DNA from: Pedobacter cryophilus | GTDB taxonomy: Bacteria > Bacteroidota > Bacteroidia > Sphingobacteriales > Sphingobacteriaceae | Direction of reading: 5' to 3' | DNA length: 64,000 nt | Assembly: GCF_005116455.1 (NCBI RefSeq) | Contig: NZ_SWBP01000001.1 | Location: forward strand, 186,001 to 250,000 | Shown: piece after piece, positions 1 through 64,000 of the stretch | How positions within the stretch are numbered: the stretch's first letter is position 1 | How the letters are laid out: every line of letters begins with the position of its first letter | Position numbers and translations under genes: made by a program | The notes under the pieces: generated by a model | Told to the model about the DNA's origin: nothing | Seen by the model: only the letters and a program-made list of their open reading frames with translations | The model's database searches: none

Positions 1-92
1 ATCATCAGTTTACCGTACTCTACAGAGAATGGAGATCTTCCTCCGCTCCAAGGAGTGGTTTTAACTTCGTCTAATTTTGCTATCGTGTCCAT
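1..92 (-). CDS. Cytochrome c oxidase subunit III, N-terminal fragment (runs off the left edge)
   Basis: An ATG at 92 on the minus strand opens a frame that stays open to the window edge (30 codons seen). The visible N-terminus includes WSGGRSPFSVEYGKLM, which resembles the start of the larger subunit III of Bacteroidota heme-copper oxidases, where a W-G-G-x-S-P-F segment precedes Y-G-K-L-M-M and the first membrane helix. It follows the smaller subunit III gene by 35 nt in the same direction, the usual order for these oxidase clusters. The fragment is too short to show transmembrane segments, so the product is inferred from this segment and position. Confidence 0.7.
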   Translation of the reverse strand, partial: MDTIAKLDEVKTTPWSGGRSPFSVEYGKLM

Positions 93-127
93 CAAATATT
101 ATAGGTTGTAAATTTTAAGTAAAATTT

Positions 128-706
128 TTACTGGCTCAAAAGTAAGAAAACGTACAAATAAATCCATAAAATATCTACAAAATGCCAAAATATTGAGGCA
201 ATTTCCATTCTAAAGAGATTTGTAACGTTAGGCAATTTTTTATAACTACTAGCTAAAGCGGTTAGAATGATGATTAAACCCGCAATTATGTGTAAAATAT
301 GGGTTAAAGTGAATACATAAACAAAACTGATGGAGGCATTAGAATTTATAAAAAATATGCCCAAATCGGTCCAAACCGCCCATCCATAAATTTGCATTCC
401 AATAAAAACTAGTCCTAAAACTAGGGTAATCCATAAACCTAGCTTCTGCCCTTCAAACTTTAGTCTTTTGGTTTGCAAATAAGACCAATGTAAAGTAAAG
501 CTGCTGATGATGATAATTACAGTACTATAAATAAAAGCTTTTGGCAAAGGCACATTTAAAGATTTGCCAGCTCCATCTCCAGAATACACAATAAATCCGC
601 TGGTTAGGCCTGCAAAAAAGATAATAGAAGATATCATAAATAACCACATGATAAACTTCTTAGGCTGCAAATTATACCTATCTACTTCGTTATTCATACT
701 TTGCAT
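128..706 (-). CDS. Cytochrome c oxidase subunit III-like protein (short form)
   Basis: A 192-residue membrane protein with about five hydrophobic helices (roughly residues 16-38, 58-73, 90-110, 128-150 and 170-190). Subunit III stabilises the heme-copper oxidase core and its proton uptake path but binds no metal. The last helices carry the family-like pattern LTHILHIIAGL followed by ASIFWHFVDILWIYLYVFLL, in which the histidine and W-H-F-V-D-x-x-W are typical of subunit III. It lies 4 nt after ctaB and just before a second subunit III gene. Two subunit III genes side by side are normal in Bacteroidota. The start could also be the fourth codon (Met at 697). Confidence 0.88.
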   Translation of the reverse strand: MQSMNNEVDRYNLQPKKFIMWLFMISSIIFFAGLTSGFIVYSGDGAGKSLNVPLPKAFIYSTVIIIISSFTLHWSYLQTKRLKFEGQKLGLWITLVLGLVFIGMQIYGWAVWTDLGIFFINSNASISFVYVFTLTHILHIIAGLIIILTALASSYKKLPNVTNLFRMEIASIFWHFVDILWIYLYVFLLLSQ

Positions 707-710
707 ATTT

Positions 711-1562
711 CTATTTTAAATTAAAAAGTAAAACTAATTGTACAATTGGTAAATAAATAAAACTACCAAACATGAGTCTTCTTGCAGATTTAACATCTAG
801 TTTTCTAACCAAGGTTAATGCTTGGTAACAAAAAATTAATCCACAAATTACAGATACCACCGCTATCGTATAGCCTCCAAAACCATAAAAAGTGGGTAAT
901 AAACTCACCGGTATCAAAATAATAGTGGATATGAAAGTGATGATGGCACTAATTTTATCTCTTTTGGTGGTAGGCAATAATCTAAATCCTGCTTTCTTGT
1001 AATCATCATCTAATACCCATGCTATGGCCCAAAAATGAGGGAATTGCCATACAAACTGTATCCCAAATAAAATTAATGCAATATGATCTATTTTACCATG
1101 TGCGGCAACATAACCAATTAAAGGAGGCAAGGCACCAGGAATAGCTCCAACAAAAACTGCAATAGGTGTTTTCCTTTTTAAAGGAGTGTAAATAAATGCA
1201 TAAAATAATATAGAAAAAACAGATAATATGCCTGTTAGATAATTTAAACTCCCTAATAAGTAGGTGCCAAAAATACCCATCAATAAACTCAATACTAAAG
1301 CCTGCCCATTGTTCATCCTACCAGAAGGTAAAGGTCTATCGGCTGTTCTAGTCATAAGTTTATCTAGATCTTTCTCTATGATCTCATTAAATCCGTTGGC
1401 AGCTGAAGTCACCAAAAAACCACCAATAATTAATTTTAGCCAGTTTATCCAATTTATGTCTCCATCAGTTCCAATAAGAAATGAAATAGAAGCAGAGAAA
1501 ACCACTAACAATGTCAACCTTAGTTTGACTAAATTTTTAAAATCTTTTAAAAACACCCCCAC
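711..1562 (-). CDS. ctaB: Protoheme IX farnesyltransferase (heme O synthase)
   Basis: This 283-residue polytopic membrane enzyme belongs to the UbiA prenyltransferase family and adds a farnesyl group to protoheme to make heme O. The first Asp-rich motif is seen at about residues 59-80 (NEIIEKDLDKLMTRTADRPL), where the acidic residues bind Mg-diphosphate and T-R-x-x-R-P-L is characteristic of CtaB. The second motif is near DDDYKKAGFRLLP. Length is normal. It sits 6 nt after ctaA and 4 nt before the subunit III gene, so heme O synthesis and conversion to heme A are made alongside the oxidase that uses them. The start directly precedes an amphipathic segment and a helix, as in homologues. Confidence 0.95.
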   Translation of the reverse strand: MGVFLKDFKNLVKLRLTLLVVFSASISFLIGTDGDINWINWLKLIIGGFLVTSAANGFNEIIEKDLDKLMTRTADRPLPSGRMNNGQALVLSLLMGIFGTYLLGSLNYLTGILSVFSILFYAFIYTPLKRKTPIAVFVGAIPGALPPLIGYVAAHGKIDHIALILFGIQFVWQFPHFWAIAWVLDDDYKKAGFRLLPTTKRDKISAIITFISTIILIPVSLLPTFYGFGGYTIAVVSVICGLIFCYQALTLVRKLDVKSARRLMFGSFIYLPIVQLVLLFNLK

Positions 1563-1568
1563 TACTTC

Positions 1569-2624
1569 TTATTTAATAAAATCTTGTTTATTCTTAAAAA
1601 TTAACAGCAAATAAAATTGTGCTCCAAAAAGTACTGTAGCAAATAAAACATGTGTAGCTTGTGCCCATGGCGCCAAAGCAAAATTACTTAAGGCTAAACC
1701 TGTAACAATTTGTAAGGCAATTAGCAATCCTACAAAATAGGCTGTATTCATCACCTCTTTCTGAATTACTTTGCGCCTCAGTAGAAAATACAACAATGTA
1801 TTTAGCAATACTACAAGCAAGGCAATATCTCTGTGGTAAACAAAAATTCTTCCTACTTCGTCTAACCACTCTTCTCTTTTAAGCTCTGGAAAAAAATCCT
1901 GTACAGCATCTACAGCTTCTCTAACTTCTGTTCCGATAGTGATTTGAACAATTGAAATGATTACCGTTAACAACGACACAAATTTAACCAACCAGCCTGC
2001 TTTCTTAGTCAGTAAAGATTCATTTCTAAGAGACTTTATATCATGATAAGTGTAAATAGAAACCGCAAGAATAAGAATGGCAACCAGCATGTGTATAGTG
2101 ATAATCCAAGCAACTAAATTGGTAGAAACCACAATAGAACCTAACCAAGCTTGAAATACAACTAAAAGTATATTAGCCAAACTTATCCAAAAAACCCTTC
2201 CTCTTGCTTTTCTAATGCCCCAGGCATAAAAACACGTTAACACTAAAAATATCCCAGTAAGCGCACCAATTAATCTGTTAATGTATTCCGTATAGGTTTT
2301 AACAGGATTAAATTCTTCTGGAACTTTAATACTTTCATCATTTCTGATTTTAAAAGCTAAATCTTTGTAGCCTGCTTTGTCTAATAGCTTGGCAAAACGT
2401 TCATTCTTAGCTAATCTTTCGGTAACATATTTCTCTTGATAATCTTTGGGTAATTGAGAAATATCTGTTGGTGGAATATATTGATCGAAACATTTAGGCC
2501 AATCTGGGCATCCCATACCAGAACCTGAACTTCTCACTATCCCTCCTGCAAGAATAAGTAAGAAGAGCGATAGGATAGAAATAAAATTAATTCTTAAAAA
2601 TCGCTTTTCAGCTTTAGAATACAT
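1569..2624 (-). CDS. ctaA: Heme A synthase (COX15/CtaA family)
   Basis: Membrane enzyme that oxidises the C8 methyl of heme O to the formyl group of heme A. The N-terminus has a helix ending in AGGIVRSSGSGMGCPDWPKC, the conserved CtaA/COX15 region with a Cys-Pro-Asp-Trp-Pro-x-Cys motif. Later helices carry the expected heme-ligand histidines, for example in IHMLVA, VYHRDIA and QATHVLFA. The open frame extends 17 codons further upstream to 2675, but that stretch is made of a terminator hairpin, so I place the start at the Met at 2624 (protein starts MYSKAEKRFLRIN). Length is then 351 residues. It is first in a ctaA-ctaB-subunit III unit behind the terminator after ctaD. Confidence 0.93.
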   Translation of the reverse strand: MYSKAEKRFLRINFISILSLFLLILAGGIVRSSGSGMGCPDWPKCFDQYIPPTDISQLPKDYQEKYVTERLAKNERFAKLLDKAGYKDLAFKIRNDESIKVPEEFNPVKTYTEYINRLIGALTGIFLVLTCFYAWGIRKARGRVFWISLANILLVVFQAWLGSIVVSTNLVAWIITIHMLVAILILAVSIYTYHDIKSLRNESLLTKKAGWLVKFVSLLTVIISIVQITIGTEVREAVDAVQDFFPELKREEWLDEVGRIFVYHRDIALLVVLLNTLLYFLLRRKVIQKEVMNTAYFVGLLIALQIVTGLALSNFALAPWAQATHVLFATVLFGAQFYLLLIFKNKQDFIK

Positions 2625-2633
2625 TTTGCTAAG

Positions 2634-2675
2634 ATAAAAATTGGGGTATCTGTAATTAAATACTAGATACCCCAA
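2634..2675 (-). terminator. Rho-independent terminator between ctaD and ctaA
   Basis: A perfect 11-bp inverted repeat (arms 2641-2651 and 2665-2675, TTGGGGTATCT / AGATACCCCAA) with a 13-nt AT-rich loop. Reading on the minus strand, the second arm runs into TTTTTAT. It lies 26 nt after the ctaD stop and just before the chosen ctaA start. It would partly uncouple the heme synthesis and subunit III genes from the act-ctaCD transcript. Confidence 0.85.
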
Positions 2676-2700
2676 TAGATTTACAACACCAATAAAGAGG

Positions 2701-4596
2701 TTACTTTACTTCTTCTGTATTGTTGATATTATTATGTTCAGTATCCCATTTACTTTGGATTCTTTCTGCCTCTTCATTTCCTTCGAAATCATGTGCAAGA
2801 TTAGAACTCATTGTTTGAGAGTGAGGTGTAGTTTGCATAATAAAGTCTGTTTCATGACCTGGTTTGCTGTAATCATAAGGCCAACGATAAACTGTTGGTA
2901 TTTCACCTGGCCAGTTACCATGTAAATGTTCTACCGGGGTAGTCCATTCTAAAGTTGTTGACTCCCAAGGATTTTGTGTTGCTTTCTTACCAAAGAATAT
3001 AGAGTAAAAGAAATTATACAAAAATGCTGCCTGCGCAACCGCTCCTAATATAGCAGCCCAAGTGATAAATTTATTAACTGATAACCACTCAGCCATAGAT
3101 TCAAATTCAGTGAAAGCGTAGTATCTACGAGGTACTCCGTCTAATCCCATAAAGTGCATTGGGAAAAACACCAAATAAGCAGAAATGAAGGTTAACCAAA
3201 AATGCAAATAACCTAATTTAGCATTCATCATTCTACCAAACATTTTAGGGAACCAATGATAGATTCCTGAAAGCATACCAAATATTGCAGCAGAACCCAT
3301 TACCAAGTGAAAGTGAGCTACTACAAAATAAGTATCATGTAAATTGATGTCTAAAGCTGCGTTACCTAAGAAAATACCGGTTAAACCGCCAGAGATAAAG
3401 AAAGAAACCAAACCAATAGCAAAAAGCATAGCTGGTGTAAATCTTATATTCCCTCTCCAAAGTGTAGCTAAATAATTAAAGGTTTTTACCGCAGATGGAA
3501 CCGCGATAATTAATGTGGTAATCATAAATACGCCTCCTAAGAAAGGATTCATACCTGTTACAAACATATGGTGACCCCATACAATAAATGATAGTACTGT
3601 AATCCCAATTAATGAATAAACCATGGCGTGGTAACCAAAAATAGGTTTACGTGAATTAGTGGCAATTACTTCTGATGTGATTCCTAAAGCCGGCATCAAA
3701 ACGATATAAACCTCTGGGTGACCCAAGAACCAGAATAAATGTTGCCATAAAACCGGACTTCCACCTTCATTTGGTAATACTTGTCCTTGAATAACGATAT
3801 CTGAAAGGTAAAATGAAGTTCCAAAACTACGATCGAAAATTAATAGTACTACTGCCGCAACCAAAACCGGGAAAGACAAGATACCTACGATAGCTGTTAA
3901 AAAGAATGCCCAAATAGTTAATGGCATTTTCCATAAATCCATACCTTTAGTACGCATGTTTAATACGGTAGAAACATAATTGATACCACCCATTAAAGAT
4001 GATGCAACAAATAATACCATAGATATTAACCACATCGTCATTCCTAAACCTGAACCTGGCATAGCTTGTGGCAATGCCGAAAGTGGCGGATAAATAGTCC
4101 AGCCGGCTCCCGCAGGTTGAGTTTCGATAAAGAAAGTAGATAACATAATCACACTGGCAGTAAAAAAGAACCAGTAAGAAAGCATGTTCATAAAAGGAGA
4201 AGCCATATCTCTTGCTCCTAACTGTAATGGTATTAAAAGGTTAGAGAAAGTTCCACTTAAACCTGCTGTTAATACAAAGAAAACCATAATAGTTCCATGT
4301 ATAGTAACAAGTGAAAGGTAAAAGTTAGAGTCTAATCTTCCTTCTGGTGCAAATTTCCCTAATAATACTTCTAATAATGGAAAACTTTCATCTGGGTAAG
4401 CGAGTTGAATTCTGAAAAGTATAGATATTCCCATGGCTATTACACCCATGATGATACCTGTAATCAGAAATTGCTTGGCAATCATCTTATGATCTTGACT
4501 AAAAACATATTTAGTTAAGAAGGTTTCTTTGTGATGAGCATGTGAATGATCATCATGATGGGATGCGGCTGGGTTATGAATTGCAATTGTTGACAT
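2701..4596 (-). CDS. ctaD: Cytochrome c oxidase subunit I
   Basis: Catalytic subunit of a heme-copper oxidase (631 residues, 12 or more helices), holding low-spin heme a and the heme a3-CuB site. Seen motifs are IHGTIMVFF (heme a His), WFLGHPEVYIVLMP (CuB His and the cross-linked Tyr of H-P-E-V-Y, an A-type K-channel feature), WGHHMF (two CuB histidines) and HDTYFVVAHFHLVMGS (heme a3 and heme a ligands). The N-terminus is His-rich (residues 13-23), and the C-terminus has a hydrophilic tail after the last helix. It follows ctaC by 18 nt and ends ahead of a strong terminator. Its electron donor is presumably a c-type cytochrome or the ActA/ActE hemes of the neighbouring complex. Confidence 0.97.
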   Translation of the reverse strand: MSTIAIHNPAASHHDDHSHAHHKETFLTKYVFSQDHKMIAKQFLITGIIMGVIAMGISILFRIQLAYPDESFPLLEVLLGKFAPEGRLDSNFYLSLVTIHGTIMVFFVLTAGLSGTFSNLLIPLQLGARDMASPFMNMLSYWFFFTASVIMLSTFFIETQPAGAGWTIYPPLSALPQAMPGSGLGMTMWLISMVLFVASSLMGGINYVSTVLNMRTKGMDLWKMPLTIWAFFLTAIVGILSFPVLVAAVVLLIFDRSFGTSFYLSDIVIQGQVLPNEGGSPVLWQHLFWFLGHPEVYIVLMPALGITSEVIATNSRKPIFGYHAMVYSLIGITVLSFIVWGHHMFVTGMNPFLGGVFMITTLIIAVPSAVKTFNYLATLWRGNIRFTPAMLFAIGLVSFFISGGLTGIFLGNAALDINLHDTYFVVAHFHLVMGSAAIFGMLSGIYHWFPKMFGRMMNAKLGYLHFWLTFISAYLVFFPMHFMGLDGVPRRYYAFTEFESMAEWLSVNKFITWAAILGAVAQAAFLYNFFYSIFFGKKATQNPWESTTLEWTTPVEHLHGNWPGEIPTVYRWPYDYSKPGHETDFIMQTTPHSQTMSSNLAHDFEGNEEAERIQSKWDTEHNNINNTEEVK

Positions 4597-4614
4597 AATC
4601 TCCTTCAGTTTTTC

Positions 4615-5805
4615 TTAATTGTTTAATGCAATTTTATTGTTTTCGCTTTTGATGTCTTCTTTCATCGCTAACTGATATACTTTTTTCATTTCTTCAGTAA
4701 CAATTGGCTTTTGATCTTTTAACCAAGCCGCATATTCTTTTTCTGAAACTACTCTAACAGCAAACTTCATGTTGTAATGAGAACCACCACAAATTTTAGC
4801 ACAATATAACTGATAACTAAATTTAGGATCGTTTGTTTTTTCTCTCATTTCTGCCGTAGTAATTTTTGGAGTAAATTGAAAGTAAGTAGCCATACCTGGT
4901 ACACAGTTCATTTGGACTCTAAAATGGGGCATGTAAAAACTATGTAAAACATCTTGAGAACCTAATGTAAATCTTACCGATTTATTAACAGGAAGTACAA
5001 TTTCCGTCACCTTTAAATCATCGTAATTTTTACTATCAGCTAAGTCTAAGCCTAAATTGTTTAAGCCATTTAAACTTCCAACTAACTTATAGTTCTTTTT
5101 TCCATTTTGGTTATCCTTACCACCGTATCTAACATCCCAAGCAAATTGGTGCGCAGTTACATCTACTTGAATTGCAGCTTGCATATCACCTTTTGATATG
5201 TTAGTAATGCCTCTCCAAGTGAAAAAACCCATCAATACCAAAATAGTTAAAGCAATAGCAGGAATAATAGTCCAGTACTTTTCTAAAGTATTGTTGTGGG
5301 CTAAGTAGTAGGCTTTTTTCTTAGTGCTGTGTTTGTATTTGTATGCAAAAAGAAATAAAAGAATGTGTGTTATTACAAATACAATTGTTGTAATAATTAA
5401 GGTAATATTAAACATAGAGTCAATTTTTTCTCCATGTTCTGAGGCTGCATCTGGTAAAATTTGAGCTCCTTGTACAGTATAAGACCAATATGAACCATAT
5501 AAACCTGCAATTAAAGCAACAACAAAAATATATCCGTTCACTTTATCCCAAGAAATACCTTCTTTTTTTCCTTGTATCTTGCGGGTTAATTCGTAAACCT
5601 GTAATACTTTACCAATAATTCCGATAAATACACAAGCAAGAAGAAACAATAGCAAGTAATAACCTACCATTTTTCCTAGACCTTCATTTTTATCCACCAC
5701 ATCTGCTGCTCCAGCTACTTGAGCCATCGCTTGATGAAGTGAAAGTCCTAATACCATTAAAAATGATAATAATAATTTCGGGTTGAAATATTTTTTTATA
5801 TCCAT
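4615..5805 (-). CDS. ctaC: Cytochrome c oxidase subunit II
   Basis: Carries the binuclear CuA centre that receives electrons from cytochrome c. The N-terminal 30 residues look like a signal peptide ending near QAMAQ, followed by a further helix (about 48-68) and the two usual subunit II helices (about 128-155 and 175-195). The cupredoxin domain follows, with LHSFYMPHFRVQMNCVPGM and the CuA motif YCAKICGGSHYNM (C-x3-C-x3-H-x2-M) near residues 334-346. At 396 residues it is longer than classical subunit II because of the extra N-terminal helices, as is usual in Bacteroidota. No C-terminal heme c domain is present. It lies between actF and ctaD. Confidence 0.95.
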   Translation of the reverse strand: MDIKKYFNPKLLLSFLMVLGLSLHQAMAQVAGAADVVDKNEGLGKMVGYYLLLFLLACVFIGIIGKVLQVYELTRKIQGKKEGISWDKVNGYIFVVALIAGLYGSYWSYTVQGAQILPDAASEHGEKIDSMFNITLIITTIVFVITHILLFLFAYKYKHSTKKKAYYLAHNNTLEKYWTIIPAIALTILVLMGFFTWRGITNISKGDMQAAIQVDVTAHQFAWDVRYGGKDNQNGKKNYKLVGSLNGLNNLGLDLADSKNYDDLKVTEIVLPVNKSVRFTLGSQDVLHSFYMPHFRVQMNCVPGMATYFQFTPKITTAEMREKTNDPKFSYQLYCAKICGGSHYNMKFAVRVVSEKEYAAWLKDQKPIVTEEMKKVYQLAMKEDIKSENNKIALNN

Positions 5806-5830
5806 TTTATTAATCGAATCTTATTAATGC

Positions 5831-7051
5831 TTAAATGTGATGATTTATACTTTCTTCTAAAAATGGGTGATTTTTTGGCGCTAGCGAAACTTTACTTAAA
5901 CTAGTTAACATAGAAAAAGCAAACAAGCCAACAAATCCTAAAGCTGTACCAATTTCAATAATTCCAAATCCAGATTCTTCACCTAATGTACCTGGCATAA
6001 TCATCATATAATAATCTAACCAGTGACCGCAAACTAGTATGATACATATTGCAAGTAACACATTTGCTTTTCTTTTAGCATCTCTTGTCATTAAAATTAA
6101 AAGAGGGGCTAAAAAGTTAACGACTAGATTTAACCAGAAGTATGGTAAAAATTTTGGTTCCCATCTCTTATAGAAATACACTGTTTCTTCAGGAATGTTT
6201 GCGTAATAAATCAAAAGGAATTGAGAAAACCAGATGTACGTCCAAAAAATAGAGAAAGCAAAAACAAACTTTCCTAAATCATGTAAGTGACTTTCGTTTA
6301 ACCAGCCTAAATAACCAGCCTTTCTTAGAAGAATAACAGTGATAGCAATAGTTGCCATCCCAGAAACCCACATGGCAGCAAAATTATACCATCCAAACAT
6401 GGTAGAGAACCAATGTGCCTCTAAAGACATGATCACATCAAATGCCCAAATTGGGGTAGTGAATCCAAAAATCACTAAAAATATAGCGGAATTTTTAATA
6501 CTTCTCTTGTAAGATGATAAACCACCTATCAAATCTTCGTTAGTAGATAGTTTAGTAATTAAAACTGCGAAAAAACTGTAACTCGCTAAAAATATAACCA
6601 ATCTTGTAATAAAGAAAGGCACATTAAGATAAGCAGATTTACCAGCAATTAAAGCATCATAATTTGGACTATTAGGATCTGACAATCCTTCTTCAGCCCA
6701 ATGGTGATAAAGATTATGAGTAAGCAATCCTGTGGTTACAACAGCGATAAGAATTAAACTAGCAAAAGGTAACACTCTGGCAAATGCCTGAGGAACTCTA
6801 AGTAAACCTGCCGACCAACCAGCTTGTGCCACAAACTGAACCGCAAGAAAAAATAAACCTGCCGCACAAACACAGGTAAAATAATAACTCATTAATAATA
6901 AGTTAAGAAATGTACGCTCTGCATGGCCTGAAATAAAACCATAAGCAATTGCAGCAATACCAACAAGAATAGCAACTATACTTAGTGTTTTTACTTTGCC
7001 ACTAAAGTCAAATTGTTCTGAAAAATTATATGTCTGAAGATGAGCTCCCAT
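5831..7051 (-). CDS. actF: Alternative complex III subunit F, quinol:cytochrome c oxidoreductase membrane subunit
   Basis: A 406-residue integral membrane protein with about ten predicted helices, the NrfD/PsrC-like second membrane subunit of alternative complex III. The complex oxidises menaquinol and reduces cytochrome c in bacteria lacking a bc1 complex. Segments such as MSLEAHWFSTMFGWYNFAAMW and IWFSQFLLIYYANIPEE fit this family. It is last in the act operon, 12 nt after actE and 25 nt before ctaC. It shares its fold with ActC upstream, as expected for the paired membrane subunits. Assignment rests on position and on these recognisable segments; it carries no metal-binding motif. Confidence 0.9.
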   Translation of the reverse strand: MGAHLQTYNFSEQFDFSGKVKTLSIVAILVGIAAIAYGFISGHAERTFLNLLLMSYYFTCVCAAGLFFLAVQFVAQAGWSAGLLRVPQAFARVLPFASLILIAVVTTGLLTHNLYHHWAEEGLSDPNSPNYDALIAGKSAYLNVPFFITRLVIFLASYSFFAVLITKLSTNEDLIGGLSSYKRSIKNSAIFLVIFGFTTPIWAFDVIMSLEAHWFSTMFGWYNFAAMWVSGMATIAITVILLRKAGYLGWLNESHLHDLGKFVFAFSIFWTYIWFSQFLLIYYANIPEETVYFYKRWEPKFLPYFWLNLVVNFLAPLLILMTRDAKRKANVLLAICIILVCGHWLDYYMMIMPGTLGEESGFGIIEIGTALGFVGLFAFSMLTSLSKVSLAPKNHPFLEESINHHI

Positions 7052-7063
7052 TATTTTAATCTA

Positions 7064-7657
7064 TTATTGTCCTTTTTGTAATTCGTGAACGTACATTACT
7101 ACTTTCCATCTTTCTTCTGGAGATAGTTGAGAAGCGTATGATCCCATTAAATTTAAACCGTATTGCATTGTATGATAAATTTTACCGTCGGTTAAATCTT
7201 TCATTGCTCCACCTCTTGATGACATACCAGATGCGTAAGCGGGAGGTGCAGGATATTTACCTAATTCAACAATTTTACCATTACCGGCACCTTTTTCTCC
7301 ATGACATGGAGCGCACATAGCAATATATAGTTGTTGACCTTCTAATAAGTTTTTCTTATTTACAACTAAAGGATTAACCATATTATTACTTGCCTCTAAA
7401 TAACCTTCTGGTGTATCTGCAAACTGATCATAGCGAGTAAAACCTACCGGAGTTGTATTATTTGGCGGCAATTGTGCTGTTTTACCATCTGCAAAATTCT
7501 TATTCTTTTGATCTGGGTTAAAAGCTATAGGATAGTACATATTAGGTGCGTATTCTAATCCTCTACTTCTCTTATCCTGACAAGAACTTAGTATAGCAGC
7601 TACTGCTATTCCTACAAAAATTAAACTAAATATATTTGCCTTATTCATAACTAACAT
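7064..7657 (-). CDS. actE: Alternative complex III subunit E, monoheme cytochrome c lipoprotein
   Basis: A 197-residue lipoprotein cytochrome. The N-terminus has a hydrophobic segment ending in the lipobox-like AILSSC, giving a lipidated Cys near residue 26, so the protein is anchored facing the periplasm. One heme-binding motif, CAPCH in YIAMCAPCHGEKGAGNGK, lies near residue 115, and a later Met in the LMGSYASQLS region is a candidate sixth ligand. In the complex this heme passes electrons onward from the ActA hemes. The start overlaps the end of actD by 17 nt, or 8 nt if the Met at 7648 is used, a sign of translational coupling. Confidence 0.92.
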   Translation of the reverse strand: MLVMNKANIFSLIFVGIAVAAILSSCQDKRSRGLEYAPNMYYPIAFNPDQKNKNFADGKTAQLPPNNTTPVGFTRYDQFADTPEGYLEASNNMVNPLVVNKKNLLEGQQLYIAMCAPCHGEKGAGNGKIVELGKYPAPPAYASGMSSRGGAMKDLTDGKIYHTMQYGLNLMGSYASQLSPEERWKVVMYVHELQKGQ

Positions 7658-8177
7658 ACTTTCTATCGTTGTGTTTAATTTCTATAGCTCCAGCCTCTTT
7701 TAATAAACTGTCAATTTTATCTGCATCAAAACCTTTGTTAGCTTCAATTGCAATTACAAATCTATCAGCCGAAGCTCTTAATTCCATTACTCTGGGTGCT
7801 CTGCCTGGGAAAAAGTGGTTTTTAAAAAAGAACGCACCAACCATTCCAAAAGCACAAAATAAAACAGTAAGCTCAAAAGTAATTGGAATAAAATCTGGTA
7901 AAGCAAAATTTGGTTTACCACCAATATTCATTGGCCAATCAACAGCCATGGTAAAGTACATTAAACTTAATGCTGTTATTGTTCCTGTGATACCACAGCA
8001 AAATGCAACAATTGGAAGTCTGCTTCTCTTTACTCCTAATTTATCTTCAATTCCGTGAATAGGCATTGGGGTAAAAACATCATAAATACTGATGTTATTT
8101 TTTTGAAGTTGATCAATCCCATGCATCATATCATCAGGATCTTCAAAAAGGCCTAAAATATATTTGATATTACTCAT
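7641..8177 (-). CDS. actD: Alternative complex III subunit D (DUF3341)
   Basis: A 178-residue protein with two central hydrophobic helices (about residues 56-78 and 98-120) and a C-terminal soluble domain. It starts MSNIKYILGLFEDPDDMMHG and continues with VFTPMPIHGIED, which are characteristic of the DUF3341 family, the ActD subunit that packs against the membrane arm of alternative complex III. No cofactor motif is visible, which fits its structural role. The C-terminal part (about residues 128-178) resembles a small ferredoxin-like fold in known structures, but that cannot be judged from this sequence alone. It sits 2 nt after actC. Confidence 0.92.
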   Translation of the reverse strand: MSNIKYILGLFEDPDDMMHGIDQLQKNNISIYDVFTPMPIHGIEDKLGVKRSRLPIVAFCCGITGTITALSLMYFTMAVDWPMNIGGKPNFALPDFIPITFELTVLFCAFGMVGAFFFKNHFFPGRAPRVMELRASADRFVIAIEANKGFDADKIDSLLKEAGAIEIKHNDRKYVSYE

Positions 8178-8179
8178 TT

Positions 8180-9652
8180 TTAAATTTTTTCGTATTCTGC
8201 TTGTTCAACACTATCATATTTCTCTAAAGACTCTACATAGTATTCTGCCTCATGAGCTTTCACTTTTCCTTCTGCCATTAATTTTTTCTTAGCTTGTTCT
8301 GAAGAAGATTTTACTAGTAACCTCACTTCGGCCATAGCTACTGAAGGTAATACTCTTATAAACAATAAGAACAAAGTAAAGAACACACCTATTGAACCAA
8401 TAAAGATTGAAATATCTACCCATGTAGGATAAAACATAGCCCAACTTGATGGCAAATAATCTCGGTGTAAAGAAGTTACAATAATTACGAAACGCTCAAA
8501 CCACATCCCAATATTTACGACGATAGATAATATCCAAGATAATGGAATATTAGTTCTCACTTTCTTAAACCAGAATAACTGTGGGGTAATAACGTTACAA
8601 GTCATCATAATCCAATATGCCCAAGCGTAAGGACCAGAAACTCTATTTAAGAAAGCATATTGTTCATACTCAGCACCTGAATACCATGCAATAAATAATT
8701 CAGTTAAATAAGCCACCCCAACAATTGAACCTGTTAATACAATGATTTTGTTCATTGATTCAATATGGAACATGGTGATGTAATTCTCTAATCCTAATAC
8801 TTTTCTAGTGACTAATAAAAGTGTTTGCACCATTGCAAAACCAGAGAAAATTGCTCCAGCAACAAAGTAAGGAGGGAAAATTGTAGTATGCCATCCGGGG
8901 ATAACCGATGTTGCAAAGTCCATAGATACAATAGTATGTACAGAAAGTACCAAAGGTGTAGAAACACCTGCTAAAACAAGAGATACTATCTCAAATCTTT
9001 GCCAAGTTTTTACTGATCCATTCCATCCAAAAGACATGATAGAATAAATTTTTCTTCTTAAGCCTGTCGCTCTATCTCTAATAGTTGCAATGTCAGGCAA
9101 TAAACCAACATACCAGAACACTAATGAAACCGAGAAATAGGTGGAGATTGCAAAAACGTCCCATACTAATGGAGAGTTAAAGTTAACCCATAATGATCCA
9201 AACTGATTTGGAAGTGGTAAAGGCCAATAAGCTAACCAAGGACGACCCATGTGAGAAACTACATAAGTAGCCGCACATATTACCGCAAAAATGGTCATTG
9301 CTTCTGCTGATCGGTTAATAGAATTACGCCAGTTTTGACGGAAGAGTAATAGTACAGCTGAGATTAATGTTCCCGCATGACCAATACCTACCCACCATAC
9401 GAAACCTGTAATATCCCAAGCCCAACCTACAGTTTTATTTAATCCCCATGATCCGATACCGTACCAGAAAGTATAACTTACTGCAAACAACCAAAGACCC
9501 GCTCCTGCTGCTGCAACAATAAAACCTATCCACCAAGCTCTATTTGGCTTGTTTTCTACAGGCATCAATACTTCTTCTGTAATTCTAGAATAAGTAATGT
9601 TTTTACCTGTAATTAACGGTTCTCTTAATATTGATTCGTGATGAGATGCCAT
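8180..9652 (-). CDS. actC: Alternative complex III subunit C, NrfD/PsrC-like quinol-binding membrane protein
   Basis: A 490-residue membrane protein with about ten helices of the NrfD (polysulfide reductase PsrC) family. It is the main quinol-binding subunit of alternative complex III. Visible family features are GFVWWVGIGHAGTLISAVLL, the region around HMGRPWLAYWPLP, and FDWKxx-like loops near the conserved helix ends. It is preceded by actB, whose iron-sulfur domain docks on it, with a 24-nt gap, and followed by actD. The soluble C-terminal tail (about 450-490) is rich in Glu and Lys. Length agrees with ActC of other Bacteroidota. Confidence 0.93.
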   Translation of the reverse strand: MASHHESILREPLITGKNITYSRITEEVLMPVENKPNRAWWIGFIVAAAGAGLWLFAVSYTFWYGIGSWGLNKTVGWAWDITGFVWWVGIGHAGTLISAVLLLFRQNWRNSINRSAEAMTIFAVICAATYVVSHMGRPWLAYWPLPLPNQFGSLWVNFNSPLVWDVFAISTYFSVSLVFWYVGLLPDIATIRDRATGLRRKIYSIMSFGWNGSVKTWQRFEIVSLVLAGVSTPLVLSVHTIVSMDFATSVIPGWHTTIFPPYFVAGAIFSGFAMVQTLLLVTRKVLGLENYITMFHIESMNKIIVLTGSIVGVAYLTELFIAWYSGAEYEQYAFLNRVSGPYAWAYWIMMTCNVITPQLFWFKKVRTNIPLSWILSIVVNIGMWFERFVIIVTSLHRDYLPSSWAMFYPTWVDISIFIGSIGVFFTLFLLFIRVLPSVAMAEVRLLVKSSSEQAKKKLMAEGKVKAHEAEYYVESLEKYDSVEQAEYEKI

Positions 9653-9676
9653 ATCTTAATTTATATCTTTTAAATA

Positions 9677-12600
9677 TTAAGCTTCTTGTAATCCAGTGTT
9701 GGTAATTTTTGTCATATAACCTACACCTGGCTGTACATTTATTTCTTCCAATACATAGTAGGTTCTTTCATTTTTCAAAGCTTTTGAAACCTCTGAATTA
9801 GGATCATTAGCATCTCCAAATACAATAGCATTGGCCGGACAAGTTTGTTGACAAGCAACTTTAACGTCTCCATCTACTAAAGGTCTTTTCTCAATCTTAG
9901 CTTTTAATTTACCAGCTTGAATTCTTTGAATACACATAGAGCATTTTTCCATCACCCCACGAGAACGTGTAGTAACATCAGGATTTAATACTAATTGTGT
10001 GAATTCATTATTTAGGTAATTATCAAAACGAGAATCATTCCAGTAGTTAAACCAGTTGAAACGACGCACTTTGTATGGACAGTTATTTGCACAATATCTT
10101 GTACCTACACAACGGTTATAAGCCATGTGGTTTAAACCTTCTGTAGAGTGAACAGTTGCTAAAACCGGACAAACAGTTTCACAAGGTGCATGTTCGCAAT
10201 GTTGACACATCATTGGCTGATGAACAACAGATACGTTTTCCATTCTACCTTCTATATGATCAATTTCTTTCTCTTCAGTAATTTGCTTGCCTTCTTCGTT
10301 GAAAGTGTAGTAACGATCTATACGAATCCAGTGCATATCTCTTCTGCGACGAACTTCATCTTTACCTACAACCGGAACATTATTTTCGGTATTACAAGCA
10401 ACAATACAAGCGCCACAACCGGTACAAGCATTTAAATCAATTGCCATTACCCAATTATGCCCTGGTTGCTCGTACTTATTCCATAAATCGTAAGTCTCGT
10501 GTTTAGCACCATGATTTCCACTTCCATGTGCTGCATCTTCTTTGTACTGCGCAAAAGTGGCTTCACGAATAATGTTTCTTCCTTCAAAAGAATGGTGAGT
10601 TTGTGTTTGAGCCAATTCCTCAATTGCACCAGTTTTAGAGATAGTTACATTATTTGCAAATTGAAACGTACCATTACTCATCGCTAAAAATGGATAAGCA
10701 TTTTGACCTACGCCATCTGCAACTTTACCGGCTTTAGTTCTTCCGTAACCTAAAGCTACAGAAACAGTACCTTGTGCTTGACCAGGTTGAAAAAGAACTG
10801 GTAAATCAATCTGATACTCTCCACCTTTTAAGGTCACTACATCATATTGAGCAAGACCTAAACTCTCTGCATACTTAGGATTTAAGGCTGCGTAATTGTC
10901 CCAAGTTACTTTAGATACTGGATCTGGAGTTTCTTGTAATAATGGATTATTAGCTTGCTGACCAGATCCTATTGCTACAGATTGGTAAACATGTAATTCA
11001 ACATCTTTAGCAACAGATTTGCTTTGCGCCGAAACAAAAGAAGCGGCAGCAGCTACATTTCCTGCAAAAACAGTTGCTCCAACAGCTTTGGCTGGCAAAA
11101 CAACAAATCCGCTTTGTAAAATCTCATCCCATTTCTTACCTGCCGCTAAAAGAACTGATTTTTCCCAGTTGTTTCTTACGTAAGTGTAATAATCCGAAAC
11201 AGGATTATTAGACCATATCAATAAGCTTTGCTCTGCCTGACGGGTGTTGTAAATAGGATTAATAGTTGGCTGTACCAATGAATAGTAACCTTCTACTGCA
11301 TTTGCATCTCCCCAAGATTCTAAGAAATTATGGTTTGGAGCAATTAATTGACATAAACTAGCTGTTTCATCTTCTCTATCAGAGAATGAAATGGTTAGCG
11401 AAACTTTTTTCAAAGCTTCAGCAAATTCTTTGGTATTTGGAAGGCTGTAAACAGGATTAGCGTCTAAAAACATTACTGCTCCAACTTTACCCGCTTTCAT
11501 ATCAGCTAATAAAACGCTAAAATCTGCTTCTTTACCAGTAAATTGATAAGATGGATTGTCTAAATCTATTGTAGTACCGTAACTTCCTAATGCACTGTTA
11601 ATAGCATTAACAATAGTTTGGGTAGCTACATCATTTGAACCAGCTACTACTAATGCAGCTCCTTTTGCGTTCAACAGTTCTTTTGCTGCTAATTTAATGG
11701 CGCTATCAGCAACTTTATTTTCTCCTAAAGAAGAATTACCTAAGCTTGATCCTGTTACGGCTGCATATAATGCGAGCAACGCTGGACCTTCTTCTGATAA
11801 TTTAATAGCAATTCTAGAATCGGCATTGGTACCTGTCATACTCATTCCAGCTTCAAACTGAATATGTCTCGACATTCTTTTCTCGTTAAGAGAAGCCATA
11901 CCACGGTTACTTACATATTGCTTGGTAAACTGAACCGGAGAAATCCATGATCCTAAAAAGTCTGCACCAAAACTTACAATAACATTTGCTTTATCAAAAC
12001 GATATTGAGGCAATACTGCTTTACCAAAACTAGCTTCATTAGCTGTTATAATACCTGCATAAGAAACAGGATCAATAGTAATATGCTTTGTTGAAGGAAA
12101 CTGGGTAGTAAAATCTGCAATTACTGCTTTAGAAGAAGGACTATTAATAGTTGAACTTACAATAGCAATGGTTTTACCTGATGCCTGAATCTTGTTTAGT
12201 TCTCCTTTTACGTGTTGATCTATATCTTCCCAAGATTGTTCTGCTCCTTTAAACCAAGGGCCTTTCAATTTAGAAATATCATAAAGATCTAATACTGTAG
12301 CCTGAGCTTGAGCACTTAATCCACCTTTATTAATAATACAGTTTGGATTTCCCTCCACTTTAATAGGGCGACCTTCTCTGGTTTTCACCAAGATACTTCC
12401 GCCTTTATAACTTGAGGCATAATAATTTGGAATACCTGGAGTAATCTCTTCTGGCTTAATTAAATAAGGAATAGATTTTTGAACCGGCGCAACATTACAT
12501 GCTGCTAAACTCACCGCCCCTAAACCAAAGCCCATTGCCTTTAAGAAATCTCTACGAGGTGTAGCGGCTTTTAAGCCAGAACCTTCCAATAATTCTTCAA

Positions 12601-12700
12601 TAGGAAGAGATTCAGCAAATTCGTTTTTATTCTTTTCTACGAACTCAGGAGTTTTATTAATCTCCTCTAAACCTTTCCAATATTTTTTTGTGCTTTCCAT
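9677..12700 (-). CDS. actB: Alternative complex III subunit B, molybdopterin-oxidoreductase-like and 4Fe-4S protein
   Basis: A 1007-residue fusion. Near residues 48-70 is a Tat-like segment (RRDFLKAMGFGLGAVSLAAC). A molybdopterin oxidoreductase-like region follows (about 80-740), known in this family to bind no molybdenum. The C-terminal third is a ferredoxin-like part with four Cys clusters: CTGCGACIVAC (about residue 758), CQHCEHAPCETVC, CVGTRYCANNC and CSMC paired with CQQTC. These would hold iron-sulfur clusters. In the complex ActB sits on the periplasmic side and connects the ActC quinol site with the ActA hemes. Because the Tat motif is internal it may serve as an uncleaved or retained signal, as in homologues. 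Confidence 0.95.
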   Translation of the reverse strand: MESTKKYWKGLEEINKTPEFVEKNKNEFAESLPIEELLEGSGLKAATPRRDFLKAMGFGLGAVSLAACNVAPVQKSIPYLIKPEEITPGIPNYYASSYKGGSILVKTREGRPIKVEGNPNCIINKGGLSAQAQATVLDLYDISKLKGPWFKGAEQSWEDIDQHVKGELNKIQASGKTIAIVSSTINSPSSKAVIADFTTQFPSTKHITIDPVSYAGIITANEASFGKAVLPQYRFDKANVIVSFGADFLGSWISPVQFTKQYVSNRGMASLNEKRMSRHIQFEAGMSMTGTNADSRIAIKLSEEGPALLALYAAVTGSSLGNSSLGENKVADSAIKLAAKELLNAKGAALVVAGSNDVATQTIVNAINSALGSYGTTIDLDNPSYQFTGKEADFSVLLADMKAGKVGAVMFLDANPVYSLPNTKEFAEALKKVSLTISFSDREDETASLCQLIAPNHNFLESWGDANAVEGYYSLVQPTINPIYNTRQAEQSLLIWSNNPVSDYYTYVRNNWEKSVLLAAGKKWDEILQSGFVVLPAKAVGATVFAGNVAAAASFVSAQSKSVAKDVELHVYQSVAIGSGQQANNPLLQETPDPVSKVTWDNYAALNPKYAESLGLAQYDVVTLKGGEYQIDLPVLFQPGQAQGTVSVALGYGRTKAGKVADGVGQNAYPFLAMSNGTFQFANNVTISKTGAIEELAQTQTHHSFEGRNIIREATFAQYKEDAAHGSGNHGAKHETYDLWNKYEQPGHNWVMAIDLNACTGCGACIVACNTENNVPVVGKDEVRRRRDMHWIRIDRYYTFNEEGKQITEEKEIDHIEGRMENVSVVHQPMMCQHCEHAPCETVCPVLATVHSTEGLNHMAYNRCVGTRYCANNCPYKVRRFNWFNYWNDSRFDNYLNNEFTQLVLNPDVTTRSRGVMEKCSMCIQRIQAGKLKAKIEKRPLVDGDVKVACQQTCPANAIVFGDANDPNSEVSKALKNERTYYVLEEINVQPGVGYMTKITNTGLQEA

Positions 12701-12738
12701 TTAAGCTATATAAAACTGTAATTGTTTATGCTAATTAA

Positions 12739-14115
12739 TTAATAATGACACTTACCACACTCTAAACCACCCAACACTGCCGCTGTCACTTTTTCACCTT
12801 TTTTAATCTTATCATGAGCTGCAATTACTTTATCGTAATAAGCATTATCTTGATATTTAACTTCAGTTTCTTTATGACAGTTGATACACCATTTCATTGT
12901 TAATGGAGAGTATTGATAAACTTCTTCCATAGTTTGAATAGGTCCGTGACATTTCTGACAATCAATACCTGCAACTTTAACGTGTTGTGAGTGGTTAAAA
13001 TAAGCTAAGTCTGGAAGGTTATGAATTCTTACCCACTCAATAGGTCTTGGGTTTTCACCATACTTTTGAGTTTCTGGATTATAATCTAAAGCCGAGTAGA
13101 TTTTGTTGATTTCTGGAGAAATTTCGCCATCATACTTTTCTGTTGCTTGAACGTATTTATGACAGTTCATACAAACGTTAAGTGATGGAATAGATGCATT
13201 CTTAGATTTCCATGCACCAGAGTGACAGTATTGACACTGTATTTGATTGGTTCCGGCATGTAACTGGTGAGAAAACTTAATAGGTTGTACGGGCTGATAG
13301 CCAGTTTGAATACCTGTATTCCATAAACCCATCCATCCAAAAGAAGCTAAAGTAATAACACCTGCTAAAACTACAAAAAACACAAACTTCTTATTTTTTG
13401 CTAATTTCTTAACTACGGCAAATCTGTCTTTTGTTTCACCTTCTAATTCTTCCTCTTCTTCAAGCAATACTTTGCTATCTGTTTTTAATAACAGTCGCTC
13501 TAAAGTTCCAATTACTCGGTTTAAAACCAAAATAACCAAGAAAGCAATAATAACAACGGCAATTAAACCAATTAACATAAAGTCACTGATTCCGCCACTT
13601 TCAGTAGAAGCTGCTGCACCTGCATCAGTTGCTGCTGGAGCTGCTGCTTTCTTATCGCCCTCTACTTGGATGTAAGCTAAAATGTTTTTTACATCATCAT
13701 CAGAGAACTGAGGAAATACGGACATGGCTGCCTTGTTGTATTCTTCATAAATGGCTACCGCTCGTTTATCCCCCGCAGCAATCATTGCCGGAGAATTTTT
13801 AATCCATTTAATTAGATACGCTTCATCGTTATACTTTTGGTTAACGCCAGCTAATGCCGGACCCAATACTCTTTTATTGAGCGCATGGCATGAAACACAA
13901 TTGGCGGTCCATAAAGCTTCTCCAGCTGTCGCGTCTCCGGTTGGAGCTGCGGCACCGGCTGCTGCTGGTGTTGCTGTTTTTGAAGTATCTGCAGGAACTG
14001 CTTGACCAAATATTACCCCAACCGAACTTAAAGTAATGGCCGAAACCACCGTTAGGGATCTAATTAATCTTCTAAAATCAGATGAGAAGTTTCTCATATT
14101 GAGTTTGTTATACAC
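12739..14115 (-). CDS. actA: Alternative complex III subunit A, multiheme cytochrome c with an N-terminal monoheme domain
   Basis: A 458-residue protein with six CxxCH heme-binding motifs. The first, CVSCH, lies in an N-terminal class I-like cytochrome c domain (about residues 60-155) preceded by a signal peptide or anchor and an Ala/Pro-rich linker. Two helices follow (about 180-200 and 243-263). The C-terminal part then carries CQYCH, CMNCH, CQKCH, CINCH and CGKCH. The five C-terminal motifs match the pentaheme ActA of alternative complex III; the N-terminal domain is an added heme. It is the first gene of the act operon, behind the promoter near 14,181. The Met at 14,097 (residue 7) is an alternative start. 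Confidence 0.93.
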   Translation of the reverse strand: MYNKLNMRNFSSDFRRLIRSLTVVSAITLSSVGVIFGQAVPADTSKTATPAAAGAAAPTGDATAGEALWTANCVSCHALNKRVLGPALAGVNQKYNDEAYLIKWIKNSPAMIAAGDKRAVAIYEEYNKAAMSVFPQFSDDDVKNILAYIQVEGDKKAAAPAATDAGAAASTESGGISDFMLIGLIAVVIIAFLVILVLNRVIGTLERLLLKTDSKVLLEEEEELEGETKDRFAVVKKLAKNKKFVFFVVLAGVITLASFGWMGLWNTGIQTGYQPVQPIKFSHQLHAGTNQIQCQYCHSGAWKSKNASIPSLNVCMNCHKYVQATEKYDGEISPEINKIYSALDYNPETQKYGENPRPIEWVRIHNLPDLAYFNHSQHVKVAGIDCQKCHGPIQTMEEVYQYSPLTMKWCINCHKETEVKYQDNAYYDKVIAAHDKIKKGEKVTAAVLGGLECGKCHY

Positions 14116-14180
14116 TAAATTTGATTATTAAGATTTAAAAAAAGGCTCGATTAATTGTTTAACCTCACATTTTCGAACCA

Positions 14181-14213
14181 CAAAAGTATAATTAATTACG
14201 TTTTGCCTGACAA
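14181..14213 (-). promoter_or_regulatory. Likely promoter of the act-cta operon
   Basis: On the minus strand TACTTTTG (14188-14181) matches the Bacteroidota -7 element TAnnTTTG. A TTG (14213-14211) lies 22 nt upstream as a candidate -33 element. Transcription would begin near 14,174, giving a leader of about 60 nt to actA. The spacing is slightly long, so this is a prediction. The rest of 14,116-14,351 holds no gene; an AT-rich 9-bp hairpin (14273-14298) may end the transcript of the next gene. Confidence 0.45.
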
Positions 14214-14351
14214 TTTGATGACTTGTTTTACTAATTTAAAATCATTCTAAACAAGGTTAAAAAACTCACTTCCTATTAAAAAATAAAGCTTTTAATAGAA
14301 ATAGCACAAATCACACTTTTGTTTTGGATTTTATAATTTGATTTAAATTAT

Positions 14352-15332
14352 TTATTGTCTTAAAATCCAAGCGAAAATAAGTGGGCAAACTATGGTAGCA
14401 TCAGACTCTACAATAAATTTTGGAGTATGGATATCTAACTTTCCCCAAGTGATTTTCTCGTTAGGAACTGCTCCAGAATAAGAACCATAAGAAGTGGTCG
14501 AATCTGAAATTTGGCAGAAATAACTCCAGAAAGGAATATTTTCCATTTCCATATCCTGATAAAGCATTGGAACTACACAAATAGGAAAATCTCCGGCAAT
14601 ACCACCACCAATTTGGAAAAAGCCTAAACCTTTACCCTCAGAGTTTTTCGGATACCAATCTGCCAACCAGGTCATGTATTCGATCCCACTTTTCATGGTG
14701 CTGGCTTTTAATTGACCTTTAATCACATAAGACGCAAAAATATTACCCATGGTAGAATCTTCCCATCCTGGAACTACAATTGGCAAGTTTTTTTCGGCGG
14801 CAGCCAACATCCATGAATTTTTTGGATCAATTTCATAGTATTGTTCTAAAACCCCACTTAAAAGCATTTTATACATGTATTCATGAGGGAAATAACGTTC
14901 GCCAGCGGCTTCGGCATCCATCCAAATCTTTTGAATATGCTTTTGCAACCTTCTAAAAGCCTCTTCCTCAGGGATACAAGTATCGGTTACCCTGTTATAA
15001 TGATTCTCTAATAAATCCCATTCATCTTGTGGGCTTAAGTCTCTATAATTTGGCACTCTTTTGTAATGAGAGTGTGCTACCAAATTCATAATATCTTCTT
15101 CTAAATTGGCACCTGTACAAGAAATAATAGCCACTTTATCTTGTCTAATCATTTCTGCTAAAGAAATACCAAGCTCGGCGGTACTCATTGCTCCTGCTAA
15201 GGTGATCATCATTTTTCCACCTTCTGCTAAATGAGTTTCATAACCTTTAGCCGCATCCATTAATGCCGCAGCATTAAAATGCAAATAGTTTTTTTCTATA
15301 AATTGTGAAATTGGACCTCTTGATTCGCTCAT
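14352..15332 (-). CDS. Deoxyhypusine synthase family protein without the family's active-site lysine
   Basis: A 326-residue protein of the deoxyhypusine synthase fold, which binds NAD and, in eukaryotes and archaea, transfers a butylamine group from spermidine to eIF5A. Conserved parts are LAGAMSTAELGISLAEMIR, ISCTGANLEEDIMNL and VPGWEDSTMGNIFASY. The region that normally reads G-G-G-x-x-K-H-H is here GGGIAGDFPI, so the lysine that forms the enzyme-butylamine intermediate is Gly. Bacteria have no eIF5A, so the reaction is unknown; a polyamine-related role is only a guess. I chose the Met at 15,332 (protein starts MSESRGPISQFIEKN) because a TAnnTTTG-like element (15358-15351) overlaps the longer start at 15,353. 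Confidence 0.85.
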   Translation of the reverse strand: MSESRGPISQFIEKNYLHFNAAALMDAAKGYETHLAEGGKMMITLAGAMSTAELGISLAEMIRQDKVAIISCTGANLEEDIMNLVAHSHYKRVPNYRDLSPQDEWDLLENHYNRVTDTCIPEEEAFRRLQKHIQKIWMDAEAAGERYFPHEYMYKMLLSGVLEQYYEIDPKNSWMLAAAEKNLPIVVPGWEDSTMGNIFASYVIKGQLKASTMKSGIEYMTWLADWYPKNSEGKGLGFFQIGGGIAGDFPICVVPMLYQDMEMENIPFWSYFCQISDSTTSYGSYSGAVPNEKITWGKLDIHTPKFIVESDATIVCPLIFAWILRQ

Positions 15333-15496
15333 TTGAATTGTTTTTGCTTGCAAAAATAGAATTTTGGTTTACATTCTGGTGAATGTTATTTTAAGCCATT
15401 CAACATTAATACCCTATATAAAGTTAAAATTGCAGTGACTATGGAGCATTATTGGATAAAAATTATAGATAATTAACCCTTACGTTAAATTATTAA

Positions 15497-15526
15497 TTGT
15501 TTATGCATTGATAATTTATATTTTTG
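15497..15526 (+). promoter_or_regulatory. Promoter of the fatty-acid-synthase-like operon
   Basis: TTG at 15497-15499 and TATTTTTG at 15519-15526 are spaced by 19 nt. This is a good match to the Bacteroidota -33/-7 pattern (TTG, 19-20 nt, TAnnTTTG). The expected start of transcription is about 20 nt before the GTG start codon at 15,553. Confidence 0.6.
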
Positions 15527-15552
15527 ACACAGTAAAAAATACTTAAAAAATA

Positions 15553-16275
15553 GTGAGGAAACCTAAAGTTTTAATTACAGGAGCAAGCAGAGGTTTAGGA
15601 TTAGCAATTGCAAACGCTTTAAATGATGATTACTGCCTAATTTTACATGCTACAAAAACAGAAAATATCACTCACCTAAAAGAAGGCAATTACATTTTAG
15701 CCGCCGATTTTTCTAAACCTGAAGAAGTTACCGCTTTTTGTAAAGAACTTAAAGCACAACATGGTGATGATTTATATGCAGTAATTAACAACGCAGGTAT
15801 CAATGTAAGTAAACCTTTATCTTTTCAGCCCGAGCGGGAAATTGATAATGCGATACAAATTAATCTAAAAACCCCAATTCAAATATCTAAAACAGCATTC
15901 AAAATTTTTTCGGTTAAACAAAAAGGAGTAATTATTAATATGAGTTCTTTAGTTGCCGATACTGGGAATGCGTACCAAACTGTTTATTCGGCAACAAAAG
16001 CAGGTATTGCAGCATTCACAAAATCATTAGCTAAGGAAGCTGGCGCACTTTTCGAAAATAATCAAATTAGGGCAATCAGTGTTTCGCCAGGTTTTATAGA
16101 AACAGAAATGACGGCAGTAATCCCTCAAATAGAGCAAGATAAATTGGTTGCAAATATTCCATTGAAAAGAGCTGGCAAAGCCGATGAAATTGCACAAGTT
16201 TTAGCTTTTTTAATTTCAGACAAAGCATCATTTATCAACGGAAGTACTATCAATATAAACGGAGGAGTACTTTAA
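15553..16275 (+). CDS. Short-chain dehydrogenase, 3-oxoacyl-ACP reductase-like (FabG family)
   Basis: A 240-residue SDR protein. Near the N-terminus is the nucleotide-binding motif TGASRGLGLAIA, then NNAGIN, and the catalytic Ser with Y-x-x-x-K in NMSSLVADTGNAYQTVYSAT followed by K. The C-terminal FINGSTININGGVL is typical of FabG. In this operon it would reduce 3-oxoacyl chains on the carrier protein encoded two genes downstream, using NADPH. It begins with GTG directly downstream of the promoter at 15,497-15,526, and its stop codon overlaps the next start (TAATG). It is the first of eight plus-strand genes that form one transcription unit. Confidence 0.9.
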   Translation: MRKPKVLITGASRGLGLAIANALNDDYCLILHATKTENITHLKEGNYILAADFSKPEEVTAFCKELKAQHGDDLYAVINNAGINVSKPLSFQPEREIDNAIQINLKTPIQISKTAFKIFSVKQKGVIINMSSLVADTGNAYQTVYSATKAGIAAFTKSLAKEAGALFENNQIRAISVSPGFIETEMTAVIPQIEQDKLVANIPLKRAGKADEIAQVLAFLISDKASFINGSTININGGVL

Positions 16276-16814
16276 TGGAAGTAAATTTAGTAGGTACTGC
16301 CCCTAACAAAGTTTTAATTCACGGACCAAGTAAATTATTGGTAAATGAATACAATTGGCATGATCCTAATCATGGTATTGTTGCAAGTTATACGCCTACA
16401 GCTTTTGATGTAAAAGACCACTTTGGTGTTTTTAGAGGGGTAGATATGATAGAATCTTTTGCCCAGGCAACCTCAGGTTCTTGTGCAGAGTTTTTAACTC
16501 GATTGAAACGAGGTGATGATACTTCAAAAACTCATAGTGATTTTATACCTACTTTCATTAGTGTAGGTGGAGTTAATTTTCACTCTTACCTTTTAGAAGG
16601 CGACACATTTATCAGCATGGGTAAAATTATGTTTTTTAAATTTAGGCAAATTGTTATTGATGGAAGGGTTTATAAAGTGCCAGCAGGTTTAGATTTAAAT
16701 GCACACTTTAAAGACTTTACTACAGAGAAATTAAATAATTACGAAATAGATGATAGCTTTACTTTAGTTGCTGAGTTATTTGGCATTACTGGTAGAGCCA
16801 TTAAAAGAAAATAA
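16275..16814 (+). CDS. FabA/FabZ-like 3-hydroxyacyl-ACP dehydratase
   Basis: A 179-residue protein with a probable hot-dog fold. The segment VKDHFGVFRGVDMIESFAQA corresponds to the FabA/FabZ active-site helix region: His in D-H-F and Glu in M-I-E-S-F-A-Q are the candidate catalytic pair, although the usual H-F-P-G-x-P-x-x-P-G loop is altered to H-F-G-V-F-R-G. That change suggests an unusual substrate. It would dehydrate 3-hydroxyacyl-ACP made by the preceding reductase. It overlaps the upstream gene by one nucleotide and is followed after 14 nt by the carrier protein. The assignment is by motif and context. Confidence 0.75.
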   Translation: MEVNLVGTAPNKVLIHGPSKLLVNEYNWHDPNHGIVASYTPTAFDVKDHFGVFRGVDMIESFAQATSGSCAEFLTRLKRGDDTSKTHSDFIPTFISVGGVNFHSYLLEGDTFISMGKIMFFKFRQIVIDGRVYKVPAGLDLNAHFKDFTTEKLNNYEIDDSFTLVAELFGITGRAIKRK

Positions 16815-16828
16815 ATATAGAATACAAC

Positions 16829-17089
16829 ATGGAAAGAAAAGAAATTATTGATGGATTGGTAGAAATTCTACAAACGGTTAGAACAATCGATCAAGAAAAG
16901 TTAAAAGATATAAAAGAGGAGACTGATTTTATTGCTGATTTAAAAACTCCATCTACAGAGATGATTAATATTGCAGCTAAAGCCGAGCAAAAATTTGATT
17001 TAGAATTTGATGATGATGATATTGATGATTTAGGATCTAAGGTTAGAGATTTTGTAGATTTAATTATCAAAACAAAAGCTAACAGTTAA
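16829..17089 (+). CDS. Acyl carrier protein
   Basis: An 86-residue acidic protein of carrier-protein size. It has an N-terminal helix (about residues 3-25), a loop with the pantetheine attachment region at DLKTPSTEMINIA, and acidic helices (LEFDDDDIDDLG, VRDFVDLI). In ordinary carrier proteins the attachment Ser is in D-S-L; here the Ser is in P-S-T, so it is a divergent carrier. It would hold the growing chain for the ketosynthase encoded 2 nt downstream, after modification by the phosphopantetheinyl transferase of the same operon. Its distinct sequence suggests that it does not exchange freely with the housekeeping fatty-acid carrier; that is inference. Confidence 0.85.
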   Translation: MERKEIIDGLVEILQTVRTIDQEKLKDIKEETDFIADLKTPSTEMINIAAKAEQKFDLEFDDDDIDDLGSKVRDFVDLIIKTKANS

Positions 17090-17091
17090 AA

Positions 17092-18441
17092 ATGAATATG
17101 AAAGGCAGAAAGGTTGCAGTTGTGGGCATGGGAGGTGTTTTCCCAGATTGTAAAGATCTTTTAGATTTTGAACAAAAACTATTTAGCAACCAAAGCCTGA
17201 TTAGAAGCTGGGATAAACCTTTAAGCTACGGAAAGCAAGTACGTTCATCAGTTGCAGGTTATATTACCGAAGCAGAGGTGAATTTAGAGCCTGTAACGTC
17301 TAGTTTGGTAGAAGGTTATCCAGAATCTTATATTGATTTATTGAACAGAATTCCAGATAGAAACTTGGCTACCGCAGACATAGGGAGTATTTGGGCAATG
17401 TTAAGCTCAATAGACGCTATAAAAATGGCTGGATGGAATAACTCCGAAGTTGAGTCTGAACAAACAGGCGTAGTAGTTGGTTCTGGGAGTTGTGGTAACG
17501 AGATACAACGTATTGCATGGCACAACTTTTTTGAACTTGGCAAAAAAACACGTACAGTAGGTGCTCATACTGTAGATAGGGGAATGGTTTACCGTGAAGC
17601 AGCCAATGTATCCTGTCTAATTAAGAATAGAGGAGTATGTGAAGCGATGGGCTCTGCTTGTGCAACTGGTCTTGGTAATATTGGATATGCTTACCGTTTA
17701 ATAAGTTTCGGTTTGCAAGATCGTATTGTTGCCGGAGGCTCAGAAGGCACCGCATTAGAAACTTTTTTAGGTTTTGATGGTATGCAGGTTTTGAGTCGTG
17801 GGTTTGAACCGCACCAAAGTTCAAGACCATTCGATAAAGATAGAAATGGGTTCGTTTGCTCTTTTGGAACTGGTATAGTTTGTTTAGAAGCTTATGATAT
17901 AGCCAAAGCTAGAGGTGCAAATATTTTAGGAGTAATAGATTCGTACTTTAATAATTCAGATGGTGATGGTGATATGTTTGCTCCATCATTTTCTGGACAA
18001 AAAAGACTTTGGAAAGGTCTTTTGAATGATACTTCTCTTCGCACTGATGTAGTAAAGGTTCATGGAACTTCTACACCAACAGGCGATGCTGTTGAATTAC
18101 TAAGCGTAGTAGATACTTTAGGCGATAAAGGCTTTCAAATAGCAGCTCCAAAATCACAATTTGGGCACATGTTAGGCGCAGCTGGTGCGGTTGAATTTAT
18201 AACAGCGATACTCATGCTTAAAAGGCAAGAGGTTCTTCCTTGTTTAAATTCTGATAACTTAAATCCAGAGTTAGAAACTTTTCAAACTGTAGATAGTTGG
18301 AGTGGACCAAAAGAACCGTTGCTTTATTATAGAGATTTATTAAAGCAAGAAGTTTTTTCTAAAGAAATAAATAGTGTTGCCTGTTTAAATTATGGCTTTG
18401 GCGGAACCAATAGCGCCATGTTAGTATCAAAAGATAATTAA
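17092..18441 (+). CDS. Beta-ketoacyl-ACP synthase (FabB/FabF-like condensing enzyme)
   Basis: A 449-residue thiolase-fold condensing enzyme with an intact Cys-His-His triad: the nucleophile in AMGSACATGLGNIGYAY (about residue 190), the first His in VKVHGTSTPTGDAVEL (about 324), and the second in KSQFGHMLGAAGAVEF (about 362). The C-terminal NYGFGGTNSAML is also typical. It catalyses decarboxylative Claisen condensation of malonyl-ACP with an acyl chain. It is the only ketosynthase in the operon and has no chain-length-factor partner, so it would act as a homodimer, like FabB/FabF. The stop overlaps the next start (TAATG). Confidence 0.93.
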   Translation: MNMKGRKVAVVGMGGVFPDCKDLLDFEQKLFSNQSLIRSWDKPLSYGKQVRSSVAGYITEAEVNLEPVTSSLVEGYPESYIDLLNRIPDRNLATADIGSIWAMLSSIDAIKMAGWNNSEVESEQTGVVVGSGSCGNEIQRIAWHNFFELGKKTRTVGAHTVDRGMVYREAANVSCLIKNRGVCEAMGSACATGLGNIGYAYRLISFGLQDRIVAGGSEGTALETFLGFDGMQVLSRGFEPHQSSRPFDKDRNGFVCSFGTGIVCLEAYDIAKARGANILGVIDSYFNNSDGDGDMFAPSFSGQKRLWKGLLNDTSLRTDVVKVHGTSTPTGDAVELLSVVDTLGDKGFQIAAPKSQFGHMLGAAGAVEFITAILMLKRQEVLPCLNSDNLNPELETFQTVDSWSGPKEPLLYYRDLLKQEVFSKEINSVACLNYGFGGTNSAMLVSKDN

Positions 18442-19250
18442 TGATTGATAATAAAAATAAAGTAGCCGTTGTTTTTGGCGTAAGAAACGAAAGTTCTATC
18501 GCTTTTCAAATCGCTTTAAAACTACATTTATCAGGATGTAGAGTAGCTGTTAGTTATACAAAAGAAACCAAAGATGAGGTTTTAGCTATTTTAAAGGCAC
18601 ATGAGATAGAAAGTATTACCCAAGAAGTTGATGTAAGAAACGAGCAAGAAATTGCAGACTTTTTAAATGCTGTTTATAATACTTGGGGTCCAATTAACTA
18701 CTTATTGCATGGCGTTGCATTTGGAAATCAAAATGTAATATGCAATAGTTTTTATGGTTCTGATGAAGCTGCGCCAAGTTATATTGATATTCCTTTTGAG
18801 GATTTGATGGATTCTTTTAATATCAGTGCGTATTCATTATTGAGAATTTGTAGAGTTGCAGAGCCACTTTTAACCGAGAAAGCATCTATTTTAACCCTAA
18901 CTTATAACGCATCTCAACGGGTTTTTCCAGATTACGCAGGAATGTCTATAAATAAAGCAGCTTTAGAGAATATCATGAAATTTCTATCTCATTATTTTAG
19001 AAAGTCAAAAGTAAGAGTAAATGCAATTTCTGCGGGATTAGTGATGACCACTTCTTCTGGAGGTATAAGTGGTGTAAGAAAGCTAAGGAAAATTGGTAAA
19101 GTAACAGCGCCACTAGGAAATGTAACTGCCCAAGATGTTGCAGACACTGCCATTTATTATTTCTCTGATTTATCTACAAAAGTAAGTGGTAATATTCATT
19201 TTACTGATGGTGGTTTTAATATTATGGGTATTGTAATAGATGAAGAATAA
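18441..19250 (+). CDS. Enoyl-ACP reductase-like SDR protein (FabI family)
   Basis: A 269-residue SDR protein of the FabI type. The cofactor-binding N-terminus is VVFGVRNESSIAFQIAL, in which the G-x5-S-I-A pattern is characteristic of FabI rather than FabG. The active-site Tyr and Lys are spaced by six residues in DYAGMSINKAALENIMKF, the FabI arrangement. It would saturate the enoyl-ACP made by the dehydratase, so the pathway may give reduced chains rather than a polyene. The VADTAIYYFSDLSTKVSGNI end is also typical. It overlaps the phosphopantetheinyl transferase gene by 11 nt. Whether all cycles are fully reduced cannot be judged from sequence. Confidence 0.88.
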   Translation: MIDNKNKVAVVFGVRNESSIAFQIALKLHLSGCRVAVSYTKETKDEVLAILKAHEIESITQEVDVRNEQEIADFLNAVYNTWGPINYLLHGVAFGNQNVICNSFYGSDEAAPSYIDIPFEDLMDSFNISAYSLLRICRVAEPLLTEKASILTLTYNASQRVFPDYAGMSINKAALENIMKFLSHYFRKSKVRVNAISAGLVMTTSSGGISGVRKLRKIGKVTAPLGNVTAQDVADTAIYYFSDLSTKVSGNIHFTDGGFNIMGIVIDEE

Positions 19251-19641
19251 TATAGAACAATCATTAATAAATCTTATTCCTAAACAAGGTTTTTCATTAG
19301 GAAACGATTTAGTTTTTCTCCCTGATTTTGAACTTTCATTTAATCCGCTATTTCAACAAAAAGTTTATACCAAGCGTGAGATTGAATATTGTAAACTTTT
19401 TAATCCCTCAATTTTAAGATATGCCTCTACTTGGGCGGCAAAAGAAGCTACTTATAAAGCTATAAAGCAAATATATAGTGAAGCATTACCTTTTAAAAAA
19501 ATCGAAATTTTAAGAGAAAAAATTTCTGGAAGACCTAGTGTTCACTTACCTGAAAATCTCATCCATCTAAATATAAGTTTAACAATAAGCCATGATGGAG
19601 ATTACGTTTGGGCGGGTGCCTTAGTTAAAAATGTTTGCTAA
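19240..19641 (+). CDS. 4'-phosphopantetheinyl transferase (AcpS-like)
   Basis: A 133-residue protein with the two motifs of this family: GNDLVFLPDF (Asp for Mg binding) and WAAKEATYKAI (W-x-x-K-E-A-x-x-K). It would transfer the pantetheine arm from coenzyme A to the Ser of the carrier protein. Length fits the small AcpS class rather than the larger Sfp class. It overlaps its upstream gene by 11 nt and its downstream gene by one. A private transferase inside the operon supports the idea that the pathway works separately from primary fatty acid synthesis. Confidence 0.88.
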   Translation: MKNNIEQSLINLIPKQGFSLGNDLVFLPDFELSFNPLFQQKVYTKREIEYCKLFNPSILRYASTWAAKEATYKAIKQIYSEALPFKKIEILREKISGRPSVHLPENLIHLNISLTISHDGDYVWAGALVKNVC

Positions 19642-20468
19642 TGATAGACTATTATTTTGACCATCCGCTAGCAAAAATTCATTATTACAGATTTGGGGTT
19701 GGAGATAAACCCATGCTTTGCTTTCACGGTTATGGTATGCATGGTAAACAGTTTAAAGTTTTAGAAGAGCAATTAGGTCACAAATATACTTTTTATGGTT
19801 TTGATTTATTCTTTCATAAAGAAACCGTTTTAAAGCATCCAAATCTCGAATTTATAAAAAAGGGAATCAGCAAAAAAGAGTTAAGTGATTTATTTTTAGA
19901 TTTTTGTAACAATCACCAAATTACTACTTTCTCAGTATTGTCATATTCTATGGGTTCGCATTATGCGGCAACCTTAGTAGAAGAAGTTCCAGAGCGTATC
20001 AACGAATTTATTACAGCAGCACCTTCTACATTGCAACCGGGTTGGTTAGTTACATTTCTCAGCACAAAAAAAGTTGGTAACAAATTATTAGAAAGGCTAG
20101 CTCTTAGTGATAAAGGAATGTTAAATCTTTTGAAGCTTATTAAAAAAGTTAAAATAGTTGATGATAAAACCTTTCACATTCTTCACAAAGAAATAGAAAC
20201 ATACGAGCTTCGTTTTGCATTTTACGCAAGTACTACCTTTTTAAAACAACTCGAATTAAATAGCTCTAAATTTATCACCAACTTAAATACCCATCAAATT
20301 AAAAGTTTCTTCATTTTTGGGGCTAGAGACAAAAATTATCCAGAAAAGATTGGCTACAAATTCATTCCAAAAATCAAAAATGCCACACAATTGGTTTTAG
20401 ATGAAAATCATGAAATGATTAATGTTAACTTTTCAAGTCAATTAACTAAGTTATTAAATGATTATTAA
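19641..20468 (+). CDS. Alpha/beta hydrolase
   Basis: A 275-residue alpha/beta hydrolase. It has an oxyanion-side CFHGYGMHGKQF, a nucleophile elbow in LSYSMGSHYAA (S-x-S-M-G-S), an acidic residue region FGARDKNYPEK and a His near ENHEMIN. In this operon it is a candidate thioesterase or transferase that releases the finished acyl chain from the carrier protein. An open frame begins at a TTG at 19,635, but the ATG at 19,641 overlaps the previous stop (TAATG), like other junctions here, so I use it. It overlaps the acyltransferase gene by 11 nt. Confidence 0.85.
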   Translation: MIDYYFDHPLAKIHYYRFGVGDKPMLCFHGYGMHGKQFKVLEEQLGHKYTFYGFDLFFHKETVLKHPNLEFIKKGISKKELSDLFLDFCNNHQITTFSVLSYSMGSHYAATLVEEVPERINEFITAAPSTLQPGWLVTFLSTKKVGNKLLERLALSDKGMLNLLKLIKKVKIVDDKTFHILHKEIETYELRFAFYASTTFLKQLELNSSKFITNLNTHQIKSFFIFGARDKNYPEKIGYKFIPKIKNATQLVLDENHEMINVNFSSQLTKLLNDY

Positions 20469-21108
20469 AGCCAAATTACTTCCAAAATCAGTTTATTTTG
20501 CTTGTGCAAAGTTTTTAAATTGGTTTTTAAAGAGACGATTTAACAAGTTAATAATTCATGATGTTCCCATACAATCTGATTGTTCTTATTTATTAATGTG
20601 TAACCATCTAGGTTTTTGGGACGGCTTTTGGGCATTATTTCTAAGCTACAACGCAATTCATAAAAAGCAAAATTTAACTGGTTTTAATATTATGATTTTG
20701 AAAAAGCAACTTCAGAAAAACCCTTGGTTAAGATATTTTGGCTGCTTTTCTATAGCTCCACACTCAAAATCATCATCAGAAAGTTTAGCCTATGCTGCAG
20801 AAATATTAAGTACACCTGGCAATGTATTAATCATGTTTCCACAAGGTAATTTAGAGTCTCAACATGTTAGATACATAGAAGTTAAGGATGGCATTAATAA
20901 TATTTTATCAATGGTTAAAGGAAAATGTCAGTTAATTTGGAGTAGCAACTTAACAGAATACTTTGAAAGTCTAAAGCCATCTGTTAATTTCCAAATGTTA
21001 GACTGTGGCAATAATGACCAATTTGATTTTGAGGTATTAAAATCAAAAATTAATAGCCACCATCAACAAGCTATTCAAAAACAGTTTAGGTTTACAAAAG
21101 AACAATAA
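20458..21108 (+). CDS. Lysophospholipid acyltransferase-like protein (PlsC family)
   Basis: A 216-residue membrane-associated acyltransferase. The first motif is N-H-x4-D in MCNHLGFWDGFWALF (about residues 43-57), and the acceptor-binding motif is like F-P-E-G-T, here FPQGNLES (about 124-131). It would move an acyl chain from the carrier protein or coenzyme A to a hydroxyl or amine acceptor, so the product of the operon is likely built into a lipid. It is the last gene of the operon. No terminator was recognised after it. Confidence 0.85.
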   Translation: MIIKAKLLPKSVYFACAKFLNWFLKRRFNKLIIHDVPIQSDCSYLLMCNHLGFWDGFWALFLSYNAIHKKQNLTGFNIMILKKQLQKNPWLRYFGCFSIAPHSKSSSESLAYAAEILSTPGNVLIMFPQGNLESQHVRYIEVKDGINNILSMVKGKCQLIWSSNLTEYFESLKPSVNFQMLDCGNNDQFDFEVLKSKINSHHQQAIQKQFRFTKEQ

Positions 21109-21422
21109 TAGAAGTGGTTTTAGTTCGATAATTATTATTTATTTAAGAGTTAATTAGCATAGTTTTTGTACTTAAAAAGAGCATTAACTTTAGCAGTCTA
21201 CCGTGTAAACACATCTGTTTTTAAAGCAAATCCAGAATAAATTTGATAAAATTTATTGCTGCTATTAAGAATAGTTGTAGTCTCTGACTTTCTTTAATTT
21301 CTATATCCCATCCTTCCTTTTAGTCTAGAGAATATCATCCATAAAGTACAAGCATTAACTTTAATAGCAATAGGGAGATTTGGTATTGTGAGAACACAGA
21401 CCGAGGTATTAAAACACTTACA
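21109..21422 (+). other. Intergenic region without a recognised gene
   Basis: AT-rich DNA between the fatty-acid-like operon and the convergent NTF2-like gene. The only structure noted is a short sequence near 21,352 (AGCATTAACTTTAATAGCAA and the following TAGG) that recurs with one change near 56,466, so it is probably a fragment of a dispersed intergenic repeat. I see no hairpin terminator with a T-run. Confidence 0.4.
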
Positions 21423-21962
21423 TCACTTCGTCTTTACTATTTTATTAATCAAACTATCTTCTGCCGAAGCTTTCATTTTTACCACATCGTCCATTATTGG
21501 ATTTGGAATTGTTGCAGATAAAATATATTGCTTTACTTTCCACTGGTCGCCTTGTTTAATCAATACGCCAGAACCTCTACAAATTTTCATTTGGGTGTTT
21601 AGCAATTCATCAAACCAAGCTATATTTCCTGTGCTATCAAAATTGATATGCCTTTCTAAAGCAGTGAAATTCCAAGCTCTTCCTCTTTCAAAAATAGGCT
21701 TAGCCCAAACCATAAACTCTTCTTTATCCCAGCGTTCGGTAGCATCTGTTCCAGTGAAAATAGCATCATCGGTATAAAAACTAAAATACAGATCAAAGTT
21801 AGCATCGGCAGCAGCCTGATTAAAAGAATCTAACATGATGTTAATCTCTGGCTTTTCTTTTTCGGCATTAAATGTAAATTGGCTTGTTTGATTTTCTTGT
21901 GGATTGCAAGAGTAAATTAGGATAGCTATTAAGCTGATGATATTAATTTTGAGGTATCTCAT
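21423..21962 (-). CDS. NTF2-like (SnoaL-type) lipoprotein
   Basis: A 179-residue protein with a signal ending at ILIYSC, giving a lipidated Cys near residue 19. The mature part resembles a nuclear transport factor 2/SnoaL cone-shaped fold: MLDSFNQAAADANFDLYFSF then YTDDAIFTGTDATERWDKEE, and later the beta strands around SGVLIKQGDQWKVKQYILSA. Members of this family bind small hydrophobic ligands or act as enzymes, and the ligand here is unknown. It stands alone, convergent with the operon to its left. The function is not recognised beyond the fold. Confidence 0.75.
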   Translation of the reverse strand: MRYLKINIISLIAILIYSCNPQENQTSQFTFNAEKEKPEINIMLDSFNQAAADANFDLYFSFYTDDAIFTGTDATERWDKEEFMVWAKPIFERGRAWNFTALERHINFDSTGNIAWFDELLNTQMKICRGSGVLIKQGDQWKVKQYILSATIPNPIMDDVVKMKASAEDSLINKIVKTK

Positions 21963-22006
21963 GAAACTATTTTATTAACAAAAGATTTAAACTATAAATT
22001 TATGAT

Positions 22007-23155
22007 TCAAGAACTTGGATTAAATAATTTGCTCTTCAAAAACTCAACTCGTATTTTCATAAATGGTTTCTCTATACAATAATGAAGTATTAGGGAAAAA
22101 AAACCACAAAATATCAAAGAAAATAAAAAAGTAAGATTACTGTTTTTAATTATTCCAAACTCAAAAAGTATGGTTTGCATAGACAGAAAAACTGCCATGT
22201 GAATAAGATATATACTATAAGAAAGTTGTGCTATTTTAGAAAGCAGTTTAGACTTCCATTGATACAACATACTATTGGGCATAATAGCGCCTAATACCAG
22301 CAAACCGAAAGCTAGACATATTGTAGGAAAACCAAAAATGGTATTCACAAAATTATATTGGTACCTGCTAGGAAAGTAAGCAATAATAACAATCAATATC
22401 CCTACAACAATAATTGTATTTGCGTAATTAGAAAGTTTTAAGAAAAGAGAAGGCAGGTAATTATAAAATGCTGCTATTACAACTCCAATCAATAAACCAT
22501 CTAGTCTACAATAAGTAGGAAAGTAAATTGTACTTAGCCAGATTGCCTTATTAGCTATTCCATTAATTGCTGAGAGATAGATATACTTATAACAAAACAT
22601 CCTAATTAAAAAACCGCCTAAAAACAAAATAATTAACAGCAGATAAGCTTTTTTAAGCTTACCTACTTTTAAAAAAAACAATAAGGTAAAAGGTAGTATC
22701 AGGTAAAATTGTTCTTCTACACAAAGCGACCAAACTTGGCTAAAGGAACCAGTATTGGCAAAATCGGCATTAAAGTTTTGCGTAAAGGTTAAAAATTTCC
22801 AAAGTGGAGGAAGTTGTTGTCTGGCACCAAAATCATTACTAAAGAAAGAGAATAGAAAATAAATAGCCACAACAAAATAATAGACTGGTATAATTCTGAA
22901 AAATCTTTTGATGAAAAATTCTCTCATTGAAAAAGCACCTTCCTTTTTGATTTGGACAAACAGTTGAGAGGATATTAAAAACCCACTAAGCACAAAAAAT
23001 AAATCAACACCTATCCAGCCAAACTCAAAAACTTTAGGAAACCAAGCTGGGTGTTGAAACCATCCTGAATAATGAAAAAGTAATACCATAATAATAGCAA
23101 AAGCTCTTAAGTTATCTAGACCATAAAATTTTAAGGGATTTGATATCTCTGCCAT
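22007..23155 (-). CDS. Membrane acyltransferase, acyltransferase 3 family (OafA-like)
   Basis: A 382-residue protein with about ten membrane helices. The N-terminal motif YGLDNLRAFAIIMVLLFHYS carries the conserved R and H of acyltransferase 3 proteins. WIGVDLFFVLSGFLIS and WSLCVEEQFYLILP are further signatures of the family. These enzymes add acetyl or other acyl groups to extracellular polysaccharides, lipopolysaccharide or peptidoglycan. No SGNH domain is fused at the C-terminus. No polysaccharide genes are adjacent, so the substrate cannot be named. Confidence 0.9.
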   Translation of the reverse strand: MAEISNPLKFYGLDNLRAFAIIMVLLFHYSGWFQHPAWFPKVFEFGWIGVDLFFVLSGFLISSQLFVQIKKEGAFSMREFFIKRFFRIIPVYYFVVAIYFLFSFFSNDFGARQQLPPLWKFLTFTQNFNADFANTGSFSQVWSLCVEEQFYLILPFTLLFFLKVGKLKKAYLLLIILFLGGFLIRMFCYKYIYLSAINGIANKAIWLSTIYFPTYCRLDGLLIGVVIAAFYNYLPSLFLKLSNYANTIIVVGILIVIIAYFPSRYQYNFVNTIFGFPTICLAFGLLVLGAIMPNSMLYQWKSKLLSKIAQLSYSIYLIHMAVFLSMQTILFEFGIIKNSNLTFLFSLIFCGFFSLILHYCIEKPFMKIRVEFLKSKLFNPSS

Positions 23156-23656
23156 CTTTTTGATGAATAATAAAATTTGAAATTACATCTTACAGATTTA
23201 TTATTTCATTTTAGGAGTAAATATTTTGTCATTCAGTTTTTTAAAAGCTGAATTCGACAAATAAATGAGGTTAATTTGGTTTTTTTAATAGTTTAATATT
23301 TGATTACTGTTTGTTTTTAAATAATATTTACTTAAAGAAGTTTTCAGTTTTTGAAGGAGTTCTATCATCCTTATTGGCTTCGTTATCAATAAATTAAGTG
23401 TTTCTCTTTTATAATTGATAACTCAATGGAGTTTAAATTCATAAAATTCCATCTATATTCTATTTCCTTTTATGTCCCAATCTATAAAATTATAGTTGTG
23501 TGTAAAGGGTAAGTTTGGAGTGGCAATTCTGCCTTTTTGGTCGGGCATCCTTATTTCCATTTCGGAGATGAAGATATAGCGGATAGCCCCAAAAGGATGG
23601 GTTTGATACGTATTAAAACGCCCAAATTATTTTGTTTTTATTATTGAGCTTAGGTT
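23156..23656 (+). other. Intergenic region with degenerate repeat-like DNA
   Basis: About 500 bp with no open frame that I can support. The left part is very AT-rich. The right part (about 23,520-23,620) is GC-richer and holds short phrases (GGCATCCTTATTTCCATTTC, GCGGATAGCCCC) that look like leftovers of a dispersed noncoding repeat. No RNA gene or promoter was recognised. Confidence 0.35.
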
Positions 23657-25141
23657 TTAATAACCCAATCTACTTAAACCATCCTTCGCTTTATTTTCTA
23701 TACTGCTTTCATATTCATGATTTTTCATCGCAATAGCTTGCTTGTAAAAATTGGCTGCTTTGCCTTTATCTTGCTTTTGCTCATAAATTAAGCCTATGTT
23801 TAAAGCAGAATTAGCAGCAAAATAATAGCTGCTTGACTTACCAGCATAAATAGTTTTTTGATAATTAATTAAAGCATCATTGCTTCTCCCTAACTCGTCA
23901 TAAATTCTCCCTAATCGATAATAGAATTCTATTTGATCTCTTGGGAGTTTAAAATTAGCTATTGTTTTATCTTTCAAATAATTTAAAGCTTTACTGTGAT
24001 AACCACCGTCAAAAGCAAAACGAGCTCTTAATAAGTCCAAATTTGGCGGATTGTCATTCGCTTCCTTTAACGCTTGTTTATCTTTTTCATCAAAAACATT
24101 TCCTTGTGTTTTTACCTGCCTTAAAAACGTTTGGTATCTAGGTAAATCATTTCTTAGATAATAATAGTAAGCCAGCTTCAAATAAGCATCTTTCACATAA
24201 TTTATTCCGCTATATTCCTTTAAATACTTTGCAAAATAAACATAAGCGTCAGAATCGTTCCTGTTTAATTTTGCACTACCCAACAAGTAGTTTATTCTGG
24301 GAAAATTGATATAGGTCTTCTCTAATGACGTTACTTTACTTAAATAACGAATAGCATCATCATTATGGGTGTTTTTATAAGCAACATAACCTTGCAAGTA
24401 GCTTTTTAACAAACTATCATCACCAAAACCATTGGTAAGATTAATGATTTTTTGGTAATTGGCTCGGTTATGCAATAGTTCTGTCTCTATGTAACACAAA
24501 AAAAATATCACTTCCTCCTTGTAAAAACTGTAGGAGCTATTGGATAGGGATGTGGAAAGAAGATCTAACTTTTTTATCCCCTGGTTTACATCTCCTCTAA
24601 AACCAAAAGACTGCAAAATTCCTTTTATATTTGGTGGGATGGCTCCTAAAATAACATTTACCAAGCCCGAGCTTTTTTTATTTGGCAAAAAACCAGGAAA
24701 CTTAGCCTCATTTTCTTTTAACAGATTATCAGCTTTTCTAATATCTAAACCCGATGAAAGATAATCTTGATATCTACTTTTTAGCATTCCCCATTGTAAA
24801 TTAATCTCGGCCTGTGCAAAAAGATAATAAGGAGAAGATCTGTCTTGCTTCTCTAGTGCTGATAACCTACTTGATTTTAAATTTTTTAAGTTGTTATACT
24901 CAGCCAGATTCTCAGATATTAACAGTGAAAAGAAATCAACGTAATTATCTAAAAGAATTGTAATGCCATTATTGGGATGTACTTGCTTTTCTTGTTTAAT
25001 AAGAAATTTAGCATCATTAATTCTTAAATCAAAAATTGCTTGATAAGCCTTCACGCAATTATTGTTGAAATCAAAATTTGCTTTTGTATTTACCGTAAAA
25101 CCAAGAAAAATAATTAGAAATAAACTTAACCTTTTTAACAT
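23657..25141 (-). CDS. Tetratricopeptide repeat protein, secreted
   Basis: A 494-residue protein that starts with a signal peptide (MLKRLSLFLIIFLGFTVNTK). The rest is almost all helical with degenerate TPR units, clearest in the C-terminal half: YYRLGRIYDELGRSNDALIN, AANSALNIGLIYEQKQDKGK and KAANFYKQAIAMK (about residues 405-475). It is probably periplasmic and acts as a protein-interaction scaffold. No enzymatic domain was seen. It is divergent from the outer-membrane barrel gene at 25,417, with a 275-nt gap, but that does not establish a shared function. Confidence 0.8.
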   Translation of the reverse strand: MLKRLSLFLIIFLGFTVNTKANFDFNNNCVKAYQAIFDLRINDAKFLIKQEKQVHPNNGITILLDNYVDFFSLLISENLAEYNNLKNLKSSRLSALEKQDRSSPYYLFAQAEINLQWGMLKSRYQDYLSSGLDIRKADNLLKENEAKFPGFLPNKKSSGLVNVILGAIPPNIKGILQSFGFRGDVNQGIKKLDLLSTSLSNSSYSFYKEEVIFFLCYIETELLHNRANYQKIINLTNGFGDDSLLKSYLQGYVAYKNTHNDDAIRYLSKVTSLEKTYINFPRINYLLGSAKLNRNDSDAYVYFAKYLKEYSGINYVKDAYLKLAYYYYLRNDLPRYQTFLRQVKTQGNVFDEKDKQALKEANDNPPNLDLLRARFAFDGGYHSKALNYLKDKTIANFKLPRDQIEFYYRLGRIYDELGRSNDALINYQKTIYAGKSSSYYFAANSALNIGLIYEQKQDKGKAANFYKQAIAMKNHEYESSIENKAKDGLSRLGY

Positions 25142-25400
25142 TTTAACATTTTAAATTAAGAGCTTCAGCAATTTATGTACAGCGCCAAGGCTTTTAAGTT
25201 TTTAAATTTTTAATAACCATTCAAACTATTTTTCACCAATTAACTTATATAGCAAAAATTTAGTCGAAACATGGTAAGTGCTACAAAGGTGTAAAAAATT
25301 AATAAAAGCCCTTAGCAAATCACAAGCCAATTAATTTTGACAAACTAAATCAGAGAGATATTATGAAACAACATCACCATGTTTTTCAAATATTGATATG

Positions 25401-25408
25401 TATCTTTG
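25401..25408 (+). promoter_or_regulatory. -7 promoter element of the outer-membrane protein gene
   Basis: TATCTTTG matches TAnnTTTG exactly and lies 8 nt before the ATG at 25,417. That would give an extremely short leader. It argues that the longer frame starting at 25,363 is not used. No clear TTG -33 element is present at the expected distance. Confidence 0.5.
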
Positions 25409-25416
25409 CCCCAAAT

Positions 25417-26550
25417 ATGAAAAAAATCATCATCACCTTAATGTTAATTACTTCAACATTAAGCGCTTTTTCCCAAAAAAAACTTATAAAAAAACTATTC
25501 TCTAGTGATACTACAAGGCATAATAGTTTTTTACCTGTTCCTCTTTTTGGTTACAGCCAAGAGGCCGGCTTTGAATTTGGTGCAGTAGGGATTTACTCTT
25601 TTTATATAGACAAAGCCGATACCATTATTAGAGCGTCACAAGTATACGGTGTGGCCTATACCAGTACAAAAGGCGTTACTCAGATTTCTGCTAGAGGTGA
25701 TATTTGGTCTAAAAAAAATAAATGGCACCATATCTATGAGGCAAGATTTTCTAATACTCCTTTTAATTTTTATGGCCTTGGCAACCAAACTTTAAGAGCT
25801 GATGAAGATTTGATTACTCAAAAAAGGTATCGTTTTAATACTGAAATAGAGCGCCAATTAACTAAATCTTATTATCCGGGCTTGGGTGTAGAATTTGAAT
25901 CTTTAAACTTTAAAGACCGTGAGGCAGGTGGCATTTTTGATACCGAAAGTCAGGCGCCTTTGTTTGATAAAGACGGTGGCAGATTTTTATTATTGAAATT
26001 AACCCAATTACTTGATACCAGAAATAGCAACACCTACACCACAAAAGGCTTTTACACCAGGTTAAGATATGGATATGCCCCCAATTTATTTGGCGGCAAC
26101 AACTTTACAGGAAACCTTTTTACGGCCGATGCTCGTTATTTTTATACGCCAACCAAAAAATTAACCATTGGTAGTCAATTATTTTACGAAACCATAAGCA
26201 GTAAAAATGAAATTCCGTTTTACCTATTGCGCCAATTAGGGAACGACCAAATTATGCGTGGTTACTATTTAGGGCGTTACCGCGATAGAAATTATTTGGC
26301 TTTACAGGCAGAGTTAAGATTAAGGTTGATAGATAGATTAGGTTTGGTTGCTTTTGGAGGAACTGGTTCTACTTATGGAAAGGATGCAAACGTCACACAA
26401 AACCTTAAACCCAATTACGGTATTGGCACCAGAATATTTTTTGATCTAGATAAAAGTTTAGCCTTAAGATTAGATTATGGATGGGGAGAAAAACCCACAG
26501 GCGAAAAAAGAATTTCAGGCTTATATATTTCCTTAGGCGAATCTTTTTAG
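25417..26550 (+). CDS. BamA/TamA-like outer-membrane beta-barrel protein
   Basis: A 377-residue protein with a signal peptide (MKKIIITLMLITSTLSAFSQ). The mature protein is rich in alternating aromatic and polar strands typical of a barrel. It ends in Phe after LRLDYGWGEKPTGEKRISGL, and strand-like segments include GLGVEFESLNFKD and GFYTRLRYGYAPNLF. The region RLRLIDRLGLVAFGGTGS and the GIGTRIFFDLDKSLALRLDY segment are typical of the Omp85 (bacterial surface antigen, D15) barrel. No POTRA domains precede the barrel, so it is not BamA itself. I chose the ATG at 25,417 over the one at 25,363 for the signal peptide and the promoter. A terminator follows. Confidence 0.8.
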   Translation: MKKIIITLMLITSTLSAFSQKKLIKKLFSSDTTRHNSFLPVPLFGYSQEAGFEFGAVGIYSFYIDKADTIIRASQVYGVAYTSTKGVTQISARGDIWSKKNKWHHIYEARFSNTPFNFYGLGNQTLRADEDLITQKRYRFNTEIERQLTKSYYPGLGVEFESLNFKDREAGGIFDTESQAPLFDKDGGRFLLLKLTQLLDTRNSNTYTTKGFYTRLRYGYAPNLFGGNNFTGNLFTADARYFYTPTKKLTIGSQLFYETISSKNEIPFYLLRQLGNDQIMRGYYLGRYRDRNYLALQAELRLRLIDRLGLVAFGGTGSTYGKDANVTQNLKPNYGIGTRIFFDLDKSLALRLDYGWGEKPTGEKRISGLYISLGESF

Positions 26551-26565
26551 TAACATTTTAATGGT

Positions 26566-26605
26566 AAAGACCTTAAAAACGAAACATTTTTTAAGGTCTT
26601 TTCTT
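26566..26605 (+). terminator. Rho-independent terminator after the barrel protein gene
   Basis: Inverted repeat AAAGACCTTAAAAA (26566-26579) and TTTTTAAGGTCTTT (about 26588-26601) followed by a T-rich run. It lies 16 nt after the stop codon at 26,550. Confidence 0.8.
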
Positions 26606-26660
26606 TTTTCACTAATTTGAACTTTTAATTATCTTTTGTAAAAGATATCAAACCAATTTT

Positions 26661-28829
26661 ATGAAAAAATTTCTCCTGCTTTTTCTATTCCCTGCAACAT
26701 TATTTGCTCAAAAATTTACAAAAACAGAAATAAAGCGCTATCAGGCCCAAGCCAAACAAGTCGAAATTATTAGAGACCAATATGGCATTCCTCATGTTTA
26801 CGGAAAAACCGATGCAGATGCTGTTTTTGGTTTGCTTTACGCTCAATGTGAAGATGATTTTAAAAGAGTAGAAATGAACTATGTGGAGAAATTAGGTCGT
26901 TTATCAGAAATTAAAGGAGAAAAAGAAATTTATAACGACTTACTTATCAGGTTATTAATTGACTCTACCGAAGCCATTTCAGATTACCAAAATGCTGAAC
27001 CCTGGATGAAAAAATTATTAGATGCTTACGCCGATGGAATAAATTATTACCTCTACAAAAACCCAAATGTAAAACCAGCCCTACTCACTAAATTTAAACC
27101 CTGGTACCCATATTTATGGACAGATGGAAGTATTGGCGCCATTAGTACCGCAGATATTACTGTAAATGAATTAAGAAATTTTTACTCGGGAGAACAAAAA
27201 ATTGGCACTTTGGTTCCTAAAATCTTAGATCATCAAACGGGTTCAAACGGGTTTGCCATTGCACCACAAAACACCTTATCTGGCAATGCCATTTTATACA
27301 TTAACCCGCATACCACTTTTTATTTCAGACCAGAAGTACAAGTCACTAGCGAGGAAGGCTTAAACGCTTATGGAGCGGTAACTTGGGGACAGTTTTTTAT
27401 TTATCAGGGCTTTAATGAAAACTGTGGGTGGATGCATACCTCCAATAATGTGGACGTGGCGGATAGTTATATTGAAAAAATAAGTAGAAAAGACGGAAAA
27501 CTTGTTTACGAATATGATGGAAAATTACTTCCTGTTACACAAAAAAAGATCAGTATCAAATACAAAAACGGAAACCAAACAGCAGAAAAAAACATTGATG
27601 CTTATTTTACACAACATGGCCCAATAATGGCCGAAAGAGATGGTAAATGGGTGAGTTTAAAATCGTTTAACCGATCAGCAAAAAGCTTAGAACAAAGCTG
27701 GGTGCGCACCAAAGCCAAAGGTTTGGATGACTACATCAAAGCCATGGATTTAAAGGCAAATACCTCTAATAACACCGTTTTTGCAGATAGCAAAGGAAAT
27801 ATTGCTTATTGGCATGGCAACCATATTCCGGTAAGAGATACTAAATTTAATTGGTCTAAACCGGTTGATGGATCTACATCGGCGACAGCCTACAAAGGCT
27901 TACATAGCGTAGAAGAAGGCGTACATATCTATAATCCAAAAAATGGCTGGTTACAAAATTGCAACTCTACTCCTTTTACAGTAGCCGGAATTTACAGCCC
28001 TAAAAAAGAAAATTACCCAGCTTATATGGCTCCTGATGGCGATAACTTTAGAGGTTTAAATGCGGTAAAAGTACTCAGCAAAGAACATCAGTTTACTATA
28101 GATAAAACTATTGAAACCGGTTACGACCGCTACCTATCAGCTTTTGACTTATTAATTCCTGCCTTATTAAATGCTTATCAGGCTAAAGCCGATGCCTATC
28201 CCAACTTAAAAGAACCTATTGCTGTTTTAAAGAAATGGGATTATCGTTCTTCGGCATCTTCTGTTGCCACTACTTTAGCCATAGAGTGGGCACAAAAGTT
28301 AAGCCCCGATATTCAGAAAGTTTATGTTGACCAAGGCGAGGCCGATCAGGTAGAAAAAACCACTGCTTTTGTAAAAACCGCTACCCCCGAAAAATTATTG
28401 GGCACCTTAAATACTATTCTGAAAGATTTAGAAAGCAAATTTGGAAAATGGGAAATGCCTTGGGGCGATGTCAACCGCTTTCAAAGGTTAACCGGCAATA
28501 TTGATGAAGTTTATGATGACCAAAAAGAAAGTATTCCGGTAGGTTTTGCTTCTGCCCTTTGGGGACAGTTACCTTCTTTTAATAGCAGAGTGATGCCCGG
28601 TACCAACAAACGCTATGGAGTAAGCGGAAACAGTTTTGTATGTGCCGTAGAATTTGGACCCAAAATTAAAGCAAAATCTTTACTGGCTGGCGGTGTAAGC
28701 GGAAATGCAAACTCTCCTCATTTTTATGATCAAGCAAAAGCTTATACCGAAGGAAAGTTTAAAGATGTGCTATTTTATAAAGAGGAAATACTGAAGAACG
28801 TAAAGAAAAGGTATCATCCGGGGGAATGA
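26661..28829 (+). CDS. Penicillin acylase family N-terminal-nucleophile amidohydrolase
   Basis: A 722-residue secreted enzyme (signal MKKFLLLFLFPATLFAQ) of the penicillin acylase/acyl-homoserine-lactone acylase family (S45). The precursor is cut by itself into alpha and beta chains. The new N-terminal Ser is Ser195 in HQTGSNGFAIAP, preceded by Gly. Upstream features are IIRDQYGIPHVYGKTDADAV and the spacer between the chains; later ones include MHTSNNVDVADSY and the Asn-containing QNCNSTPF. It hydrolyses acyl amides such as N-acyl amino acids, lactones or beta-lactam side chains, but the substrate cannot be told from sequence. It follows the barrel protein gene after a terminator, so it is a separate unit. 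Confidence 0.9.
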   Translation: MKKFLLLFLFPATLFAQKFTKTEIKRYQAQAKQVEIIRDQYGIPHVYGKTDADAVFGLLYAQCEDDFKRVEMNYVEKLGRLSEIKGEKEIYNDLLIRLLIDSTEAISDYQNAEPWMKKLLDAYADGINYYLYKNPNVKPALLTKFKPWYPYLWTDGSIGAISTADITVNELRNFYSGEQKIGTLVPKILDHQTGSNGFAIAPQNTLSGNAILYINPHTTFYFRPEVQVTSEEGLNAYGAVTWGQFFIYQGFNENCGWMHTSNNVDVADSYIEKISRKDGKLVYEYDGKLLPVTQKKISIKYKNGNQTAEKNIDAYFTQHGPIMAERDGKWVSLKSFNRSAKSLEQSWVRTKAKGLDDYIKAMDLKANTSNNTVFADSKGNIAYWHGNHIPVRDTKFNWSKPVDGSTSATAYKGLHSVEEGVHIYNPKNGWLQNCNSTPFTVAGIYSPKKENYPAYMAPDGDNFRGLNAVKVLSKEHQFTIDKTIETGYDRYLSAFDLLIPALLNAYQAKADAYPNLKEPIAVLKKWDYRSSASSVATTLAIEWAQKLSPDIQKVYVDQGEADQVEKTTAFVKTATPEKLLGTLNTILKDLESKFGKWEMPWGDVNRFQRLTGNIDEVYDDQKESIPVGFASALWGQLPSFNSRVMPGTNKRYGVSGNSFVCAVEFGPKIKAKSLLAGGVSGNANSPHFYDQAKAYTEGKFKDVLFYKEEILKNVKKRYHPGE

Positions 28830-28936
28830 TTTTTTAGCTTTTTCCAAAATTTCTTGCAAAAGACGCACTTATATGATTATATTTGTTTTATTAAGACCTT
28901 AAAGATAAAAGGATTGGGGTGTCCCCGGTCGAGCTA

Positions 28937-28968
28937 AAGCCAAACCTTGTGTTTGGCTTTCGTTTTTT
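28937..28968 (+). terminator. Rho-independent terminator after the acylase gene
   Basis: Hairpin AAAGCCAAAC (28937-28946) and GTTTGGCTTT (28951-28960) with a 4-nt loop, followed by CGTTTTTTAT. It lies about 110 nt after the stop codon and overlaps the end of the convergent gene by two bases. Confidence 0.75.
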
Positions 28969-29716
28969 ATGGAAATGTTTTAAGTCCATACTTTTTTCCA
29001 TTTTTCGAGTAGAATTTATCTGCAAAGTTTTCAAATGCAGGATTAGCCCTTTTAGGCTCTAATATATACCTAGCTGTTGGATAAGCCAACAAATCTGCTA
29101 ATTGTAACCCATTAATATTTTCTTTTTTATCTCTGAATGTAATTTTAAGTTGCAGATATTTTAATCGCTCTGGAGAAACATAACCTGTGCCTCTGGCAAT
29201 TAAGCGCTGAAAATGTTCTCCTAATTTCTTGTCTTCTTTAGGGCCTCGTTTCTCTATCACAATCTCCAGTTCTTTATTTGGATCTGGTTGTTCATCTAAA
29301 TAAAATACTGCTCTTTCAATAATAAAAGACAATGAAAGCTCATAAACATCATTTGATAATTTTCCGTATTGTTTAATGTACTTTTCTTTGCCAATAGCCG
29401 ATGCTATAACGGTATAATTCTGATTAATTATAGACTGATTTAATTGATGATAAAATTGCTGTTTTAACTCTAAATCAAATAAAATCTGAAACTCCTTTTC
29501 ACACTTCCTAATGTCACGAGAATGAAAAATCACTTCTTTGTTACCCCAAAAATTAGCTTTTATTTCATTAAAGTCTTCCCTCACTTTTTGGTAATGATCT
29601 TGATGAATCACTATGCCACATAATAAAAATATAGGAAAATTTAGGTCTAAAGTAACTAAGCCATGATCTCCACTTTCATCAATGAACAAAAAATATTTAT
29701 TTATAATTTGGGACAT
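28967..29716 (-). CDS. DUF3800 domain protein
   Basis: A 249-residue protein with the DUF3800 hallmark near the N-terminus, YFLFIDESGDHGL (F-I-D-E-S-G-D, residues 9-21), then VIFHSRDIRK, and the C-terminal GLQLADLLAYPTARYI (Q-x-A-D-x-x-A). The family is thought to have an RNase H-like fold with these acidic residues as a possible metal site, and is common in mobile and defence regions. Its biochemical function is unknown. The gene stands alone, convergent with the acylase gene. I see no partner gene. Confidence 0.85.
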   Translation of the reverse strand: MSQIINKYFLFIDESGDHGLVTLDLNFPIFLLCGIVIHQDHYQKVREDFNEIKANFWGNKEVIFHSRDIRKCEKEFQILFDLELKQQFYHQLNQSIINQNYTVIASAIGKEKYIKQYGKLSNDVYELSLSFIIERAVFYLDEQPDPNKELEIVIEKRGPKEDKKLGEHFQRLIARGTGYVSPERLKYLQLKITFRDKKENINGLQLADLLAYPTARYILEPKRANPAFENFADKFYSKNGKKYGLKTFP

Positions 29717-29819
29717 ACTAAATAAAAATACAACTAATATCTAGATTTTAAGTTCGTCCAAAAGGTATCTCAAATTTGAATTTCATCATTTAAAAAAATA
29801 AAATATTTCAACGCGACAT

Positions 29820-32800
29820 TTATTGAGCCGATCTTACTTTTTTCTGTTCGGTAATATCCCAGGAAATCCCTAATAAATAAAGTGGGTTTCCTGATTCATC
29901 TTTAATGGTTATTTTTCTGGTATGAAGCCAATGTTTACCCGTTTTGGTTTCTAGTACCTCTTCTGGGATGTCAAGAATTCCACCTTTATTGATCACGTCT
30001 TTGTCTTTAGCGGTAAAAAAATCAGCTTGTTCTTTCGGAAAAAGATCGTAGTCATTTTTTCCAATTAAATCTTCTTTTTTATATCCTAGTAATTCTTCCC
30101 CTGCTTTATTGAGACGAACAAAGCGCAATTCTTTTGCATCTTTTACAAAAATCATATTCGGGATGTTTTCAAGAATAGAATCGAGAAAAATATTACCCTG
30201 TTTTGTTTCCTCAGATTTTTGCTTTAGTGCTATTTCTATTATTTTTTGTTCGGTAATGTTGCGGGCAATGGCATAAATTTTTCCCGTAGCTGGATCTGGA
30301 GTGGAGTTCCAATCAAGCCATAAATAACCACCGTCTTTTTTCCGAAACCTATTCATAAAATTAACAGTAACAGCTCCGCTTTTTAGTTTCTCAATTTCCT
30401 GCAGGGTAGAATCCAAATCATCAGGATGTACAAAATTAAAAAACTGTTTTTCAAGCAATTCTTTTTCCGAATAGCCCAACACCTTTTCAAAGTTGGGATT
30501 AAGAATTTCAAAATAGCCCTGTACATTGGCAATGCAAGAAAGGTCATAACTGTTATTAAAAAAGTGCTGGTATTCTTTTAATTTTTCTTTCGCTTTCTTA
30601 GTTTCTGTAATATCTTCTATAATGGCAGTAAAAAAATCTTCATTATTAGATTTCCAGGTCTCTACACTCAATTCAATTGGAAATTCAATTCCGCCTTTTT
30701 TAAGGCCACTCATTTCAATATCTCCTTTACCAATAATTCGGGCTTCTTTAGTTTTAAGAAAATGATCAAATCCTACTTTATCTTTTTCAAGGTATTGTTG
30801 AGGTATTATAAGAGATATGGGCTTTCCAATAGCTTCGTCTAAAGAATAACCAAACATTTTTTCGGCTGCTGTATTCCAATAAATTATTTCCCCTTCTTTA
30901 TCAGCCGAAATAATAGAATCGTTGGCAGATTCTACAATAGCATGAAACTTTTCTTCGCTAGAAGACAGCTCAGCAGTTCTGGCTTTGATACGTTCTTCCA
31001 GTACTTCATTTAATTTTTTTAAATCCTCCTCGGTTTTCTCCCTTTCCTCAATTTCTAATGAAAGCGAAACTATACCTGCAATGGAGGTGGCAAAAGCCTG
31101 TTCTTCATAAGTCCATATTCTTTTTGGCCCTACGTGTTCATGACAAACAATCCCCACTATTTTTCCTTTAAACTTAACTGGAATGTTCATAATGGATGTT
31201 ATTCCATAATGCTTCAAATAATCTTTGGTTAATTCAGCCGTACGTGGATCATCCTCTGCATTATTTGCATCAATGATATGATCAAACTCCAATTCCGAAA
31301 AATATCTTGGATAATCCGTTCTGGCAATGGAAACACCAAGGCCATAATCAGATTTACTCAATAAATAAGTGTTTTCAGAGGTCAAAGAAATCCGGTCAGT
31401 ATCAAACATTTTGATGCTCACTCGCTCTACTTTAATTGATTTACTATCCGTTTCAATTATTTTTTTTAGCTTTTCCTTAATCGGCAAACTATTTATTAAA
31501 TTATTTAACCTCAATAATCCGGTTTGGCGTTCAATGATGGTAACAATCCTATATTTTTCCTCTTCCTCTTCTTTTCTACGTTCGGTAACATCCATCAATG
31601 CCCCAATCATTCTAATGGGTTGCCTTTGTGGGTTGTAAATAATAAATCCCCTGTCAATTACATTGGCATATCCTTTATTTAAAGTATTAAAACGGTATTC
31701 TTGATTCCATAACTGATCATACCGGCTAAAAACACTTTCACGCATTGCATTAACACCCGCAACTTCATCAGGGTGAATATTTTTGTTCCACCATTCTAAA
31801 TCGGGGCCTGTGGGCCCACCAAACAACTTTTCAAATTGTTCATTCCGCCAAATTCTACCGGTCTCCAAATTCCAGTCGTAAATAGAATCTTGTGTTGCCG
31901 CAAGTACATAATTAAAACGGCTTTGATTTTCTTGGAGAGATTCTTTTAACCGTTTAAGATCAGTAATATCAGTAGCAATTCCACCTATGGCGTAAATCTT
32001 ACCCTCTGCATCTCGTAAAGGGAATTTCACAATAATGTAAGTATGTAAACCGTCATCATGCGGAATGTTTTCTTCATAAGTAAGCGGTTTTTCTGTTTTA
32101 GCTATTAACTTATCTTTTGCTATAAAAGACTCGGCAAATTCTTTTGGAAATATCTCATAATCAGTTAAATTAATTACTTTTTCTCTGCTTACTTTATACA
32201 GCTTTTCAAATTCTTTGTTGATAAATAAATATTTTCCGTTTAGAAATTTGGCAAAAATAACAGCCGTAGTATTATCCATAATATCCTGAAATCTCTTTTT
32301 AGAAATATCCAGGTTATTAAACAAAATCATGTTCTCATAAGAAACGGCGGCTTGTGTAGCTAAAATTTTTAATGCCACCACTTTTTCGGCAGTAAAAACA
32401 CCCGTGAAAAGACTATTTTCAAGATAAATAATCCCAATCATCTTTTTTTCTTTAAGAATAGGGATGCAGGCAATTGATTTTGGATGTGCTGTTAAAATGT
32501 ACTTATCTAACCCAAACATTTTATCCTTAGAAACATCATCAATTACAACTTTCTCATTTGTTTTTTTAACATATTCAATAATATTGTTGGGAAGGAAACT
32601 ATTATCGGGACCTTTTAACTTAGCATACGTTTTTATTTCAATTCCTTTGTTTACTACTGCTTCTGCGGTAATAGACAATTGATTTTCAAGCTCAAGCAAT
32701 AAATAACCTTTATCCGCTCCAGACGCTTGCATAGCAATTTGCATTAATATTTCAGAAAGTTTTCCCGGCAACAGCTGTTCTGAAATGGCAAGGGAAGCCT

Positions 32801-32876
32801 TAAGGATGGCATCCAAGTCGAGCTGTTTAAGCGGAAATCCTTCTGTTGAAGTGAGTCTTGATTGCATATTTATCAT
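29820..32876 (-). CDS. Multi-domain PAS/GAF sensor protein without a transmitter domain
   Basis: A 1018-residue cytoplasmic protein built of sensor modules. In order I see a GAF domain (about 20-180), PAS (about 195-310, FQDIMDNTTAVIF), PAS with a PAS_3-like part (about 318-435), a second GAF (about 455-610), a coiled linker (610-640), and three more PAS domains (about 642-760, 765-890 and 900-1012). Each PAS ends in the D-I-T-E/D motif. No histidine kinase, GGDEF or other output domain follows: the frame stops three residues after the last PAS, and the next 100 bp do not encode a kinase. No membrane segment is present. It may act by binding a separate kinase. The Met at 32,867 is an alternative start. 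Confidence 0.88.
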   Translation of the reverse strand: MINMQSRLTSTEGFPLKQLDLDAILKASLAISEQLLPGKLSEILMQIAMQASGADKGYLLLELENQLSITAEAVVNKGIEIKTYAKLKGPDNSFLPNNIIEYVKKTNEKVVIDDVSKDKMFGLDKYILTAHPKSIACIPILKEKKMIGIIYLENSLFTGVFTAEKVVALKILATQAAVSYENMILFNNLDISKKRFQDIMDNTTAVIFAKFLNGKYLFINKEFEKLYKVSREKVINLTDYEIFPKEFAESFIAKDKLIAKTEKPLTYEENIPHDDGLHTYIIVKFPLRDAEGKIYAIGGIATDITDLKRLKESLQENQSRFNYVLAATQDSIYDWNLETGRIWRNEQFEKLFGGPTGPDLEWWNKNIHPDEVAGVNAMRESVFSRYDQLWNQEYRFNTLNKGYANVIDRGFIIYNPQRQPIRMIGALMDVTERRKEEEEEKYRIVTIIERQTGLLRLNNLINSLPIKEKLKKIIETDSKSIKVERVSIKMFDTDRISLTSENTYLLSKSDYGLGVSIARTDYPRYFSELEFDHIIDANNAEDDPRTAELTKDYLKHYGITSIMNIPVKFKGKIVGIVCHEHVGPKRIWTYEEQAFATSIAGIVSLSLEIEEREKTEEDLKKLNEVLEERIKARTAELSSSEEKFHAIVESANDSIISADKEGEIIYWNTAAEKMFGYSLDEAIGKPISLIIPQQYLEKDKVGFDHFLKTKEARIIGKGDIEMSGLKKGGIEFPIELSVETWKSNNEDFFTAIIEDITETKKAKEKLKEYQHFFNNSYDLSCIANVQGYFEILNPNFEKVLGYSEKELLEKQFFNFVHPDDLDSTLQEIEKLKSGAVTVNFMNRFRKKDGGYLWLDWNSTPDPATGKIYAIARNITEQKIIEIALKQKSEETKQGNIFLDSILENIPNMIFVKDAKELRFVRLNKAGEELLGYKKEDLIGKNDYDLFPKEQADFFTAKDKDVINKGGILDIPEEVLETKTGKHWLHTRKITIKDESGNPLYLLGISWDITEQKKVRSAQ

Positions 32877-33290
32877 TTTCTCTAAGCGTAAACTTTTCTT
32901 TTCCTTTTTTCTTCAGTTATATATCCACAAGAATTACAATCAATAGGTATGATGTTTTTTATATCACAATAATAACCTACTGAAAATAAGATATTTATAT
33001 TCCTACTAATTAATTTTCTAATTATTTATTTTATTTGTGCGAGTTAATAAAAATACCATACAACTACTTTTAATTAGTTGACGACAGTCAAAATGGGGCT
33101 TGATTCTGATCATCTGTAGATAAATTTATCAGTTAAATTTAATTACTTGTAAATCATCTATTTATAGGCAAAACGATCTTTATCATGCGCTGTTTTGACC
33201 GCCATCAATACTATAAATTTGAATGTCTCCTAAATTTGAAAATTTCAGAAAGTTAATTCTTAAACTTTTGGAATTTCAGAACTAGGAGCC
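32877..33290 (+). promoter_or_regulatory. Divergent intergenic region with a candidate promoter for the GH130 gene
   Basis: About 410 bp without a gene between divergent genes. On the plus strand two TAAATTTG elements (33214-33221 and 33231-33238) match TAnnTTTG. The first has TTTG at 33194-33197 as a loose -33 element. Either would give a leader of 45-70 nt for the gene at 33,291. No element is convincing for the sensor gene on the minus strand. Confidence 0.4.
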
Positions 33291-34322
33291 ATGGTTGAAG
33301 TAAAAAAAGAAGGGATTATTTTAGAAAAAACATCATTAGGTTTTGAGAATGACGGAGTATTTAATCCGGCGGTAATTAAAGAAGGAAACACGGTACATCT
33401 ATTTTACAGGGCGGTAAGAGTTGGCAATTACTCAACCGTTGGCTATTGCCGTTTAGAAGGCCCTTTAAAAGTTGTGGAACGTTATGATAAACCGGTTTTG
33501 TTTCCTCAATTTGACTATGAAATTCAAGGCGTAGAAGACCCCAGAATTGTAAAAATTGATGACACTTATTACATGTCATACTGCACCCATGATGATTTAA
33601 ACGCCATAGGTGCACTTGCCACCTCTAAAGATTTAAAAGAATGGACAAAACACGGCATCATCACCCCTTTATTAACTTATGACGAATTTAAAACCCTTAC
33701 CGAGGTAAATATTGGGTTAAACGAAAAATACTACCGTTATTATTCAGACTATAAGCTTCGTGGATTTTTAGATAAGAAACTTTATTTATGGGATAAAAAC
33801 ATTGTTTTTTTTCCGAGAAGAATAAATAACCAACTCGTTTACCTGCACAGAATACGTCCCGGAATTCAAATTGTTAAAATTAATTCCTTACAAGATTTAA
33901 CCAAAACCTTTTGGGAAACTTATATGCTTAATTTTAAAGACAATATTGTGCTCGACCCTAAATATCAACATGAAGCAAGTTACCTTGGCGGGGGCGCTCC
34001 TCCCATAGAAACCAAAGAAGGTTGGGTAATGATTTACCATGGGGTGGAAGATGCCCCTAAAGGATATATTTACAATGCTTGCGCTGCACTTCTGGATTTA
34101 GATCACCCCCAAAAAGAAATTTCGAGATTAAAAGTCGCTTTGTTTAAACCTGAAAATAACTATGAACAAGAAGGTGTGGTAAGCAATGTGGTTTTCCCCA
34201 CCGGCACTGCCATGTTTGATGAACGCTTATACATTTACTACGGTGCAGCCGATGCAAAAATAGCCGTTGCTTCTTTAAATTTTAATGAGCTGTTAACCGA
34301 GTTGATCAATTCTAAAAGCTGA
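33291..34322 (+). CDS. Glycoside hydrolase family 130 protein (beta-mannoside phosphorylase-like)
   Basis: A 343-residue five-bladed propeller enzyme of the GH130 family. Recognisable parts are DGVFNPAVIKEGNTVHLFYR, the catalytic-region IQGVEDPRIVKIDDTYYMSY, the phosphate- and sugar-binding GGGAPPIETKEGWVMIYHGV, and YIYYGAADAKIAVA near the C-terminus. GH130 enzymes split beta-1,2- or beta-1,4-mannosides, usually with phosphate, giving mannose-1-phosphate. There is no signal peptide, so it acts in the cytoplasm. No transporter or partner mannosidase lies beside it, so the exact substrate stays open. Confidence 0.88.
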   Translation: MVEVKKEGIILEKTSLGFENDGVFNPAVIKEGNTVHLFYRAVRVGNYSTVGYCRLEGPLKVVERYDKPVLFPQFDYEIQGVEDPRIVKIDDTYYMSYCTHDDLNAIGALATSKDLKEWTKHGIITPLLTYDEFKTLTEVNIGLNEKYYRYYSDYKLRGFLDKKLYLWDKNIVFFPRRINNQLVYLHRIRPGIQIVKINSLQDLTKTFWETYMLNFKDNIVLDPKYQHEASYLGGGAPPIETKEGWVMIYHGVEDAPKGYIYNACAALLDLDHPQKEISRLKVALFKPENNYEQEGVVSNVVFPTGTAMFDERLYIYYGAADAKIAVASLNFNELLTELINSKS

Positions 34323-34385
34323 TGGTTTTAGAGGATGTTTTGGAAATTAGGTAGAAAAGCAATATCACTGGTCTTTAAGAGAAAA

Positions 34386-34518
34386 CTAAAATAAGGGAAT
34401 GGCTTATTTTAGAAAATCAAGAAAAACTAAAATAAGAACATTTCTTATTTTAGAAAATTGCAAAAATCTAAAATAAGAATGCTCCTTATTTTAGATAATT
34501 GGTAAAAACTAAAATAAG
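34386..34518 (+). repeat. Tandem palindromic repeat array upstream of fic (seven half-sites)
   Basis: Three and a half copies of a roughly 41-bp unit. Each full unit holds CTAAAATAAG and, 7 nt later, its complement CTTATTTTAG. Forward half-sites are at 34386, 34427, 34468 and 34509, and reverse half-sites at 34403, 34444 and 34485. The last half-site ends 3 nt before the -7 element of fic. This arrangement suggests a multi-operator array for a repressor. Confidence 0.85.
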
Positions 34519-34521
34519 GAG

Positions 34522-34529
34522 TACATTTG
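34522..34529 (+). promoter_or_regulatory. -7 promoter element of fic
   Basis: TACATTTG matches TAnnTTTG and lies 20 nt before the ATG at 34,550, directly after the last CTAAAATAAG half-site. A protein bound to the half-sites would block the -33 region. Confidence 0.55.
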
Positions 34530-34549
34530 ATTTAGATTTTTCTAAAAAA

Positions 34550-35674
34550 ATGAAAACATTTAAATCAGGAGTCTATATCAACCAGGGTTATTATAAAAGC
34601 TTTCAGCCTGAAAATATCAATCAGACTTGGAAACTTGATGATATAGAAATCATTAATTTATTAAGTCAAGCAGATAGACAATTAGGCAGGCTGGATATGT
34701 ATTCTGAATACATTCCAAATATTGATCTATTTATTAGTATGCATATTGCTAAAGAAGCTACACAATCCAGTAAAATTGAAGGTACGCAAACCAATGTAGA
34801 AGAAGCGTTCTTAGAAAAAGAAGAAGTTGCAAAAGAAAAACGTGATGACTGGGAGGAGGTGCAAAATTATATCTTGGCAATGAATAAGGCTATTACCTTG
34901 TTAAATGATTTACCTTTTTCATCAAGATTAATTAGAGATACCCATAAAATTCTATTGCAAGGAGTTAGAGGCGATCATAAGCAGCCGGGAGAATTCAGAA
35001 AAAGCCAAAATTGGATTGGAGGAGCAACAATCAATGACGCCATATTTATTCCGCCAGTACATACCAGTATTGCAGAATTGATGTCTGATATAGAGAAATT
35101 TGCAAATGATGAACTCAACCAATTTCCCGACTTATTAAAGATTGCTTTAATTCATTATCAATTTGAGACTATACATCCTTTTTTAGATGGCAATGGAAGA
35201 GTTGGACGATTAATGATCACACTGTATTTAGTGAGTAAAGGAATTTTAAAAAAGCCCATTCTTTACCTCTCTGATTTTTTTGAACGTAACAGAGGTTTGT
35301 ATTATGATAATTTAATGAATGTGAGAACTAAAAATGATTTAAGCCAATGGTTTAAGTTTTTTTTAGTGGGTGTAATAGAAACCGCAAAAAACAGTATTAC
35401 AACATTTGACGGAATATTGAAATTACAAAAACAGGTAGAAATCAAAATTCAAACTTTAGGATCAAGAGCTGTAAATGCGCAAAAATTGATTTTATATTTA
35501 TACCAAAGACCGGTTATTGAAGTACAAAAAGCCGCTGAAGTAATAGGTTCATCCCCCACCACAGCTTATAAGCTATTAGCCGATTTCGAAAAATTAGGTA
35601 TTTTAAGCGAAGTAACCGGCTCACAAAGAGGTAAATTATATACGTTTAAAGATTATTTGGAGTTGTTTAAATAA
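34550..35674 (+). CDS. Fic family protein with C-terminal winged-helix domain
   Basis: A 374-residue Fic protein, an enzyme that transfers AMP or a similar group to hydroxyl side chains. The active-site motif HPFLDGNGRVGR begins at His209. The inhibitory helix motif S-x-x-x-E-G is in SSKIEGTQT (Ser73/74 to Glu77-Gly78), so the protein carries its own N-terminal inhibitor (class II). The C-terminal part (about 310-374) is a winged helix-turn-helix (VQKAAEVIGSSPTTAYKLL), which could bind the palindromic repeats just upstream. The frame is open from a TTG at 34,499, but that stretch contains the promoter, so I start at 34,550. Confidence 0.9.
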   Translation: MKTFKSGVYINQGYYKSFQPENINQTWKLDDIEIINLLSQADRQLGRLDMYSEYIPNIDLFISMHIAKEATQSSKIEGTQTNVEEAFLEKEEVAKEKRDDWEEVQNYILAMNKAITLLNDLPFSSRLIRDTHKILLQGVRGDHKQPGEFRKSQNWIGGATINDAIFIPPVHTSIAELMSDIEKFANDELNQFPDLLKIALIHYQFETIHPFLDGNGRVGRLMITLYLVSKGILKKPILYLSDFFERNRGLYYDNLMNVRTKNDLSQWFKFFLVGVIETAKNSITTFDGILKLQKQVEIKIQTLGSRAVNAQKLILYLYQRPVIEVQKAAEVIGSSPTTAYKLLADFEKLGILSEVTGSQRGKLYTFKDYLELFK

Positions 35675-35676
35675 GC

Positions 35677-35761
35677 CTTGGTTCGTGTCCCCACGAAACA
35701 TTGCGATGTTTTAGCATTAAGAATAGCTGATCTCATTTTAGGTGTCCCCCGCTGGCGGGGG
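35677..35761 (+). repeat. Intergenic hairpin repeats
   Basis: Two short inverted repeats in the gap after fic. The first, at 35682-35697 (TTCGTG, 4 nt, CACGAA), belongs to a dispersed family also found at 38,261 and 48,811-48,878. The second, at 35746-35761, is CCCCCGC-TG-GCGGGGG and is followed by a G-rich tail. They may help end the convergent transcripts of fic and the HEPN gene. Confidence 0.6.
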
Positions 35762-35806
35762 TTGGGGGTGGTAAACCTATTTCAGGATAAGACACACTTT
35801 TCAATA

Positions 35807-36676
35807 TCAATGTACATTTCTCATTTCCTCTAATTTACCTTCACATAACTTTATGGTAATTTGCAAAAACGCACCCACCTTTTTTAATAAAATCTCCGCC
35901 TCTTCTGCTGAAACTATAAACCCATCTCTATATCTGGCTTCCGAATAGCTTTTTTGCAACAAATCAAATAATCGCTTTTCTTCAAGGCTATTTTGTGGAA
36001 ATACAGTTAAAAGCTCCTCGGTAAAACAAAGGCATAATTTTAATAGCCTTCCCAAATGATGAATATCAGAACGATAAGCTAAAAACACTCGAATCAATGC
36101 TGCGCAAGCCTGCTCTACACTTTGATGCAATAAGAAAACAGCATTTGCCTCGTAATTAACTTTTAATAAAGCGGCCGCACCTTCTAAAAAACCTTTAGCC
36201 ATTTCTAAACGATTATAAAAACACTTTTCTGTTTGTTCAAAAAGTTCAGCAGGATTGAAATAGGGTAATTGATTGGTGATACCCATCCCATCAGCAGCAT
36301 ACAGAATTGTCCCAAAATTTAATACCCTGGTAAAAAATTTGTGCTGCGCTATTATTTTCTCTGCTATGGTATCAGAACCATGCGAAAGCAAAGTAATTTC
36401 CCCCTCGGTAAAATGAGTAGTCACAAAATCTTGCGCTTCATGTTCAAAGCGGGTTCTGCCTTTGGTCACCATGAGTAAAAAGTAATGGTGATCACTTGCT
36501 AATTGTTGTTCATTAAAACAAAGGTAGCTTTCTTGATGCCTCAAGCGATAAGCAAAACAAATGATCCAAACAGGTTGATACCGATGGATCATTTGAGTTA
36601 ACATAGGTTTTAACGGAGAAAACGTAGCGTTTGAAAATCCAAAATAAGGCGACCTGCTATTCATCGAGTTTTCCAT
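35807..36676 (-). CDS. HEPN domain protein with N-terminal nucleotidyltransferase-like region
   Basis: A 289-residue cytoplasmic protein. The C-terminal part (about residues 150-280) resembles a HEPN domain: NAVFLLHQSVEQACAALIRV, then AYRSDIHHLGRLL, where Arg202 and His207 form the R-x4-H motif found in HEPN ribonucleases, and SYSEARYRDGF. The N-terminal part (about 30-130) resembles a degenerate nucleotidyltransferase fold and ends in the usual LNFGTILYAADG, but I see no clear G-S-x-A-x-G-x-x-S-D signature. HEPN proteins often work as toxins or RNases in defence. It is second in an operon; its start overlaps the upstream stop (TAATG). The nuclease role is inference. Confidence 0.75.
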   Translation of the reverse strand: MENSMNSRSPYFGFSNATFSPLKPMLTQMIHRYQPVWIICFAYRLRHQESYLCFNEQQLASDHHYFLLMVTKGRTRFEHEAQDFVTTHFTEGEITLLSHGSDTIAEKIIAQHKFFTRVLNFGTILYAADGMGITNQLPYFNPAELFEQTEKCFYNRLEMAKGFLEGAAALLKVNYEANAVFLLHQSVEQACAALIRVFLAYRSDIHHLGRLLKLCLCFTEELLTVFPQNSLEEKRLFDLLQKSYSEARYRDGFIVSAEEAEILLKKVGAFLQITIKLCEGKLEEMRNVH

Positions 36677-37569
36677 TAGGCATCCCCTCCTTTCGCATTC
36701 ATTTCATCCTCAGCAACATCCAGTAAGGTGGTGAGGTAATAAAAATCAATTAAATAGTCCTCAAAATCTACCGGGAGCCCCCCAATATTATAATGTAAAA
36801 AATCAAGCATCATTTTTCTCAAATTTCTATTCAGCCGCTTGGCTGGGGTACTCTCTACAAAAGCTTGAAAAGCCTTAAATAATTTTTCATTGACTGGCCC
36901 TTTAGCATGCTCCCTATTCTTTTTATTTAAATAGCTCAAACATTGCTGTTCATCTTTAGCTTTTGTGGCCTCATCTTCATTTCCTAATAAAAATGCCACC
37001 TCAATCATCTTTTCTAAGTATTCATAAGCCACCAGAAAATCGGCATCCTCTGTAGCGCTTGTAAAACTGGTTTGAGTTAAGGCATACTCGGCCCACTCTG
37101 CTAAAACATTTTGCCACTGCGCTAATGACTGAAATTGGAAACAAGCCTTAATAGCCAGGTAAGGGTTTTCAAGCTCCGCCAAGCTCAATTTTTTCACTTT
37201 ACCTGTATGACTGTAAAATACCTTATACAGGTTCTTTAATTCTTCTCGCTCCAAAATAATTTGCTCCCGACTGCCTAACTGAAAATGATCAATTTGCAAT
37301 TCCCCTTCTTCCACTTCCCGGCTTTTTAACAATAAATAAAGGGCTTCCAGTAAGCGGAGCATATCTTTTTGAATCCTAACAACACAACCCGGCTCCCCAC
37401 GGTAAGTCCAACTAAAATTAGAAACAGTTGCTTTAAGCAGTTCCCATAAGTCTTTTTTAAAATTTTCCGACGATTGCGCATCAAATAATTGAATCAACAC
37501 CTCTTGGGGTTGCTCCATTTCTGCTGCACTTAATAAACTGGTTTCGCATCTTAACTCTTCATTTTCCAT
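36676..37569 (-). CDS. Uncharacterised protein in operon with the HEPN gene
   Basis: A 297-residue, mostly helical, acidic protein that I do not recognise. There is no signal peptide, membrane segment or catalytic motif. Leu- and Glu-rich helices run through the whole length, for example LRLLEALYLLLKSREVEEGE and the C-terminal YLIDFYYLTTLLDVAEDEMN. The open frame begins at 37,620, but the Met at 37,569 (MENEELRCETSL) is the likelier start. It is first in a two-gene operon with the HEPN gene (one-base overlap) and is divergent from an XRE regulator 120 nt away. The pairing suggests an antitoxin, cofactor or sensor role for the HEPN protein; that is inference. Confidence 0.65.
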   Translation of the reverse strand: MENEELRCETSLLSAAEMEQPQEVLIQLFDAQSSENFKKDLWELLKATVSNFSWTYRGEPGCVVRIQKDMLRLLEALYLLLKSREVEEGELQIDHFQLGSREQIILEREELKNLYKVFYSHTGKVKKLSLAELENPYLAIKACFQFQSLAQWQNVLAEWAEYALTQTSFTSATEDADFLVAYEYLEKMIEVAFLLGNEDEATKAKDEQQCLSYLNKKNREHAKGPVNEKLFKAFQAFVESTPAKRLNRNLRKMMLDFLHYNIGGLPVDFEDYLIDFYYLTTLLDVAEDEMNAKGGDA

Positions 37570-37630
37570 CACTGTTATTTTTATACCTACAAATGAAGCG
37601 CAGCAAATAGGCGTACCCAACCAATTTCAA

Positions 37631-37667
37631 TTGTATTTTACAATCAAACAGTTGTTTTGTACATTTA
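37631..37667 (+). promoter_or_regulatory. Candidate operator and promoter between the HEPN operon and the XRE gene
   Basis: TTGTA-TTT-TACAA (37631-37643) is a perfect 5-bp dyad, and TACATTTA (37660-37667) is one base from the TAnnTTTG consensus, 23 nt before the XRE start at 37,691. The XRE protein could bind here and control both directions. The evidence is only the layout and the dyad. Confidence 0.4.
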
Positions 37668-37690
37668 CCTTAAAGCAATACATTTACACC

Positions 37691-38077
37691 ATGAGCGAAA
37701 CTTTACACATCGGCAGAAAAATTAGTCGTATCCGCGAACTGCGAGGTATGAAGCAAGAAGCATTAGCGGTAGAATTGGGCATTAGCCAACAAGCAGTTTC
37801 TAAACTAGAGCAAAGTGAAAAAGTGGAAGAGGAAGTGTTGGATAAGATTGCGAAGGCTTTAGGAGTGACTGCGGAGGCTATGAAAAATTTTAGTGATGAA
37901 GCCGCTTTAAATTATTTTAACACTTTTAATGATAGTAGCACTGGGGCTTTTAATAACTTCAATTGCACCTTCAATCCAATCGATAAAATAATTCAACTAT
38001 ATGAAGAAAAAACAGCTTTATTAGAAAGGCTATTGGCTATTGAAAGAGAAAAAGTAGAACTTTTGAAGGGGAAATAA
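37691..38077 (+). CDS. XRE-family helix-turn-helix transcriptional regulator
   Basis: A 128-residue regulator with an N-terminal HTH_3 domain (about residues 5-62): IGRKISRIRELRGMKQEALA, then VELGISQQAVSKLEQSEKV, the two helices that contact DNA, and IAKALGVTAEAMKNF. A Phe/Asn-rich linker follows (NYFNTFNDSSTGAFNNFN), and the C-terminal helix is probably a coiled coil (about 95-125). This domain plan is common in Bacteroidota. The frame is open from 37,631, but the Met at 37,691 directly precedes the domain. It is divergent from the HEPN operon and probably regulates it. It is not obviously linked to the cas genes, which lie 500 bp downstream. Confidence 0.88.
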   Translation: MSETLHIGRKISRIRELRGMKQEALAVELGISQQAVSKLEQSEKVEEEVLDKIAKALGVTAEAMKNFSDEAALNYFNTFNDSSTGAFNNFNCTFNPIDKIIQLYEEKTALLERLLAIEREKVELLKGK

Positions 38078-38092
38078 TAAACTCATGATTTA

Positions 38093-38251
38093 TCAGACAT
38101 TTATCGGACATATAGTACATTTATCAGACATTCTATTCTGAATTATACTGCCCATATAATTACGATGGACTAAAGCATTCAATAACATCTCTCTTAAAGC
38201 TGCAACGGAGTATTCCCCCTTTCTCAACTCGCTGAATACCTTCAAAAACAA
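38093..38251 (-). pseudogene. Remnant of an AlbA/HATPase-type ATP-binding protein gene
   Basis: A 52-codon open stretch between stop codons with no start. Its translation contains ALREMLLNALVHRNY, a signature of the HATPase_c_4 module in AlbA (schlafen-like)/RecG-type ATP-binding proteins. After NYMGSIIQ the frame jumps to NRMSDKCTICPINV and a stop. The latter resembles the variable C-terminal tail of such proteins, so an internal deletion probably removed the middle. The upstream part of the gene is also missing. It is a decayed fragment between the XRE gene and the tracrRNA. Confidence 0.6.
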
Positions 38252-38260
38252 CTAAAGCCT

Positions 38261-38282
38261 AGGTTCGTGTCCTCACGAACCT
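38261..38282 (+). repeat. Dispersed hairpin repeat, left flank of the CRISPR locus
   Basis: A perfect 9-bp inverted repeat with a 4-nt loop: AGGTTCGTG-TCCT-CACGAACCT. Related copies stand at 35,682 and, on the other side of the CRISPR array, at 48,811 and 48,857. Confidence 0.7.
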
Positions 38283-38351
38283 ATATTTATCTTTATCCTG
38301 CTTAGTATAAGAACCGAAAACTTGACATCTTAATTTTTCAATAAAAACCTT

Positions 38352-38428
38352 ATAAATAAAGAAAGCGAGGTTTTATCCCCGCTTTAAATGTTTTCACAAC
38401 GGAATAATCCTTATTGTGATTTGCTTTC
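38352..38428 (-). ncRNA. tracrRNA of the type II-C system
   Basis: On the minus strand, 38428-38415 reads GAAAGCAAATCACA, the perfect complement of the GTTGTGATTTGC end of the CRISPR repeat (the anti-repeat). It continues AATAAGGATTATTCCGTTGT, which resembles the nexus region of Bacteroidota tracrRNAs (AAGGA...UCC followed by GUUGUG). A hairpin follows, AAAGCGGGG / CCTCGCTTT (38385-38377 and 38370-38362), then CTTTATTTAT as an intrinsic terminator. A TAAATTTG promoter element lies directly upstream. Estimated length is about 77 nt. It pairs with the precursor crRNA for cleavage by RNase III and for loading into Cas9. The gene is divergent from cas9. Confidence 0.88.
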
Positions 38429-38432
38429 AATT

Positions 38433-38440
38433 CAAATTTA
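38433..38440 (-). promoter_or_regulatory. -7 promoter element of the tracrRNA
   Basis: On the minus strand TAAATTTG matches TAnnTTTG exactly and would start the RNA near 38,428, at the first base of the anti-repeat. The -33 region on the minus strand is A/T-rich without a clear TTG. Confidence 0.55.
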
Positions 38441-38447
38441 GAAATTA

Positions 38448-38474
38448 TTTTCATTAAAAAATATTTAATGAAAA
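38448..38474 (+). promoter_or_regulatory. 11-bp perfect dyad between tracrRNA and cas9
   Basis: TTTTCATTAAA (38448-38458) and TTTAATGAAAA (38464-38474) are perfect complements separated by 5 nt. The dyad sits 8 nt upstream of the tracrRNA -7 element, where the -33 region would be, and 115 nt before cas9. It may be an operator or simply AT-rich structure. The rest of 38,475-38,589 shows no clear promoter for cas9. Confidence 0.45.
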
Positions 38475-38589
38475 TTTTAAAATATTTTTTCTTTTTAGTT
38501 TTATTTTCAGGACCTTACAAGAAATAAATACCTCCATTTCACCAAACTATTTAAAACACATTTAAAAATACCTCAAAAACATTATGCTT

Positions 38590-41500
38590 ATGAAAACAAT
38601 TTTAGGGCTTGATTTAGGGACCAACAGTATTGGTTGGGCTTTAATCGAGCAAGATTTCGATAACAAAAAAGGAAATATTATAGGAATGGGTAGCCGTATT
38701 ATACCTATGACACAAGATATCAAAGATGAATTTGGAAAAGGGAACTCTATTTCACAAACTGCAGACAGAACAAATTTTAGAGGTATTCGACGTATTCGGG
38801 AGCGCTACCTTTTAAGGAGAGAAAGATTACATCGTGTAATAAATGTTCTGGGATTTTTACCAAAGCATTATGCCAATCAAATTGATTTCGAAAAGCGCTT
38901 AGGAAAGTTTATTGATGAAACAGAACCAAAACTGGCTTATGATGAGAAGAACTTCATCTTCAAGAAATCTTTTGAAGAAATGCTAACCGACTTTAAACAA
39001 CATCAACCTCAAATATTAGTCAATGAAAAAGGAGAAGATAAATTAATTCCTTACGACTGGACAATTTACTACCTAAGAAAGAAGGCTTTAACTGAGAAAA
39101 TAGAGAAGAACGAGTTGGCTTGGTTAATTCTAAATTTTAATCAAAAGCGAGGATATTATCAACTACGTGGAGAGGAAGAAGAGGAAAATCCGAACAAGTT
39201 AATTGAGTTTCATTCACTCAAAATTAGTGATGTAATTGCTGATGATACACTAAAAGGTAAATCAGAAATTTGGTATTCTTTAATTTTAGAAAATGGATGG
39301 ATATACAGACGTTCTAGTAAAACCCCTTTGTTCGATTGGAAAGATAAAGTGCGTGACTTTATAGTCACAACTGACCTGAATGATGACGGATCTGTTAAAA
39401 CCGATAAAGAAGGTAGTGAAAAGAGAAGTTTTAGAGCTCCAAGTGAAGACGATTGGACTTTACTAAAAAAGAAAACAGAACAAGAAATTATCCACTCTAA
39501 AAAGACTGTCGGCACTTACATTTACGAAGCGCTACTACAAAATCCTAAACAAAAAATTAAAGGAAAATTAGTTAGAACTATTGAGCGCAAATTTTATAAA
39601 GAAGAATTAAAGGCCATACTAAAAGCACAACAAGTATTTCATCCAGAATTGAATGATATGGATTTATATATTGAATGTGTGAGAGAATTATATCGTAATA
39701 ATGAAGCTCATCAAACCTCATTAGGCAAAAAAGATATTGTTCATTTGTTAACAGATGATATTATTTTTTATCAGCGGCCACTACGAAGTCAAAAGTCATC
39801 TATCAGCAGCTGCACTTTAGAGTTTAGGAAGTATAAAGACGAAAATGGAGTAGAACAAACTAATAATCTCAAAGCAATTCCAAAATCACACCCACTTTAT
39901 CAGGAGTTTCGCTTATGGCAGTGGATTTACAACTTAGGCATTTATACAAAAGAAAATGATATAAATGTAAGTACTAAACTTTTAGAAAACATTGAGGATT
40001 ACGAGAATCTTTTCAATTTTTTATTTAGTAAAAAGGAAATCAAACAAGATATTTTACTTAAGTTTTTATTGGAACAAAAAGGATATAAAAGCAAACTATT
40101 ATCCGCAGAAGTGGCAAAGTACCGTTGGAATTTTGTTCCTGATAAGATTTACCCATGTAATGAAACAGGATCACAAATACGCTATAGATTATCTAAAATA
40201 GAGAATATTTCTGATGATTTTTTGACCTCTGAAATGGAACAAAAGCTATGGCATATCATCTATTCGGTAACTGATAAAATTGATTATGAAAAAGCCTTAA
40301 ATACTTTTGCCCAAAAACACAATTTAGATGTTAATTCCTTTGTAGATAACTTCAAAAAGTTTCCCCCATTCAAAAGTGAATATGGTTCTTTTTCTGAAAA
40401 GGCTATTAAAAAACTTTTACCATTAATTCGAATAGGTAAACATTGGGACTGGAATACTATAGACCATAAAAGTCAGGAAAGAATTAGTAAAATAATTACT
40501 GGAGAATTTGATGAAAGTATAAAAGATAGAGTAAGAGAGAAATCAATTAATTTAACAACTGAAGATCATTTTCAAGGCTTACAACTTTGGTTGGCACAGT
40601 ATATTGTTTATGGACGTCACTCGGAAGCTGTGAATTTAGGTAAATGGAATACTGTCAGCGACTTAGAAACCTATCTTAAAGAATTTAAGCAGCATTCCTT
40701 AAGAAATCCGATTGTAGAGCAAGTAATTACCGAAACACTTCGAGTAGTGAAAGATATTTGGAAGAAATACGGAGCTGGTGCAAAAGATTTCTTTAAAGAA
40801 ATACACGTAGAGCTTGGCCGTGAAATGAAAAATACCGCTGATGGCAGAAAGCAACTTACTAATCAGATAACAGAAAATGAAAACACTAATTTAAGGATAA
40901 AGGCTTTACTTACAGAACTACTAAATGATAGCAATGTTGAAAATGTGCGCCCATTCTCTCCAATGCAGCAAGAAATTTTGAAGATTTATGAAGATGGTGT
41001 ACTCAACTCAAATATAGAAATTGATGATGAATATTTAAAGATTAGTAAAACTGCTCAACCATCAAGTTCAGAATTAAAACGTTATAAACTATGGTTAGAA
41101 CAAAAATACCGTTCACCTTACACTGGAGAAATTATCCCATTAAATAAATTGTTTACACCAGAGTATGAAATTGAACATATCATTCCTCAATCAAGATATT
41201 TTGATGATAGTTTCAGTAATAAGGTCATTTGTGAGTCGGCTGTCAATAAACTAAAAGATAAGCAGCTAGGCCTTGAGTTTATTAAAAATCATCACGGTGA
41301 GATTGTGCCTACTGGCTTTGGTAGGCAAGTAACTGTCTTTGGTGAAGATGAATATGAAACATTTGTAAAAGAAAACTATAGTAAAAACAGAGGGAAGAAA
41401 AATAAGCTAATGTTGGAAGAAATTCCAGATAAAATGATTGAACGACAGCTAAATGATACACGTTACATTAGTAAATTCATCTCTGCCCTTTTATCAAATC

Positions 41501-42947
41501 TCGTACGTGAAGAAAGCAACGATGATGGCGTAAATTCGAAGAATGTATTACCAGGAAATGGAAAAATCACTACAGAACTTAAAAGAGATTGGGGCTTAAA
41601 TGATGTATGGAATGATTTGATCTTGCCACGTTTCGAAAGAATGAATAAATTAACAGACTCTACAGCTTTTACAGCATGGAATGCAAATCATCAAAAATTT
41701 CTCCCTACAATACCCTTAGAATTTTCAAAGGGTTTTCAAAAGAAAAGAATCGATCATAGACATCATGCTATGGATGCTTTAGTAATTGCCTGTGCGTCTA
41801 GAGATCATATTAATTTATTAAATAACCAATCGGCAAAATCACAAACAAAACGATACGATTTACAACACAAACTTAGGCGGAAAGAACCTTATTTCAACCA
41901 GAAAGAACAAAAGCAAAAAGAAGCCTTTAAAGAGTTTTTTAAACCTTGGGACAGTTTCACGGTTGATGCTCGAAATAGCTTAGAAAATATAATAGTAAGT
42001 TTTAAACAAAATCTTCGTGTTATTAATAAAACAACAAATAGCTATGAGAGTTACAAAGACGAAAACAACAATTTAAGAATTGGTAAAGATGGAAAGTTTA
42101 AGAAAGATTTAGTACCACAAACTAATGGGGACAGTTGGGCAATTCGTAAGTCTATGCATAAAGATACAGTTTCGGGACTTGTTAAATTGGATAGAGTTAA
42201 AATACCTAATGGTAAGATTTTAACCGCGACAAGAAAAAGAATTGACACCTCCTTCAATTTTAAAACCATTGAATCTATTACAGATACTGGAATTCAAAAA
42301 ATCTTAAAGAATTATCTTATCAGCAAAGGAAATGATCCAGAATTAGCTTTTTCTCCGGAAGGTATTGAAGATATGAATAAAAATATCAGAAAATATAACG
42401 ACAATAAAAATCATCAACCTATTTATAAAGCCAGAGTTTTTGAATTAGGCAGCAAATTTCCATTAGGTCAAACTGGCAATAAAAAATACAAATTTGTAGA
42501 AGCAGCCAAGGGTACAAATCTCTTTTTTGCAATTTACCAAGATGAAAAAGGTAAAAGAAGTTATGAGACTATTCCTCTAAATATTGTTATTGAAAGGCAA
42601 AAACAAGGCTTAAACTCTGTTCCTTTAGAAAATAATAAAAGTGAAAAACTATTATTTCATCTTTCGCCAAATGATTTGGTTTATGTGCCAAACCATGAGT
42701 TATTATTTGAAGATAATGAAGTTAGCATAAATAATTCCCTAAAGGGCGAAAGAGAGAATATATACAAAATGGTAAGTTCCTCTGGTGTTCAATGCTTTTT
42801 TGTTAAGCAAGAATTAGCTACAACTATTGTAAATAAAGTTGAATATTCAGCATTAAATAAGATGGAAAGAAGTCTTCATGGAGTTATGATAAAGGACAGT
42901 TGTGTGAAGTTGAATATTGACAGACTAGGAAGTATTTCTATAGTTAT

Positions 42948-42951
<4 letters not shown>
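38590..42951 (+). CDS. cas9: Cas9, RNA-guided endonuclease (type II-C)
   Basis: A 1453-residue Cas9 (counting from the Met at 38,590; the Met at 38,584 is also possible). RuvC-I is ILGLDLGTNSIGWALIE with Asp8. The Arg-rich bridge helix follows at FRGIRRIRERYLLRRERLHR. RuvC-II has Glu741 in IHVELGREM. The HNH domain begins near EYEIEHIIPQSRYFDDSFSN, with the catalytic His863 preceded by Glu where many Cas9 proteins have Asp. RuvC-III is RIDHRHHAMDALVIACA (His1058/1059, Asp1062). All nuclease residues are present, so the protein looks active. The size is at the large end for II-C and usual for Bacteroidota. Its stop overlaps cas1 (ATGA), and the tracrRNA is divergent from it. No csn2 or cas4 is present. 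Confidence 0.97.
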
Positions 42952-44311
<1,360 letters not shown>

Positions 44312-44347
44312 AATATTAGCACTATAGCCTGAAAATTTCATTAGAAT

Positions 44348-44381
44348 AAAAATCGAAGAGCATAAAACCCTTCGATTTTTT
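44348..44381. terminator. Bidirectional terminator between cas2 and the CRISPR array
   Basis: An 11-bp stem AAAAATCGAAG (44348-44358) / CTTCGATTTTT (44370-44380). The plus strand continues with a T, and the minus strand with ATTCTAA after the T-run in the stem. It can end the cas operon on the plus strand and array transcripts on the minus strand. The next 54 nt (44382-44435) are AT-rich and probably form the leader. Confidence 0.75.
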
Positions 44382-46131
44382 AAATTCTAATTTTAAATAC
44401 AACAAACTGATTAACAGCAAAATAAGACCACCTATGTTGTTGTAAATATCAGTTCTTCAAAGAATGAAAGCAAATCACAACGAGTTTCTCCGATTTGTAA
44501 AAGGCATTTTCGTTGTTGTAAATATCAGTTCTTCAAAGAATGAAAGCAAATCACAACGATAAGCTTTCGGTTAATAATGTGGCGCAGTTGTTGTAAATAT
44601 CAGTTCTTCAAAGAATGAAAGCAAATCACAACGGATTTTATATTCTATGTAAGCAAATTGTTGTTGTTGTAAATATCAGTTCTTCAAAGAATGAAAGCAA
44701 ATCACAACCAGTATCAGTGAATCTTTTTGCCATTTGTGTTGTTGTAAATATCAGTTCTTCAAAGAATGAAAGCAAATCACAACTCTAGTCAATAATTAAT
44801 AGTCAATTAACAAGTTGTTGTAAATATCAGTTCTTCAAAGAATGAAAGCAAATCACAACGCCCTCGCATTTGGAGCGGTAAACCTTATAGTTGTTGTAAA
44901 TATCAGTTCTTCAAAGAATGAAAGCAAATCACAACGTGAATGATGTTTTGGTTGTAACACTAAATGTTGTTGTAAATATCAGTTCTTCAAAGAATGAAAG
45001 CAAATCACAACATCAAAAAGGCTATCATTTAGGCAATATTGTTGTTGTAAATATCAGTTCTTCAAAGAATGAAAGCAAATCACAACGACAAAAACTCTTT
45101 CCATTAAACCTAATTTGTTGTTGTAAATATCAGTTCTTCAAAGAATGAAAGCAAATCACAACATGTTTTCATGTTTTGGATTTCTTAATTCTGTTGTTGT
45201 AAATATCAGTTCTTCAAAGAATGAAAGCAAATCACAACAACAGATGGAATCAAAACTTTAAGCGGAAAGTTGTTGTAAATATCAGTTCTTCAAAGAATGA
45301 AAGCAAATCACAACTATTGGAAGTTCTGTTCCTTATATCTTAGAGTTGTTGTAAATATCAGTTCTTCAAAGAATGAAAGCAAATCACAACAACTATACAG
45401 TAGTAAGTAGAAGACCCGTGTTGTTGTAAATATCAGTTCTTCAAAGAATGAAAGCAAATCACAACAAATTATCACAAATAATGTAAAAGGCATATGTTGT
45501 TGTAAATATCAGTTCTTCAAAGAATGAAAGCAAATCACAACAAAGTAATGTATTGAGTATTACTGTTGCGTGTTGTTGTAAATATCAGTTCTTCAAAGAA
45601 TGAAAGCAAATCACAACAGCAAACGAGCCGAATGAGGCAATAATTAAGTTGTTGTAAATATCAGTTCTTCAAAGAATGAAAGCAAATCACAACATCGATA
45701 TATGCTAAAGTTACAGCTGATGGTTGTTGTAAATATCAGTTCTTCAAAGAATGAAAGCAAATCACAACAGCTTTAAGCTCTAATATTGTTTTTACTGAGT
45801 TGTTGTAAATATCAGTTCTTCAAAGAATGAAAGCAAATCACAACACACATGGTTTGCAAAATGCTCGGTTGAACGTTGTTGTAAATATCAGTTCTTCAAA
45901 GAATGAAAGCAAATCACAACATAGCTCAAACAACTGATTTAAAGCGTGTTGTTGTTGTAAATATCAGTTCTTCAAAGAATGAAAGCAAATCACAACCCTC
46001 TTGCGGATATTGCGGATTGCTATCGGGTTGTTGTAAATATCAGTTCTTCAAAGAATGAAAGCAAATCACAACATAGCGGAAATTGGGGGGTAGGGGTTAC
46101 TAGTTGTTGTAAATATCAGTTCTTCAAAGAA

Positions 46132-46175
46132 TGAAAGCAAATCACAACACCAGGTGGTGATGTGATTTGCTTTCA
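46132..46175. other. Hairpin formed by repeat 23 and an atypical spacer containing anti-repeat sequence
   Basis: Spacer 23 (46149-46182) is 34 nt long and contains TGTGATTTGCTTTCAAT (46161-46177), identical over 17 nt to the tracrRNA locus (38415-38431). With the end of repeat 23 it makes a stem of 15 bp (46132-46146 with 46161-46175), one A/A mismatch, 5 more bp (46148-46152 with 46155-46159) and a GG loop. Confidence 0.9.
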
Positions 46176-48720
46176 ATCCAACGTTGTTGTAAATATCAGT
46201 TCTTCAAAGAATGAAAGCAAATCACAACAAACAACTCAGCTTCAAGATACCTTTATTAGTTGTTGTAAATATCAGTTCTTCAAAGAATGAAAGCAAATCA
46301 CAACCTTAGCGCAAAGAGGCATCGCATTAGTGGCGTTGTTGTAAATATCAGTTCTTCAAAGAATGAAAGCAAATCACAACGGGTTATACCATTTTTCAAC
46401 CGGAACAATAGTTGTTGTAAATATCAGTTCTTCAAAGAATGAAAGCAAATCACAACGATAAATGGCACTATTCGAGACAGGTAATCGTTGTTGTAAATAT
46501 CAGTTCTTCAAAGAATGAAAGCAAATCACAACCATGTTCTGTAAATCCAATTGTACTTCCTTGTTGTTGTAAATATCAGTTCTTCAAAGAATGAAAGCAA
46601 ATCACAACCCGGTGTTAACAAGGTGTCCAATTTACCGAGTTGTTGTAAATATCAGTTCTTCAAAGAATGAAAGCAAATCACAACATCTTGAGTCCCAGTA
46701 ATAATAAACTTTCTGTTGTTGTAAATATCAGTTCTTCAAAGAATGAAAGCAAATCACAACAAGGGCAACCAGACAGTAGGCATTTTAAATGTTGTTGTAA
46801 ATATCAGTTCTTCAAAGAATGAAAGCAAATCACAACTATAAACATGGTTTTTTAAGTTATGGTAGAGTTGTTGTAAATATCAGTTCTTCAAAGAATGAAA
46901 GCAAATCACAACATTAAATGATTCAGGAAAAAATAATAGTGAGTTGTTGTAAATATCAGTTCTTCAAAGAATGAAAGCAAATCACAACAATAGCATCTAA
47001 TTTATGTCTTTCAGAAGGTTGTTGTAAATATCAGTTCTTCAAAGAATGAAAGCAAATCACAACACCCGCCCCAGGTGTTACCTGTCAAACATAGTTGTTG
47101 TAAATATCAGTTCTTCAAAGAATGAAAGCAAATCACAACATTTAAAAGACAATGATTTATAATTACAAGGTTGTTGTAAATATCAGTTCTTCAAAGAATG
47201 AAAGCAAATCACAACATGGGAGACAAAGAAGTTTCTTTTTTTATCGTTGTTGTAAATATCAGTTCTTCAAAGAATGAAAGCAAATCACAACACTGGCCAA
47301 TGGCTTTGTTTTAGTTCCTGCGTTGTTGTAAATATCAGTTCTTCAAAGAATGAAAGCAAATCACAACATAAATTAGGCATTATTTTAGCACTCATTGTTG
47401 TTGTAAATATCAGTTCTTCAAAGAATGAAAGCAAATCACAACTACAAGCTTACTTGCATGGCTTTGGTTGTAGTTGTTGTAAATATCAGTTCTTCAAAGA
47501 ATGAAAGCAAATCACAACAATGAAGATTCTTACTTAATTTGTCAGGATGTTGTTGTAAATATCAGTTCTTCAAAGAATGAAAGCAAATCACAACACTATT
47601 GAAGATATTGAAATGACTTGGTCTGTTGTTGTAAATATCAGTTCTTCAAAGAATGAAAGCAAATCACAACGAACGGACGCTAACTTTCTGCTTATTTGAG
47701 TTGTTGTAAATATCAGTTCTTCAAAGAATGAAAGCAAATCACAACAAAGCAATGTATTAACTATTACTGTTGCGTGTTGTTGTAAATATCAGTTCTTCAA
47801 AGAATGAAAGCAAATCACAACATGTCATGTATTACGGTGGCGAAGCTCTTTGTTGTTGTAAATATCAGTTCTTCAAAGAATGAAAGCAAATCACAACTAA
47901 TGTATAAATAGTCTTTCTTCCAAAGTGGTTGTTGTAAATATCAGTTCTTCAAAGAATGAAAGCAAATCACAACATATATCTTAGCTTATCTATTCTTTGA
48001 TAAGTTGTTGTAAATATCAGTTCTTCAAAGAATGAAAGCAAATCACAACTTAAATCATCTTCAATAATGTGCAAGCCTAGTTGTTGTAAATATCAGTTCT
48101 TCAAAGAATGAAAGCAAATCACAACTGGGTATGAGCAGGAATAATATTAAACGCTGTTGTTGTAAATATCAGTTCTTCAAAGAATGAAAGCAAATCACAA
48201 CTTGATTCTAGAACTCTTTCTTTTATTTTTGTTGTTGTAAATATCAGTTCTTCAAAGAATGAAAGCAAATCACAACACATTGCCAGCGTTATTATTTTTA
48301 AAGTATGTTGTTGTAAATATCAGTTCTTCAAAGAATGAAAGCAAATCACAACGATGATTTACAAGGTTCTCAACTTTGCCGTGTTGTTGTAAATATCAGT
48401 TCTTCAAAGAATGAAAGCAAATCACAACGGTGTGTATCACACAAACTTCTAAAATACCGTTGTTGTAAATATCAGTTCTTCAAAGAATGAAAGCAAATCA
48501 CAACAAATGAATTATGCACTAAAATTGAATGCTCGTTGTTGTAAATATCAGTTCTTCAAAGAATGAAAGCAAATCACAACGGCGCCACATATTGATAACC
48601 CATATCTGCTGTTGTTGTAAATATCAGTTCTTCAAAGAATGAAAGCAAATCACAACCAGAATCAACCGCATACTTATATCAAGAAAGTTGTTGTAAATCT
48701 CAGATTCTCAAAGAATGAAA

Positions 48721-48776
48721 CGGAGCTTGCGGAGTTCTTGAATACCTTAAAAAAACAATGAAAACTAATGAAAAAA
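48721..48776. other. 56-nt insertion inside the terminal CRISPR repeat
   Basis: The last repeat runs 34 nt to 48,720, is interrupted by 56 nt, then resumes with GCAAATCACAAC (48777-48788). AATGAAA occurs just before the insertion (48714-48720) and near its end (48767-48773), like a short direct duplication. Part of the insert (GAATACCTT then A-rich, 48740-48756) resembles 38234-38249 to the left of cas9. Confidence 0.75.
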
Positions 48777-48810
48777 GCAAATCACAACTAGGCATAATTA
48801 TACTGAAGCC

Positions 48811-48878
48811 ATGGTTCGTGTCCCCACAAACTGATCTTAAATTTCAATAAAAATGCTGTTTCGTGAGGACACGAAACA
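48811..48878 (+). repeat. Pair of dispersed hairpin repeats, right flank of the CRISPR locus
   Basis: Copy one (48811-48832) reads ATGGTTCGTGTCCCCACAAA and onward. Copy two (48857-48878) is in opposite orientation and forms a perfect 9-bp hairpin, TGTTTCGTG-AGGA-CACGAAACA. They belong to the family seen at 35,682 and 38,261. The following 180 bp up to the next gene hold no feature that I can support. Confidence 0.65.
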
Positions 48879-49058
48879 AGGCCTAATATAACCAACCACC
48901 ATACTACAACTATAGGATAAACGTAGGATGAAGCCGAGAACACTAAGGGATAACGAAGAGACAAGACCAGTAGCACACCTGATCAACGAATGGATAGAAA
49001 TAAAAATAGTAATATTTTTAAAAATAAGCTAAATTTAGTTTATCAAACACATTAAAAT

Positions 49059-49355
49059 ATGGCTACAAGTAAAAATCCCTTACTCAAAGGTTTTAGCGGG
49101 CAAATTGGTAAAACCATTGTGGTAAAGCAATATCCCGGAGACCGCACCATTATTACTGCTTACCCAGACATGAGCAAAGTAAAACCTACTGCCGCACAAT
49201 TGGCAGCCAAAAGTAAATTTGCTGATGCGGTGGCTTATGCGCAAAACATTAAAGCCAAGCCCGAATTAAAGATGCTGGCAGAAAAACGCCTAATAGACCG
49301 TACTGGAACACTATACCACGCTTTAATTAAAGAATTTATGCAGCATAAAACGTAG
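49059..49355 (+). CDS. Small conserved hypothetical protein
   Basis: A 98-residue basic protein. It opens MATSKNPLLKGFSGQIGKTI, then VVKQYPGDRTIITAYPDMSK and a helical second half (VKPTAAQLAAKSKFADAVAY onward). I recall similar short proteins from Sphingobacteriaceae without a known role. No signal peptide, membrane helix or metal motif is visible. The first half looks like beta strands with a G-x-x-G-x-x-V-V-K-Q pattern, the second like an alpha helix. It is isolated between the CRISPR flank and an intergenic repeat region. Its codon use and clean start favour a real gene. Confidence 0.75.
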   Translation: MATSKNPLLKGFSGQIGKTIVVKQYPGDRTIITAYPDMSKVKPTAAQLAAKSKFADAVAYAQNIKAKPELKMLAEKRLIDRTGTLYHALIKEFMQHKT

Positions 49356-49413
49356 AACGAAATAAATAATCTTAATCAATTTGTTGGGTTCAACGAAATC
49401 ATAAATTGGCACA

Positions 49414-49462
49414 TCTTCAAATCAGCAAATTTTCAAATCTTCAAATCCCCCATCTTCAAATC
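49414..49462 (+). repeat. Low-complexity repeat of a TTCAAATC motif
   Basis: Four irregular copies of TTCAAATC lie within 49 bp. Shortly after, AAAGAATTTATGCA (49465 onward) repeats the end of the preceding gene (near 49,328), which suggests a short duplication. The surrounding 49,356-49,775 holds no gene. Confidence 0.5.
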
Positions 49463-49546
49463 AAAAGAATTTATGCAAAAATTGAAAGAGTAACAAACAC
49501 CATCTCTTCGGGAAGGGATATAGTCTTGTTCTGGACTCCTTTTGCC

Positions 49547-49570
49547 ATCCTACGTTGGCCAACGTAGGAT
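49547..49570. repeat. 24-bp perfect palindrome
   Basis: ATCCTACGTTGG (49547-49558) is followed immediately by its exact complement CCAACGTAGGAT (49559-49570). Flanking CCTTTTG (49538) and CAAAAGG (49583) may extend the dyad. No T-run follows. Its role is unknown. Confidence 0.7.
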
Positions 49571-49700
49571 CACCGAACAAGGTCAAAAGGAAACCAAAAG
49601 GGATACCGAAAGATGATCGTTTTTTTATCCCTTTTTAAAATAAACCCTTCAAAAACATAAAGCTTATAAATACGGCATAAAGTCCTCTATAGGTAAAAGA

Positions 49701-49734
49701 AAAAGCCTTGCTTTTTCTTAAAAACAAGGCTTTT
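49701..49734 (-). terminator. Terminator after the M56-amidase gene
   Basis: Stem AAAAGCCTTG (49701-49710) / CAAGGCTTTT (49725-49734) with an inner T5/A5 pairing, followed on the minus strand by T-rich sequence. It is about 40 nt after the stop codon at 49,776. Confidence 0.7.
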
Positions 49735-49775
49735 CTATACTCAAACACACTATTTTAAGTATCTATTCTTAATGT

Positions 49776-51461
49776 TTAGCACCCAGTTTCATAACCGTCT
49801 AAGATTAGGTTGCAAATTTTTCTGATATGAACTTCATCATTCACAAAATTAAAGCTATCCCGAAAACTTATATTTCCCATCTCTACCAATATGGATGGAA
49901 CTAAAGCATCGGATAAAACAGCTAATGACTGCTCTTTTAAAGAATCTCTAACCGTAATGCCCTTTATATTCTTCAAGGATTTTAAAACCTGATTTCCAAA
50001 CATTTTAGATTCTTTTAGTTTGTCACCTGCCTTGGCTTCAACACTTACATAAACTTCTATCCCATTAAAAACATTTGGATATTTTGAAGCCCTTTCTATT
50101 GGCATTGAATTAAAATGTAATGAAATAAATGCATCTCCATCAATACCTCTGTTTCTTCTTTCATATAGCCCTAAATATTCATCTTTCGTTCTAGTCAACA
50201 CCACTCTAATTCCTCTTTTCTCTGCTTCTTCTTTTAAAATAAAAGCAGCATTAAGCGTCATGTCTTTTTCTAAAATACCTGTAACACTTTTGGTAGCACC
50301 ATCTTTTCCTCCATGACCTGGATCAATTACCAATGTTCTTTGATTTTTAATGACAGGCATTTGTGAAGCAAAGTTTATTGTATTAATTCTTGAAATTTGT
50401 TTGGTTTCTACAACGGCTATTAATTCTCTTTTAAGATTGCTCTCCGGCATATTCGCCTGTTTAGCGCTTACCGTACTTTCAAACCTTAAATCTGTTTTCT
50501 TAATGGTCTCTTTCGGTTGTTGATGAGCAGCAATACTTAAAGAATTAGCTGGAGACTGCATATAAACGAAAACTTCCTTTTGATTGATGAAAGCCATGCA
50601 GCAAATAATCACCAATGGCAAAGCGGTTAAATAAATGAGTTTTTTCATGTAATTGCTTGGTTTTTTAAACAGCATATGCATCCTTTTTTTTAAAGGCAAC
50701 TTGCTGAAATGGTTAATAAATAAATGAGAAGAAGGTTGTGCTAAATTCAGAATTAAACTGGCATAGGTTCTTTTATCAAAAGTCAATACACTTTTGGCAT
50801 CAACTTCATATTCGTGATTGGCATCAATAGAATTTAAATAAGCATACGCAAATGGATTAAACCAAAGTACACATTTACATAATTGGGCAATTAGTTTATC
50901 CATAAAATGAAAGGCCTTTATATGAATTTTTTCGTGATGGATAACTTGCTCCTTTACTTTCTCAGGAAGGCTTTGATCAATAAAAAGATAATGACAAAAA
51001 GAAGAGTTTTTAAAGCTACAATTGGGTGAAACTGAAACGTACTTTAGCTGGTCTTTATAAACATAGTTTCTACTTTTCCATAATATGTGTCCTATGCCTA
51101 TAAATAGTTTGGTCAATAAAATAGCAAAGACCAAAACATAAAGGGCCATCAATATCGCTTCTAAAGAGATCTGATTCAGCACAGTATGTTCCCCATCAAT
51201 ATACTCAGGGTCCATGGCATTTCCCCGGCTATTACTTATAGCAATTTCGCCTGCACTTTGCTGTAAAGTGGTTAAGGGAGAAACTACTTCTCTTTTTACG
51301 GTAACGCTTAACAGCGGAATAATAAAGCTTAAAACCAATGTCCCAATTAAATACCATCTATTAAAACTAAAGAAGGTAAACCTAGAGAGTATAAAATGAT
51401 AGAAAAAATAAAATACTGCTGTACAAGCCGACACTTTTGCGAAGTATAAAAACAGTTCCAT
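49776..51461 (-). CDS. M56 (BlaR1-type) metallopeptidase fused to an N-acetylmuramoyl-L-alanine amidase
   Basis: A 561-residue membrane protein. The N-terminal half is an M56/BlaR1 peptidase with helices near residues 8-25, 37-55 and 97-120, the zinc motif H-E-x-x-H at 176-180 (HHEKIH) and a fourth helix near 280-297. Instead of a penicillin-binding sensor domain, the periplasmic C-terminus (about 375-560) is an amidase_3 domain: LVIDPGHGGKDGA with His383, ISLHFNSM and LVEMGNISF with the catalytic Glu. So a cell-wall hydrolase domain is joined to a signalling protease. It lies 4 nt after blaI, in one operon. BlaR1-type peptidases cut or inactivate BlaI when a wall signal is sensed; the amidase may bind or cut that ligand. 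Confidence 0.9.
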   Translation of the reverse strand: MELFLYFAKVSACTAVFYFFYHFILSRFTFFSFNRWYLIGTLVLSFIIPLLSVTVKREVVSPLTTLQQSAGEIAISNSRGNAMDPEYIDGEHTVLNQISLEAILMALYVLVFAILLTKLFIGIGHILWKSRNYVYKDQLKYVSVSPNCSFKNSSFCHYLFIDQSLPEKVKEQVIHHEKIHIKAFHFMDKLIAQLCKCVLWFNPFAYAYLNSIDANHEYEVDAKSVLTFDKRTYASLILNLAQPSSHLFINHFSKLPLKKRMHMLFKKPSNYMKKLIYLTALPLVIICCMAFINQKEVFVYMQSPANSLSIAAHQQPKETIKKTDLRFESTVSAKQANMPESNLKRELIAVVETKQISRINTINFASQMPVIKNQRTLVIDPGHGGKDGATKSVTGILEKDMTLNAAFILKEEAEKRGIRVVLTRTKDEYLGLYERRNRGIDGDAFISLHFNSMPIERASKYPNVFNGIEVYVSVEAKAGDKLKESKMFGNQVLKSLKNIKGITVRDSLKEQSLAVLSDALVPSILVEMGNISFRDSFNFVNDEVHIRKICNLILDGYETGC

Positions 51462-51465
51462 AAGC

Positions 51466-51828
51466 TTAAGAATTTTGGTTGATTATTTTTTTGATCTCCT
51501 CTAAATCACTTTCTGATAATTGCTCTTCTTTTACCATAAAAGAAAGCAGGCTTGAAGCAGAATTATCAAAATAGTTAGCGAAAAACTTTTTAAATGATTG
51601 CTTTCCGTAAGTGTCTTTATCTATAGCAGGGAAATATTCATACGTTTTTCCATAGGCTTTGTAAGACAAATAACCTTTTTTCTCTAATATTCTTACAATA
51701 GAGGAAATGGTATTATAGGGAGGTTTAGGCTCTTCGTCAATTTCTTCAATTACATCTTTCACAAATGCCTTTTGCAGCTTCCAAAATATCTGCATAATGC
51801 GTTCTTCTGCTTTGGTTAATTCTTCCAT
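51466..51828 (-). CDS. blaI: BlaI/MecI/CopY-family transcriptional repressor
   Basis: A 120-residue regulator starting MEELTKAEERIMQIFWKLQK. It has the winged-helix domain of the BlaI family (PPYNTISSIVRILEKKGYLS, the DNA-recognition part, about residues 37-57) and a C-terminal dimerisation helix region (SLLSFMVKEEQLSESDLEEI). The frame is open from a TTG at 51,834, but the ATG at 51,828 is the better start. It represses its own operon through the dyads directly upstream, and the M56 protein encoded 4 nt downstream is its likely antirepressor. The set resembles bla and mec control but has no beta-lactamase gene beside it. Confidence 0.92.
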   Translation of the reverse strand: MEELTKAEERIMQIFWKLQKAFVKDVIEEIDEEPKPPYNTISSIVRILEKKGYLSYKAYGKTYEYFPAIDKDTYGKQSFKKFFANYFDNSASSLLSFMVKEEQLSESDLEEIKKIINQNS

Positions 51829-51831
51829 AAC

Positions 51832-51885
51832 CAAATGTAAAACTTATAATTCAGTTTTACAACTTATTTTTCAGTTATATAACTG
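51832..51885 (-). promoter_or_regulatory. blaI promoter with overlapping operator dyads
   Basis: On the minus strand TTG (51862-51860) and TACATTTG (51839-51832) are spaced by 20 nt. A perfect dyad, GTAAAACT (51837-51844) with AGTTTTAC (51853-51860), covers the space between them. A second perfect palindrome, CAGTTATATAACTG, lies at 51872-51885. The arrangement fits repression by BlaI. The -7 element is only 3 nt from the ATG, so the message would have almost no leader. Confidence 0.7.
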
Positions 51886-51909
51886 ATTAATCAATTATAT
51901 AACTTACCC

Positions 51910-51950
51910 AACCGTGAAAATCAAAAATATGATTTTTGATTTTCACGGTT
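51910..51950 (-). terminator. Long perfect hairpin after the methyltransferase gene
   Basis: A 19-bp perfect stem (51910-51928 with 51932-51950, ending AACCGTG / CACGGTT) and a 3-nt loop. It stands 6 nt after the methyltransferase stop and just upstream of the blaI operators. The minus strand has no T-run after it, so termination may rely on the A/T-rich inner stem, or the hairpin may only insulate the promoter. Confidence 0.55.
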
Positions 51951-51956
51951 ATTTGA

Positions 51957-52742
51957 TTAAAACCTCACTCTAAAATCTTCTTTAGCTTGCCCTTTTTTGA
52001 AAAATACTAAGCCTATCCAAAAAAGATCAATGCTTACACTCACTTGTGGATGCGCTTTAATTTGCTCCCAGGCTTCTTTCATTCCGGCACTCCAGTAAAT
52101 GTCATCAAAAATCATTACTGAGCGATCATGAACTTTTGGCAAGCACCATTCAAAATAATCTAATGTAGCTTGTTTGCGGTGGTTTCCATCTACAAAAACA
52201 AAGTCTAATTGCGCTAAATTTTGAATAATTGGAGGTAATGTGTCATCAAAATTGCCAACAATCACATCAATATCATTTAGCTTAAGCTGATCTAAATTTT
52301 CTTTAGCAATTGCGGCTGTTTGGGGGCAGCCCTCTAAGGTATAAATCTTTGCATCGGCAACAGCCTTACCAAAATAGCCAGTGGTAATGCCTAAACAAGT
52401 GCCTAATTCTATGATGTTGTTTGGTTGAAACTCTTTAGCTAAACGATAAAGCAATTGCGCTAATTTTTTAGGTTTTAAAGCATTTTTAGCTAAGGTTTTT
52501 ATTTGCTTTTGTTTTTGATTATTTACATGTGAACCAGCACCTAAATCGGTAATGGTGATGCTTCGCTCATCTTTAAGTAACCTTTTACGTAAATCTTCTA
52601 TGTTTTTGTAGGAAGATTTATCTTTAAAATCGTAAATTACTTCATCTATTAATTTATATACAAAAGGTGAATGCACACCATGGCGAGTTTTAGCACTGAT
52701 GATGTGTTTGATATAATTGATGAACAAAGTACTGTTTAACAT
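51957..52742 (-). CDS. Class I SAM-dependent methyltransferase
   Basis: A 261-residue cytoplasmic protein with a Rossmann-fold methyltransferase domain (about 95-245). Motif I is NIIELGTCLGITTGYFG, the acidic residue after strand 2 is in IYTLEGCPQTAAIAKENL, and motif IV is LDFVFVDGNHRKQATLDYF, close to O-methyltransferase and catechol-type enzymes (the V-D-G-N-H region). The N-terminal 90 residues are a helical extension common in Bacteroidota homologues. The substrate is unknown. It is divergent from the SirB1-like gene with an 80-nt gap. Confidence 0.85.
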   Translation of the reverse strand: MLNSTLFINYIKHIISAKTRHGVHSPFVYKLIDEVIYDFKDKSSYKNIEDLRKRLLKDERSITITDLGAGSHVNNQKQKQIKTLAKNALKPKKLAQLLYRLAKEFQPNNIIELGTCLGITTGYFGKAVADAKIYTLEGCPQTAAIAKENLDQLKLNDIDVIVGNFDDTLPPIIQNLAQLDFVFVDGNHRKQATLDYFEWCLPKVHDRSVMIFDDIYWSAGMKEAWEQIKAHPQVSVSIDLFWIGLVFFKKGQAKEDFRVRF

Positions 52743-52821
52743 GGTTGCGAAAATACGCTTTAAGGATCAAAGAGTAAAGAACAAGGAATAAAGATTCTAA
52801 AAGCGTCTAAAAACAAAAAAG

Positions 52822-53679
52822 ATGAACGAGAAAGAAATAGCGTCTCTAATAAAATTGTTGGATGATCCTGATCCACAAATTTTTGAGCACATAGAAGATA
52901 AGCTTTTATCTTATGGCAATCAGGTAATTACTTACTTAGAAAGCGCATGGGAAAAATCTTTTGATGCCATTTTACAGGAACGATTAGAAAATTTGGTACA
53001 TAAAATTCAATATAATAATGCAAAAGAAGATTTAGCATTATGGTATCAAAGTGGTGGTTTTGATTTGTTAAGAGGTATTTTAATTATTAACCGCTACCAA
53101 TATCCTGATTTAAATGAAGAAAAAATTATTAACCAGATAGAGGCCATTAAAAGGGATATTTGGCTTCAAATGATGTACGAGGCTAGTCCGGTAGAAAAAG
53201 TAAAGCTCATTAACCATATTTTTTATAACGTTTATGGTTTTTCTGGGAATACAGCTAACCACCAAGACCCTCAAAACTCTTACCTGAGCCAGGTATTGGA
53301 AAGCAAAAAAGGGAATCAAATTTCATTAGCTATCATTTATTCTATTATTGCTCAAAAGCTAGATATCCCAATTTATGGGGTAAACCTGCCGCAACATTTT
53401 ATTTTAGCTTACACAGATGAGTTAGAAAAAACCGACGAAGAAAATGGAATCCTATTTTATATTAATGTATTTAACAAAGGCTACATTTTTGGAAAAAGAG
53501 ATATAGACCAATTTTTACGTCAGCTAAAAATAGAACCCGAACAGCTTTTTTATCAGCCTTGCTCTAATACTGATATTTTAAAAAGAGTATTGAGAAATTT
53601 AATAAGTTCTTACGAAAAAGCCGGAGCAGAAGAAAAAGTAAGTGAGCTACAAAAACTTTTAACGGTATTAGAAGACTAA
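52822..53679 (+). CDS. Transglutaminase-like protein, SirB1 family
   Basis: A 285-residue protein. The N-terminal part (1-75) is helical. The middle (about 75-225) resembles the SirB1/transglutaminase-like domain: GGFDLLRGILIINRYQYPDL, FYNVYGFSGNTANHQDPQNS, then GNQISLAIIYSIIAQKLDIP and VNLPQHFILAY with the His. The nucleophile Cys of active transglutaminases is not visible (the usual position reads N-Q-I-S-L), so it may be non-enzymatic. The C-terminus (about 240-285) looks like a TPR-type helix pair. It is a common Bacteroidota gene of unknown role. No signal peptide is present. Confidence 0.8.
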   Translation: MNEKEIASLIKLLDDPDPQIFEHIEDKLLSYGNQVITYLESAWEKSFDAILQERLENLVHKIQYNNAKEDLALWYQSGGFDLLRGILIINRYQYPDLNEEKIINQIEAIKRDIWLQMMYEASPVEKVKLINHIFYNVYGFSGNTANHQDPQNSYLSQVLESKKGNQISLAIIYSIIAQKLDIPIYGVNLPQHFILAYTDELEKTDEENGILFYINVFNKGYIFGKRDIDQFLRQLKIEPEQLFYQPCSNTDILKRVLRNLISSYEKAGAEEKVSELQKLLTVLED

Positions 53680-53770
53680 GAATTAATTACTCTTAAACCC
53701 AAAATACGCCATAGATTTCAGCCAAGATAGAGGCCTAGTTTAGTCTATTTAAAAAGATTTATCTTTTAAA

Positions 53771-53894
53771 CTCCGTGTCCTCTGAATCTCTGTGGTTCTA
53801 AAAAAACACTTGGTTAAGGTTCTATAAAACAACCGCTAAAATCCTTTAGCTATGATGAAAAAATCTAAACCACAAAGCTCACGGAGGTCACAGA
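53771..53894. repeat. Imperfect inverted intergenic repeat
   Basis: The left arm (53771-53797) contains CTCCGTG...CTGTGGTT, and the right arm (53868-53894) contains AACCACAAAGCTCACGGAG. They are inverted partners with internal length differences. The 357-bp gap 53,680-54,036 otherwise holds only the terminator below and no gene. Confidence 0.5.
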
Positions 53895-53975
53895 TCGAAA
53901 TGGTGGCAATAAAAAAGATAAACGCACTTCATTAGACATCTTTATTGCTTCATTCAGGCTAAAACAATACATCAA

Positions 53976-54014
53976 AAAAAAATCAATCCGTATTAAATAC
54001 AGATTGATTTTTTT
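53976..54014 (-). terminator. Terminator of the esterase gene
   Basis: A 13-bp stem AAAAAAATCAATC (53976-53988) / GATTGATTTTTTT (54002-54014). On the minus strand the T-run lies at the end of the stem. It is 22 nt after the stop codon. Confidence 0.75.
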
Positions 54015-54036
54015 ATGGATTAATCATTCGCTAAAA

Positions 54037-54951
54037 TTATTCAAACAACTTAGCATCAGCCATCCAATTTTTCAATCGGTCTATCCATTGGTCTGAAGTG
54101 GTTTTGTTGTTTAACCCAAAACCATGTCCACCCGCAGGATACAAATGCAATTCGCATTTTACGCCCACCTGCTTAAAAGCTCTAGCCAAAAACAAGCTAT
54201 TTTCTGATGGTACGGTTTTATCATCATTAGCATGAGCTAAAAATGTAGGCGGGGTATTGGCAGTAATCTGTAATTCGTTAGAGTATAATTTCACTTGCTC
54301 TTCAGTTGGATTTAAGCCTATCAAATTATTTCTAGATCCTTTATGTGCAAATTCTCCAAAAGAAATTACCGGATATAACAGCACCATAAAATCAGGTCTT
54401 AAACTGGTGTTTTCTGTATTAGCAATTTTTGCTTCGTTAAAATGAGTGCCTAAAGTTGATGCCAAATGCCCACCAGCAGAAAAACCCATAATCCCTATTT
54501 TAGCAGGATTAACTTTATACTTTAAAGCATTTTCTCTCACCATTTTTATAGCTTGTTGCGCATCCTGCAAAGGCCCTATGCTTTTATCAACCATAATTAA
54601 ATCAGATGGTAAACGATATTTTAACACAAAAGCAGTCACGCCCATTTTATTAAATACTTCCGCAACATCATATCCCTCATGTTTAATGGCTAAAATAGAA
54701 TATCCACCACCGGGGCAAATAATTACGGCCGCCCCATTAGGTTGAGCTGGGTAGTAAGCAATAAGTTGTGGCTTTATAACTTTACCTACTCTAATTTTAC
54801 CATCGGCAGCTGTATCTGCTTTTTCTACATAATCAGCAGCCTGTTTAGCATTAGGCACACCATTAGGATACAAATTAATGACCTCTGTTTTTTGCGCTTT
54901 TACCGAAACAAATGCCAGCATTAAACTAAAAATTAAAGTATACTTTTTCAT
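54037..54951 (-). CDS. Secreted alpha/beta hydrolase (carbohydrate-esterase-like)
   Basis: A 304-residue enzyme with a signal peptide (MKKYTLIFSLMLAFVSVKAQ). The oxyanion region is VIICPGGGYSILA, the nucleophile elbow is IGIMGFSAGGHLAS (G-x-S-x-G), the acidic residue lies in LAHANDDKTVPSENS and the His in YPAGGHGFGL. This set is typical of the BD-FAE/acetyl-esterase type of alpha/beta hydrolases that remove acyl groups from polysaccharides. The frame runs 7 codons further to 54,972, into prfB; the Met at 54,951 precedes the signal peptide and leaves a 4-nt gap after the prfB stop. It is probably periplasmic. Confidence 0.87.
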   Translation of the reverse strand: MKKYTLIFSLMLAFVSVKAQKTEVINLYPNGVPNAKQAADYVEKADTAADGKIRVGKVIKPQLIAYYPAQPNGAAVIICPGGGYSILAIKHEGYDVAEVFNKMGVTAFVLKYRLPSDLIMVDKSIGPLQDAQQAIKMVRENALKYKVNPAKIGIMGFSAGGHLASTLGTHFNEAKIANTENTSLRPDFMVLLYPVISFGEFAHKGSRNNLIGLNPTEEQVKLYSNELQITANTPPTFLAHANDDKTVPSENSLFLARAFKQVGVKCELHLYPAGGHGFGLNNKTTSDQWIDRLKNWMADAKLFE

Positions 54952-54955
54952 ATTG

Positions 54956-56045
54956 TTAATTATTTCCACCAAACTCCATTAAATAAGCTTTTAAAAACTC
55001 GCCTAAATCACCATCTAAAACTGCTTGCGCATTAGAGGTTTCATAATCTGTTCTTAAATCTTTCACCAATTTATAGGGATGTAAAACGTAATTTCTTATT
55101 TGAGAGCCCCACTCAATCTTCTTCTTATTTCCCTCAATGGCATTACTAATTTCCATCTTTTTACGCAGTTCAATCTCATAAAGCTGAGATTTTAATAAGC
55201 GCATTGCATTTTCTTTATTTTGCAACTGAGAACGCGATTCTTGGTTTTTAATAATAATTCCCGAAGGCTTGTGATGTAACCTTACCGCCGTTTCTACCTT
55301 ATTTACATTTTGCCCACCAGCACCACCAGATCTAAAAGTTTCAAACTCCACCTCAGCCGGGTTAATGTCAATTTCTATCGTATCATCTACCAAAGGGTAA
55401 ACATAAACCGATGCAAAAGAAGTATGACGCTTAGCATTAGCATCAAACGGAGAAATACGCACTAATCGGTGCACCCCATTTTCACCCTTTAAATAGCCAT
55501 AAGAAAAATCACCATCAATTTGAATAGTTACCGTTTTAATACCGGCCACATCTCCCTCCTGGTAATCCTGCTCAGTTACTTTATAGCCATTTTTTTGTGC
55601 CCACATGGTGTACATCCGCAATAACATACCAGCCCAATCGCAACTTTCTGTACCGCCTGCACCTGCCGTAATTTGGACTACCGCACTTAACTGATCTTCA
55701 TCTGCCGAAAGCATGTTTTTAAACTCCAAATCTTCCATTTTTGCCAAAGCGCTTTCATACTGCTCCTTCATCTCCTCTTCCGTAGCATCTCCGGCTTGTA
55801 GAAATTCCAGCATCACCGCAGCATCTTCTACAGCAGCAACTACCTGTTCAAACCCATCTGTCCAGGTTTTTTTCAATTTAATGGCGTGTAAAACCTTTTC
55901 GGCTTCTTTTGGCTTGTCCCAAAATTCGGGACTCATGGTAATGGCTTCCTCTCTGGTTAAAGCTTCTAATTTAGCATCAACGTCAAAGATGCCTCCTCAG
56001 AGACGTTACCCTGTCTCTCAAATCCTGCAATTGTTCTTTAGTCAT
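54956..56045 (-). CDS. prfB: Peptide chain release factor 2, made through a programmed +1 frameshift
   Basis: RF2 ends translation at UGA and UAA. Reading from the ATG at 56,045 gives 20 codons ([20 protein letters not shown]) and then an in-frame TGA at 55,985-55,983. A +1 shift at CTT-TGA continues in the frame [13 protein letters not shown] that leads into the long frame (326 codons from 55,936). The complete product is about 362 residues, the normal length. It has the SPF tripeptide for stop-codon recognition in [16 protein letters not shown] and the GGQ motif in [16 protein letters not shown]. The in-frame UGA makes synthesis self-limiting: when RF2 is scarce, the ribosome pauses and shifts. 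The esterase gene follows 4 nt after the stop. Confidence 0.95.
55983..55997 (-). promoter_or_regulatory. prfB: Programmed +1 frameshift site of prfB
   Basis: On the minus strand AGGAGG (55997-55992) lies 3 nt upstream of CTT-TGA (55988-55983), followed by C. The Shine-Dalgarno-like hexamer, slippery CTT and in-frame TGA-C match the classical RF2 frameshift signal. Confidence 0.93.
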
Positions 56046-56840
56046 GCGGCAAATATAATAGAAATGTAGGCAGCAATAAATAATTTATGGTTCATTCATT
56101 TTAATAGGGAAAAGCAAGGTTCTAAGCATCCTTTAAAGTCAGTCTTGCTATTTGTTCATACTGCGCTCCTTACCCTCAAAACCAGCCCCAGCCTTAAACT
56201 CTTGGCCGGTATCCACTGCTATCAAGTTTATTTAACTCGGGCATTTACAATCTTACAAAGCCAGCTCTCATAAATGTCCACAAAACGAAGTTGGGCTTTA
56301 CCCTGAATGTCGTTAGATGTCACCCTGAGGTTTAATATATTTCATATAAATCAATATAAAATGACGTTCACCTTCGATATTAATCAAATCGATCAAGCCT
56401 AAGCAGAAAACCTCCGTTAGCTTTTTTTCCGCCTTGGCTATTGCGGCAAAGATGAAGAAGTGATAGCACTAACTTTAATAGCAATAGGCGCAGCGGGGAG
56501 TTTTTGGGTACTTTTTTCGGAAAATTGCGAAGCACTCTTGAATGCCTTTTTGATTAAATAAATACTAATGAAAAAAAGTGCCTAGCTTGGCCGGTAATGA
56601 GGCCGGAAAGCCTTAAGGGTAAGGGCCTTGAATTTTTTATTATTTAGAAAGAACGTCAATGGTAGCGGAGTCGAAGGGTCTACACATGTAGCAAGGGCTT
56701 CCACTCCGCTCTGCCTGACAAATATCAGATAGTCATATAATTTAGCATTAAATGTAAATCGACAAAGAATATTATCTTGAGTGTTGTTTTGATGTCACCC
56801 TGAGCGGAGTCGAAGGGTAATTCCAAATTCCTACTCAACC
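56046..56840 (+). other. Long intergenic region with degenerate dispersed repeats
   Basis: About 800 bp without a supportable gene. It contains GTCACCCTGAGCGGAGTCGA (56794-56813) followed by AGGGT, with partial copies at 56,329 (GTCACCCTGAGG) and 56,664 (AGCGGAGTCGAAGGGT). It also holds a near copy of the sequence at 21,352 (at about 56,466). The GC-richer patches look like decayed repeat DNA. No RNA gene was recognised. Confidence 0.55.
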
Positions 56841-56872
56841 AAAAAATCCTCAACTTTCGAAGAGGATTTTTT
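56841..56872 (-). terminator. Terminator of the T9SS-sorted protein gene
   Basis: An 11-bp stem AAAAAATCCTC (56841-56851) / GAGGATTTTTT (56862-56872), with the T-run on the minus strand. It is about 40 nt after the stop codon. Confidence 0.8.
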
Positions 56873-56913
56873 AGGATAGGATATTTAAATTTCTTTGAAC
56901 AAGTTTTTAAATC

Positions 56914-57453
56914 TTATAAAGCGTTAGCGCTTCCAGTGCCGCTCACCAATAATTTTTTAGCGTAAACTCTAGTGTTAGCACTTACTTTAACAGTGTAAAC
57001 ACCAGCGGCTAAGTAACCAAAAGAGAAATGTAATTTTTGTTGCCCTTGAGAAACATTAAAATCTTGAGACTTAACAACCTGACCCCACATATCAACTAAA
57101 GCAACTTTAGCACCGTTATCATCAATTAAGTTTAAAACTAAGTCAGTATAATCAACCGCTGGATTAGGGAAAACATCCATTTTTACTAATTCTAAATTTG
57201 GGAAAGCTGGAGATAATAAAGCTTCAATACCTTTAAAAGATGGTTGCTCAAAACCTTGAGTAACGTAATCAGCATTGTTTTCAGTTAATGTATTGGTTAC
57301 ATAAGCTTGACCAATAGTGAATTGAATGTTTTCTCCAAAAACTGAAGTAGCTTCTCCACTTCCTGAATTAAAACCTTGTTGAGATATTTCTTGGCTGTAA
57401 GATGTTAATCCTAAAACTGCTATGATGATGGTTAAAATGATTGACTTGTTCAT
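56914..57453 (-). CDS. Secreted protein with type IX secretion C-terminal sorting domain
   Basis: A 179-residue protein with a signal peptide (MNKSIILTIIIAVLGLTSYS) and a mature part of about 70 residues (QQGFNSGSGEATSVFGENIQ and onward). The C-terminal sorting domain (about residues 90-179) is of type A: VFPNPAVDYTDLVLNL, then KVALVDMWGQVVKSQ and YLAAGVYTVKVSAN. Proteins with this domain are moved across the outer membrane by the type IX system and anchored or released. The open frame reaches 57,588, but only the Met at 57,453 precedes a signal peptide. It lies beside the giant collagen-like gene, in the same direction. Confidence 0.87.
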   Translation of the reverse strand: MNKSIILTIIIAVLGLTSYSQEISQQGFNSGSGEATSVFGENIQFTIGQAYVTNTLTENNADYVTQGFEQPSFKGIEALLSPAFPNLELVKMDVFPNPAVDYTDLVLNLIDDNGAKVALVDMWGQVVKSQDFNVSQGQQKLHFSFGYLAAGVYTVKVSANTRVYAKKLLVSGTGSANAL

Positions 57454-58015
57454 GTTTAGTATTAGGCAAGTTCTAAGCCAGCCAAAATAAACCACCCCTA
57501 ATTCCCCAATTTGAGGCTCAAAAACAATGTTTTTTGCATAAAAATCAGTCTCATTTAATAAATAGATTATTTCAAAAATGGCCTTCAAACCTTTTAAAAC
57601 ACCTTTTATACCTAAAGTGAGGCGCTAATAAAGAAAAAATGATAAGATATAGCTGTAGGCGATTTGACAAAAGGCATTAGAAATTATATTGGGGAATAAA
57701 AGCCTTATTTGGGGAAATTATATTGAATATATGTAGAAATAAATTCTCTTTATGGAACCCAATAAACCTACATATTCTCATTTTCAGCAGCTCATAGAGA
57801 GTTAGCCGCCTTTATACGGATATCATTTTAAATAGATTCAAGAAAATAAAAAATATTTCAATATTAACACAACCCATAATCGGTAATTAAATACCCGATA
57901 ATACATTAAATACTTAACAAAAACAATGCTTTAATATATATTTACCCAAATAGGGTAATTATCTCTACATTATAAGTAATAATAAAGTTGAGATCACTAT
58001 TTATAAATTTTTCTT
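57454..58015 (+). other. Intergenic region without a recognised gene
   Basis: About 560 very AT-rich base pairs between the collagen-like gene terminator and the T9SS-sorted protein start. It must hold the promoter of the latter on the minus strand, but I found no convincing TAnnTTTG element there. No repeats or RNA structures were recognised. Confidence 0.4.
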
Positions 58016-58055
58016 AAAACAAAAAAAGTCCCTTGAGAAAAATCTCAAGGGACTT
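58016..58055 (-). terminator. Terminator of the collagen-like gene
   Basis: A 13-bp perfect stem AAGTCCCTTGAGA (58026-58038) / TCTCAAGGGACTT (58043-58055), followed on the minus strand by CTTTTTTTGTTTT. It is 22 nt after the stop codon. Confidence 0.88.
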
Positions 58056-58076
58056 AGGTATTTAAAAAAGATCTAT

Positions 58077-61000
58077 CTACTTAACTAATGATATTAACTG
58101 CCAATCAGTACCATCAGATTGTATGGTCATGATTTCATCACTTTTCGCTTTACTTTGACTAGCGCCTGTTCTATCTAAATAATTACTGATGTTCCAATCA
58201 TTACTTGCAATGTTCTTGATGATGTAAATTCTACCAGTACAACTGCTTGCAGTAGGCAATGTTATGGTTCTTGCAGAGCTTCCCTTACAAATTACCGTAT
58301 AGTGTGCTTCATTTAAAGTGAGGTTGGCTGTTGTTGAAACAATAGACATTGAAACAGAACCAGTTACTTGTAAAGTAGAATTAGCTATTGTACCATTATT
58401 ATTAATACCTATCCTCACATTATCATTTAACCCATTACCCTGCATTCTCATCATTTCCACATTACCTGCTGGGCTATAATTATATTTAGAAAACACTATA
58501 GGCTCATCACCATCATCACCAACAACAAACTCTAATCTACCGCTATTAGCAGTTCCTGCACTTCCTATTTCAAAGAAATCGGTGCCAGCCGCACTTCCTT
58601 TTAACCTAAAATTACCATCAGTTGTAGTAAAGAACATTGGCTTATAAAAATTAGCAGCACTAGCAGCAAATTGTAAAGCAGAGGTAGTTCCATCTCCGTT
58701 AATGTAAGCTAATGGTTGATCATTATTGGTATAATCTGGATAAGTTTGAGTTAATCCCAATGTTTGTCTTCTTCCAAACTGCATCATAGTCCAGTCATTA
58801 GACTTAATATTCATAGCTATATCATTGGTATTTCCCAGAAAAGAAGCTGCTGTTGCGTTTGAGTTCCCTGTAGTTAACCAGTTAGAAGAAGCGGCTTCCG
58901 TAGCTGGCGCCCAATTTGTACCATTATATTTTAATACTTGGCCGTTTGTTGCAGACATTGCATTTAATTTAGCTGCCGTTATAACTCCATCAGCAAGATC
59001 TGCTGTCGCAATGGCTCCATCAGCAATTTTTGCTGAAGTAATCGCATTATCTGCTAAATCAACTGTAGCAACCGCACCAGTTGCAAGTTTTGCTGTAGTA
59101 ATAGAATTGTCGGCAATATCAGCAGTTGCAATGGTACCATCAGCAATTTTTGCTGAAGTAACTGCATTATTGGCCAAGGTTGGCAAAGCAGCAGTACCTG
59201 ATAAATCACCAGCTAATTGAACAATTCCTTTTGCAGAGGCGCTAGCATCAGTAGCAGCACTTGCATTTGCAGGCACCCAACCTCCACCATTCCAAGTAAG
59301 AACCTGATTATTAGTTGCTCCAGTTTGAGCTAATTTATTTGGATTGATGGTAGCGTAACCAATAGCATTATCTGTTACCGATGCACTTGCTAGTTTTGCA
59401 GCAGAAATTACACCATCTTGGATTTTAGCTCCTGTTACCGTAGCATCAGCTAATTTTGCAGTTTGAATCGTTCCATCAGCAATTTGATATCCTTCTACCG
59501 CTCCTGTTACTAATTGCATTTGATTAAGTGAACCACTTATATCTCCACCGCCAGTACCAATTGCACCAGTCAAATTAACTGCAACTACATTACTATTGAG
59601 GGTAATTAATGAGCCAGCAGTATAAGTAGTTCCTGCTGCTGTTGTAGCAGGCGCCCAAGTTGTACCATTCCAAGTTAATACCTGATTGCTTGTCGCTCCT
59701 GATTGAGCTATTTTTGCCAAAGTGACGTTACCATCTACTATTTTTGCGGTGGTAATAGAATTACTTGCTAAATCACCTGAAACTATCGTTCCGTCGGCAA
59801 TCTTTGCTGAAGTAATTGCATTATTAATTATGGTTGGCAAAGCAGCAGTACCTGACAAATCACCAGCTAATTGAATTTTACCTTTAACAGAACTACTTGC
59901 ATCTGCTAATGTAGCCCCATCTGCTCCCGCAGGACCAGTAGCTCCCGTTGCTCCGGCAGGACCAGTTAATCCTATTGGACCTTGTGAACCTGTTGCTCCA
60001 GCTGCACCTGTTAAGCCTTGTATTCCTTGAGCGCCTGTTGATCCAATTGCTCCGGTTAAACCCTGTGGACCTGTTGCTCCAGTTAAACCTATATCTCCTT
60101 TTGCGCCTGTTGCACCCGTTAATCCTATATCACCTTTCGCTCCTGTTGCTCCTGCAGCTCCGGTCAATCCTATATCACCTTTGGCTCCCGTTGCACCTGC
60201 AGCGCCAGTTAATCCTTGAGTTCCTGTTGCTCCGGTTAATCCTATATCGCCTTTAGCACCTGTTGCTCCAGCAGCGCCAGTTAATCCTATATCACCTTTG
60301 GCTCCGGTTGCTCCAACAGCACCCGTTAATCCTTGAATTCCTTGTGGACCTGTTGCTCCAGTTAATCCTATATCGCCTTTAGCACCTGTTGATCCGGCAG
60401 CTCCGGTCAATCCTATATCACCTTTGGCTCCTGCAGCGCCAGTTAATCCTTGAGTTCCTGTTGCTCCGGTTAATCCTATATCGCCTTTAGCACCTGTTGC
60501 TCCAGCTAATCCTTGTGGACCTGTTGCTCCAGTTAATCCTATATCGCCTTTAGCACCTGTTGATCCAGCAGCTCCGGTCAATCCTATATCACCTTTGGCT
60601 CCCGTTGCACCCGTTAATCCTATATCACCTTTAGCACCTGTTGATCCAGCAGCTCCGGTCAATCCTATATCACCTTTGGCTCCCGTTGCACCTGCAGCGC
60701 CAGTTAATCCTTGAGTTCCTGTTGCTCCGGTTAATCCTATATCGCCTTTAGCACCTGTTGCTCCAACTAATCCTTGTGGACCTGTTGCTCCTGTTAAACC
60801 TATATCCCCTTTGGCACCTGTTGCTCCGGTAGCTCCGGTTAATCCTATATCACCTTTGGCTCCCGTTGCTCCGGTAGCTCCGGTTAATCCTATATCACCT
60901 TTGGCTCCCGTTGCTCCAGCTAATCCTTGTGGACCTGTTGCTCCAGTTAATCCTATATCGCCTTTAGCACCTGTTGATCCAGCAGCTCCGGTCAATCCTA

Positions 61001-64000
61001 TATCACCTTTGGCTCCCGTTGCACCTGCAGCGCCAGTTAATCCTTGAGTTCCTGTTGCTCCGGTTAATCCTATATCGCCTTTGGCTCCTGTTGATCCAGC
61101 AGCTCCAGTCAATCCTATATCACCTTTTGCTCCTGTTGCTCCAACTAATCCTTGTGGACCTGTTGCTCCTGTTAATCCTATATCGCCTTTTGCTCCAGCA
61201 GCACCCGTTAATCCTTGAGCTCCTTGTGGACCTGTTGCGCCAACAGCTCCAGTTAAACCCTGTATTCCCTGAGAACCTGTTAAACCAGTTGCTCCCGCAT
61301 CACCTTTGTCGCCTTTTGCTCCATCTACTCCGTTTGTTCCTGCATCACCCTTTGCTCCGGCTGCTCCAACAGCGCCATTTAATCCTTGTATTCCCTGAGA
61401 ACCTGTTAAACCAGTTGCTCCCGTATCGCCTTTGTCGCCTTTTGATCCATCAACTCCGTTTGTTCCTGCATCACCCTTTGCTCCGGCTGCACCAACAGCT
61501 CCGGTTAATCCTTGTATTCCCTGAGAACCTGTCAAGCCAGTCGCTCCTGTATCACCCTTATCGCCTTTAGCTCCAGTTAAACCTGTTACTCCAACATCGC
61601 CTTTATCTCCTTTTACTCCATCTACTCCGTTTGCACCAGTTGCTCCTATTAATCCTTGGATTCCTTGTGGTCCTGTTGAACCAACATCACCTTTATCTCC
61701 TTTGACTCCGTCAACACCATTTGTTCCGTTCGTTCCTGCTGTTCCGGTATCGCCTTTTGCCCCAGTTAATCCTTGTGGACCTGTTGCTCCTGTTAATCCT
61801 ATATCGCCTTTAGCACCAGATGCTCCAGCAGCACCTGTTAATCCTTGTGGACCTGTTACTCCAGCATCTCCTTTGTCTCCTTTTGCTCCATCTACTCCGT
61901 TAGTTCCTGCTGTTCCAGTATCGCCTTTTGCTCCAGTTAAACCTTGAATTCCTTGTGGACCTGCAGCTCCTGTTGCTCCTGTATCACCTTTTGCTCCAGC
62001 ATCTCCTTGAGGCCCTTTATCGCCGTCTGAACCTTTTAAACCTTTATCGCCGGCTAAACCTTTGTCGCCATCTGCTCCTTTTGAACCAGCTAATCCTACT
62101 GGTCCTTGATCACCAATTACTCCTTTGTCGCCTGTTAATCCCTTGTCTCCTGTTAAGCCTTTATCACCCGCTATTCCTTTTGATCCTGTATCGCCAGTTA
62201 AACCTTTGTCGCCTACTATTCCTTTATCGCCATCTGCTCCTTTTGAGCCAGTTGCTCCAGCTAATCCTATCGGACCTTGATCGCCTATTAAACCTTTATC
62301 CCCTGTTAAGCCTTTATCACCATCTGCTCCCTTTGATCCTGCATCGCCGGTTAATCCTTTATCACCCGCTATTCCTTTGTCGCCGTCTGCTCCTTTTGAT
62401 CCTGCATCGCCAGTTAATCCTTTATCACCTGAAATTCCTTTATCGCCATCTGCGCCTTTTGTTCCTGCATCTCCAGTTAATCCTTTGTCGCCTGAAATTC
62501 CTTTGTCGCCGTCTGCTCCTTTTGAACCGGTTGCTCCGGCTAATCCTATTGGACCTTGATCGCCTACTAAACCTTTATCTCCTGAAATTCCTTTATCGCC
62601 ATCTGCTCCTTTTGAACCGGTTGCTCCAGCTAATCCTATTGGACCTTGATCGCCTACTAAACCTTTATCTCCTGAAATTCCTTTGTCACCATCTGCTCCT
62701 TTTAAACCTGCATCGCCGGTTAAACCTTTGTCGCCATCTACGCCTTTTGAACCAGCTAATCCTACTGGACCTTGATCACCAATTACTCCCTTGTCGCCTG
62801 TTAAACCTTTATCACCTGTTAAGCCTTTATCGCCATCTGCGCCTTTTGAACCGGTTGCTCCAGCTAGTCCTATCGGACCTTGATCGCCAATTAATCCTTT
62901 ATCACCTGCTATTCCTTTATCGCCATCTGCGCCTTTTGTTCCAGCATCGCCGGTTAAACCTTTGTCGCCTGTAATTCCTTTGTCACCATCTGCTCCCTTT
63001 GATCCTGCATCTCCAGTTAAGCCTTTGTCGCCTGTAATTCCTTTTTCGCCATCTGCTCCTTTTGAACCGGTTGCTCCAGTTAATCCTTTGTCACCTGCTA
63101 TTCCTTTTTCGCCATCTGCGCCTTTTGAACCGGTTGCTCCAGCTAGTCCTATCGGACCTTGATCGCCAACTAAACCTTTGTCGCCTGAAATTCCTTTGTC
63201 TCCATCTGCTCCTTTTGAACCAGCATCGCCAGTTAAACCTTTGTCTCCTGAAACTCCTTTATCACCATCTGCTCCTTTTGAACCGGTTGCTCCAGCTAGT
63301 CCTATCGGACCTTGATCGCCAACTAAACCTTTGTCGCCTGAAATTCCTTTATCGCCATCTGCTCCTTTTGAACCAGCATCGCCAGTTAAACCTTTGTCAC
63401 CTGTTAAGCCTTTATCGCCATCTGCGCCTTTTGAACCAGCATCGCCAGTTAAACCTTTGTCACCTGCTATTCCTTTTTCGCCATCTGCGCCTTTTGAACC
63501 AGTTGCTCCAGCTTGTCCTATCGGACCTTGATCGCCTACTAAACCTTTGTCGCCTGCTATTCCTTTATCGCCATCTGCTCCTTTTGATCCTGCATCGCCA
63601 GTTAATCCTTTGTCTCCTACTAATCCTTTATCGCCATCTGCTCCTTTTGATCCTGCATCGCCAGTTAATCCTTTGTCGCCTGAAATTCCTTTGTCTCCAT
63701 CTGCTCCTTTTGAACCAGCATCGCCAGTTAAACCTTTGTCACCTGTTAAGCCTTTATCGCCATCTGCGCCTTTTGAACCAGCATCGCCAGTTAAACCTTT
63801 GTCACCTGCTATTCCTTTTTCGCCATCTGCGCCTTTTGAACCAGTTGCTCCAGCTTGTCCTATCGGACCTTGATCGCCTACTAAACCTTTGTCGCCTGCT
63901 ATTCCTTTATCGCCATCTGCTCCTTTTGAACCAGTTGCTCCAGCTAGTCCTATCGGACCTTGATCGCCAATTAAGCCTTTGTCGCCTGAAATTCCTTTGT
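58077..64000 (-). CDS. Giant collagen-like repeat protein, C-terminal part (runs off the right edge)
   Basis: An open frame of at least 1974 codons, still open at the window edge; I checked the phase at 61.5, 62.4 and 64.0 kb. From about 59,915 to 64,000 it is made of Gly-X-Y triplets. Near the edge the unit is of the [19 protein letters not shown] and [19 protein letters not shown] kind, with Lys-Gly-Asp pairs. From about 61,270 down it shifts to [13 protein letters not shown] units. The C-terminal 610 residues (58,077-59,910) have repeated modules such as [17 protein letters not shown] and [15 protein letters not shown], like phage-fibre or adhesin stalks, then a beta-rich tip ending in [20 protein letters not shown]. 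No sorting domain is seen at this end. It is probably a surface fibre or adhesin. Confidence 0.9.

What the first reader, a model, noticed from the sequence alone, without database searches (positions are those of the whole stretch)
46132..46182. A CRISPR spacer that contains the tracrRNA anti-repeat and folds back on its own repeat
Spacer 23 is 34 nt where all others are 29-30 nt. It holds TGTGATTTGCTTTCAAT, 17 nt identical to the tracrRNA locus at 38415-38431. The CRISPR repeat itself matches only the first 15 of these, so the likely source is a tracrRNA-like sequence rather than a copied repeat. With the adjoining repeat it forms a 15+5 bp hairpin with a GG loop. Read as crRNA, an anti-repeat lies directly before the repeat, much like a natural single-guide fold. 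Possible explanations are capture from another CRISPR locus or a phage-carried CRISPR-RNA mimic, a decoy that binds the repeat and alters crRNA processing, or a regulatory guide. The 12 nt nearest the PAM side do not match the host tracrRNA, so self-cutting of that locus is unlikely.
Basis: partly seen in the sequence, partly recalled or inferred. Interest (0 to 1): 0.85.

Follow-up and report, generated by a model that had tools for sequence, protein, structure and literature searches.

The report
Self-silencing hairpin inside CRISPR array
One odd 'spacer' in a bacterial CRISPR-Cas9 array is a backward copy of the end of its neighbouring repeat, so its guide RNA should fold up on itself and stay silent; the same kind of hairpin sits on the oldest repeat of arrays in related bacteria, a blocking device not reported before for this CRISPR subtype in the papers I could search.

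Summary
In a II-C array of 56 perfect repeats, spacer 23 (46149-46182) is the only 34-nt spacer among 815 spacers of 29 surveyed arrays. It is also the only one with more than 9 nt of inverted repeat: 15 nt, expected about 1e-4 per array. With the adjoining repeat it forms a 21-nt-arm hairpin with one mismatch. No protospacer was found in the collections searched. The tracrRNA-source reading is weak: every tracrRNA read continues AATAAGGATTATTCCG, and the spacer does not. The 'natural single guide' reading is wrong, because the order is antirepeat then repeat, with no nexus.

In silico, crRNA 23 hides its own tracrRNA-binding site: tracrRNA binding gains 0 to -2 kcal/mol, against about -17 for the other 54. 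A scan of 400 family genomes for repeat-antirepeat hairpins gave only this one and five others. All five are perfect inverted copies capping the leader-distal 'extra' repeat of arrays; a sixth, truncated, was found separately. Such hairpins are known to block extraneous crRNA in II-A and type VI systems, but were reported not found in II-C. Most likely spacer 23 is the same kind of inverted duplication, formed inside the array, that silences one crRNA. Origin and silencing are inferred.

The parts
46149..46182 (-). Spacer 23, 34 nt (crRNA strand: GTTGGATTGAAAGCAAATCACATCACCACCTGGT); the only spacer not 29-30 nt
   Evidence: only 34-nt spacer of 815
46161..46175 (-). Antirepeat: 15-nt exact inverted copy of the tracrRNA-pairing end of the adjoining repeat
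46132..46175 (-). Antirepeat-repeat hairpin, 21-nt arms (20 paired, one A/A mismatch in DNA), GG loop (or a 4-bp CACC/GGTG core with a 4-nt loop)
46103..46148 (-). Repeat 23, whose tracrRNA-binding half is masked by the hairpin
44436..48656 (-). II-C CRISPR array, 56 perfect repeats, 55 spacers; crRNAs on the minus strand, leader on the cas2 side (44326-44435 conserved in relatives)
48686..48788 (-). Leader-distal extra repeat, degenerate and split by an insertion within the tracrRNA-pairing end
38340..38436 (-). tracrRNA: antirepeat, conserved AATAAGGATTATTCCGTTGTGAAAACATTTA core, terminator-like hairpin; divergent from cas9
38584..42951 (+). cas9 (1455 aa)
   Evidence: TIGR01865, 404 bits
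42948..43979 (+). cas1
   Evidence: TIGR03639
43982..44311 (+). cas2
   Evidence: TIGR01573

Best explanation
Spacer 23 carries an inverted, near-exact copy of the tracrRNA-pairing end of the repeat it adjoins, most likely made inside the array by a fold-back (quasi-palindrome) copying event. A nascent strand ending ...CACAAC|ACCAGGTGGTGA would pair CACC with GGTG, extend for 15 nt along its own repeat copy, and return to the template. This would turn a 30-nt spacer into a 34-nt one. In RNA the antirepeat lies just 5' of its repeat and folds onto it. The repeat cannot then pair with tracrRNA, so the crRNA of this one unit is not matured or loaded into Cas9, while its neighbours are unaffected. 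The same kind of hairpin caps the extra (oldest, leader-distal) repeat of arrays in relatives, where it would stop an extraneous crRNA. Shown: sequence, uniqueness, predicted fold and energies, caps in relatives. Inferred: the fold-back origin, the silencing, and the capping function.
For: Exact 15-nt inverted copy of the adjoining repeat, with a further in-register 5-bp core (P about 0.003 for a run of 5 given the antirepeat). The length anomaly and the antirepeat fall in the same spacer, each unique among 815; a copying event explains both. tracrRNA-binding gain is -0.0 to -2.2 kcal/mol for crRNA 23 against means near -17 to -18 (sd about 3) for the other 54. Repeat-antirepeat hairpins in 400 family genomes: six only, namely this one and five perfect inverted caps at array ends, with 0 hits to the control pattern in that sample (contexts). 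A sixth cap, with a truncated extra repeat, is in G403. One cap has the same loop in three species (G365, G332, G368), two of them with different spacers. Caps cancel tracrRNA binding just as spacer 23 does: -0.0 to -1.4 against -20.9 for a bare repeat. Most uncapped arrays have extra repeats that are cut or mutated in the tracrRNA-pairing end. Experiments in papers show hairpins at the extra repeat or its guide block crRNA formation or use in related systems (PMC13187072, PMC12080349).
Against: The copy is not perfect: one mismatch inside the arms, and the 7 nt after the antirepeat do not follow the repeat (a return to the template has to be assumed). The extra tracrRNA likeness (17-nt identity, 20 of 21 with one mismatch) is then chance, P about 0.03. 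The hairpin is mid-array and not at the extra repeat, so the capping role cannot be its role here. No RNA data. The five main caps were found by searching for such hairpins, so their true frequency is not known, and in four of those loci no cas gene lay in the stretch fetched.
Confidence: 0.5

Rival explanations
1. Spacer 23 was acquired by Cas1-Cas2 from foreign DNA holding a CRISPR repeat, array cap or antirepeat of another Bacteroidota II-C system; the silencing follows as a by-product.
For: Other Bacteroidota repeats end GATTGAAAGCAAATCACAAC, 19 of 20 like the spacer, and that core is almost CRISPR-only in the bacterial genomes found. The tracrRNA and other species' repeats match the spacer beyond the 15 nt shared with the host repeat.
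Against: No repeat, tracrRNA or cap found has CACATC in place of CACAAC. No 20-nt match in genome contigs, none within 3 mismatches in 400 family genomes, none in phage or plasmid records or viral contigs. The length of 34 stays unexplained.
Confidence: 0.15
2. Ordinary spacer from a phage or plasmid gene that by chance resembles the inverted repeat end.
For: Both strands have open frames, and viral contigs hold about a dozen chance 17-mer matches. A scan of very many arrays would meet such a case now and then.
Against: Expected 1.2e-4 in this array and 0.0018 in all 815 spacers surveyed, and the length anomaly and in-register core are then separate coincidences. No protospacer found.
Confidence: 0.13
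3. Relic of a former array end: two arrays were joined and the antirepeat cap of the leader-side array now lies between repeats 23 and 24.
For: Caps of the same build are array ends in six relatives, and one relative (L032) has two repeat variants in one continuous run.
Against: Repeats on both sides are identical and spacer lengths alike. The join would have to fall within a few nt of the antirepeat.
Confidence: 0.12
4. Regulatory decoy or natural single-guide-like RNA: the antirepeat acts in trans on other repeats or guides Cas9 to a host gene.
For: The antirepeat could pair with any crRNA repeat; tracr-L in Streptococcus pyogenes shows single-guide control exists (own knowledge of Workman et al. 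2021, cited in PMC13187072).
Against: Wrong order for a single guide, no nexus, and the cis hairpin outcompetes trans pairing. No other match in the genome within 3 mismatches. No relative keeps the element.
Confidence: 0.05
5. Sequencing or assembly artefact (fold-back chimaera).
For: Inverted duplications can be library artefacts; draft genome of 16 contigs.
Against: The sequence returns in frame to the next repeat and all 56 repeats are perfect. Similar caps occur in several independent genomes, three of them sharing one cap.
Confidence: 0.05

Closest known systems
Leader-repeat hairpin blocking extraneous crRNA in type II-A (Liao et al. 2022, as described in PMC12080349 and PMC13187072)
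   Same: An RNA segment just upstream pairs with the tracrRNA-binding repeat and stops crRNA formation from it
   Different: II-A: leader and first repeat at the acquisition end. Here II-C: the caps are at the oldest repeat, and spacer 23 is inside the array
Leader-repeat hairpins of type VI (PMC13187072)
   Same: Upstream RNA hides a repeat and prevents an unwanted crRNA (tested there with Cas13b)
   Different: No tracrRNA; Cas13 repeat processing; at the first repeat only
II-C extra-repeat inhibition (PMC12080349): terminators, guide hairpins, repeat mutations
   Same: Same subtype and same problem; most uncapped arrays seen here have damaged extra repeats
tracrRNA antirepeat
   Same: 17 nt identical; same pairing with the repeat
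   Different: No nexus or terminator; cis, not trans
Racr / solitary repeat units in phages (PMC10651486, abstract only)
   Same: CRISPR-repeat-like RNA outside normal use
   Different: Those mimic repeats in viral genomes; this is an antirepeat in a host array

Membership tests
Repeat-masking (ecrRNA-blocking) hairpin | Segment 5' of a repeat in the transcript, complementary to its tracrRNA-pairing part | tested here: met
Repeat-masking (ecrRNA-blocking) hairpin | Fold outcompetes tracrRNA pairing | tested here: met
   in silico only: gain 0 to -2 against about -17 kcal/mol
Repeat-masking (ecrRNA-blocking) hairpin | Located at the repeat that would give the extraneous crRNA | tested here: not met
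   mid-array for spacer 23; met for the caps of relatives
Repeat-masking (ecrRNA-blocking) hairpin | Blocks crRNA production in cells | not testable with these tools
   needs RNA sequencing
Cas1-Cas2-acquired II-C spacer | Length of 28-31 nt in this array family | tested here: not met
   34 nt; 811 of 815 are 28-31
Cas1-Cas2-acquired II-C spacer | Protospacer with PAM | tested here: inconclusive
   none found, but the array as a whole gave only two marginal phage hits, both at spacer 39
Cas1-Cas2-acquired II-C spacer | Flanked by two intact repeats | tested here: met
tracrRNA or natural single guide | Antirepeat followed by AATAAGGATTATTCCG nexus and terminator | tested here: not met
tracrRNA or natural single guide | Repeat 5' of antirepeat in one RNA | tested here: not met
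   order is antirepeat then repeat on the minus strand

The most novel reading that the evidence does not exclude
In one family of Bacteroidota II-C CRISPR systems, inverted copies of the repeat end are generated next to repeats and act as off-switches: as caps on the oldest repeat they block extraneous crRNA, and within the array, as at spacer 23, they silence a single unit. This would be a repeat-masking mechanism not reported for II-C, and the first seen mid-array.
Probability: 0.3. Interest if true: 0.7.

Novelty: new variant of a known kind. Interest (0 to 1): 0.55.

Why it matters
II-C arrays were said to lack repeat-pairing hairpins at the extra repeat (PMC12080349), and that paper leaves about a quarter of II-C systems without an explained block. 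The caps found here, led to by spacer 23, are a direct and testable candidate. Spacer 23 itself is a natural test of what happens when a guide carries its own antirepeat: an array unit that should be transcribed but silent, with 54 sister units as controls. It also suggests that fold-back copying at repeats makes such elements, so the origin of antirepeats becomes a question that can be studied in living arrays.

Tried and rejected
Protospacer searches: own genome with up to 3 mismatches, phage and plasmid BLAST, six 17-22-nt patterns and two back-translated reading frames in viral contigs, a 20-mer in genome contigs, 400 family genomes; none found. Viral 17-mer hits looked like CRISPR mimics at first but are single copies without arrays or tracrRNA context. 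A mis-cut integration copying 4 nt of leader or neighbour spacer was considered for the extra 4 nt and dropped: the bases do not match (my reading). The guessed pre-duplication spacer ACCAGGTGGTGA-N8..14-ATCCAAC was sought in 18 genus genomes: none. Rfam found nothing in the window. One further hit of the hairpin pattern, in G1087 (L082), has no CRISPR array around it and was set aside.

Full report
1. Setting. The window holds a complete type II-C CRISPR-Cas locus: tracrRNA on the minus strand near 38340-38436, cas9 38584-42951, cas1, cas2, and an array at 44436-48656 of 56 identical 46-nt repeats with 55 spacers. The tracrRNA's antirepeat and the repeat fix the strand: both RNAs are read from the minus strand, so each crRNA is spacer then repeat. 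The flank on the cas2 side is conserved among relatives, whereas the far end carries a damaged repeat. So the leader and the newest spacers are on the cas2 side and the oldest, 'extra' repeat is far from it. This agrees with the published II-C layout (PMC12080349).

2. Spacer 23 is 34 nt, all others 29-30. It contains 17 nt identical to the tracrRNA locus, of which 15 are the inverted end of the repeat. With the repeat on its left it makes a hairpin of 21-nt arms with one mismatch. I surveyed 29 II-C arrays, mostly around Cas9 relatives, with 815 spacers: no other spacer is 34 nt (the three of 43-44 nt lie by altered repeats), and no other has more than 9 nt of inverted repeat. The expected number for this array is about 1e-4. 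In the 4-Mb genome the 15-mer is confined to the repeats, the tracrRNA and this spacer.

3. Source. I found no protospacer in the host genome, 400 family genomes, phage and plasmid records, 2.9 million viral contigs or 84,980 species genomes, within the limits of exact patterns and BLAST. Absence is weak evidence, since the array as a whole gave only two marginal phage hits. The tracrRNA source is disfavoured: every tracrRNA read in relatives runs CACAATAAGGATTATTCCG, the spacer runs CACATCACCACCTGGT. Bacteroidota repeats with GATTGAAAGCAAATCACAAC match it 19 of 20, but none carries its CACATC. Two small likenesses compete: 5 of 7 further nt like the tracrRNA (P about 0.03) and five consecutive further pairs in register with the neighbouring repeat (P about 0.003). 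The second, together with the odd length, favours a copy made in place from the adjoining repeat.

4. What it does. Folded in the crRNA direction, the unit has -31.6 kcal/mol in 58 nt. For all 55 units I computed how much energy tracrRNA pairing adds to guide plus 24 nt of repeat: 54 units gain about 17-18 kcal/mol, unit 23 gains 0 to 2. The prediction is that tracrRNA cannot open this hairpin, and that crRNA 23 is not made or not loaded. This rests on RNA folding alone, without Cas9 or RNase III; RNase III might cut the hairpin itself. The order antirepeat-repeat, without nexus, excludes a single-guide reading, and the spacer as a whole matches no other place in the genome within 3 mismatches.

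5. Relatives. I searched for a repeat end followed within 32 nt by its inverted copy. In 400 family genomes there were six cases, with no match to the reversed control pattern: this spacer, and five loci where the leader-distal extra repeat is followed by a perfect inverted copy of its end with a short loop. Three species share the same cap (loop arm GCGC-GAA-GCGC), and at least two of them have different spacers behind it. A sixth relative, G403, has a perfect 22-nt-arm palindrome at a truncated extra repeat, and one more distant array (L045) a partial 11-nt antirepeat after a longer loop. In these caps tracrRNA binding is cancelled just as for unit 23. Most other arrays have extra repeats cut or mutated in the tracrRNA-pairing end, including this window's own, though several look intact and uncapped.

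6. Known context. Type II-A leaders and type VI leaders form hairpins with the repeat that would give an extraneous crRNA, and block it (PMC13187072; Liao et al. 2022 as described there). For II-C, a study of over 650 systems reports terminators, guide hairpins and repeat mutations, and says that no hairpin with the extra repeat was found (PMC12080349). The caps are thus a new variant in II-C as far as the held literature goes; spacer 23 is the same structure in an unusual place.

7. Judgement. Best reading: an inverted duplication of the repeat end, most likely by fold-back copying inside the array, which silences one crRNA. It works like a repeat-masking hairpin but does not meet that family's positional criterion. 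Origin is inferred; the silencing is predicted, not shown. Rivals are capture from foreign CRISPR DNA, chance, a former array end, a regulatory decoy and an artefact, in that order.

Noticed in passing
L036 (G002), between tracrRNA and cas9; reverse-strand coordinates 5736 and 5988: Two extra antirepeat copies (27 nt and 14 nt, exact) besides the tracrRNA, close to the cas9 start; possible second tracr-like or regulatory RNAs.
   Followed up: no
L037 (G236), distal array end, reverse-strand coordinate about 18828: A second, degenerate tracrRNA copy directly abuts the leader-distal end of the array.
   Followed up: no
L076, L077, L078, L079 (G365, G332, G368, G116): Short arrays with perfect antirepeat caps and no cas1, cas2 or cas9 match in the stretch fetched; three species share the same cap, two of them also its upstream flank.
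   Followed up: partly
window 45542-45571 (spacer 15) and 47746-47775 (spacer 44): Spacers 15 and 44 are 27 of 30 identical: two variants of one target, probably the same phage region sampled twice.
   Followed up: no
window 47368-47396 (spacer 39): 91% match over 35 nt to the VP1 region of a Microviridae record, E 9e-3; marginal.
   Followed up: partly
window 38264-38279 and 48860-48875: A 16-nt palindrome-like motif TTCGTGTCCTCACGAA lies on both sides of the CRISPR-Cas locus in inverted orientation; may mark a mobile or recombining unit.
   Followed up: no
L032 (G205) 10523-17782: Two repeat variants in one almost continuous run of 96 repeats, suggesting joined arrays.
   Followed up: no
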